Origin: a virus
Reading direction: 5' to 3' (one strand)
Length of the DNA stretch: 30,342 bases
Virus record (IMG/VR): IMGVR_UViG_3300022745_000124
Location: 1-30,342 of that record
Part shown: positions 1 to 30,342 of the stretch, piece after piece
How the letters are laid out: the number at the start of each line of letters is the position of its first letter
Numbering within the stretch: the stretch's first letter is position 1
Made by a program: the position numbers and the translations under genes
The notes under the pieces: model-generated
Told to the model about the DNA's origin: nothing
Seen by the model: only the letters and a program-made list of their open reading frames with translations
Database searches by the model: none

Positions 1-128
1 GTTTGACAGGCTGCAGCCCGATCAAGCATGGAGTCAAAGGCGAAGGCGACACCAGCAAGAGCTGCTCGAAAACCAAGCAACTTTATTTGGATGAGACCTT
101 CAATAATTTATTCCGGACAGCAGTGGGG
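1..128. other. Unassigned left-edge DNA joined to the broken J gene
   Basis: This stretch does not continue the tail-tip coding sequence in any frame that I can recognise. On the plus strand, frame 2 stays open from base 2 to a TGA at 92-94 (30 codons, rich in Arg and Gln). About 20 bases later the sequence reads TTCCGGACA, after which J-like coding sequence resumes on the minus strand. An open frame ending shortly before the junction would fit the 3' end of an inserted mobile element's gene, but I cannot identify the family. The exact junction is uncertain (about 100-130). Confidence 0.35.
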
Positions 129-1266
129 GCGCATCCTGAGTGACCGTGATTGCTCCACCAGACCAATAAGCCATGCCCCTGAAAATCGAGGCCATGTCCT
201 GCACCACCTTGTAGGCCTGCTCGCGGCTTTGCAGATACAGATTGCAGGTAAATCGCGGCTCATAGCCACCCAGTCCATTGGGCACGAGTTCGTCACAGTA
301 ACGCGCCACCCGGTACAGCGCCCACTTATCCACCTGCGACTCGGGAATGAAACTGCCCAGACCGTAGCGGGTATTGGTCACCAGGTCATAAAAGCACCAG
401 GCAGGGTTGTCTGTCCACGCCACCTTGAAGGTGCCGTCCCAGATGCCGCTGTACGACCGGGTCTCGGGAGAGTAATTCGAGGGGATGCGAACGCGCAGGA
501 GCTTGAGGTCATAGCTGCGCCTTGGAATCGAGGTGAACTGAGAGGCATCTACCCGCAAGGCCATCAATGCGCTGTTGGGGTAACGCAGCTTGCTTTCGAT
601 TACCTCGGTATACGAGTCCAGAAATGTTTTGTTTTGCAGGCTGGTCTGCGTCGAGTCGGCCGTGATGCGGCGCAGGCGCACATCCCAAGGACCAGCGCCA
701 ATGAGCGGGACGTAGTAGCTGCGCTGGTACCGCGAAGTGGTTTTGCCAGAGACCGTGTCGGAGACCACCTGCACATACCCGGCTCCCCGCGCCTGCACGT
801 CGATCGCGTAGCTGACCGAAGTGCCGTTCAGGTCACCGTTGGTGGTGTCTTGAAGCGTGAGCGTCGGTATGCTGACCTTGATGCGCACGGCATCCACGTC
901 AGGGTCAGTGATGGAGCGCACCACCGGCTGATTGGCCTTGCACTCCACCCCAACAGCCACTTCGTTTTCCACAGCGGAGAAGCCGGGGATGTAGCTTTGT
1001 TGCTGGGTGCCAGGGCGGGTTTCGAGCGTGACCCCTGTGAAGTTGTAGCTGCCGTCCGGATTCTGGATCGGGGTGTCGTCTAGGTAGACGGATTGCAGGT
1101 CAGCGGCCAACCCCTCGATTTCGCCCTCGCAGACGAGGTCAACCACGCGTGCATAGGCTTTAGAGCGCAGGCTGTCGGGCGCTTCCTGAGCCACGCGAGC
1201 GCTGCCGCCACCACCTTTGCCACCGCCACCGGCGCCAATGATCAGAGAAGTGCTCTGGGTGCTCAT
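100..1266 (-). CDS. Phage tail tip/host specificity protein J, C-terminally truncated
   Basis: This is the N-terminal third of a lambda gpJ-type central tail-tip protein, which forms the distal tail hub and carries the receptor-binding C-terminus. The 388 residues start with a Gly-rich stretch (GAGGGGKGGGG, residues 11-21) followed by the typical gpJ hub domain with its LVCEGEIEGL motif. The frame stops at TGA (100-102) just after TQDAPP, where family members (usually above 1000 aa) continue through fibronectin-like and receptor-binding domains. Its start overlaps the stop of gene I by ATGA (1263-1266), as expected for the lambda order K-I-J. Without the C-terminus it should not give functional adsorption. 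Family assignment is confident. The cause of truncation (insertion, deletion or recombination) is inferred. Confidence 0.85.
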   Translation of the reverse strand: MSTQSTSLIIGAGGGGKGGGGSARVAQEAPDSLRSKAYARVVDLVCEGEIEGLAADLQSVYLDDTPIQNPDGSYNFTGVTLETRPGTQQQSYIPGFSAVENEVAVGVECKANQPVVRSITDPDVDAVRIKVSIPTLTLQDTTNGDLNGTSVSYAIDVQARGAGYVQVVSDTVSGKTTSRYQRSYYVPLIGAGPWDVRLRRITADSTQTSLQNKTFLDSYTEVIESKLRYPNSALMALRVDASQFTSIPRRSYDLKLLRVRIPSNYSPETRSYSGIWDGTFKVAWTDNPAWCFYDLVTNTRYGLGSFIPESQVDKWALYRVARYCDELVPNGLGGYEPRFTCNLYLQSREQAYKVVQDMASIFRGMAYWSGGAITVTQDAPPLLSGINY

Positions 1267-1868
1267 GCTGCGATTTCATCCACATCAATGCCCGCGCTGA
1301 TCACGGCCGAACCGACAATGAGTCGGCCGTAACCCACAGGTACGGGATGGCCCTGCGCCGTGGTGTTGACGGCCCCGTTGAACACATAACTGGGCTGATT
1401 GCCTGGCCGCTCAGAGGGATCCTGCGCTTTGGCGGTGGGGGCAATCATCTGTGCCACACCGCCCAGGATCATGGATGTGCCCACCGAATACAGAGTGACC
1501 TGCGACAGGAAAGAGCCTGCTGCGGCCCAGCCCATCGGGTTCCACCAGGACACGGCGATCAGGGCAGCGCCCAGCAGGATCTGACCCAACCCGTTGCCAC
1601 CGGCCCCGGACACGACCGGCGCGATGGTGATGCGCTGTCGGCCACTGGGCTCGTGTAGGCGATCAAGGCTCAGGGCTTCCCTTCCAGCCAGCACCCGGTA
1701 GCCCACTCCTCGCTCACCCGAAGCGACCAGCTCCCGTTCGAAACCGGGGAAGTTGGCACAAAGGGCGCGCACGGTCTCAGCCGCCGAGGTCACCGCCATC
1801 CTGTGCCGACGCCCGAAGCGCTTGCCCAGTTCACCGAGAAGAAGGATCGTGACCATGCTGGTGTTCAT
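1263..1868 (-). CDS. Phage tail assembly protein I
   Basis: A lambda gpI-like protein of 201 aa. It acts in tail-tip assembly together with K and J and is generally absent from the finished virion. The N-terminal 75 residues form a ubiquitin-like/ThiS-type fold region (VTILLLGELGKRFG, then an acidic and aromatic segment). A hydrophobic Gly/Ala-rich central segment lies around 95-140 (ILLGAALIAVSWW), and the C-terminus ends in PVPVGYGRLIVGSAVISAGI, a signature of the family. It overlaps the end of K by 38 bases and the start of J by 4. The ATG at 1868 has an AGGA about 10 bases upstream; an internal ATG at 1856 is an alternative start. Confidence 0.85.
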   Translation of the reverse strand: MNTSMVTILLLGELGKRFGRRHRMAVTSAAETVRALCANFPGFERELVASGERGVGYRVLAGREALSLDRLHEPSGRQRITIAPVVSGAGGNGLGQILLGAALIAVSWWNPMGWAAAGSFLSQVTLYSVGTSMILGGVAQMIAPTAKAQDPSERPGNQPSYVFNGAVNTTAQGHPVPVGYGRLIVGSAVISAGIDVDEIAA

Positions 1869-2583
1869 GCAGAAGTTCCTGCAAGAGTTGATGTCTCAGG
1901 GTGTGGGTGGTGATCTTTTGCCAATAGCCGCCATAGACATCGCGGCTGGAGAGCCTGCCCTGCAGGTGGTGCAGGATGAGCCCATCGCCCAGGTAAATGG
2001 CGGCGTGGTTGGGCACGGACGATGCGACCTGCATCAGCAGGACATCACCCAAATTCATTTCAGCTGGCTCCACCACATGAAAGCCTGCGCCAGCGAAGTT
2101 GTCCAGGTACAGGTTTTCACCGCGCTTCCACCACTCATCAAAGCGGGTGAAATCCGGCAGATCAATGCCGCGCTCCTGGTCGTACCAATCTCGAATCAAG
2201 GAGTAGCAGTCGAGCACACCGTGCGACCACTCGCGCCCGACCAGCGGAGCGGCATAGCCTTGCGGGAGCAACTCGGTCCACTGCACGGAGGGAAAACTCG
2301 CGATGAACCAGGGCAGCGCCGTGGCTTCGCATGCCACTCGGTCCGCCTGGCTGGGCTCAGGACTCAAATTGGGGTGTGAGTGAAACACCCCCACGATCTC
2401 GCCAAGCTGGTCGGCGCGCACATAGTCTTCGGGGTGGATCACGAACTGGTCGGTTCCCACGCCAATGTTGCGGCAAGGGGCATAGGTCTCCCTGCCCTTG
2501 TGAATGACGAGCAGGCCACAGGCTTCCCGGGGAAACTCCCGAGCAGCATGGGCCAGCGCCAGCGTCTGGTTGGCCTCGAGCAT
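1831..2583 (-). CDS. Tail assembly protein K: JAMM (Mov34) metallopeptidase plus NlpC/P60 hydrolase
   Basis: A 250-aa two-domain tail-tip protein of the lambda gpK type. The N-terminal JAMM domain shows the metal site: Glu20 in REACG and HSHPNLSPEPSQAD, giving His68, His70, Ser78 and Asp81. The C-terminal NlpC/P60 domain has its catalytic Cys at about 126 (HGVLDCYSL) and His at about 193 (VPNHAAIYLG), so it should cleave peptidoglycan peptides during tail-tip maturation or DNA entry. The ATG at 2583 overlaps the L stop as TGATG; a GTG one codon earlier is also possible. All catalytic residues that I can check are present. Confidence 0.9.
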   Translation of the reverse strand: MLEANQTLALAHAAREFPREACGLLVIHKGRETYAPCRNIGVGTDQFVIHPEDYVRADQLGEIVGVFHSHPNLSPEPSQADRVACEATALPWFIASFPSVQWTELLPQGYAAPLVGREWSHGVLDCYSLIRDWYDQERGIDLPDFTRFDEWWKRGENLYLDNFAGAGFHVVEPAEMNLGDVLLMQVASSVPNHAAIYLGDGLILHHLQGRLSSRDVYGGYWQKITTHTLRHQLLQELLHEHQHGHDPSSR

Positions 2584-3287
2584 CACCGGATCAACCCCGC
2601 TGCAGGAAACCCGCCAAAGGGCAACTCAGCATTCACGCCAAAGCGTTTCTGACAGGACGCCAGGCGTTTGCCACAGGCATCCTGCGCGCGGGAGCTGACG
2701 GTTTCATCGTTAGTGTTGAAGTACACGGTACCGGTGTAGCCGCATTCGGCACCTTGGTACTGCCAGGGACAGACGTTTTGCACGATCTGGCGCCGGGGCA
2801 ATGACACCCCTTCCAGATCAAAGGCGGCGGCCAACTCGAACTCGACCACATCCCGGGTTTCCCGGGACTTGCGGTCAATGAAATACACGTCGTCAGCGAA
2901 TTCAGCGGTAGCGTCCGCTGTCGGGTTAGACCCAGAGGAAAAGTTCACCGCATCCAGGTATTTCAGGAGCGTGCGCTTTCTGGTGACTTTGGCCCCCACC
3001 AGGTCCTGGTAGGACAGGATGAGTGCGGTGATGCTGCCTGTGACATTGGCCACCTTGAGTTTGGGACGCGGCACCTGGCCGTTGCCGTTGAACTCGAACC
3101 CTTCGGCTTGAATCGGAAACGGCTCGTAGGTGTTGCCCTGCCAGACCACTTGCTGACGCAGCTCATTGGTACCGGCATGAAACCTCACCACCCCCTCGTT
3201 GAACAGCGACAGGTCGAGCACGAAGAGCTCGATGACTGCGCTCGGGGCCAGTTTCTGAATTTCTGAAGTGATCGCTTGGCTGGTCAT
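2583..3287 (-). CDS. Minor tail protein L, probable iron-sulfur tail-tip protein
   Basis: A 234-aa lambda gpL-family tail-tip protein. The N-terminal part (LFVLDLSLFNEGVVRFHAGTN...) is typical of the family. The C-terminal domain has four cysteines at about 173, 182, 205 and 212 (NVCPW, ECGY, DACGK, SCQKRFG). In lambda gpL four such cysteines bind a [4Fe-4S] cluster, and the pattern here implies the same. It overlaps M by ATGA and K by TGATG, so translation is coupled within the M-L-K-I-J run. Confidence 0.9.
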   Translation of the reverse strand: MTSQAITSEIQKLAPSAVIELFVLDLSLFNEGVVRFHAGTNELRQQVVWQGNTYEPFPIQAEGFEFNGNGQVPRPKLKVANVTGSITALILSYQDLVGAKVTRKRTLLKYLDAVNFSSGSNPTADATAEFADDVYFIDRKSRETRDVVEFELAAAFDLEGVSLPRRQIVQNVCPWQYQGAECGYTGTVYFNTNDETVSSRAQDACGKRLASCQKRFGVNAELPFGGFPAAGLIR

Positions 3288-3622
3288 GACATATCAAACA
3301 CCTGCCTGAACGTGGCACGGATGTTTTCCAGATTGGGTTCTTCGATGCTGCGGCTCCACTCCTCACAGAGGAACTTTCCAGCAATGCCGCTCGGAGTGGT
3401 CCAGTCAAAGGACTGGACTGCCCCTCTGGCACGCAGAAAGTTGTCGATCGCAGCGGCATCAGCCGTGGACTTGCCCCGAAATTCGAGCGACCAGATCTCA
3501 GGCTGGGTGTTGATGCCATAGGCCAGACGCTGCTCGTACCCGTCCCCAAAGGAGACCTTACGGACATTGGGTTTGAGGGTGAGGGACGCCCCAATCGAGG
3601 CGATCCATATGAATGTCGCCAT
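3284..3622 (-). CDS. Minor tail protein M
   Basis: A 112-aa lambda gpM-family protein that joins the tape measure to the tail tip. Diagnostic segments are KVSFGDGYEQRLAYGIN near residues 22-38 and the C-terminal IRATFRQVFDMS. Length and position between tape measure and L match the family. The ATG at 3622 follows GAAGGA in the upstream gap. The reading frame is intact with nothing unusual. Confidence 0.85.
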   Translation of the reverse strand: MATFIWIASIGASLTLKPNVRKVSFGDGYEQRLAYGINTQPEIWSLEFRGKSTADAAAIDNFLRARGAVQSFDWTTPSGIAGKFLCEEWSRSIEEPNLENIRATFRQVFDMS

Positions 3623-3639
3623 AAAAATCCTTCAATGCA

Positions 3640-6084
3640 TCACTGCCGACGCGGGTCCAGCAGACCACCGGCCCGCTTTTGGTTGAGCAGCTCCTGCCGC
3701 ACCGCGCTGGAAATCGCCCGCCCCAGGTCTTTGCCCTGCCCTGCGCTGCTGGTCACCCCACCCTCGGCCACATTCACCGAGATGTTGAACACATCGCCGC
3801 CCCCAGATGAGGACTGGTTCATGGTGACGGGGATCGAGCGGCCATCGGGCAGCGGTACATAGGCCTCTGCCATGGAACCCTCGCCAAAGACCGCCAGCTG
3901 AGGCGTGGTGGCCACCCCGCCACTGGCATAGGCACGCAGCGGCAGGGGGCCCGATGAGGTCATCACACCGCCATCAGCAAAGCCAAACAGACTGCCCAGC
4001 GCCTTGGCCATGGGCAGCGTGATGGCACGCTGGATCTGGATGCGGATCAGGTCCGAGATGATGGAGGTGGCCAGCGACTTGAAGTCCAACTTGCCGGTCA
4101 TCACGAAGTTGGTGAGCGCATCGGTCATCCCATTGAAGGCCTTGGTGGTCACCGCCTCCATCTGCTTGCCCACCTGCTCGGTTTCTTCACCCAGGGTGCG
4201 AAGCGCCTTGGAGAACCCAGCACCGGGATCTGACAACTCAAGGGCCCGCTGCCCCAGTAAGGCCGCTCCATCAGCCGCCTGACGGGCCGCCTCCTCGATG
4301 CGCCGAAACGATTCGGCCAACTTGTCATTGCCCGGGGTGGCTTCCACCATTTCCCGGGCCTTGGCTGCGAAATCCGCCAGCTCATCGGCGCTGGAGCGCC
4401 TGGCAGCGGACAGACGTTTCAGCGCATCAATCTCGCTGATCGATCCAGTCTCCCGAAGGACCTTGATCTGCTCTTCACTCGATCGCAGCTGACCCTGGCT
4501 CCTGGCCACCTGCTCCTGCAGGTCTTTGAGTGTTTCACCCGGCAGCTTGATTTCACGCTCGAGGTTGGACTGCTGTGCTTCACGCTCGAGCTTTTCTCGG
4601 CGCAGGGTGATTTCCGAGAGCTTGTCCTGGAGCTTCAATTTGTCCTGGGCTGTCTTGGCCACGGTGGCCAGTCCACGCTTCAAGATAGACTCTTCCTGCG
4701 CATACAACTCGCCCAGGCGATCTGTGAATTCCTGCTGGGCGTTCAGCCGGGCCTCACTGGCCTCCTTGTAGCTGATGTAACCCTGCCCCTCGTAGAGGTC
4801 GATGATCTTTTGCCGGTCCTTGAGAAGGCCCGTTTCTAGATCGGTCAACCCCTGCAGCTGCTTGATGTCGCTTTCGATTTTGGCCATGGCCGCTGCGGTG
4901 AGCGCGCCAGTGGCCGAGTTGTAGTTCAGCTTGGGCTTGGCGGCTTCACCGGCCGCTTCGGTCTCGCCCCGGTTGATAGCATCAAAGCGCTCCTTGACCG
5001 TATCGGCCAGGAGGGGCATCTTCCAGAGGTCAACGTAGGTCTGATTGGCCTTTTCGACAATCGCATTGCGTTTCTCTAGTGCGGTCTTGAGGGTGGCCTG
5101 GTTCTCCTCGGAAAACGGGTTCAGTCCCTTGCCACCAGCGAGGAAAGTGCCGAGCAATTCGATGTCTGCCCAGACTGCCTCGAAGCTGCCCATGACCGCC
5201 TTGGCCATCTGGATCACACCACGCAGCGCATCGATCACGGTGGCAATGCCATACGCTGTGTCCTGAGCCCAGGTCTTGAGCGTGCCATCGTCTCGCAGCT
5301 TGACCATAGCCTCAGCCGTGTTGTGCGTGCCCAGCATCACCGCCTTGAGCTCACCCACCAACTCTTCAAGAGCAGGAAGCGCGGCAGTGACGATGGTCTG
5401 AGCGACAAAGTTGTGCTCGGCCCGCATGCGGCCCAGCGCCTTCGATGCCTTCTCGGCAGATTCGATCTCAGCCTCAGTAAGCCGGATGTTCAGGTCCTGG
5501 TTGGCGGCCAGGTCCTTGAGGAAGGGCAGCAGCCCCGCTCCAGACTTGCCAAACAGTTCAAGCGCAATGGCTGTCTTGCCTGCTCCGTCCTCGAAATTGG
5601 ACAGTTTCAAGGCAATGTCATTCATCACTTCGGCCGGATCGCGCAGGTTACCCCCTGCATCCTTGGCCTTGATGCCCAGAAACTGTAGGGCCTGGGAAGC
5701 ACCCTTGGTCTCATCGTCCACCCCGGCCAGCCCCTTGGAGAGCTTGGTCAGGCCTACGCCAATCTGCTCCATCGCCACGCCAGAAATGGTGGCCACCGGT
5801 GCAAAGCCGGACAGTGCCGTGGCACTTGCCCCGGTCTGCTCGGCCAGATCCTGAAGAGCGGCCACTGTTTCAAGCGTGTGGGCCACCAACTCCTTGAGCG
5901 CCCCCACCGACTCCACGCCGATGGCGATGGCAAAGGTGGTTTTAGCGACTTCGGCCACCTTCTCCAAGGAACCACGCATGGATTCGGCGTGGCGCTCCAA
6001 CAGCAGCGCACTCTTGCCCAGGTCTTCGCGGAACTCGGCCGTTTCCGCTGCGAGTTTGATCACCAGGGAGCCGATATCAGCCAT
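3640..6084 (-). CDS. Phage tail tape measure protein
   Basis: An 814-aa tape measure protein, which sets tail length and leaves through the tip at DNA ejection. The N-terminus (MADIGSLVIKLAAETAEFREDL) is the usual start of lambda-type tape measures. A long Glu/Lys/Gln-rich predicted coiled coil spans roughly 420-600. The C-terminus carries the lambda-type tape measure domain (AFNGMTDALTNFVMTGKLDF, then a GFADGGVM and YASGGV glycine-turn region). By the usual rule of about 0.15 nm per residue it would imply a tail of roughly 120 nm. Its start overlaps the stop of the T frame by 8 bases. Confidence 0.92.
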   Translation of the reverse strand: MADIGSLVIKLAAETAEFREDLGKSALLLERHAESMRGSLEKVAEVAKTTFAIAIGVESVGALKELVAHTLETVAALQDLAEQTGASATALSGFAPVATISGVAMEQIGVGLTKLSKGLAGVDDETKGASQALQFLGIKAKDAGGNLRDPAEVMNDIALKLSNFEDGAGKTAIALELFGKSGAGLLPFLKDLAANQDLNIRLTEAEIESAEKASKALGRMRAEHNFVAQTIVTAALPALEELVGELKAVMLGTHNTAEAMVKLRDDGTLKTWAQDTAYGIATVIDALRGVIQMAKAVMGSFEAVWADIELLGTFLAGGKGLNPFSEENQATLKTALEKRNAIVEKANQTYVDLWKMPLLADTVKERFDAINRGETEAAGEAAKPKLNYNSATGALTAAAMAKIESDIKQLQGLTDLETGLLKDRQKIIDLYEGQGYISYKEASEARLNAQQEFTDRLGELYAQEESILKRGLATVAKTAQDKLKLQDKLSEITLRREKLEREAQQSNLEREIKLPGETLKDLQEQVARSQGQLRSSEEQIKVLRETGSISEIDALKRLSAARRSSADELADFAAKAREMVEATPGNDKLAESFRRIEEAARQAADGAALLGQRALELSDPGAGFSKALRTLGEETEQVGKQMEAVTTKAFNGMTDALTNFVMTGKLDFKSLATSIISDLIRIQIQRAITLPMAKALGSLFGFADGGVMTSSGPLPLRAYASGGVATTPQLAVFGEGSMAEAYVPLPDGRSIPVTMNQSSSGGGDVFNISVNVAEGGVTSSAGQGKDLGRAISSAVRQELLNQKRAGGLLDPRRQ

Positions 6085-6424
6085 GTTGCTTGCCTACCTT
6101 GTGCGCGAACATGGCCTTGAACCGGGCCACATTGAGTTGTGTTTCGTCTTGAGGTTGGGTGGGTTGCGGTTTTTCGAGGAATGGCATGAAGTCCTCTGGC
6201 CGAAACGGCCCCGCATCCTTGGCCCGGTGGGCATTGGCAAAGGTGGAGGCCACCACACCGGACCTGTAATCGGCCCGGTAGTCCCCAAAGGGCTCGAGTT
6301 GGTAGTACGCCATCCACTCGGTCAACTCATCCGATCCCATCGATGCGAGCATCTCGCGCACCGGCAGGCCCAAAGCCAGCGCCAGCCGAAACACAAAGCG
6401 CCGCGAAGGATGGGCGATCAGGCG
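6077..6424 (-). CDS. Tail assembly protein T domain, made only as the GT frameshift product
   Basis: This is the T half (DUF4035/gpT-like) of the tail chaperone pair. The frame has no credible ATG at its start, only an isolated GTG at 6394. It stays open without a stop back to the slippery heptamer at 6424-6430 at the end of G. The first residues after the slip read KRLIAHPSRRFVFRLALALG, the expected beginning of the T domain. GT would be complement(join(6077..6424,6424..6756)), about 226 aa, with base 6424 read twice. In lambda the minor GT product recruits the tail tube protein to the tape measure. Conserved residues such as EWMAYYQLEPFG mark the family. Confidence 0.85.
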   Translation of the reverse strand, partial: RLIAHPSRRFVFRLALALGLPVREMLASMGSDELTEWMAYYQLEPFGDYRADYRSGVVASTFANAHRAKDAGPFRPEDFMPFLEKPQPTQPQDETQLNVARFKAMFAHKVGKQHG

Positions 6425-6756
6425 TTTTTTGCGGCGTCCACCTGATCAGCGCCAATGCCGTTCAGACGCTGGGACACGGCAAACACACGGTCCAGTGCCT
6501 TGGCGCTCTTGCCACCGAGCGCCGTGATGTCACCATCGCTGAAAAGACGGTTGCCCGTCTCATCGCACAAGGTGAGCGAGACCAGGCGGGCACGTACGTT
6601 CTCAAGGCGACCTTCCTTGCCAATCAAGCTGGCCTCAAAGGCATCACGGTCGGTACCGGTCATGGTGCGCACCTGCACCTCACCGCCCCACTCCGGGACT
6701 TGGACAGTTTCACGGGGCAGATCGTCGCTCTGCAGGATTTGTTCACGGGTCAACAT
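6418..6756 (-). CDS. Phage tail assembly chaperone G
   Basis: A 112-aa tail assembly chaperone of the gpG type. It coats the tape measure during tail building and is absent from the virion. The sequence is acidic, with the family-like WGGEVQVRTMTGTDRDAFE segment at about 23-41. It lies between the tail tube gene and the tape measure, where a chaperone is expected. Translation ends at TGA (6418-6420), six bases past the slippery heptamer. A purine-rich AGAGAGA precedes the ATG at 6756 and is a modest ribosome-binding site. Confidence 0.85.
   Translation of the reverse strand: MLTREQILQSDDLPRETVQVPEWGGEVQVRTMTGTDRDAFEASLIGKEGRLENVRARLVSLTLCDETGNRLFSDGDITALGGKSAKALDRVFAVSQRLNGIGADQVDAAKNA
6424..6430 (-). 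promoter_or_regulatory. Programmed -1 ribosomal frameshift site (A AAA AAC) for G/GT
   Basis: On the minus strand the zero frame of G ends GCC GCA AAA AAC GCC TGA, so the canonical X XXY YYZ heptamer A AAA AAC lies two codons before the stop. A -1 slip joins G to the downstream T frame with no intervening stop. This is the arrangement of lambda G/GT and of most siphophage tail chaperones. Confidence 0.85.
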
Positions 6757-6770
6757 GGATGTGTCTCTCT

Positions 6771-7181
6771 TTAAGCTTCGGTGATGTCGCCATCGATCTC
6801 GATGGTCACGGAGGCCTGCACGACCGCATCCACACCGCCTTGCACACTAAAGTGCGTGACATAGCCGTAGAAGGTCCAGGTGACAGGGTTGGTGTCGGTA
6901 AAAGTGATCTTGAACTGGCGGCGCACCCGGTTGGCACGGTCGGTTCTCAGGCCCTGATGCACCAGATCGTCGGGGTTGTAGTGCAGGGTCAGGGACAACT
7001 GCCCCTCGTCGCGCAGACCCACGCGCTTTTCCTTGGCGGTGGACGCCAGATTAGTGACGTCGATCACGGCGGCCTGCCCGCCAGGCCCCTGAAACGAGAC
7101 CACGTTGGGGATGGTTTCAAAGGCAGTGGTCCCAAACCGTGCAATGGCAATGCCCTGCGCGGTGATTGCGGTGCTGCTCAT
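6771..7181 (-). CDS. Phage tail tube (major tail) protein
   Basis: A 136-aa lambda-type tail tube protein that stacks as hexamers around the tape measure. The motifs ITFTDTNPVTWTFYGYVTHFS (about 92-112) and VQASVTIEIDGDI at the C-terminus are typical. The ATG at 7181 follows AAGGAG at 7 bases, one of the best ribosome-binding sites in the block, in keeping with high expression. It lacks the extra Ig-like C-terminal domain seen in lambda gpV. Confidence 0.85.
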   Translation of the reverse strand: MSSTAITAQGIAIARFGTTAFETIPNVVSFQGPGGQAAVIDVTNLASTAKEKRVGLRDEGQLSLTLHYNPDDLVHQGLRTDRANRVRRQFKITFTDTNPVTWTFYGYVTHFSVQGGVDAVVQASVTIEIDGDITEA

Positions 7182-7197
7182 GCAGATGCTCCTTGTT

Positions 7198-7548
7198 TCA
7201 CGGTGAACCCACCGGCCGGTGGTAGGTGTAGTCCACGCTCACCCGGTACAGCCGGGCCTGATCTTCAAATTCACTGAGCCCCATGCGCACATCGGCGACG
7301 GTGCTCTTGTCCGCCAGCAGCGCAGTCAGGACCTGGTCTTGCAGGTGCAAGGCCTCCTGGTACGTTCTGGCGTAGGTGTCGACCTGCACGCGCACGCGCT
7401 GCAGGCCGTGCGGTCCATCGATGCCAAAGATGTGCTCCTGCACGATGGGCGTGTAGACGATGGTCGGGTACTGGGTGTTTTCTGCAGCGACAAGCGCGTA
7501 GACCTCACCCCCAGCCAGATCCTTGATGGCGTCAAAGAAATCCTGCAC
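7198..7548 (-). CDS. Tail terminator / tail completion protein (DUF3168-like)
   Basis: A 116-aa protein in the position of the tail terminator, which caps the tail tube and joins it to the head. The sequence (IVYTPIVQEHIFGIDGP..., VQVDTYARTYQEALHLQDQV) fits the DUF3168/gp17-like family. It starts at GTG (7546-7548), preceded by AGAGGAA at normal spacing, and follows the gp10-like gene by only two bases. The assignment rests on family resemblance and gene order. Confidence 0.8.
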   Translation of the reverse strand: MQDFFDAIKDLAGGEVYALVAAENTQYPTIVYTPIVQEHIFGIDGPHGLQRVRVQVDTYARTYQEALHLQDQVLTALLADKSTVADVRMGLSEFEDQARLYRVSVDYTYHRPVGSP

Positions 7549-7550
7549 GG

Positions 7551-8051
7551 CTACTTCCTCTGCTGACCTCTGTATAGGTTCTTGGCTTCCAGCTCGATGC
7601 GCTCACTCAATTTGTCCTTCATGGCCTGCACCGCTTCGCGCCGCTTGGCTTCCAGGGCAGGCCTCAGGAATGGGCGTGCGCGCATTTTTCGGGTGCCAAA
7701 CTCCACGAAACGCCAGTACCAGGCATCTTGCGAGAGGTTGCCCTTCTTGCCTTGCTTGCGGTACTTCTTGCCATGTCGCACCGTCACAAAGAAGGTCTGA
7801 CGCGTGAGGCTGGAGAGCTCGGGGATCTGTTTCATGATCACCGAGCGCTTGAGCGTGCCCGGTGGCGGCTGATTCGGCCCCAGGACCTCGGCCGCTTTGG
7901 GCGCACGCATGCGGGCTTCATCGCGGATGACCTTGGCTCCGGCATAAACAGAGACGCGCAGGCCGTTTTTGGCTACCCGGTCAGGCAATTCGCGCAGGGC
8001 TTTGGCCAATTCAGCCAAGCCCTCGACCTTGAAGCGTTCATGCTTAGCCAT
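7551..8051 (-). CDS. HK97 gp10-like neck/tail completion protein
   Basis: A 166-aa basic protein of the HK97 gp10 family, which acts at the head-tail junction. Markers are the N-terminal VEGLAELAKALRELPDRVAK helix, the central WYWRFVEFGTRKMRARPFLR segment at about 114-133 (the family signature), and a long C-terminal helix. Its start overlaps the end of the head closure gene by 8 bases. Confidence 0.87.
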   Translation of the reverse strand: MAKHERFKVEGLAELAKALRELPDRVAKNGLRVSVYAGAKVIRDEARMRAPKAAEVLGPNQPPPGTLKRSVIMKQIPELSSLTRQTFFVTVRHGKKYRKQGKKGNLSQDAWYWRFVEFGTRKMRARPFLRPALEAKRREAVQAMKDKLSERIELEAKNLYRGQQRK

Positions 8052-8394
8052 CGTCCAGACCTTCGCTGGCCAGCAGGATGACCAGGACGCGCTTTTCGTC
8101 CTCGTTCAGGGCCGAGTGGATGTTGAAGATCCGCGACCTGTAGAGCACCCTATACTGGGCCACAAGCTGAGGGTTGTCAAAAATGCTCTGGTAGCGCACC
8201 GTGATCTGGTGCGTGAGTTCGGCCGAGATGCGGCTGGCGATCACGGCCTCCCGTCCGGACAAAGGCTGGATGTCTGCCCACACGGTAGCCACATCGATCC
8301 ATGTCCGGCTGGGCGCACCCAGGCTGTCTTTAATGGTGCTGGGGCGCTGAATTTTGATGCGGCGGCCCAGCGTTCCGGCTCCAATCGGGTTCAT
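8044..8394 (-). CDS. Phage head closure (head-tail adaptor) protein
   Basis: A 116-aa head-tail adaptor of the SPP1 gp16/HK97 gp7-like family, which closes the portal after packaging. The N-terminus IGAGTLGRRIKIQRPS and the TWIDVATVWADIQPLSGRE segment (about 31-49) are characteristic. It lies 7 bases after the gp6-like connector gene and overlaps the gp10-like gene by 8. Confidence 0.87.
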   Translation of the reverse strand: MNPIGAGTLGRRIKIQRPSTIKDSLGAPSRTWIDVATVWADIQPLSGREAVIASRISAELTHQITVRYQSIFDNPQLVAQYRVLYRSRIFNIHSALNEDEKRVLVILLASEGLDDG

Positions 8395-8401
8395 AGAGGC
8401 C

Positions 8402-9025
8402 TCATATCAAAGGTACCTTGTAGGGATCGAGCAGGCCATCGATGAAGGGCAAGGGGTCAATGCGCCCTCGCGTCATCGATGCCACCTCCTCGCGGTGAAC
8501 GTACAGAGAGCCCAGGCGCAGCTTGATCCATGTCTTGATGCCCTCGGGCACGGCCAAAGCGTCGCCATATCCGGCATCAAAGATCACGCTCACAGCCCCG
8601 ATCTGAGGCAAGGCGATCGGCCAGATCTGCCCGAACACGGGAGTGATGCGGGCAGGCTCGCAGGCGCTGTCAACGGTGTAGTTCGCTGCTGGCATGACCT
8701 GCCAGCCACCCGCCATGTCCAGATAGCGGATTTCCAGCACCGACTGCACGGGCGATTTAGGCAGCAAAACAGCGTGCCCGGGCAGCGTGAACACCTGCCC
8801 TGCGGGCACGCCCATCAGGCTGGGTCCGGGAAAGCTGTCGAGCACAATCCGCCAGCGCGCTGTGACAAGTTGCCGATTGGTCAGCGTCTCGGCCGCCTGT
8901 CGGGCAGCCGAGATGAGGACCTGAATCAGGCTGTCGTCGTCATCGAAATCCACCCGCAGGTGGAGCTTGGCTTCGGCAAGCGAAACCGGCTCTCCTGCAG
9001 GCGGGGTGATCAACTGCATAGGCAT
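8402..9025 (-). CDS. Phage gp6-like head-tail connector protein
   Basis: A 207-aa head-tail connector of the HK97 gp6 family that docks below the portal. The N-terminus (LITPPAGEPVSLAEAKLHLRV) and the following acidic DDDDSLIQVLISAARQAAE helix define the family. The later VIFDAGYG and WIKLRLGSLYVHREE segments are also usual. An in-frame ATG two codons downstream is an alternative start; GGGGGAG upstream serves either. Confidence 0.9.
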   Translation of the reverse strand: MPMQLITPPAGEPVSLAEAKLHLRVDFDDDDSLIQVLISAARQAAETLTNRQLVTARWRIVLDSFPGPSLMGVPAGQVFTLPGHAVLLPKSPVQSVLEIRYLDMAGGWQVMPAANYTVDSACEPARITPVFGQIWPIALPQIGAVSVIFDAGYGDALAVPEGIKTWIKLRLGSLYVHREEVASMTRGRIDPLPFIDGLLDPYKVPLI

Positions 9026-9045
9026 GCATTGCTCCCCCCGATTTC

Positions 9046-9495
9046 TTAGACCACCTGGACCACAGCGGTCTGGTTATTGGCGTCGCCCGGCGCAAACCGG
9101 GGATTGACGCCAAGCACCTGGGCGGCCGTCAGACTGACGGCCACGCCTACGGTCACCGACAGGCGCACGAAGGCATAGCCGTTGGACACATCCAGGTCAT
9201 CCGGGCGCAGGTTGATCAGCGCCTGCTTGGCCGAGCCACTGGCAGCCTGGGTGAGCTGCGTGATCGCCTTGCCCGTCAGATCCTTGGCACCGGTGCCCGA
9301 GGCATCCTGGGCCTGCTGGAGCTTGGCATCGAGCGTGGCGTTGGTGCCCAGAGCGCCGCTTTGAATGAGCGCTAGCAGGTTGTGGTGGTTACCGGCCGAG
9401 ATCCAGCCGGTAGAGGTGGTGCCGACGGCCTGGCTGGCCGGGTCGATGGTGGCCAGAACCGAGAACAGCTCGCTGCCTTTTGCATTGGGAAACAT
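9046..9495 (-). CDS. Unassigned head-region protein next to the capsid gene
   Basis: A 149-aa protein that I do not recognise. It is rich in Ala, Thr, Gln and Val, has no transmembrane segment or catalytic motif, and contains a predicted beta-rich C-terminal half (GYAFVRLSVTVGVAVSLTAAQVLGV). It has a strong ribosome-binding site (AAGGAG, ATG at 9495) and lies immediately downstream of the major capsid gene. In related phages this position often holds a capsid decoration or head-stabilising protein, so that role is a reasonable guess from context only. Confidence 0.6.
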   Translation of the reverse strand: MFPNAKGSELFSVLATIDPASQAVGTTSTGWISAGNHHNLLALIQSGALGTNATLDAKLQQAQDASGTGAKDLTGKAITQLTQAASGSAKQALINLRPDDLDVSNGYAFVRLSVTVGVAVSLTAAQVLGVNPRFAPGDANNQTAVVQVV

Positions 9496-9525
9496 GTGAT
9501 TTCTCCTTGATGGTCAGGCGCCTGA

Positions 9526-10842
9526 TCAGCGAGCGCCCAGTTGGACAAAGGGCGACATGGTTGTGCTGCCCTTGGCGGGGGTGATCGGCGCAGCGATCTT
9601 GGATTGACCGTCCATGCGGAACGTGGTGCGAAAAGCCGTGAGGTCCGCATCGAAGTACAGGTGCATGGAGGTTGCGGTTTGCATGCCACCCGCCTTGGTG
9701 ATGGTCTGGTAGTACGACAGGTCCGCCAGGAGCACATCGCCCGCAGAGGAGAAGGTGTTGGCGTGCTGGGAGACGATCACCGGGCGGCCGAGCAGCGTGC
9801 CGTAGGGCGAGACCTGAATGCCACCCGGATTCATGCCGGTAGGCAGGTAGATCGGGTAGTTGCCCAGGGTCAGCGTGAAGAGCGCCGGGAGCACGTCGTT
9901 GTTAACGATCCAGACCGACTTGCCAAACGAGCCCGGGGGCAAGCGCGAGATCATCTTGGCCAGGTTTTGGGCCAACAGCGTCTGCGTGGCCTGACCTGAT
10001 TCCTTGGCCACGGTCACCGTGGTGGCGTTGCTCATGCAACCCACCGGCAGGCCAGTGCCCGAGCCAAACAGGATCGACTCGTTGGTCTTCCAGCGAATGG
10101 AGGTGGCGATCTTGTCGGGGAGGTAGGTCGACAAGGCATTTGTGTCGTCCAGCAACTCGTCGGTCACCGGCACCAGGGCCATGAGCTTTTTGAGACGCAG
10201 CGTCGACAGGCCCAGCACCGGCTTGGTACCGATGGCAGAAGCCGCTTCACCTTGCCAGTAGGCACGGATGCCGTTGGTACCCCAGGGCGTGGTTTCGTCC
10301 TTGGGGAAGGCCATGGTGTTGCCCGTGATCTCCACGTTGTCGGTCATGGGCAGCAGGGAGTCTTCGCCCAAAGACAACTGGAAGATTTCTTGAGCGAACT
10401 GAGGCGGCACCAAAAAACCGCCGTCCTGGGCCGAGCCTTCATTGCCGAAGGTGGCAGGCGCCACTGCGTTTCGGCCCGAGCCGATCAGCAGACGCTCATC
10501 AATCGATGCACCAGGGTTTTGCGCCTGGCGCACGGTCTTGAGGAAGTCGCCCACGCTCTTGAAGCCGTGCTTGGGGTCAGCAGCGGCGTTATCCACCACC
10601 GTGATCACGGAGGCCGTGCTCAGTTGAGAGGGGTGGTTCATCTGCGCCTCTTCGGCAATAAGGGCAGCTTCACGGTCAATGGCGGCTGAAGTCGCTTCGA
10701 TCTTGCCCTTGAGGACTTCGAAGGCTGCGACTTCTTCGTCGTTCATGTCGCGCTGCTCGGCGGCAGCGATGTCGGTCAGGGCGCGTGCGTCCTTGACCAG
10801 GGTGGCTTTGCGAGACTGAAGCTCGCGCAATTGCTTGCTCAT
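9526..10842 (-). CDS. Phage major capsid protein (HK97 fold)
   Basis: A 438-aa HK97-family major capsid protein. The first 70 or so residues form a charged helical delta domain (MSKQLRELQSRKATLVKDA...) that acts as built-in scaffold and is normally removed by the head protease encoded upstream. The mature part starts somewhere after residue 90 and contains usual elements such as QDGGFLVPPQFAQEI and LMALVPVTDELLDD. The ATG at 10842 has GGAG at good spacing; an upstream extension in the same frame covers the hairpin region and is unlikely to be translated. The leader is strikingly structured (see 10867-10952). Confidence 0.95.
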   Translation of the reverse strand: MSKQLRELQSRKATLVKDARALTDIAAAEQRDMNDEEVAAFEVLKGKIEATSAAIDREAALIAEEAQMNHPSQLSTASVITVVDNAAADPKHGFKSVGDFLKTVRQAQNPGASIDERLLIGSGRNAVAPATFGNEGSAQDGGFLVPPQFAQEIFQLSLGEDSLLPMTDNVEITGNTMAFPKDETTPWGTNGIRAYWQGEAASAIGTKPVLGLSTLRLKKLMALVPVTDELLDDTNALSTYLPDKIATSIRWKTNESILFGSGTGLPVGCMSNATTVTVAKESGQATQTLLAQNLAKMISRLPPGSFGKSVWIVNNDVLPALFTLTLGNYPIYLPTGMNPGGIQVSPYGTLLGRPVIVSQHANTFSSAGDVLLADLSYYQTITKAGGMQTATSMHLYFDADLTAFRTTFRMDGQSKIAAPITPAKGSTTMSPFVQLGAR

Positions 10843-10861
10843 TGGTTTATCTCCAGAAATG

Positions 10862-10895
10862 AAAAAGCCGCCTGGTCGAAATGACTCAAGGCGGC
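10862..10895 (-). terminator. Intrinsic-terminator-like hairpin just upstream of the capsid gene
   Basis: On the minus strand GCCGCCT (10895-10889) pairs perfectly with AGGCGGC (10873-10867) across a 15-base loop and is followed by five T residues (10866-10862). This has the form of a rho-independent terminator between the S49 protease and the capsid ATG at 10842. It could set the ratio of early to late structural products, or mark an mRNA processing end. Confidence 0.6.
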
Positions 10896-10906
10896 GACAG
10901 GGATCA

Positions 10907-10952
10907 CGACCAACGGGTCGCAGGGGGGGCGCAGCCCTCAACGGAGGGCTGC
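10907..10952 (-). repeat. Two adjacent perfect hairpins with identical CGTT loops
   Basis: Read on the minus strand, GCAGCCCTC-CGTT-GAGGGCTGC (10952-10931, 9-bp stem) is followed by CGACC-CGTT-GGTCG (10920-10907, 5-bp stem). Both have the same tetraloop. Together with the terminator-like hairpin at 10867-10895 they fill most of the 138-base gap between the S49 stop and the capsid start. Their function is unknown; mRNA stabilisation or control of capsid expression is possible. Confidence 0.65.
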
Positions 10953-10980
10953 AAGGGAAAGGGTTGAAATCAGACCAGCA

Positions 10981-11922
10981 TCAAACCAGTGCAAGAGCGT
11001 CCCGCGCCTGTTTCAGGCGGGATTGGCTTTTCTGCGATTGGCTGCGAACGGCATTGCCTGTGACCTTGGCCTGCATGCGGGCCAGAACATCGTCAAAGGA
11101 CGCGATGCCATCGACCATGCGCTGCGCCAGGGCAGCATCAGCGCCGAGCACACGGCCTTCGCCCATGCCGTTTCGGACATCGTCGATCGACACGCCCCGG
11201 CCGACAGCCACAGCCTGGATGAAGGCGTTGTAGTAGTCGTCCACACGAGACTGCATGAAGGCCTGGGCCTCCGGGTCCAGCGGCACATAAGGGTTGCCCT
11301 CGACCTTGAACTTGCCAGCCGAGACCAGGGTGGTTTTGACGCCCTCCTCTTCCAGCGCTTTCGAATAGTCGAAGTGCGCCTGCCACACGCCAATGGAGCC
11401 CACCTCACCACCAGGGGTGACGTAGAACTCACTGGCAGAGCAGCCAATCCAGTAAGCAGCAGAGGCAGCCAGGCTGTTGGCCACGGCCACCACGGGTTTC
11501 TGGGCCCGGGCCTTGACGATCTCCGAGGCCAGTTCGGCCACGCCATAAACGCTGCCGCCAGGACTATCGATGTCGATCAGGATCTGGCCCACCGTGTCGT
11601 CGGCCAGGACCTGGCGCAAGGCTGAGGTGAATTGCTGGGTGCTGGTGCTGCCGGGCCCGGAGATGTCATCGACCATGTTGCCCCGCTGGGTGACCACGCC
11701 ATACAGAGGCAGCACGGCAATGCCAGAGCCCGCATTGGCCGCAGCCATCTGTTTGCGGGTATCGCGCAGCACCCGCTCCGACTGGATCTGGAACATGGCC
11801 TCATCAGTTGGAGGCTCGCCCGCCGACCAGCGGGTCAAGACCCCGGCCATGGCCTGCAGCCGCTCGGGCATCAGGGCCCAGGGAGTGGTCAAAAATTCGG
11901 AGATCAGAAGTTGTCTGTTCAT
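10981..11922 (-). CDS. S49-family head maturation protease
   Basis: A 313-aa serine peptidase of family S49 (SppA/lambda protease C type) that matures the prohead. The fold is marked by ILIDIDSPGGSVYG at about 114-127, the nucleophile Ser154 in ANSLAASAAYW, and the candidate general-base lysine in SAGKFKVEGNPY near 204-206. It overlaps the portal gene by ATGA and lies upstream of the capsid gene, as in many HK97-like phages. No separate scaffold gene is evident; the capsid delta domain probably serves. Confidence 0.9.
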   Translation of the reverse strand: MNRQLLISEFLTTPWALMPERLQAMAGVLTRWSAGEPPTDEAMFQIQSERVLRDTRKQMAAANAGSGIAVLPLYGVVTQRGNMVDDISGPGSTSTQQFTSALRQVLADDTVGQILIDIDSPGGSVYGVAELASEIVKARAQKPVVAVANSLAASAAYWIGCSASEFYVTPGGEVGSIGVWQAHFDYSKALEEEGVKTTLVSAGKFKVEGNPYVPLDPEAQAFMQSRVDDYYNAFIQAVAVGRGVSIDDVRNGMGEGRVLGADAALAQRMVDGIASFDDVLARMQAKVTGNAVRSQSQKSQSRLKQARDALALV

Positions 11923-13403
11923 TTGTCTATTCCTGTGTGAATGCCCAATTGAATGAGGGACCGGGACAGCGCCGGTTCATCCTCAAGTGATGGAGCCCCC
12001 TGCGCCCAGTCCTGCACGGCCGATAAAGGCAGGCTGAAGGTCTGGGCGATCAGGTTGATTTCGTTGGAGCCCAAAGCGCCTTTTTTGCAGATACGACGGG
12101 CCAGTCGCTGGGCGTTGGACTCAACCAACTTCTGCAGGCGCAAGCGCAATTGCTGGTCCGACTCGGGACTGGTATCAAGATCAGATGCGTCGGACTCTTT
12201 TTCCGCTTCCTCAGCGTCATCCTCTTCGACCATGTTCAGCGGCCGCAGCGGTTGATCGAGCCCTGTGATCGGGTTGAGGTTTTCTGAGATGCGGGCCTCG
12301 TTGCGCGTGAGCCAGCCGTTCTGGATGCCGCTTTGGTAGTAAGCCGAGCGGCTGGCCGCATCCCCTCGCATGAGGTTGGCAAAGTCAAACTCGATCTCGA
12401 GGGCATCTCCATCTGGGAGCAGATCCGCTTCAATGGATGCCTCCCAGCGCTCCGCCCAGGGCGTCATGGTGTGCATGACGAATTCCAGACTTTGCTGCTC
12501 GATGTTGGAGAATGTCGCCCGGTCCAGGTCTGCAATCATGTGTGGCGGCACTCTGAACAATCGGGCAATGTCTGTTATTTGGAACTTGCGCAGCTCCAGG
12601 AACTGGGCGTCCTTGTTCGTGACGCCCACCTCGTGAAACTTCATGCCGTTCTCAAGCACCAGGACCTTGCCCCGGTTCGAGCCAGACTGCGCCGTCTGGT
12701 AGGACTCCCGAAACACCCGCTTGGCCTCCGGGTCCTTGAAGGTGCCCGGGAACTCGATCCAGCCCCCCGTGGGTTTGGCATCGTTGGAGAAGAACCGAGC
12801 CCCGTAGTCCTGCGCGGCCAGGGCCATGCCCAGGCTTTCTCGCGAGAGCTCGATGGGGCTCAGGCCAATCAGCCCATCCGAGGACAGGCCTCTCAGATGC
12901 CAGACCTCCCCACGAGGCAGGACGATCTCTGAGCCAGCCTGATCCCGGATGCGGTATCGGTAGTCTCCAGTGGGGAGCAACTCCATGCGTACCCGGTCGG
13001 GGTGAATCGGGATCAGCTCGGTGATCTCTCCCCGGCTGTTGGCCAGAATCTGGCAAAAGGCGTTCCCCCTCAAGGCCAGATGACCCTGCAGCATTTCGCG
13101 CCACTCGAACGGGTTCTGGTAACGGTTGGGCCGTTTGCCCAGCAACCGGTAGAGCCAGTGGTCCGTCACCCGGTCCTTGCCGCCGTCCTTGCGGGGCCGA
13201 TAGACCACCAGGGGGAGCGACGCCATGGTCTCCGAGAGGATGCGCACGCAGGCGTAGACCGCAGCCAGGCGCATGGCCGAATCGGCCGAGACACGCATGC
13301 CAGAGATGCTTCGAGCCGAGACCGGCTCGAAATAGAAGTCCCCCCAGGGTGAGCGATCACTCGTGGAGGCTCTGAAGCGGTCAAAGAAATTGAGAAGACC
13401 CAT
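11919..13403 (-). CDS. Phage portal protein, HK97 family
   Basis: A 494-aa HK97-type portal, the dodecameric ring through which DNA enters and leaves the head. Typical stretches are DSAMRLAAVYACVRILSETMASLPL (about 40-64), HPDRVRMELLPTGDYRYRI, and LFRVPPHMIADLDRATFSNIEQQ. The C-terminal 90 residues are highly charged, with an acidic run (EEDDAEEAEKESDASDLD) before a basic helix, a common variable tail. Its ATG lies four bases after the large terminase stop, so it relies on translational coupling. Confidence 0.93.
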   Translation of the reverse strand: MGLLNFFDRFRASTSDRSPWGDFYFEPVSARSISGMRVSADSAMRLAAVYACVRILSETMASLPLVVYRPRKDGGKDRVTDHWLYRLLGKRPNRYQNPFEWREMLQGHLALRGNAFCQILANSRGEITELIPIHPDRVRMELLPTGDYRYRIRDQAGSEIVLPRGEVWHLRGLSSDGLIGLSPIELSRESLGMALAAQDYGARFFSNDAKPTGGWIEFPGTFKDPEAKRVFRESYQTAQSGSNRGKVLVLENGMKFHEVGVTNKDAQFLELRKFQITDIARLFRVPPHMIADLDRATFSNIEQQSLEFVMHTMTPWAERWEASIEADLLPDGDALEIEFDFANLMRGDAASRSAYYQSGIQNGWLTRNEARISENLNPITGLDQPLRPLNMVEEDDAEEAEKESDASDLDTSPESDQQLRLRLQKLVESNAQRLARRICKKGALGSNEINLIAQTFSLPLSAVQDWAQGAPSLEDEPALSRSLIQLGIHTGIDK

Positions 13404-13407
13404 GACT

Positions 13408-15114
13408 TCAGAGCACCATCAACTCGTAGTCGGATCCCAGCACCACCGATTCACCCGGTTTGATCGCCCGTGAAAGAGCCATGATCAGTGCCACGATGCC
13501 GTCTATCTTGTTTTCTGGTCTTTCCTTCCTTGGATAGATGTTGTCTTTAACGTCCGTGTGGGCAACCACGTTGCTGGCCATCCAGGCGAGCACCGGGTCG
13601 CCGTCATGAACGAGCTTCTTTTGCAGGACCAAGGCCTCGAGGGTCTTCATCGGCTCGCTGAAGTTCAGCACCGTGGGGCGCACTTCGATCATGGGCAGCC
13701 CCTCGGACAACATGCGCGTGGACAGCTGCGTGGCCTGAAACGGATCAAAGGCCACGGCTTGCACAGAAAACCGCGACGAGATGTCCAGCAAATCGGCTTC
13801 GATCCAGCTGAAATCGATCACGTTGCCCGGCGTCACCGACAGGCGTCCTGTGTGGGCCCAGCCCTCGTATTGGCTGTTACCCGCCGCCTGGACCGTGTCC
13901 TCAGGCAGGTAGTACTTACCAAACACCGCATATGCGTCTGGTGTGTCAGGGTGCTCGAACACCATGACGAGCGCTGCAATGTCCGTCTTGCTGGCCAGGT
14001 CCAGACCGAGCCAGCAAGGCTGGCCCAGGAACTGATCGAGCTCAAGATCGGGGTTGGCACTGGCATCCCAGGACCGCATGTCCATCCAGGCCGTGTCTGC
14101 ACTCACCCATTCGTTGAGGTGCTTGGTCTTGAAGTTATTGACCGCGCTGGGCAACTGCATGGCCTTGGCCTGCAGGGGCACCAGGATCTCCTCTCGCACC
14201 GAGATGCCCCAATTGGGGTTGGCTTTGATGAGCGAGTTCTTGGCGGCCCAGTCATCACCTTCATCGAGCCCATAGATGATCCCGAACTGGGAGTCGTCTT
14301 CGAACACCCGGTTGAGCAGCTTGGTGACAAAGCTTCGGACCTCGTAGCAGATGCCCGATCGGTTGCTGCCAGCCGTGGTGATCACCCACAGCAGTGAGTT
14401 GTCTCGCTTGCCGGTCCCGGTTTCCACCACGTCGTAGACCGTTCGGGTCTTGTGGGCGTGCAATTCGTCGATGCAGCCGAAGTGGATGTTCAAGCCGTCG
14501 AGCGTGGAGCCTTCTGCCGAGAGGGCTTCGAACTTGGAGCCGGTTTGCAAGACATGCATGTTGTGCGCTCCGACGTTCACAGCAAAACGGTTCCTGAAAC
14601 CCGGGCTCAGGCGCGCCATGGTCTGGGCATCGCCAAAGACGATGCGTGCCTGATCGCGGGTCGTGGCCAGCGAATACACCTCAGCGCCGCCCTCGCGGTC
14701 GGCTGCCAGCATGTAAAGACCTACTGCCGAGGACAGGGTGGACTTGGCGTTGCCCCGTGGCACCTCGATGTAGGAGCGCCTGAAGCGGCGCTTGCCGTCC
14801 GATTTGACCCACCCGAAGACCGTGGACAGGATGAACACCTGCCAGGGCTCCAGAACGATCATCTTGCTGGCCAGTGGGCCTTTGACGTGAGGCAGCCGCT
14901 CAATGAAGGCGCACAGGTTGTCCGCTGGCCGGTAGGGCCTGCCATAGCGGTCCAGCAGTTCCGGGTTGAACTGGTACAGGCTGCTCTTGCGCTTGAAGCG
15001 GATCAGATCGTCGAGTTGGCGTTTGCAGGCTTTCTGGACCCACTCGCAGCTCAGGATCTCATGGGAGACAACGCGCTCGGCATATTGTTTGGCGCTTGCG
15101 GCGTATGTGCTCAT
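13408..15114 (-). CDS. terL: Phage terminase large subunit
   Basis: A 568-aa terminase large subunit (Terminase_1/HK97 type), the ATPase and nuclease that packages DNA into the prohead. The Walker A motif is VPRGNAKST at about 118-126 and Walker B is CIDE at 214-217. The RNase H-like nuclease domain begins near LGLDLASKTD, with Asp372 as the first metal ligand, and continues through VQAVAFDPFQ. The ATG at 15114 has AAAGGGA upstream. It lies 16 bases after the small subunit stop and 4 before the portal start. This type usually cuts at cohesive ends, consistent with the HNH gene nearby. Confidence 0.95.
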   Translation of the reverse strand: MSTYAASAKQYAERVVSHEILSCEWVQKACKRQLDDLIRFKRKSSLYQFNPELLDRYGRPYRPADNLCAFIERLPHVKGPLASKMIVLEPWQVFILSTVFGWVKSDGKRRFRRSYIEVPRGNAKSTLSSAVGLYMLAADREGGAEVYSLATTRDQARIVFGDAQTMARLSPGFRNRFAVNVGAHNMHVLQTGSKFEALSAEGSTLDGLNIHFGCIDELHAHKTRTVYDVVETGTGKRDNSLLWVITTAGSNRSGICYEVRSFVTKLLNRVFEDDSQFGIIYGLDEGDDWAAKNSLIKANPNWGISVREEILVPLQAKAMQLPSAVNNFKTKHLNEWVSADTAWMDMRSWDASANPDLELDQFLGQPCWLGLDLASKTDIAALVMVFEHPDTPDAYAVFGKYYLPEDTVQAAGNSQYEGWAHTGRLSVTPGNVIDFSWIEADLLDISSRFSVQAVAFDPFQATQLSTRMLSEGLPMIEVRPTVLNFSEPMKTLEALVLQKKLVHDGDPVLAWMASNVVAHTDVKDNIYPRKERPENKIDGIVALIMALSRAIKPGESVVLGSDYELMVL

Positions 15115-15130
15115 GCTGTATCCCTTTGGG

Positions 15131-15592
15131 TCAACCCACGATGTCCTCCCAGAGATCGAGCTCCTCGCCCGGGCGTTCGTTTGGAATGGAGATGCGCGAG
15201 CGAGATGCCGGGGTGAATCCCATCTCGATCGCAGCTTTGGTCATGATTTGGGCCTGCTTGTTCGCAATGGCCAGGTAGGGCGACTGCATGGGCACGCCGC
15301 TGTGGGGCGCCTTGACCAGGAGCCCGGTCTTGCCGATGCCTGCCTGGGCCTGCCGGTACAGATCTGCCGCACAAGCCCAGATCTCCAGCACGGACATGTC
15401 CAGCTTGCGGATCAGCGTGGGCGGGGCGCATTCAAGCGCGTAGCGCCAGGCGGCTTTGGCACCCTCAGGCATGTAGTCCGGAGGCTCCACCAGCAAGCCC
15501 TCTGGGATGGGCTCGTGGTAGTTGGTCCGGCATGGCTGCAAGGTCCCTTTGATCTGCTTGACTTGAGTCGGCAGTGGCTTGCGTCCACCCAT
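15131..15592 (-). CDS. terS: Phage terminase small subunit, P27 family
   Basis: A 153-aa small terminase of the P27 family that recognises the packaging site and recruits the large subunit. The N-terminus (GGRKPLPTQVKQIKGTLQPCR) is the usual basic family start. The middle (MPEGAKAAWRYALECAPPTLIRKLD) and the helix HSGVPMQSPYLAIANKQAQIM also match. The ribosome-binding site is weak (GGGTGA). Confidence 0.9.
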   Translation of the reverse strand: MGGRKPLPTQVKQIKGTLQPCRTNYHEPIPEGLLVEPPDYMPEGAKAAWRYALECAPPTLIRKLDMSVLEIWACAADLYRQAQAGIGKTGLLVKAPHSGVPMQSPYLAIANKQAQIMTKAAIEMGFTPASRSRISIPNERPGEELDLWEDIVG

Positions 15593-15647
15593 AAATCACC
15601 CGCTTGGTTTGATGTTCATCTGATGCACTGCCTTTGCTGCAGGCTTT

Positions 15648-15662
15648 GGGGGATACCCCCCC
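15648..15662. repeat. GC-rich dyad in the terminase leader, possible cos-associated site
   Basis: In the 153-base gap between the HNH and small terminase genes, GGGGG-ATA-CCCCC (15648-15660, followed by two more C residues) forms a near-perfect dyad. HK97-like phages with an HNH gene beside the terminase generally package from cos in this area. The dyad is thus a candidate part of the cos or small-terminase binding region. This is positional inference only; a hairpin acting in the mRNA is equally possible. Confidence 0.3.
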
Positions 15663-15745
15663 TTGTTCAATTTGCACGCACAAAAATTTGCGCAGGCCAA
15701 CGCATCTTCGAAGGCAGTCTGTAGAGATTCATCCCCCCTACCCCC

Positions 15746-16126
15746 TCAGGACGGGGCCTGGTTTCGCAGGGATGCCGTCTCTGAGGCGGTCTTGGCGTTG
15801 TGACAGGGCACGCACAGGCTCTGCAGGTTCGCTCGCTCAAAGCGCTCACCACCTTCTTTGACTGGAACGATGTGGTCAACGACCTTGGCCGGTTGCAACA
15901 GCCCCTTGGCATGGCACCTGCAGCAAAGCGGGTTATCCCGTAACACTGCTGCACGCGTGTTGCGCCACCTGGCCGATTGATAAAACCCGAGCTCGGTGTC
16001 AAACCCTCTGCGCGCGCGGCCGTACTCACGGTGCACTTTGGACTGGTGATTGGTGCAGTACCCGGGCACGTTGAGCACCTGTGCGCAACCCGGGTATCGG
16101 CATGGAGTGGGCGCGCTTCGCGGCAT
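15746..16126 (-). CDS. HNH endonuclease
   Basis: A 126-aa HNH nuclease beside the terminase genes. Such proteins stimulate cos cleavage by the large terminase in HK97-type phages. An N-terminal zinc knuckle is formed by Cys9, Cys14, Cys24 and His27. The HNH core has LCCRCHAKG (about 67-75), VDHIVP with His85, Asn100 in RANLQSLC, and CVPCHNAK with His109. All nuclease residues are present. The start at 16126 has little ribosome-binding sequence. It diverges from the plus-strand cassette at 16232. Confidence 0.9.
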   Translation of the reverse strand: MPRSAPTPCRYPGCAQVLNVPGYCTNHQSKVHREYGRARRGFDTELGFYQSARWRNTRAAVLRDNPLCCRCHAKGLLQPAKVVDHIVPVKEGGERFERANLQSLCVPCHNAKTASETASLRNQAPS

Positions 16127-16165
16127 CTCAATCGTCTTTCAAGGAATAAGCGACAGCTTCAAAAA

Positions 16166-16195
16166 TTGACTTGGCTTCATCTTGAATCAGAGCGT
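16166..16195 (+). promoter_or_regulatory. Putative promoter/regulatory motif of the accessory cassette
   Basis: TTGACT (16166-16171) resembles a -35 box. It is followed by CTTCA (16175-16179), nine bases, then AGAGCGT (16189-16195), 36 bases before the ATG at 16232. The same CTTCA-N9-AGAGCGT arrangement occurs at 17315-17335, ahead of another gene in the cassette. No clear -10 box is visible. The repetition suggests a shared promoter or operator. Confidence 0.4.
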
Positions 16196-16231
16196 CAATG
16201 CTCCACATCCAATCAACACAAGGAGAAGCGC

Positions 16232-16441
16232 ATGAAATCAAGTCAAACCATCGATCAACTGTTCAATCGCATTGCCAATGAACACCTGTACATCGAAACC
16301 CTGGAGACCCAGCACAGAGACCGACTGGACTTCCACGAAGTGGCGGTGTGGGGCATCAAGTGCGCGCTGGCCGCTGCTTACGCAGAAGGGCTCGCAGAAG
16401 GAAAAAAAGCAAAAGCATCACGGAGCCAAACATGCAACTGA
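16232..16441 (+). CDS. DUF6900-like small accessory protein
   Basis: A 69-aa protein matching the DUF6900 pattern: an N-terminal helix with IANEHLYIETLETQHRDRLDFHEVAVW (about 14-40), then an Ala-rich helix. The function is unknown. Start ATG 16232 is set by AAGGAG at 16220-16225. It overlaps the DUF3489-like gene by 10 bases, and this gene pair is commonly seen together in mobile elements of proteobacteria. It is the first gene of a plus-strand cassette running against the phage genes. Confidence 0.75.
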   Translation: MKSSQTIDQLFNRIANEHLYIETLETQHRDRLDFHEVAVWGIKCALAAAYAEGLAEGKKAKASRSQTCN

Positions 16442-16899
16442 CGAACACCCAACGCACGCTGCTCGAAGCAGCCGCCAAGCATCCACAAAAGAAACTGGCT
16501 GTCTTTCCAGACAACCTCAAAGGCGGTGCCCGCATCAAGGTACTGACCGCATTGCTCAACGCAAAACTGATTGCCACAAGCAGCACAGAACCGCAGGTGT
16601 ACGAAGCCACGCAGGCGGGTCTGCAGGCGATCGGCATCACCCACCAATCCACAACACCAACACCAGTGCAAGCCCCACGCGCCACGCGAGGCGGCACCAA
16701 GCAAGCCGTTTTGATTGACCTGCTCAAACGCCCCGAAGGGGCAACGCTGCCGCAAATGACCGAGGCCACTGACTGGCAGGTTCACACAGTGAGAGGTGCG
16801 ATGGCCGGAGCCCTCAAGAAGAAGCTGGGCCTTGTGATCACCTCAGAAAAGCAACCCGGCACCGACCGCATTTACCGCATCACCAACCAACCCGCCTGA
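16432..16899 (+). CDS. DUF3489 domain protein, likely DNA-binding
   Basis: A 155-aa protein with a C-terminal DUF3489 domain at about 85-150. Its signature is KQAVLIDLLKRPEGATLPQM, then WQVHTVRGAMAGALKKKLGL and a final IYRI. That region reads as a winged helix-turn-helix. The N-terminal half (LTNTQRTLLEAAAKHPQKKL) looks like a second helical domain, joined by a Pro/Thr-rich linker near 66-84. A regulatory role is inferred from the fold. GGAG precedes the ATG. It follows the DUF6900-like gene with overlap and precedes an unknown gene by 7 bases. Confidence 0.8.
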   Translation: MQLTNTQRTLLEAAAKHPQKKLAVFPDNLKGGARIKVLTALLNAKLIATSSTEPQVYEATQAGLQAIGITHQSTTPTPVQAPRATRGGTKQAVLIDLLKRPEGATLPQMTEATDWQVHTVRGAMAGALKKKLGLVITSEKQPGTDRIYRITNQPA

Positions 16900-16906
16900 A
16901 GCTCAC

Positions 16907-17266
16907 ATGAAACCCATCATCTTCACCATTGAGTCCAAGCCCATCACCATCCGTATTGATGGCCGCGAACTGCAAGTTCAAGAACTCGGCATTCCGTTGC
17001 CCTTTGGCAGGAAACCGACAGCCATCTCTGAAATCGCCGCTGTTGGTGCCGATGCAGTCTACGTGACCGACATCCGAGAGATGGAGCCCGAAGAGTTCGA
17101 CGGTTTCACGATGAACCTGCACAAGAGCCGTGACTGGCTTAAGGGCAAGGGAGGCTATTACGGCGATGGCAGGCTGTGTGTCGCGGTACATGCGCCCGGT
17201 CGCCCCTACCTGTTCATCGACCCGTCTGGTGGCGACAACGTGCGCTATTTGGCCAGGCTTGGCTGA
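16907..17266 (+). CDS. Unknown accessory protein
   Basis: A 119-aa protein that I cannot assign to a family. It has a beta-rich N-terminus (IIFTIESKPITIRIDGRELQV), an acidic middle (DIREMEPEEFDGF), and a Gly/Tyr-rich stretch (GKGGYYGDGRLCVAVHAPGRPYLFID). No signal peptide or membrane segment is seen. It follows the DUF3489-like gene by 7 bases in the same operon. Codon use is normal, supporting a real gene. Confidence 0.65.
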   Translation: MKPIIFTIESKPITIRIDGRELQVQELGIPLPFGRKPTAISEIAAVGADAVYVTDIREMEPEEFDGFTMNLHKSRDWLKGKGGYYGDGRLCVAVHAPGRPYLFIDPSGGDNVRYLARLG

Positions 17267-17314
17267 TCAGTGGCAGTAAGGCAACTGGCTAAAAAAATTT
17301 GATGAATCGCTTTA

Positions 17315-17335
17315 CTTCAACCCCAAGTAGAGCGT
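17315..17335 (+). promoter_or_regulatory. Second copy of the cassette motif CTTCA-N9-AGAGCGT
   Basis: CTTCA (17315-17319), nine unrelated bases, then AGAGCGT (17329-17335), 30 bases before the ATG at 17366. Spacing is identical to the copy at 16175-16195. The intervening sequence differs, so the two are shared by function rather than by recent duplication. Confidence 0.4.
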
Positions 17336-17365
17336 TCATAGAGCCATCGCAACAAGGACAAGCCA

Positions 17366-17729
17366 ATGAACAGCAACACCACACCGACCACGCAAAACGA
17401 GGCATGGGGCTTTTGGGGAACGATGGGCGGTCACGCCAGCGTGGCCTGGCCGATTGCCATGCAACAAATCGCAGACATCACGGGTGAGCCACTTGAATCA
17501 GTCCGTGCATTTTTGGACAGCAAGCAAGGCAGGCAGGCACTTTGCAGATTCTGTTCAGGACGGCCTGGCCGGTGATCTTGAGATCAATGCGGCGGTCGCC
17601 CAAGCCATCGCCAAATGGATGGACTGGAAAATCAGCCGCATCACCGCACGGGAAACCGGCATCCCAAAGGGCCTGCCTTACCTGACCGGATTTGTGATTC
17701 ACTGTGGCCTGGATGAGGTCTGTTACTGA
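17366..17729 (+). pseudogene. Conserved accessory protein gene, frameshifted by a GGCA repeat
   Basis: Two overlapping frames make one protein once a single GGCA is removed from the triplicated GGCA at 17528-17539. The upper frame (17366-17575) gives 54 normal residues (ending DSKQGR) and then a short nonsense tail. The lower frame continues with HFADSVQDGLAGDLEINAA and ends at 17729. The joined product of about 119 aa reads as a conserved mobile-element protein (IPKGLPYLTGFVIH near the C-terminus). AAGGA at 17354-17358 serves the ATG. The stop overlaps the end of the convergent methyltransferase gene by 7 bases. A slipped-strand mutation, phase variation and sequence error are all possible. 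Confidence 0.75.
17528..17539 (+). repeat. Tetranucleotide GGCA x3 at the frameshift
   Basis: Three tandem GGCA units followed by C. Two units restore the frame: CAA GGC AGG CAC TTT GCA GAT. A tetranucleotide tract inside a coding region is the kind of site where replication slippage turns genes on and off, although three units is short. Confidence 0.7.
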
Positions 17730-18982
17730 ACCACAGGCTCGCTGATTTTGGCTGAGCCTGCGTTGGCAAATGACACGCCATCATCTTCGCGCAGTGCCTG
17801 CTGACCGGTGTAGTCTTCCCATCGCTTGATGATCACATCCACGAACTTAGGATCGAGCTCAATGAGACGGGCGTGACGTCCGGTCTTTTCACTGGCGATC
17901 AGGGTGGTGCCAGAGCCGCCAAACAGATCCAGCACAATGTCCCGGCTCTTCGATGAATTCTTGATGGCCCGCTCGACCAGTTCGACCGGTTTCATGGTCG
18001 GGTGCAAATCATTGACTCGGGGCTTGTTGTAATTCCAGATGTCCGATTGGTCGCGGTCTCCGCACCAGAAGTGATCTGAGCCCTGTTTCCAGCCATACAG
18101 GATGGGTTCGTACTGACGCTGGTAATCGGCACGACCGAGCGTGAAAGTGTTCTTGGACCAGATGATGAACGTGGACCACTTACCGCCTGCCTTGAGCCAA
18201 GCCTTTTGCAGCGTATGCAGCTCTGATGAGCTCATGCACACGTAGCAGGCGCCCTTGGTGACCACAAGCAGGTTCAGACAGGCGTCGTAGAGGAACTGGA
18301 AGAACCCCTCACCCAGATCATCGTTCATGATGCGGCGGTCTTTGCCGCGCATCTTGTCCTTGGCGCTGTTGCCATAGTCCACGTTGTAGGGTGGATCGGT
18401 GAAGGCCATGTCGGCCAATTGGCCACCCATGAGGCGCTCCACATCCGACAAGACGGTGGAGTCACCACAAAGGAGGCGGTGGTTGCCAAGAATCCACAAA
18501 TCCCCAGGTCTGGATACCGGGTCTACTGGTGCTTCTGGGATTGCATCATCTTCAGTCAAACCACCGCCTGATTCGTCCCCATTCAGAAGCTCTTCGAGCT
18601 CCTTGTCGGTGAAGCCCATCAGGTCAAGATCAAAGTCGGCCGCTTTGAGTTCGGCCAATTCAAGTTTCAGAAGTTCTTCGTCCCAACCCGCGTTCTCGGC
18701 CAGACGGTTGTCGGCCAGGATGTAGGCCTTCTTCTGTTCGGGCGTGAGGTGCCCGAGCTCAATAACTGGCACCTCCTTGAGCCCCAACTTGCGCGCCGCC
18801 ATCAGACGGCCGTGACCCGCGATCAGGCCCTTGGCACCGTCCGTGAGGATCGGGTTGGTCCAACCGAACTCAGTGATAGAGGCCGCAATCTGGGCCACTT
18901 GGGCATCACTGTGGGTGCGGGCATTGCGTGCATAGGGGACGAGTGCGTCCACTGGGACCATGCGGATCTCAGGATGATTCAT
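17723..18982 (-). CDS. ParB-like/DNA methyltransferase fusion (beta-class N6-adenine or N4-cytosine)
   Basis: A 419-aa two-domain protein. The N-terminal ParB/Srx-like nuclease-fold domain (about 4-100) has VDALVPYARNARTH and the GHGR motif at 56-59. The methyltransferase domain has DPPY at 196-199 (motif IV), LHPTMKP at 326-332, and FGGSGTT at 354-360 (the SAM-binding motif I). The order IV before I is that of class beta; DPPY favours adenine. Such phage enzymes usually act without a partner nuclease and may mask phage DNA from restriction or mark its origin. No endonuclease neighbour is present. The ATG at 18982 was preferred to the TTG at 19009, which lies within the divergent small gene's leader. 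Confidence 0.92.
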   Translation of the reverse strand: MNHPEIRMVPVDALVPYARNARTHSDAQVAQIAASITEFGWTNPILTDGAKGLIAGHGRLMAARKLGLKEVPVIELGHLTPEQKKAYILADNRLAENAGWDEELLKLELAELKAADFDLDLMGFTDKELEELLNGDESGGGLTEDDAIPEAPVDPVSRPGDLWILGNHRLLCGDSTVLSDVERLMGGQLADMAFTDPPYNVDYGNSAKDKMRGKDRRIMNDDLGEGFFQFLYDACLNLLVVTKGACYVCMSSSELHTLQKAWLKAGGKWSTFIIWSKNTFTLGRADYQRQYEPILYGWKQGSDHFWCGDRDQSDIWNYNKPRVNDLHPTMKPVELVERAIKNSSKSRDIVLDLFGGSGTTLIASEKTGRHARLIELDPKFVDVIIKRWEDYTGQQALREDDGVSFANAGSAKISEPVVQ

Positions 18983-19026
18983 GGGGGTGACCGGTAAAAT
19001 TGGACGCAAAACGAGAATGTCTTGCA

Positions 19027-19248
19027 GTGCAAATCAAAGTAATTCGCGGGGTTCTGGCCCGCAAAAGCCCGACTGAGGCCACAGCATCCGGAGCAGGCTT
19101 TACGCCGCTGGTTGCTGGGACCTACGAAGTGGGATCAGAAATCAACAGCCGTCTGGAAGTTCTCCGCGAGGGAAAACCAACTGTGTACCTACCGCTGGAA
19201 AAGCTGGCTCAGTACGAGGCCACTGGGGAAATCGAAGTTCATCGATAG
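19027..19248 (+). CDS. Small unknown plus-strand protein
   Basis: A 73-aa protein (82 aa if it starts at TTG 19000). The start is uncertain because neither GTG 19027 nor TTG 19000 has a good ribosome-binding site. The sequence starts with a regular beta pattern (VQIKVIRGVLAR) and has a C-terminal LEVLREGKPTVYLPLEKLAQYEATGEIEVH that looks like a genuine folded domain. It is divergent from the methyltransferase gene, and the origin-like region follows it directly. The function is unknown. Confidence 0.55.
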   Translation: MQIKVIRGVLARKSPTEATASGAGFTPLVAGTYEVGSEINSRLEVLREGKPTVYLPLEKLAQYEATGEIEVHR

Positions 19249-19281
19249 GAGTCGGACATCATCAGTAGACGTCGATGACAT

Positions 19282-19371
19282 CGACTGTCATTGACTCTTC
19301 CCCAACTGTTTTTCGACTGTTTCGGGGGAGTTCCGAGGTGTCATCGACTGTGCGCGACTGTCATCACTGTC
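19282..19371 (+). repeat. Helically phased CGACTGT motifs, candidate iterons/origin
   Basis: CGACTGT occurs exactly at 19282, 19314, 19345 and 19355, with close variants CAACTGT at 19303 and TCACTGT at 19364. Spacings between the exact copies and the CAACTGT variant are 21, 11, 31 and 10 bases, near multiples of one DNA turn. All copies are on the same strand. The region lies between two genes that converge on it, so it is not a promoter for either. It resembles iteron-type protein-binding sites of a phage origin. The primase-helicase is encoded about 1 kb away. Confidence 0.6.
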
Positions 19372-19406
19372 TTTGCACTCGTTTGTCCACCGTAGATGAA
19401 AATGTA

Positions 19407-19504
19407 GCTGCAAATCGCCGAAATGTTGCAGCGTGTTTTGGCCCCAAAAACCGCGCATTCACGCTTAAATGTGAATAGCGCCGCGCATGACCGCCAAAAC
19501 ACGC
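19407..19504. repeat. Nested inverted repeats next to the phased motifs
   Basis: There are three dyads in 98 bases. The first is GCTGCAA (19407-19413) with TTGCAGC (19426-19432). The second is a perfect 11-bp pair GCGTGTTTTGG (19431-19441) with CCAAAACACGC (19494-19504). Within its loop, ATTCAC (19457-19462) pairs with GTGAAT (19471-19476), extended by GCGC on both sides. Such structures beside iteron-like repeats are usual in replication origins. Transcription termination between the converging genes is an alternative, although there is no T-run. Confidence 0.55.
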
Positions 19505-19529
19505 TAATTTCCTCTCCAGATGACAGGGC

Positions 19530-19925
19530 TCACTTTTGAAGTGACTGAGCCTTCCGGTTGAGCAGATCTGCCACCACCTGCATATCCCGCTTCCAGCGTC
19601 TCCACGCCGTGGTGCGGTCACAGGCAAAGCGCTTGCTGATCTCCACCCAATCAAACCGCTTGGCCCGCATCCACACCAAGTGCCGCTCGTCGAGTTCAAG
19701 CATCTGCACCCAACGCATGACTTCGAGCATCCGCTCCACATCCTGAGGCGATGGTGGTGCCATGCGGTACACCTTGTGCGGATCCGGGTACGTGTCGCTT
19801 GGCAAAATCACGATGGGCCAGGTGCTGGCGTAACCCTGCACCGCAACACGAGGCAAGCGCCTTGCGGTTCTGGCCGCATCGACAAAGCGCTCAGCCACCG
19901 TTTCAACTGTCCAGACTTCAACCAT
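19530..19925 (-). CDS. DUF6362-like phage protein with helix-turn-helix
   Basis: A 131-aa protein resembling the DUF6362 family of phage proteins. The C-terminal part, RFDWVEISKRFACDRTTAWRRW (about 90-111), has the form of a helix-turn-helix. The segment PSPQDVERMLEVMRWVQML precedes it. DNA binding is inferred, with a possible role at the adjacent repeat region. Start ATG 19925 is fixed by GGGAGGTG directly upstream and overlaps the preceding small gene by 8 bases. Confidence 0.75.
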   Translation of the reverse strand: MVEVWTVETVAERFVDAARTARRLPRVAVQGYASTWPIVILPSDTYPDPHKVYRMAPPSPQDVERMLEVMRWVQMLELDERHLVWMRAKRFDWVEISKRFACDRTTAWRRWKRDMQVVADLLNRKAQSLQK

Positions 19926-20142
19926 GGCCACCTCCCTTTGGCTGACCATGGCTTTGGCCGTAGAGCCGTTCGCCAATGCTGCGAATGCGTTGGCGCTCCA
20001 GAAAGTCCAGGCGCTCGTCATCATGGGAGATGACCAGGATGTGTTGCTCGCGCCATCCCTGGCGCTTGGTGGCTTCGACATCCACAGGTGTGGGCTGCAT
20101 GCGCCCAAGGGGCGATGGGTATCGTGCTGGAGGGATTTTCAT
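19918..20142 (-). CDS. Small conserved-type phage protein
   Basis: A 74-aa protein with a strong ribosome-binding site (GGAGGGCAGGT before ATG 20142) and an 8-base overlap with the DUF6362-like gene. The core HILVISHDDERLDFLERQRIRSIGERLYG looks like a folded alpha/beta motif, and the C-terminus is Gly/His-rich. I do not know a function. Coupling to the next gene suggests a shared role in the replication block. Confidence 0.6.
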   Translation of the reverse strand: MKIPPARYPSPLGRMQPTPVDVEATKRQGWREQHILVISHDDERLDFLERQRIRSIGERLYGQSHGQPKGGGHG

Positions 20143-20183
20143 ACCTGCCCTCCAAACGAAATATTCCGATGCGCCGCTGGGAA

Positions 20184-20211
20184 GTCAGAACCGGCGCATG
20201 CCGGTTTTGAC
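20184..20211. repeat. Strong 12-bp stem-loop between primase and the 74-aa gene
   Basis: GTCAGAACCGGC-GCAT-GCCGGTTTTGAC pairs along 12 positions with one mismatch, which is a G-U wobble in plus-strand RNA. It lies in the 221-base gap 20143-20363 after the primase stop. No convincing gene occupies this gap. The hairpin lacks a T-run on the minus strand, so a simple intrinsic terminator for the primase operon is not indicated. An mRNA-stabilising or DNA-structure role is possible. Confidence 0.6.
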
Positions 20212-20363
20212 AATGAGACTGACGCTTTGGGCGCAATCAAACATCCATGACTCTTATCTATTTGCGCCTTTGCGCGTAGAGAACAAATGTTCAATAGAGT
20301 CAGTTGTGTCAGAGAACTGGCAATCAGTCCCGCTTTTGAAATCTTTTTCATTGGGTTTGTCTC

Positions 20364-22682
20364 TCAATCGTCGTTGTAGGGATAGGAGCGCGAAGGCAGC
20401 GAGGTAGGCTGTTTGAGGTCCAGGCCCTTGTAGCCACGCACCCCCATGGAGTTGCGCCACTTCTCCAGACGCCTGGTGAGCAAGGCATCCGAGAACCTGC
20501 GCTGGGTGCCCACGTACTCGCCACTGAGCTCGGCCCACTGCTTCCAGTCGTTGAAAAGCGTGGCCGTCAGAGCCTTGTGCTCTGGCCCTTGGTTGCAGCG
20601 CTCAGCAATCCACCGGCCCATGGCGTCTTCAGCTTCGAAGTACTCTTCGGTGGCCTCGGCCACGCTTTGAGGTTGCTTAAGCCCCTGCTTTTTCCATTGC
20701 AGACAGCCTTCGAGTGCCCAGGCCAAAATGCCATCGCGCTCGGCCAGAAGCTTCTCGGTCAGGAGCGGGTCACGTTTCTCTGGAGGAACCGTGATCGTGA
20801 AAGGGATCAGGTGCATGCGGCGGCGCATGGCCTCATCGATGTTGCGGATCGCTGGCTTGTGATTGCCTGCAATCAAGAGTTTGAACTGGGGCGCGTAGGT
20901 GAAAAAATCCTGGTGCATCAGCCGCGCCGTGATGTGGTCACCCCCTGTGATCGCCTTGATCTTGGACTCGTTCCAGCGCCTGCCCTGCTCGGTTTCAGTG
21001 GCCGAGACAAAGCGGGCACCACGCAGCTCTGCCAGATCTGTGGGGTGACGATCGGTGCGCGACTCCATGAAGGTGTCCATGGGGGCATTGGCCGCGTAAT
21101 CGCCCAGCACCGTGGAGATCACGTTCACGAACACCGACTTGCCGTTCGCTCCTGTGCCATAAAGGAAAAAGAGTGCGTGCGTGCTCAAGTCTCCGGTCAG
21201 GCAATAGCCGACCACGCGTTGCAGGTACTCCTGCAGCTCCTCATCTCCACCGGTCACATTCACCAGAAAATTACGCCAGACTGGGCAATCGCCTTGAGGC
21301 GTGGCCGTGGTCACCTTGGTCATGCGGCGATCGCGGTCATGCGGCCCACGAGCGCCCGTGCGCAGGTCCACGATGCCGCCGGGTGTGTTGAGCAGCCAGG
21401 CATTGGCGTCCCACTCTTCCACCGTGGCGCTTTGCCGGGGGTCAGAGCGCACAATGCGCTCCAGGGCGGAGATCGTGGCGGCGCTGGCCATGCGGGATTT
21501 CATGCGCGGCTTGTCGGCAAACATGGCAGCGCTGCGACACACCGTGCGGCTCAAGTGCATGATGTACAGCTGCTTGTCCACGTTCCAACGCACACCATTC
21601 CAGACCAGCCACTTGGACCAAGGGGCGCAGTAACGCCAGTCAGCGGCGTATTGGTGCGAGAACGCCAATGCCAGCCCGTCTTCGGTGGAGTAGTCAATGC
21701 CCTCGATCGGCACGGCAATGTCCTGCGCTCCCAATTCACGCATCACAGGCACCCTCTCCCCAACGGCCAAAAATCCCGCAATGTCAAAACCATCCGTCAA
21801 AGCATCGGCCACATCCCAGCCATCGGGCTTTTCTGCGGGAGGCTGCAAAATGGCGCATGACTTGGCACCGGCCTGCAAAATGGCCTGCGAAGCACGATCG
21901 GCATACAGCCAGCCGGGCTTGTCCCGATCGGGCCAGATCAAGACATGCTTGCCCGAGAGCGGCGACCAGTCGGTTTTCTCGACAGGTGCATTGGCGCCGT
22001 GCATGGCCGTGGTGGCGCACACGCCGAATTCAAGCAGGGTTTGGGCGCACTTCTCCCCCTCGACCAGCACCACCTGATCGGCTTTGAGCATGCCAGGCTG
22101 GTTGTACAGCGGACGCGGCTCAGGTGGCGACATCCTGCGGCGAGCCACATCCCATGGCCTGAACTCCTTGCGACCTGACTCTGGGTCATGGCGGTACACC
22201 ACCGCGATGAGCTTGCCGCTGGCATCCTGGTAGTCCCATTTGGCCGTGGCGGGACCGAGTTCATCGACCACTGGAGCTTTGGCCTGGCTTGTAGCCACCG
22301 CTGTGGATGGCATGGCCGAGACACGGCCAAGCCAATCCCGGGCTTTGTCCAGAACCTGTGGGAACTGGGCCTGAACATCGAGGCTGTAGTAGCGGGCGAT
22401 CAGATCGAAGATGTCGCCACCTTCGTTCGTTGCGCGGTCGGTCCACAGGCCCGCCTTGGGGCCAGAGAGCAGCAGCTCCAGGCTGTCGCCCGGGCCACCC
22501 ATCACATCGCCCACCAGGTATTTGTCCTGACGGCGTTTGCCTGAGGGCCAAATGTCCGGTGCCAGCAGGGCCAGCTGATCGTTCAGGGCCGAACGGATCT
22601 CGGCTTTTTCACGTACGGCATCGCTGGCACCTCCCGCTGCTTTGCGCGTGTTCGCGGTGGCTGCATCGTTGAAGTCAAGCAT
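20364..22682 (-). CDS. Phage primase-helicase (Toprim plus P4/D5-type helicase)
   Basis: A 772-aa replication protein. The N-terminal part contains a zinc-less primase-like region (LWTDRATNEGGDIFDLIARY, about 79-98) and a Toprim domain with EGEK at 208-211 and PDRDKPG at 251-257. The C-terminal half is a superfamily 3 helicase of the D5/P4 type with Walker A GTGANGKS at 509-516 and the ATETEQGRRW and AGNHKPAIRN segments downstream. It should prime and unwind the phage origin. The start at 22682 follows GGGAGGG; a longer upstream frame is rejected because it overlaps the preceding gene throughout. It overlaps the winged-helix gene by 8 bases. Confidence 0.9.
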   Translation of the reverse strand: MLDFNDAATANTRKAAGGASDAVREKAEIRSALNDQLALLAPDIWPSGKRRQDKYLVGDVMGGPGDSLELLLSGPKAGLWTDRATNEGGDIFDLIARYYSLDVQAQFPQVLDKARDWLGRVSAMPSTAVATSQAKAPVVDELGPATAKWDYQDASGKLIAVVYRHDPESGRKEFRPWDVARRRMSPPEPRPLYNQPGMLKADQVVLVEGEKCAQTLLEFGVCATTAMHGANAPVEKTDWSPLSGKHVLIWPDRDKPGWLYADRASQAILQAGAKSCAILQPPAEKPDGWDVADALTDGFDIAGFLAVGERVPVMRELGAQDIAVPIEGIDYSTEDGLALAFSHQYAADWRYCAPWSKWLVWNGVRWNVDKQLYIMHLSRTVCRSAAMFADKPRMKSRMASAATISALERIVRSDPRQSATVEEWDANAWLLNTPGGIVDLRTGARGPHDRDRRMTKVTTATPQGDCPVWRNFLVNVTGGDEELQEYLQRVVGYCLTGDLSTHALFFLYGTGANGKSVFVNVISTVLGDYAANAPMDTFMESRTDRHPTDLAELRGARFVSATETEQGRRWNESKIKAITGGDHITARLMHQDFFTYAPQFKLLIAGNHKPAIRNIDEAMRRRMHLIPFTITVPPEKRDPLLTEKLLAERDGILAWALEGCLQWKKQGLKQPQSVAEATEEYFEAEDAMGRWIAERCNQGPEHKALTATLFNDWKQWAELSGEYVGTQRRFSDALLTRRLEKWRNSMGVRGYKGLDLKQPTSLPSRSYPYNDD

Positions 22683-22965
22683 TCGACCCTCCCACTTCTG
22701 GCGCTGCATCTCGTTCTTTGAGCAACTTTTGGGCATAAGCGATCTGCCACTGGTGCAGCTCACCCAGCCGGAATCGGACCAGCCGATTGACGCAGTAGAA
22801 CGGCAGCCCCAGTTCTTTGCGCTTTGCACACTTGGTGAAGTAGTACAGCGGCAAGTTCAGTGCCTTCGATGCACGCTTGGCTGTGAGCAACGGCTCATCG
22901 CTGAAGTCGTTATCGCCTGCGGCTTGCAGGCTCAATGGCGAAGCCAAGGATTCAGGTTTGTTCAT
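22675..22965 (-). CDS. Small winged-helix/excisionase-type DNA-binding protein
   Basis: A 96-aa protein with a MerR/AlpA-like helix-turn-helix core: LLTAKRASKALNLPLYYF, then GLPFYCVNRLVRFRLGELHQW. The pattern of a helix-turn-helix followed by a wing and an anchoring helix is usual for phage excisionase-like or replication-initiator helper proteins. It lies directly upstream of the primase with 8 bases of overlap, so a role in loading the replication protein is a fair guess. Start ATG 22965 was chosen because of an upstream AGGGA; ATG 23004 has none. Confidence 0.6.
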   Translation of the reverse strand: MNKPESLASPLSLQAAGDNDFSDEPLLTAKRASKALNLPLYYFTKCAKRKELGLPFYCVNRLVRFRLGELHQWQIAYAQKLLKERDAAPEVGGSNA

Positions 22966-23024
22966 GAAAAATTCATCCCTGCAGGTGATCTGCGTCACCC
23001 GCATTGGTTGGTAGAAGTTGGAGA

Positions 23025-23047
23025 CCGCAGGACGCTGAGTCCTGCGG
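23025..23047. repeat. Perfect 9-bp stem-loop between early genes
   Basis: CCGCAGGAC-GCTGA-GTCCTGCGG forms a perfect hairpin in the 96-base gap between the Cys-rich gene (stop at 23062) and the winged-helix gene (start 22965). No T-run follows on the minus strand. It may cap the upstream message or modulate expression of the primase part of the operon. Confidence 0.6.
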
Positions 23048-23061
23048 TGGAGTCAGGACAA

Positions 23062-23490
23062 TCAACTCAAGGGTGATTGGTCCAGTTGCATGCGAACAGG
23101 TGGGTACTTGCTGCGCTCGTGTTCCTGCACCATGGCCTCGACATAGGTCGTGACCACGGCATTGATCAGCCGCAGGGCCTCTTGCTGGGTGTAGCTCGAC
23201 AGAGGTCGGTCCATACCGATCTCACCGGCGGCTTCGCCCAGGGGCTTCAGGCATTGCTGCATGGCCGCCAGTTCTGCTTCGGTCGGATCAATCACACATT
23301 CCCCCGTTGGCAATCTGCCTTCGCGCTCGAGCGCACGAATCCCAACGGCGTACAGCCGGTGAAAACAGTCTTGGCAACGTCTTGAGCAAAAGATCCAGTC
23401 GATGGGATACCGCTTGGGGTGCCCCACCTTGAAGCGCAGATCCACGTGGCCGAAGCCCCTGGCTTGACGGGAACACACCCAGCATTTCAT
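23062..23490 (-). CDS. Cys-rich DUF6511-like phage protein
   Basis: A 142-aa protein resembling DUF6511. The N-terminal zinc-binding-like module has Cys3, Cys6, Cys35, Cys39 and Cys42 (MKCWVC ... WIFCSRRCQDCFH), with the conserved-looking ARGFGHVDLRF and PIDWIF segments. The C-terminal helical part (YTQQEALRLINAVVTTYVEAM) has no known motif. The function is unknown; DNA or protein binding is plausible. It lies 12 bases after the preceding gene in the early operon. Confidence 0.7.
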   Translation of the reverse strand: MKCWVCSRQARGFGHVDLRFKVGHPKRYPIDWIFCSRRCQDCFHRLYAVGIRALEREGRLPTGECVIDPTEAELAAMQQCLKPLGEAAGEIGMDRPLSSYTQQEALRLINAVVTTYVEAMVQEHERSKYPPVRMQLDQSPLS

Positions 23491-23502
23491 GCAACCTCGC
23501 CA

Positions 23503-24219
23503 TCACTGCGCCCATGCTGGCCGACCCTGTACGTTGCCAGAGCGTGGGGGGTAGCTGGCACTGGGCTGGGAGGCTGGCACTGCCGATGCGGGAACCGCTG
23601 CCGCAGGAGCACCACCGGAGCCCCCACCCATGCCCCCATCACGCTGCAGCTTGGCTTGCATCAGGTCTGCGTACTCCTTGTGATCGGGCTCGATCACCAG
23701 TCGGATGATGTTGCGGTACTCGCCTTGGCCATCTTTTTCAATACCGATGCGCGCGGCAAATTCAGCACCATCAAGATCGCCGAAGCTTCGGATCTGGCGG
23801 GCACGCTGCGCCTCGGGGCTAGCGTCATCGGGGTGGATGTTGCGTGAGCTGTTGAGCACGGCCTTGATGAAGCTGCGCCCCATCTGCGCCCATGTCGGTC
23901 CCTTGTTAGAATGCAGACCGACATTGCTCCAGATCTTGCGTTTGGCAAACGGGCCTGTGAGCAGCACGAATTCGCAGGACAGGAACACTGCGCCGGTTTC
24001 ATCTGAAGCCGTGGCATAGCCACCCGTCCAGCCCTTGCTGGCATCGTCATAGCCGCCGGGTTTAATGGCCATGCGCACCAGGGCTTGGGTGCCTTTGGGG
24101 ATCAGGTTGAACTCGCCTTGCTGGGCATCGGCGTCATTGAAATCGCACCATGCCCCCGGAGCGCCGTGGGTCGAGGGTTGGCCATAGCTTGCGGCCTGGT
24201 TGTAGCTGTCGTGGTTCAT
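23503..24219 (-). CDS. Putative phage single-strand-binding-type/recombination protein
   Basis: A 238-aa protein. The folded part spans about 20-185, with FNDADAQQGEFNLIPKGTQALVRMAIKPGG, FLSCEFVLLTGPFAKRKIW and a GPTWAQMGRSFIKAVLN segment. The C-terminus is a Gly/Ala/Pro/Ser-rich flexible tail ending in PAWAQ. A beta-rich core plus a disordered glycine tail resembles phage single-strand-binding proteins, and the place in the replication operon fits. The identity is an inference; no signature residue proves it. Start ATG 24219 has AGGA at 9 bases. Confidence 0.55.
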   Translation of the reverse strand: MNHDSYNQAASYGQPSTHGAPGAWCDFNDADAQQGEFNLIPKGTQALVRMAIKPGGYDDASKGWTGGYATASDETGAVFLSCEFVLLTGPFAKRKIWSNVGLHSNKGPTWAQMGRSFIKAVLNSSRNIHPDDASPEAQRARQIRSFGDLDGAEFAARIGIEKDGQGEYRNIIRLVIEPDHKEYADLMQAKLQRDGGMGGGSGGAPAAAVPASAVPASQPSASYPPRSGNVQGRPAWAQ

Positions 24220-24274
24220 TGAAGGTTTTCCTGTTGTGTGGGTTGCGTTCTGATTTGTCTGAGAGGCAGTCGGC

Positions 24275-24760
24275 TCAAAGCTGGACTTCGCCGACCCAGC
24301 GGATCTCGAAGGTGGGTTCGGTGATGAGTTCCTTGCGAGCGGGCTGGAATGCCGCGCGCAGCAGCGGGTGCCAGCGGGCGTAGTCCTGCTCACTCACAGA
24401 AAACTGGACTTGCATGAAGTCCTGCACCCGGTCACCGGCAACGACCATCCGTTCGGCGATCTGGGACAGGTGCTGCTGGTCCCAGACGATTTCTTTGGGG
24501 CTTGAGACATCGATCTGCAGGTCACCGTCGTCGATGCGGAACTTGGCGGCCTCCTCCTGGCCAAGGCTTTCGGCGTGACAGATCTTGTCGGCGTAGCGGA
24601 TTTCCATGGCCCGGTTGATCCGGCCACGCATCTGCAGCGTCCAGTCATGGAGTTGCTGCACCGAGTTGCTGAAATGGGTCAACTGGTCTTTGGGCAGACG
24701 GCTGATCTGGCTCACGGAAAGGTCAGGCAGCGCCGCCTGTTTCAATTGCAGGTGATTCAT
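24275..24760 (-). CDS. Unknown early phage protein
   Basis: A 161-aa protein that I do not recognise. It has a helical N-terminal half (SQISRLPKDQLTHFSNSVQQLHDWTLQMRGRINRAMEIRY split around residue 35) and an acidic beta-like part (FRIDDGDLQIDVSSPKEIVW). No Cys motif, signal or membrane segment is present. Its ATG overlaps the stop of the excisionase-like gene by ATGA, so it is the second gene of the early operon. Confidence 0.65.
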   Translation of the reverse strand: MNHLQLKQAALPDLSVSQISRLPKDQLTHFSNSVQQLHDWTLQMRGRINRAMEIRYADKICHAESLGQEEAAKFRIDDGDLQIDVSSPKEIVWDQQHLSQIAERMVVAGDRVQDFMQVQFSVSEQDYARWHPLLRAAFQPARKELITEPTFEIRWVGEVQL

Positions 24761-25041
24761 GCCGCACCTACATTTCCGGCGATGCGCCTGGAGGTCGAGA
24801 CATGCTGGACGCAGTTCTCGAAAGCGATCACGGCGTTCAAGGGGTAGCTCACCCGTTTGCCCAGCTTGAGATAGGTCGGCCCAGCGCCAGTCATGCGCCA
24901 GCGCTGTAGGGTTTTGGGGCTCATGGCCCATCGCGAAGCTAAATCACCCTCGGTCAGCACCAGCTGCTTGGGCATGGTGGATTCCGGGGAAGTGGCGCTC
25001 AGGAAAACTGGCGCCTCGAGTGCTGGTGTTGCAAGCAGCAT
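24757..25041 (-). CDS. AlpA/excisionase-like helix-turn-helix protein
   Basis: A 94-aa protein with a MerR-type helix-turn-helix of the AlpA/HTH_17 kind at about 29-72: LTEGDLASRWAMSPKTLQRW, then GPTYLKLGKRVSYPLNAVIAFE. It is the first gene of the leftward early operon, has a very good AAAGGAG ribosome-binding site, and faces the operator-like array at 25096-25148. It may regulate the operon or act as a recombination directionality factor. No integrase is visible nearby, so the first role is favoured. Confidence 0.75.
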   Translation of the reverse strand: MLLATPALEAPVFLSATSPESTMPKQLVLTEGDLASRWAMSPKTLQRWRMTGAGPTYLKLGKRVSYPLNAVIAFENCVQHVSTSRRIAGNVGAA

Positions 25042-25095
25042 TGGTAACTCCTTTCGAAGAGTTGGGGGACAACGCTGCTATTTCAGGAAATCAAT

Positions 25096-25148
25096 AAAGA
25101 ACTGTTAAGGAACTGAATAAAGAACTTTGGCGATATCTCCAGTTCTTT
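25096..25148. promoter_or_regulatory. Operator-like array AARGAACT x3 plus one inverted copy
   Basis: AAAGAACT (25096-25103), AAGGAACT (25107-25114) and AAAGAACT (25119-25126) are direct copies at 11-12 base spacing. The first and third lie within a longer exact repeat AATAAAGAACT. AGTTCTTT at 25141-25148 is an inverted copy. The array lies in the 188-base divergent region between the early phage operon and abiEi, where a repressor or AbiEi itself could bind. Confidence 0.55.
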
Positions 25149-25194
25149 AATCCCGGCAAGACCTTTGCCCCGGGTAGCGCATTAGCCATAAATA

Positions 25195-25222
25195 TTGACA
25201 ATGAGCGAAAAACATCGATAAT
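25195..25222 (+). promoter_or_regulatory. Sigma70-type promoter of abiEi, probably giving a leaderless mRNA
   Basis: The -35 box TTGACA (25195-25200) is perfect. A 16-base spacer leads to the -10 box GATAAT (25217-25222, 5 of 6 matches). Transcription should start near 25229-25230, which is the ATG of abiEi. No ribosome-binding sequence precedes that ATG. The -35 box lies in a short palindrome ATTGACAAT, a possible autoregulatory site. Confidence 0.65.
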
Positions 25223-25229
25223 TTCTGAC

Positions 25230-26027
25230 ATGCGCACTTCTGAAATGATCAGGCAAGCCATCGCAGACCAGCCCCAAGGGGCGGTGTTCTCCAGTGCCCA
25301 CTTCTTGTCGGCAGGAACGCGTGCAGCCGTTGACCAGGCGCTCTTTCGGTTGATGAAGGACGGGACGATCGTGCGGGTGGTCAGGGGGCTGTATGCCGCC
25401 GCTGGTCAACACGTGGATGCGCAAACGGTGGCCAGCGCCCTTGCGCGCAAGACAGGCGAGCGCGTGGGACTTGCACCCGCCGAAGGGTCAGGTGACGTGC
25501 TCGTGGTGCCCACCTCGGGCCTGTCACGCACCCTCAAGACTGCGGGGCACACTGTGCAGTTCCAACGCATGAGCCAAAGAAAAGTCCAGCTTGCTGCCAG
25601 CCCTAAGGGCAGGGTTTTACTTACGCTGTGGACCCAGGGCATGAAAAATCTCACGACACTGGAGATCCAACGCGCCACGGGTGACTGGCCAGAGGGCGAA
25701 ATCGACAGCTACGCAGCGCTGATCCCGGCGTGGCTGCGCACCGCCATCCACCAAGCCAATGCGCCCCGCAAGTCCGTCAAAATCGGTTTGTCGGGTGCGT
25801 ACGACTGGTCCAACCCGAACATCAGGGATGACGTGCTGATCGGCAAGGTGCTTGAGAAGCACAAATTCGAGGACGTGGTGCGGCTGTGTTTTTACTACGG
25901 TGTCCCCAAGGTCAAACGCGTGTTCAAGCGGCGTGCGTTTGAGCCCATGACCACAGCCAGTGTGACTCGGATGCTGGGCAACATCAGCAAAGGCCTGCGT
26001 GCCTCACAGGAGCACGCAAATGCATAA
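25230..26027 (+). CDS. abiEi: AbiEi-type antitoxin (DUF6088 family), type IV toxin-antitoxin
   Basis: A 265-aa protein. The N-terminal winged helix-turn-helix (SEMIRQAIADQPQGAVFSSA to IVRVVRGLYAAAG, about 4-60) binds DNA for autorepression in this family. The C-terminal domain (about 70-265) counters the partner toxin and ends in a basic part (VPKVKRVFKRRAFE). AbiEi/AbiEii systems give abortive infection against phages. The gene is divergent from the phage early operon and overlaps abiEii by 8 bases. The start is fixed by the promoter geometry and the absence of in-frame alternatives upstream. Confidence 0.88.
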   Translation: MRTSEMIRQAIADQPQGAVFSSAHFLSAGTRAAVDQALFRLMKDGTIVRVVRGLYAAAGQHVDAQTVASALARKTGERVGLAPAEGSGDVLVVPTSGLSRTLKTAGHTVQFQRMSQRKVQLAASPKGRVLLTLWTQGMKNLTTLEIQRATGDWPEGEIDSYAALIPAWLRTAIHQANAPRKSVKIGLSGAYDWSNPNIRDDVLIGKVLEKHKFEDVVRLCFYYGVPKVKRVFKRRAFEPMTTASVTRMLGNISKGLRASQEHANA

Positions 26028-26778
26028 GCTCAAACTGGAATTCATGCCAGAGGCGACGCAAAAGAACTTCGCACGTCTTAAGGACGACCCCAGACTGACT
26101 GGTTTTACCCTGGTCGGTGGCACTGCATTGGCCTTGCAAATTGGGCACAGGATCAGCGAAGACCTGGACTTCAATATCTTTGGTCAGAAATTGCCCATCA
26201 GAGCCATCGATGGGCTTCTGGATGAGTTGGCTGCCGGTGGTGCCACGATTGAAAGCCTGATCACATCTGAACAAAAGCTGGGATTCAAAATCAATACGTC
26301 AGAGAACCTGGACCACTACATTCAGGACTACCTGATCGATGGTGCCAAGGTGACGTTTCATTCACGCAATGAAAGTGATCGGCCCAAGGCGCAAATTGAC
26401 TTCCTGAAGTCAGCCCCAAAGGTGGTGGTTTTCAAGGGAGGATTTGATGTGCTGGGCGTCGATGGGCTTCTTGTCATGAAAAGCATCGTCGTCTATGACC
26501 GCGTGAAATCTCGGGACATCTACGATTTGATGGTCCTCACGAGAGATCATGACTACACCCTGGATGTCATCTTTGCTGCCATCGATACCTATCAGCCCAT
26601 CAGAAACAAAGACCCCGAACACTTCAAGAGTGTGGTCACCGGCGTGATGCCGCTAGACAAAAGCGACGAGGGGTTTTCCAGCATCCATCTGAATGTGAAG
26701 ATGGATGATATCTACAAGTACTTCAAAAAACTGATCAACGAATATGAGATAAGGGCCGTTCAACAGTTGCGACCATAA
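26020..26778 (+). CDS. abiEii: AbiEii-type nucleotidyltransferase toxin
   Basis: A 252-aa nucleotidyltransferase-fold toxin of the AbiEii/AbiGii family, whose members nucleotidylate tRNA or otherwise block growth. Motif 1 is VGGTALAL at 32-39 followed by HRISEDLDF at 43-51, with the catalytic Asp48 and Asp50. The third carboxylate is probably Asp127 in AQIDFL. The motif RVKSRDIYDLMVL at 161-173 is also typical. All key residues look intact. ATG 26020 with AGGAG at 7 bases was chosen over the GTG at 25999. It overlaps abiEi, as usual for the antitoxin-toxin order. Confidence 0.9.
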   Translation: MHKLKLEFMPEATQKNFARLKDDPRLTGFTLVGGTALALQIGHRISEDLDFNIFGQKLPIRAIDGLLDELAAGGATIESLITSEQKLGFKINTSENLDHYIQDYLIDGAKVTFHSRNESDRPKAQIDFLKSAPKVVVFKGGFDVLGVDGLLVMKSIVVYDRVKSRDIYDLMVLTRDHDYTLDVIFAAIDTYQPIRNKDPEHFKSVVTGVMPLDKSDEGFSSIHLNVKMDDIYKYFKKLINEYEIRAVQQLRP

Positions 26779-26957
26779 ATGCGTATTCCGGCATTGCCGG
26801 CTAACCAGTCAAGCAACGTGGCCTGACAGATGGTGCACGTGGTCACCCCTGAGACAATTTCGGCGAGGATCAATCAGTGATAGTAAAGCGGCCCCTCAAC
26901 GTATGGGATGAGCCAAGTTTGGCGCTTTTCATAGGCCTTGCCAGATTTTTACCTCGC

Positions 26958-27560
26958 TTAGCGAACATCAGCTGTGTAGCCAGGCAGGTTCTTCCGATAG
27001 TTGCGTATGAGTTCGACTACACGCTCGACGGAAATCAGATAGTCTTGTGCGGACTCGGGAGTTGGGATGACCTTCGCGTGCGCGACTTGATTTCGCAACT
27101 GCCGCAGGTTCGCTACCAAATGCTTTGTGCCGACTGGAAGTACGTCTGAGTCCATGATTGCGTGATAGACCTTGAGTTGATTCTCAAGTGGATCAACCAC
27201 AACTCCAGTCTGCCGTCCAAGTTTATGAAGCTCTCCATCCAGTGTTGCCCAACCTTCAATGATCGTTGCTGTCGGCTCAGATCTTGCCGTTAACCACTTC
27301 ACGCCTGTGTCCTCGGCGCTCAGTTTGGCTCCAGTTTTAGTCAACTCTGAAGTTTGTTGCTTCGAGGCCAGATCAACCGTACTTGCTAGCACCTGCTTTG
27401 TTGCTATCTCAAACTCCGCCTCCAATGGGCCAGCCTTCACCTTGCGTAGCAATGGAATCAGGTCAAGTAGCTTCTTGCGGAAGATTAGGCCAAGAAGAAC
27501 ACTTGCTACAGGCCATGCTAAAGAATCAACTAACTTACTGATGAACGTGAGCCAGTCCAT
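26958..27560 (-). CDS. Membrane-anchored protein with HEPN-type RX4H motif
   Basis: A 200-aa protein. Residues about 5-27 form a hydrophobic helix (FISKLVDSLAWPVASVLLGL) followed by positive charges (FRKK), so the bulk should be cytoplasmic. A helical linker with EAEFEIATKQVLAS follows. The C-terminal domain has RNQVAH at 156-161 inside LRQLRNQVAHAK, a match to the RX4-6H motif of HEPN RNases and DUF4145-like proteins. GGAG precedes ATG 27560. The gene runs opposite to abiE and sits alone, with lower GC than the phage genes. A defence or stress effector role is inferred from context. Confidence 0.6.
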   Translation of the reverse strand: MDWLTFISKLVDSLAWPVASVLLGLIFRKKLLDLIPLLRKVKAGPLEAEFEIATKQVLASTVDLASKQQTSELTKTGAKLSAEDTGVKWLTARSEPTATIIEGWATLDGELHKLGRQTGVVVDPLENQLKVYHAIMDSDVLPVGTKHLVANLRQLRNQVAHAKVIPTPESAQDYLISVERVVELIRNYRKNLPGYTADVR

Positions 27561-27620
27561 GGTTCTCCAATTTTCCGACGGTGTGTGATACGAGGCCTAA
27601 CATCGGAGATGAGCAACAGC

Positions 27621-27708
27621 CTATTGATCCGATTTTTTTAACTTTTCAACAGCAACTCCCCATGGAGACGCCACTGAAACAGTGAACTTCAAAGTACTGG
27701 ATCAATAG
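27621..27708. repeat. 10-bp inverted repeat enclosing a hairpin
   Basis: CTATTGATCC (27621-27630) and GGATCAATAG (27699-27708) are perfect inverted repeats 68 bases apart. Inside is a small hairpin CACTG-AAA-CAGTG (27672-27684). The 193-base gap 27561-27753 has no clear gene. It may be a very small element or a terminator region between two leftward units. Confidence 0.4.
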
Positions 27709-27753
27709 TATGCGACAAAGCCGACCGATAGGACGTCCATTTCACTCGCCTTG

Positions 27754-27867
27754 CTAGATTTCATCAGCCCTCCGTTCTCTAAGGTCACCGACTCGGGTTG
27801 CTCGGATGAGCTTAACGATGTTCGGATTGGGTGACAACGCTTCTGCGATCTCAAAGGCGTTTCGCAT
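27754..27867 (-). CDS. Possible 37-aa third gene of the unknown operon, or gene remnant
   Basis: Reading on from the 318-aa gene, ATG 27867 overlaps its stop as TGATG. The frame gives a compact 37-residue product (MRNAFEIAEALSPNPNIVKL then IRATRVGDLRERRADEI) with plausible composition. The overlap suggests translational coupling. It could be a true small protein or the surviving start of a deleted gene. A 20-codon frame with a good GGAGG site begins at ATG within its last codons (27763). Confidence 0.35.
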   Translation of the reverse strand: MRNAFEIAEALSPNPNIVKLIRATRVGDLRERRADEI

Positions 27868-28823
27868 CACAACGCTAACCGATATAACCCTTGACGGCGC
27901 TGACGAATTACCAGTTTTTCATATGCGTGCAACGGTCCCTCATACCGATGATCACCACGGTTGGATGCCTTCAACTTGAAAACATCTATCGGCCGCTCAC
28001 TGGCGAGTCCAGCTTCTCTCATGAGGAACTCAGCAGACTGCGCCTGATTTTGATGTTTCCAGAGTGCCGAGAATAGATGCGCCTGTGCCTCGGTCAAATG
28101 AATGGGACCATGCGACCAGTCCGCCAGATGCACCCAGGCGAAGTCTTCACTGAACGGCCCATGGACAGCCACGCTCGGGATGCTGTCTTGCACGCTGTCA
28201 GTTTTTTCACCTTGGTCCGAATCGAGCAATCGCAATGCCAAACCATGCAGGGCAAACCTGTCTTCCAGATGCCACCACGTAGCTGTCTCGGCCAAAGGAT
28301 CCAGTGGTTGTCGCACCAAAGGACGTGGCGTGATCACCCAGCTTTGGCGGCGCGGTTCGGGTCCATGGAAAATCCGCAGCCCGTGACGCTCCACCAAGTC
28401 AATACGGCGCGCAAGCACCACCGGCCGCTTCTTGTACCGACCAATGTCCCACACACCATCGACGATCTGAGTGGCCGTTGTGTGCGGCGAGATGTCCATT
28501 GCGCCATGCAGTTTTCGAATCAACCATTCGTCGTCCAGCCTCCAACTGCGCTGACTGGCAGGATCCAGCGCAAACGGTCCACAGTCCGGGCACTGCACCA
28601 TGAGCCCATCGTCCGTCCTAAAGATCGGACCACGGTACAGGCCACAGAAAGCACAAGCGGCATCCCGGCTGTTGACCACGCCAGGCACAACGGCCTTCGT
28701 CTGCTTGAGAAGCTCCAGCGCAGAAATTTCTTCATCGTGCAGATTGCATTCCAAGGATGCGCTGCCCCGCACGAACATCAAAGCGGCCAAGCTGATAGCT
28801 TGTTGATTGTGTGTCAACTCCAT
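27867..28823 (-). CDS. Unknown zinc-ribbon protein with C-terminal helical domain
   Basis: A 318-aa protein without a family that I recognise. Cys57, Cys60, Cys78 and Cys81 (CAFC ... CPDC) form a zinc ribbon. The C-terminal 80 residues (from about 239: GPIHLTEAQAHLFSALWKHQ, ending QRRQGLYRL) resemble a winged helix. A basic middle segment (RYKKRPVVLARRIDLVERHG) may touch nucleic acid. AGGTG precedes ATG 28823, 7 bases after the stop of the 413-aa gene, so the two are one operon. A sensing or DNA-binding role is inferred only. Confidence 0.65.
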   Translation of the reverse strand: MELTHNQQAISLAALMFVRGSASLECNLHDEEISALELLKQTKAVVPGVVNSRDAACAFCGLYRGPIFRTDDGLMVQCPDCGPFALDPASQRSWRLDDEWLIRKLHGAMDISPHTTATQIVDGVWDIGRYKKRPVVLARRIDLVERHGLRIFHGPEPRRQSWVITPRPLVRQPLDPLAETATWWHLEDRFALHGLALRLLDSDQGEKTDSVQDSIPSVAVHGPFSEDFAWVHLADWSHGPIHLTEAQAHLFSALWKHQNQAQSAEFLMREAGLASERPIDVFKLKASNRGDHRYEGPLHAYEKLVIRQRRQGLYRLAL

Positions 28824-28830
28824 TTACACC

Positions 28831-30072
28831 TCACTCAAACAAGCTGGTAGTCACGGTTTTCGATTGCGCCGGCTCTCGGTCGGGTTTGAGCATCTGCTGC
28901 GCCTTCAAGATGCCCAGCTGAACCAGGTAACCCTCCAACTGCGCACGCAGCTTCTCATCGAACTTGTGCAGGTTCAGTCGGCCCTTGCTGGTGATCTCCA
29001 CACTGACCACCTGACAGCGGTTCTTGCCCTGCATCGGTGCCAGATAAAAGTTGAGCACTGCTGCCTGGATGGTCCAGCCACGTGCGAGCGGGTTTTCTGC
29101 TCCGAAGTAGTCCTGCAGCAGCTCCGTCACGCAGCGCTGATCACTGGACGCACTGGCCGCGCACTCCATCTTGAGCTGCCCGCAACCGCTGACCACCGTC
29201 ACGCTCTTGACCTGCAACCCAACGAATCCATCATCAATGGCCTGCGGTATGTTCAGCCCCAAGCGCAACGTGGACAGGTTCAGGCGTGGCGTCTGGATAC
29301 GCTGCGCATCGGCATCCACACCGAGCAAGTGCCTTGCAAACGCCTCACACAGCATGGCGTGGTACTTGGCTCCACCACGGATGATGGTGCGGGTCACACC
29401 GGTGGCCTGTGCGTATTCCAGCACCATGTGGATGTTCGGGCTGCCCACCCTACGTTGCAGCTGACTGCCCTCGAATTCCAGCTTGGCCGTGGCCAGGTCT
29501 TTGGCGTGGATGGAGACCAGCTGCGTACCGCGCGCCCGGTCCAACAAATTGACCACGCACACCTCGCCACATCCCAACTCCCGCTGGTAGAAGCCTTTGA
29601 TGGCATCACCGAATGCAGCGATCGACTCCTCGTCACGCTTGATGGTCCCCTTGAGCCCCAAGTCGTGCTGCTGAGCTTGTTGACCGTGGTGGTCCAGGTA
29701 TTCGATTTCCGCTGCGGCCTCGAACAACGCCGGGTGATGGACATACAGCCAGAAGGCCCGGTGAAGGTCGTTCTTGCAGGCGATGAGTCCCATCAACTCC
29801 GTTGGCCGGTCATGCGCGGCCTGAAACATGGCCTGCTTGCCCAATGGGTGAGCCAGCAGCGTACTGGCATGTAGCCCGGCCACGATACGGTCACGCATGG
29901 CGACATTCGGGTGCAGCTGAATCAAGCCAACCAGGCTCCTGGATGCATGGACCGAGTCATGCCAAATCCAGCCCTTGGGCAAAGGCAGGGTGTGGCGCTC
30001 GATGAAGGTTTTGAGGGTGTCGTCGACAGGCAGGTTCAGCAGTATGTCGGCATAGGTCTGAGGGCGGCTCAT
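28831..30072 (-). CDS. Unknown 413-aa protein, first gene of a two- or three-gene operon
   Basis: A 413-aa soluble protein that I cannot assign. It has no signal peptide, membrane helix, Walker A motif or obvious nuclease signature. Helical segments occupy the first 170 residues (IGLI-type amphipathic helices, EYLDHHGQQAQQHDLGLKG), and the C-terminal half is mixed alpha/beta (VSVEITSKGRLNLHKFDEKL). AAAGGAG lies 7 bases before ATG 30072, and a strong promoter lies at 30173-30200. The frame continues upstream of the ATG but that part contains the promoter. Its position beside AbiE and a HEPN protein suggests accessory or defence cargo. Confidence 0.65.
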   Translation of the reverse strand: MSRPQTYADILLNLPVDDTLKTFIERHTLPLPKGWIWHDSVHASRSLVGLIQLHPNVAMRDRIVAGLHASTLLAHPLGKQAMFQAAHDRPTELMGLIACKNDLHRAFWLYVHHPALFEAAAEIEYLDHHGQQAQQHDLGLKGTIKRDEESIAAFGDAIKGFYQRELGCGEVCVVNLLDRARGTQLVSIHAKDLATAKLEFEGSQLQRRVGSPNIHMVLEYAQATGVTRTIIRGGAKYHAMLCEAFARHLLGVDADAQRIQTPRLNLSTLRLGLNIPQAIDDGFVGLQVKSVTVVSGCGQLKMECAASASSDQRCVTELLQDYFGAENPLARGWTIQAAVLNFYLAPMQGKNRCQVVSVEITSKGRLNLHKFDEKLRAQLEGYLVQLGILKAQQMLKPDREPAQSKTVTTSLFE

Positions 30073-30172
30073 TTGTTGTCTCCTTTGTTGTTGTTTGTTT
30101 CGGCAATGAGGCGTCTCAACCCCCGATATGAAGATCTGGGGCTTGGGATGAGTTTTGCCGGATATATGGATA

Positions 30173-30200
30173 AATATACAGCTTTTTGGAAATCTGTCAA
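30173..30200 (-). promoter_or_regulatory. Sigma70-type promoter of the unknown operon
   Basis: On the minus strand TTGACA (30200-30195) is a perfect -35 box, followed by a 16-base spacer and TATATT (30178-30173, 5 of 6). Transcription would start near 30166, leaving a leader of about 94 bases before ATG 30072. The -35 box lies only 17 bases from the repeat array, so an element's end abuts the promoter. Confidence 0.65.
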
Positions 30201-30216
30201 AACCGTCAATCCAGGC

Positions 30217-30342
30217 TGTCACTTTTCACCACATAGAGTCCATTTCGTTTTCGGCATATAGGAGCCACTCCGTTTTCGGCATATACGAGCCAGTGCGTTT
30301 TCGGCACTTACAGGCCAGCTGATTTTCGGCACATAGGAGCCA
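30217..30342 (+). repeat. Five 25-bp tandem repeats, probable end of an IS21/Tn402/Tn7-type element
   Basis: Units with core TTTTCGGCAYATAGGAGCCA have their TTTTC at 30223, 30248, 30273, 30298 and 30323, an exact 25-base period. The first unit is the most divergent (TTTTCACCACATAGAGTCCA), and just before it lies TGTCA at 30217. Transposons of the IS21, Tn402 and Tn7 groups begin with TGT and carry arrays of transposase-binding repeats inside each end. This is why I read 30217 as a left end, with the element running out of the window. No transposase gene is in view, so the family is not proven. Confidence 0.5.

Follow-up and report, generated by a model that had tools for sequence, protein, structure and literature searches.

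The two-gene operon described here, A-B, is very probably inducible by DNA damage, and for our preferred reading, that it is a damage-inducible core operon of widespread temperate phages with a serine integrase and acts in their induction step, we put the chances at about even. Since the operon is apparently silenced by each lineage's own damage sensor, A and B probably help the virus to react to damage of the host DNA rather than forming optional cargo for phage defence. The new point is the regulation, that is, one operon whose damage sensor is swapped between lineages. The window, by which we mean the whole stretch of DNA analyzed, is a virus record of 30,342 bp with terminase, P4-type primase and early genes, and is a prophage fragment.

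An earlier note on this DNA had described a tight operon of two genes, coding for 413 and 318 amino acids and lying 7 bases apart, and the ORF calls bear this out, with A followed by B on the minus strand (Table 1); the interval 28831-30072, under which the pair had been entered, spans gene A alone. Good ribosome-binding sites, AGGAG for A and GAGGTG for B, are present as claimed, and so is the one strong promoter shared by the pair, since TTGACA-16-TATATT is the strongest promoter match of the region and the single promoter for A-B. The transposon-like end turned out to belong to an IS21-family element, its repeats sharing 74% identity with DNA from a locus annotated as istA, and together with the end of the record it occupies the place where relatives have the integrase and DUF2924 genes. 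Because the IS21 end starts about 20 bp upstream of the A-B promoter and the LexA box of the window is one base off, this particular copy of A-B may be decaying or rewired.

Table 1 Features of the A-B operon and its surroundings in the window.
Feature	Position	Strand	Remark
Gene A	28831..30072	-	413 aa from ATG
Gene B	27867..28823	-	318 aa
Zinc-ribbon codons, Cys57 to Cys81 of B	28581..28655	-	
Ribosome-binding site of A, AGGAG	30080..30084	-	7 nt before ATG
Sigma-70-type promoter of A-B, TTGACA-16-TATATT	30200-30173	-	11/12 consensus bases
LexA-box-like site CTGTATATTTATCCAT	30166..30181	-	overlaps the -10; differs at one base from the family consensus CTGTATATTTATCCAG
IS21-family element end	30223..30342		25-nt direct repeats
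Phage early genes: AlpA-like HTH, two unannotated early proteins, DUF6511, P4-type primase	20364..25041	-	prophage context
AbiEi-AbiEii pair	25230..26778	+	variable cargo between B and the early genes, outside the A-B unit
200-aa gene, weakly HEPN-like C-terminus	26958..27560	-	cargo, outside the A-B unit

Gene A was found in about 100 loci (30 viral contigs and 80 genome loci), the carriers being mostly Betaproteobacteria and hosts of the Xanthomonadales type, and MAGs. When co-location of the pair was surveyed, every locus with a long enough contig had B immediately after A on the same strand, the two genes being 7 bp apart or overlapping slightly. The sole exception was a remnant of A (L070), and the pairing is thus not due to chance. 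The farthest members of the close family retain 48-50% identity in A and less, 32-35%, in B, and remote homologues drop to 17-20%; a profile that included these matched in 30 genomes out of 398 in a sample of the phylum and in 15 out of 369 in a sample of the class. On an Eleftheria terrae plasmid, a 313-aa gene (L032:14788-15729) combines the N-terminal portion of A with the C-terminal portion of B, and its neighbours are a recombinase, DUF2924 and early genes like those of A-B loci. It was rejected as an independent member of the family, as it looks like a fusion created by an internal deletion in A-B. The ORF clusters 18, 21, and 24 next to A were likewise discarded, being antisense ORFs of B, CapH or CapP.

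The regulation of the window branch is indicated by a conserved LexA-type box over the -10 element, with 40 upstream regions carrying CTGTATATTTATCCAG or a close variant and three of these the perfect CTGTATATTTATACAG. Among 22 non-redundant sequences, conservation over the 230 bp upstream peaks at the 16-bp segment CTGTATATTTAT[C/A]CAG (97%, the mean being 68%); this group was chosen by the box pattern itself, yet all members of the branch with enough upstream sequence carry the box. It resembles the boxes of the hosts, where lexA and recA carry the same type, CCAG half-sites included, and the copy in the window has its one deviant base at the end, which reads CCAT. Within three Limnohabitans genomes of about 3 Mb each, to which the counts of the strict pattern apply, there are 5 occurrences: three before an intact A, one before a remnant of A, and one before umuD. 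The A-B box is the only such box in the Limnohabitans prophage, and no CI/S24-type repressor was among the Pfam matches listed for 41 of its proteins; as these are the first 25 of 39 families, a weak CI-like protein could be missed.

Instead of the window-type LexA box, the sister branches have genes for an XRE repressor and an M78 peptidase, which are divergent from A-B. The PADLOC profiles matched are CapP (E=1e-50 to 1e-56) and CapH (E=1e-22 to 1e-25), both of which are absent from the window branch. Between the divergent genes, an operator-like palindrome precedes A, with arms that covary between the lineages (GTATCTCG/CGAGATAC, GTATCGTT/AACGATAC, and TATCGAAT/ATTCGATA), and this site occurs nowhere else in a 67-kb prophage. 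Remote homologues were surveyed at 20 loci fetched from the phylum and class searches. CapP is present at 10 of these, nine times together with CapH, and an M78 peptidase lies upstream at four (L302, L304, L311, and L316), with an XRE domain visible beside or in the peptidase in at least two. A LexA-like S24 protein is found directly upstream at three (L307, L312, and L314), with two further cases besides the 20 loci (L180 and L241), and a WYL/WCX regulator at one (L310); the remaining two had no regulator type assigned. Regulators of the LexA/S24 and IrrE/M78 types generally respond to DNA damage. For CapHP and CapW, a response to ssDNA or DNA damage is described in the literature (PMC13373217). 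Judged by these upstream regions, damage-type control appears to be the constant feature of A-B, with the identity of the regulator free to change.

Neighbouring genes at the A-B loci were called mechanically. The gene order in the window group is cluster 6, a serine recombinase and DUF2924 (leftward), A and B (rightward), a variable slot, and then the AlpA-like HTH with other early genes, DUF6511 and the primase. The slot is filled by AbiE in the window, by AbiL/RloB-like genes in Limnohabitans parvus, and by other genes elsewhere. Of the 51 loci that extend 8 kb or more upstream, 47 have a serine recombinase or DUF2924 beside A-B, and when the search was reversed, starting from the integrase and from an early gene, A-B was present in every contig spanning the interval between the two.

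It was from the surroundings that the earlier note had inferred an undescribed defence system. The AbiEi-AbiEii pair is real, and the HEPN-like neighbour does match HEPN_Swt1, albeit weakly (E=0.0022) and below Pfam's cut-off. What survives of the proposal is the operon, the two undescribed and strictly co-conserved families and the adjacent defence genes. The role as defence cargo is not supported. A-B belongs to the core of these prophages, almost invariably adjoining the serine integrase and DUF2924, with AbiE and AbiL as the variable part, and its promoter control is of the damage type. A prophage induction module accounts for A-B no less well than defence does.

Defence is still the main rival, as CapH+CapP and WYL (CapW) regulators control immune operons and are better known there than in phage switches (PMC13373217). 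A-B would then be a prophage-encoded antiphage system, acting by abortive infection or on superinfection, where infection would give rise to ssDNA or damage, the repressor would be removed, and A-B would block the incoming phage DNA. Prophages do carry such systems, BstA being an example (PMC8585504), and AbiE and AbiL-like genes lie in the same neighbourhood, but A-B is invariant within a phage lineage where the adjacent defence genes vary, its link to the integrase is constant, and neither a PADLOC match nor an effector domain was recognised in A or B (Pfam, NCBIfam, PADLOC). We therefore consider a defence system somewhat unlikely.

The cargo around A-B contains further genes of interest in their own right. 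A pair coding for 339 and 246 amino acids (clusters 32/33; L002:8265-10018 and 7 other loci) lies between B and the early genes. Its 246-aa member reads like a nucleotidyltransferase (GGTAA...TKDLDIV), neither protein has a PADLOC match, and the 339-aa protein has no credible Pfam match (best E 0.08); possibly the pair is an AbiE-like system outside current models. The slot between DUF2924 and CapP holds a protein of 290 aa that carries an OST-HTH/LOTUS domain at its C-terminus (E=4e-9) and has no PADLOC match (cluster 25; L101:7609-8481 and 11 other loci). A small gene, PIN-like by eye (169-181 aa; L177:8219-8761 and L316:6910-7419), separates an XRE-M78 fusion from A, and its L177 copy has no Pfam match. 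Large cargo proteins of 939-1020 aa adjoin the A-B module at L110, L122, and L300 and are possible defence genes.

The presence of portal, terminase and other head or tail genes identifies the elements of L. parvus and of genome G256 as prophages. Integration sites differ between elements, which lie beside either tRNA or tmRNA genes. In the branch linked to tRNA, the distance from the end of B to tRNA-Phe/Ala/Lys, at the edge of the element, is a few hundred bp, and A-B is directed toward the att end and away from the early genes, which means that A-B cannot simply be the first part of a lytic operon. No conserved promoter was found before the early genes, where the borders of the cargo vary. 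In two genomes the A-B module is present beside tRNA-Phe in two copies of the same orientation, 67-70 kb apart (L172-L176 in G256 and L185-L186 in G201), and these are tandem prophages in one site.

With a serine recombinase and DUF2924 as constant neighbours, and with DNA-binding folds predicted for both proteins (see below), A-B might have the narrower role of assisting the adjacent integrase as a recombination directionality factor or an accessory factor of integration, produced only when the element is to excise. A-B stays the same, however, where integration sites differ, and DUF2924 is an equally good candidate for this task, so that we find such a narrow role hardly probable.

Neither A nor B matched a family in Pfam, NCBIfam or PADLOC, in agreement with the earlier note; A does match phrog_37634 (E=6e-36), a PHROG of unknown function, and this is the sole family match of either protein when PHROGs are included. 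There was no match to A or B by tblastn in phage GenBank records, and sequence-profile searches of the PDB gave nothing at E<=10 for A and chance-level matches only for B. The AlphaFold2 model of A (mean pLDDT 83.6, pTM 0.61) was compared with the PDB using Foldseek, with the best matches to CENP-N (E=4e-5 to 9e-4, probability near 1.0, TM only 0.2-0.3 of the query) and E. coli RdgC (E=2e-4, probability 1.00, TM only 0.29 of the query). In VIA-align, CENP-N aligned over about 160 residues at Z 8.3-9.8 (positions 62-261 of the model, a stretch that takes in the first TBP-like domain and some of the helical N-terminus), RdgC gave Z 7.9 over 212 residues (127-393, rmsd 5.3), and Iml3 gave Z 6.8. 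Given these matches and the known resemblance of Chl4/Iml3 to RdgC and TBP (PMC4080450), A is predicted to consist of a helical N-terminus and two TBP-like domains in an arrangement like that of RdgC and CENP-N.

The model of B (pLDDT 87, pTM 0.59) aligns at residues 1-97 with winged helices into which the ribbon is inserted (VIA Z up to 7.7, a middling score, over about 55 residues), and at residues 218-318 with many domains of the OmpR/PhoB family (VIA Z 6.2-7.3, again middling, over 78-87 residues; best Foldseek E only 0.04). The predicted architecture is thus an N-terminal winged helix with an inserted zinc ribbon, a middle beta domain, and a C-terminal winged helix like that of OmpR/PhoB. 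The zinc ribbon reported earlier at Cys57/60/78/81 is present and of the type CxxC-CxxC, with C57, C60, and C78 invariant and C81 nearly invariant in 63 homologues, and is missing from many remote ones. From the two models we infer that both A and B bind DNA, probably together.

The fold of A raises the alternative that A-B serves recombination and repair or the damping of SOS, with an RdgC-like A coating duplex DNA, antagonising RecA, and protecting or processing the phage DNA during damage. RdgC is indeed among the best fold matches of A, and the promoter control is of the damage type, but A was rejected as a sequence homologue of RdgC (no Pfam hit; hhalign of A3 against the alignment of host RdgC, probability 0.3%), 19 of 20 host genomes carry their own RdgC, and neither B nor the link to the integrase would be explained. 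We regard this alternative as improbable.

Action in the induction step is the simplest reading, as what stays constant is A and B together with the serine integrase and some regulator or box of the damage type. In lysogens of the window branch, host LexA at the -10 box would keep A-B off, and in the sister branches the phage's own CapH repressor would do so. DNA damage would lead to self-cleavage of LexA, or to cutting of CapH by CapP, and A and B would be made. As two putative DNA-binding proteins they could then trigger or execute the induction step, through excision control and/or the switching on of lytic genes; whether A-B is an induction switch in this sense we see as roughly evenly balanced. 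The control of integrative elements by ImmR-type regulators is reportedly a comparable case, and LexA-controlled antirepressors of other phages offer a precedent for induction held by LexA (PMC3121763, PMC4551915). Counting against induction are the link of CapHP and WYL to immune operons, the deviant box of the window, the partial nature of the fold matches, and the finding of no repeated DNA motif in the prophage as a candidate target of A-B.

A bolder reading, which we offer tentatively and hold to be possible rather than likely, is that A-B is a phage stress-response effector of a new kind. It would pair a winged-helix partner with a DNA-binding protein like CENP-N and RdgC, whose helical N-terminal domain occupies the position that the pyrin domain has in CENP-N, and the two would be interchangeably under most known bacterial DNA-damage sensors (LexA, CapHP, LexA-like S24, M78, and WYL). 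The effector would be an induction switch for prophages in general or, alternatively, an immune complex triggered by damage.

Some prophages have no recognisable CI-type repressor, which makes their sensing of damage a question, and through A-B the induction mechanism of a common phage family becomes testable. That the A-B proteins are kept while the damage sensor changes between at least four types shows what selection preserves. Phage integration modules, too, contain CapHP and WYL regulators, which are commonly taken to indicate an immune operon, and association with them alone is therefore no proof of defence.

Among known proteins, the top structural matches of A are CENP-N/Chl4 and CENP-L/Iml3 of the eukaryotic inner kinetochore, a likeness in fold only, with no sequence match even at E=10. 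RdgC (PF04381) may resemble the predicted fold of A over residues 127-393, but A is without Pfam hit or profile-profile similarity to it and has an extra N-terminal helical region. BstA, which acts by abortive infection, is like A-B a conserved prophage gene in the lysogeny region (PMC8585504); its KilA-N domain was not found in A or B (Pfam), and A-B comprises two genes, is not located downstream of cI, and has damage-type control instead of high lysogenic expression. The LexA-controlled induction operons (tum of phage 186, antC of N15, the antirepressors of the Gifsy phages, and GIL01) resemble A-B as prophage operons with a LexA box at the promoter that would let SOS trigger the phage (PMC3121763, PMC4551915). 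They encode a small repressor-binding protein, whereas A and B are two large proteins with predicted DNA-binding folds that match no annotated family, no cognate CI-type repressor is among the matches listed in the Limnohabitans prophage, and relatives of A-B replace the LexA box by CapHP, S24, M78 or WYL regulators. With the CapH-CapP and CapW immune operons A-B shares, in the sister branches, the divergent CapH (E ~1e-23) and CapP (E ~1e-53) and, in one remote relative, a WYL regulator; it differs from them in not being CBASS, BREX or another named immune operon and in being fixed beside a phage integrase.
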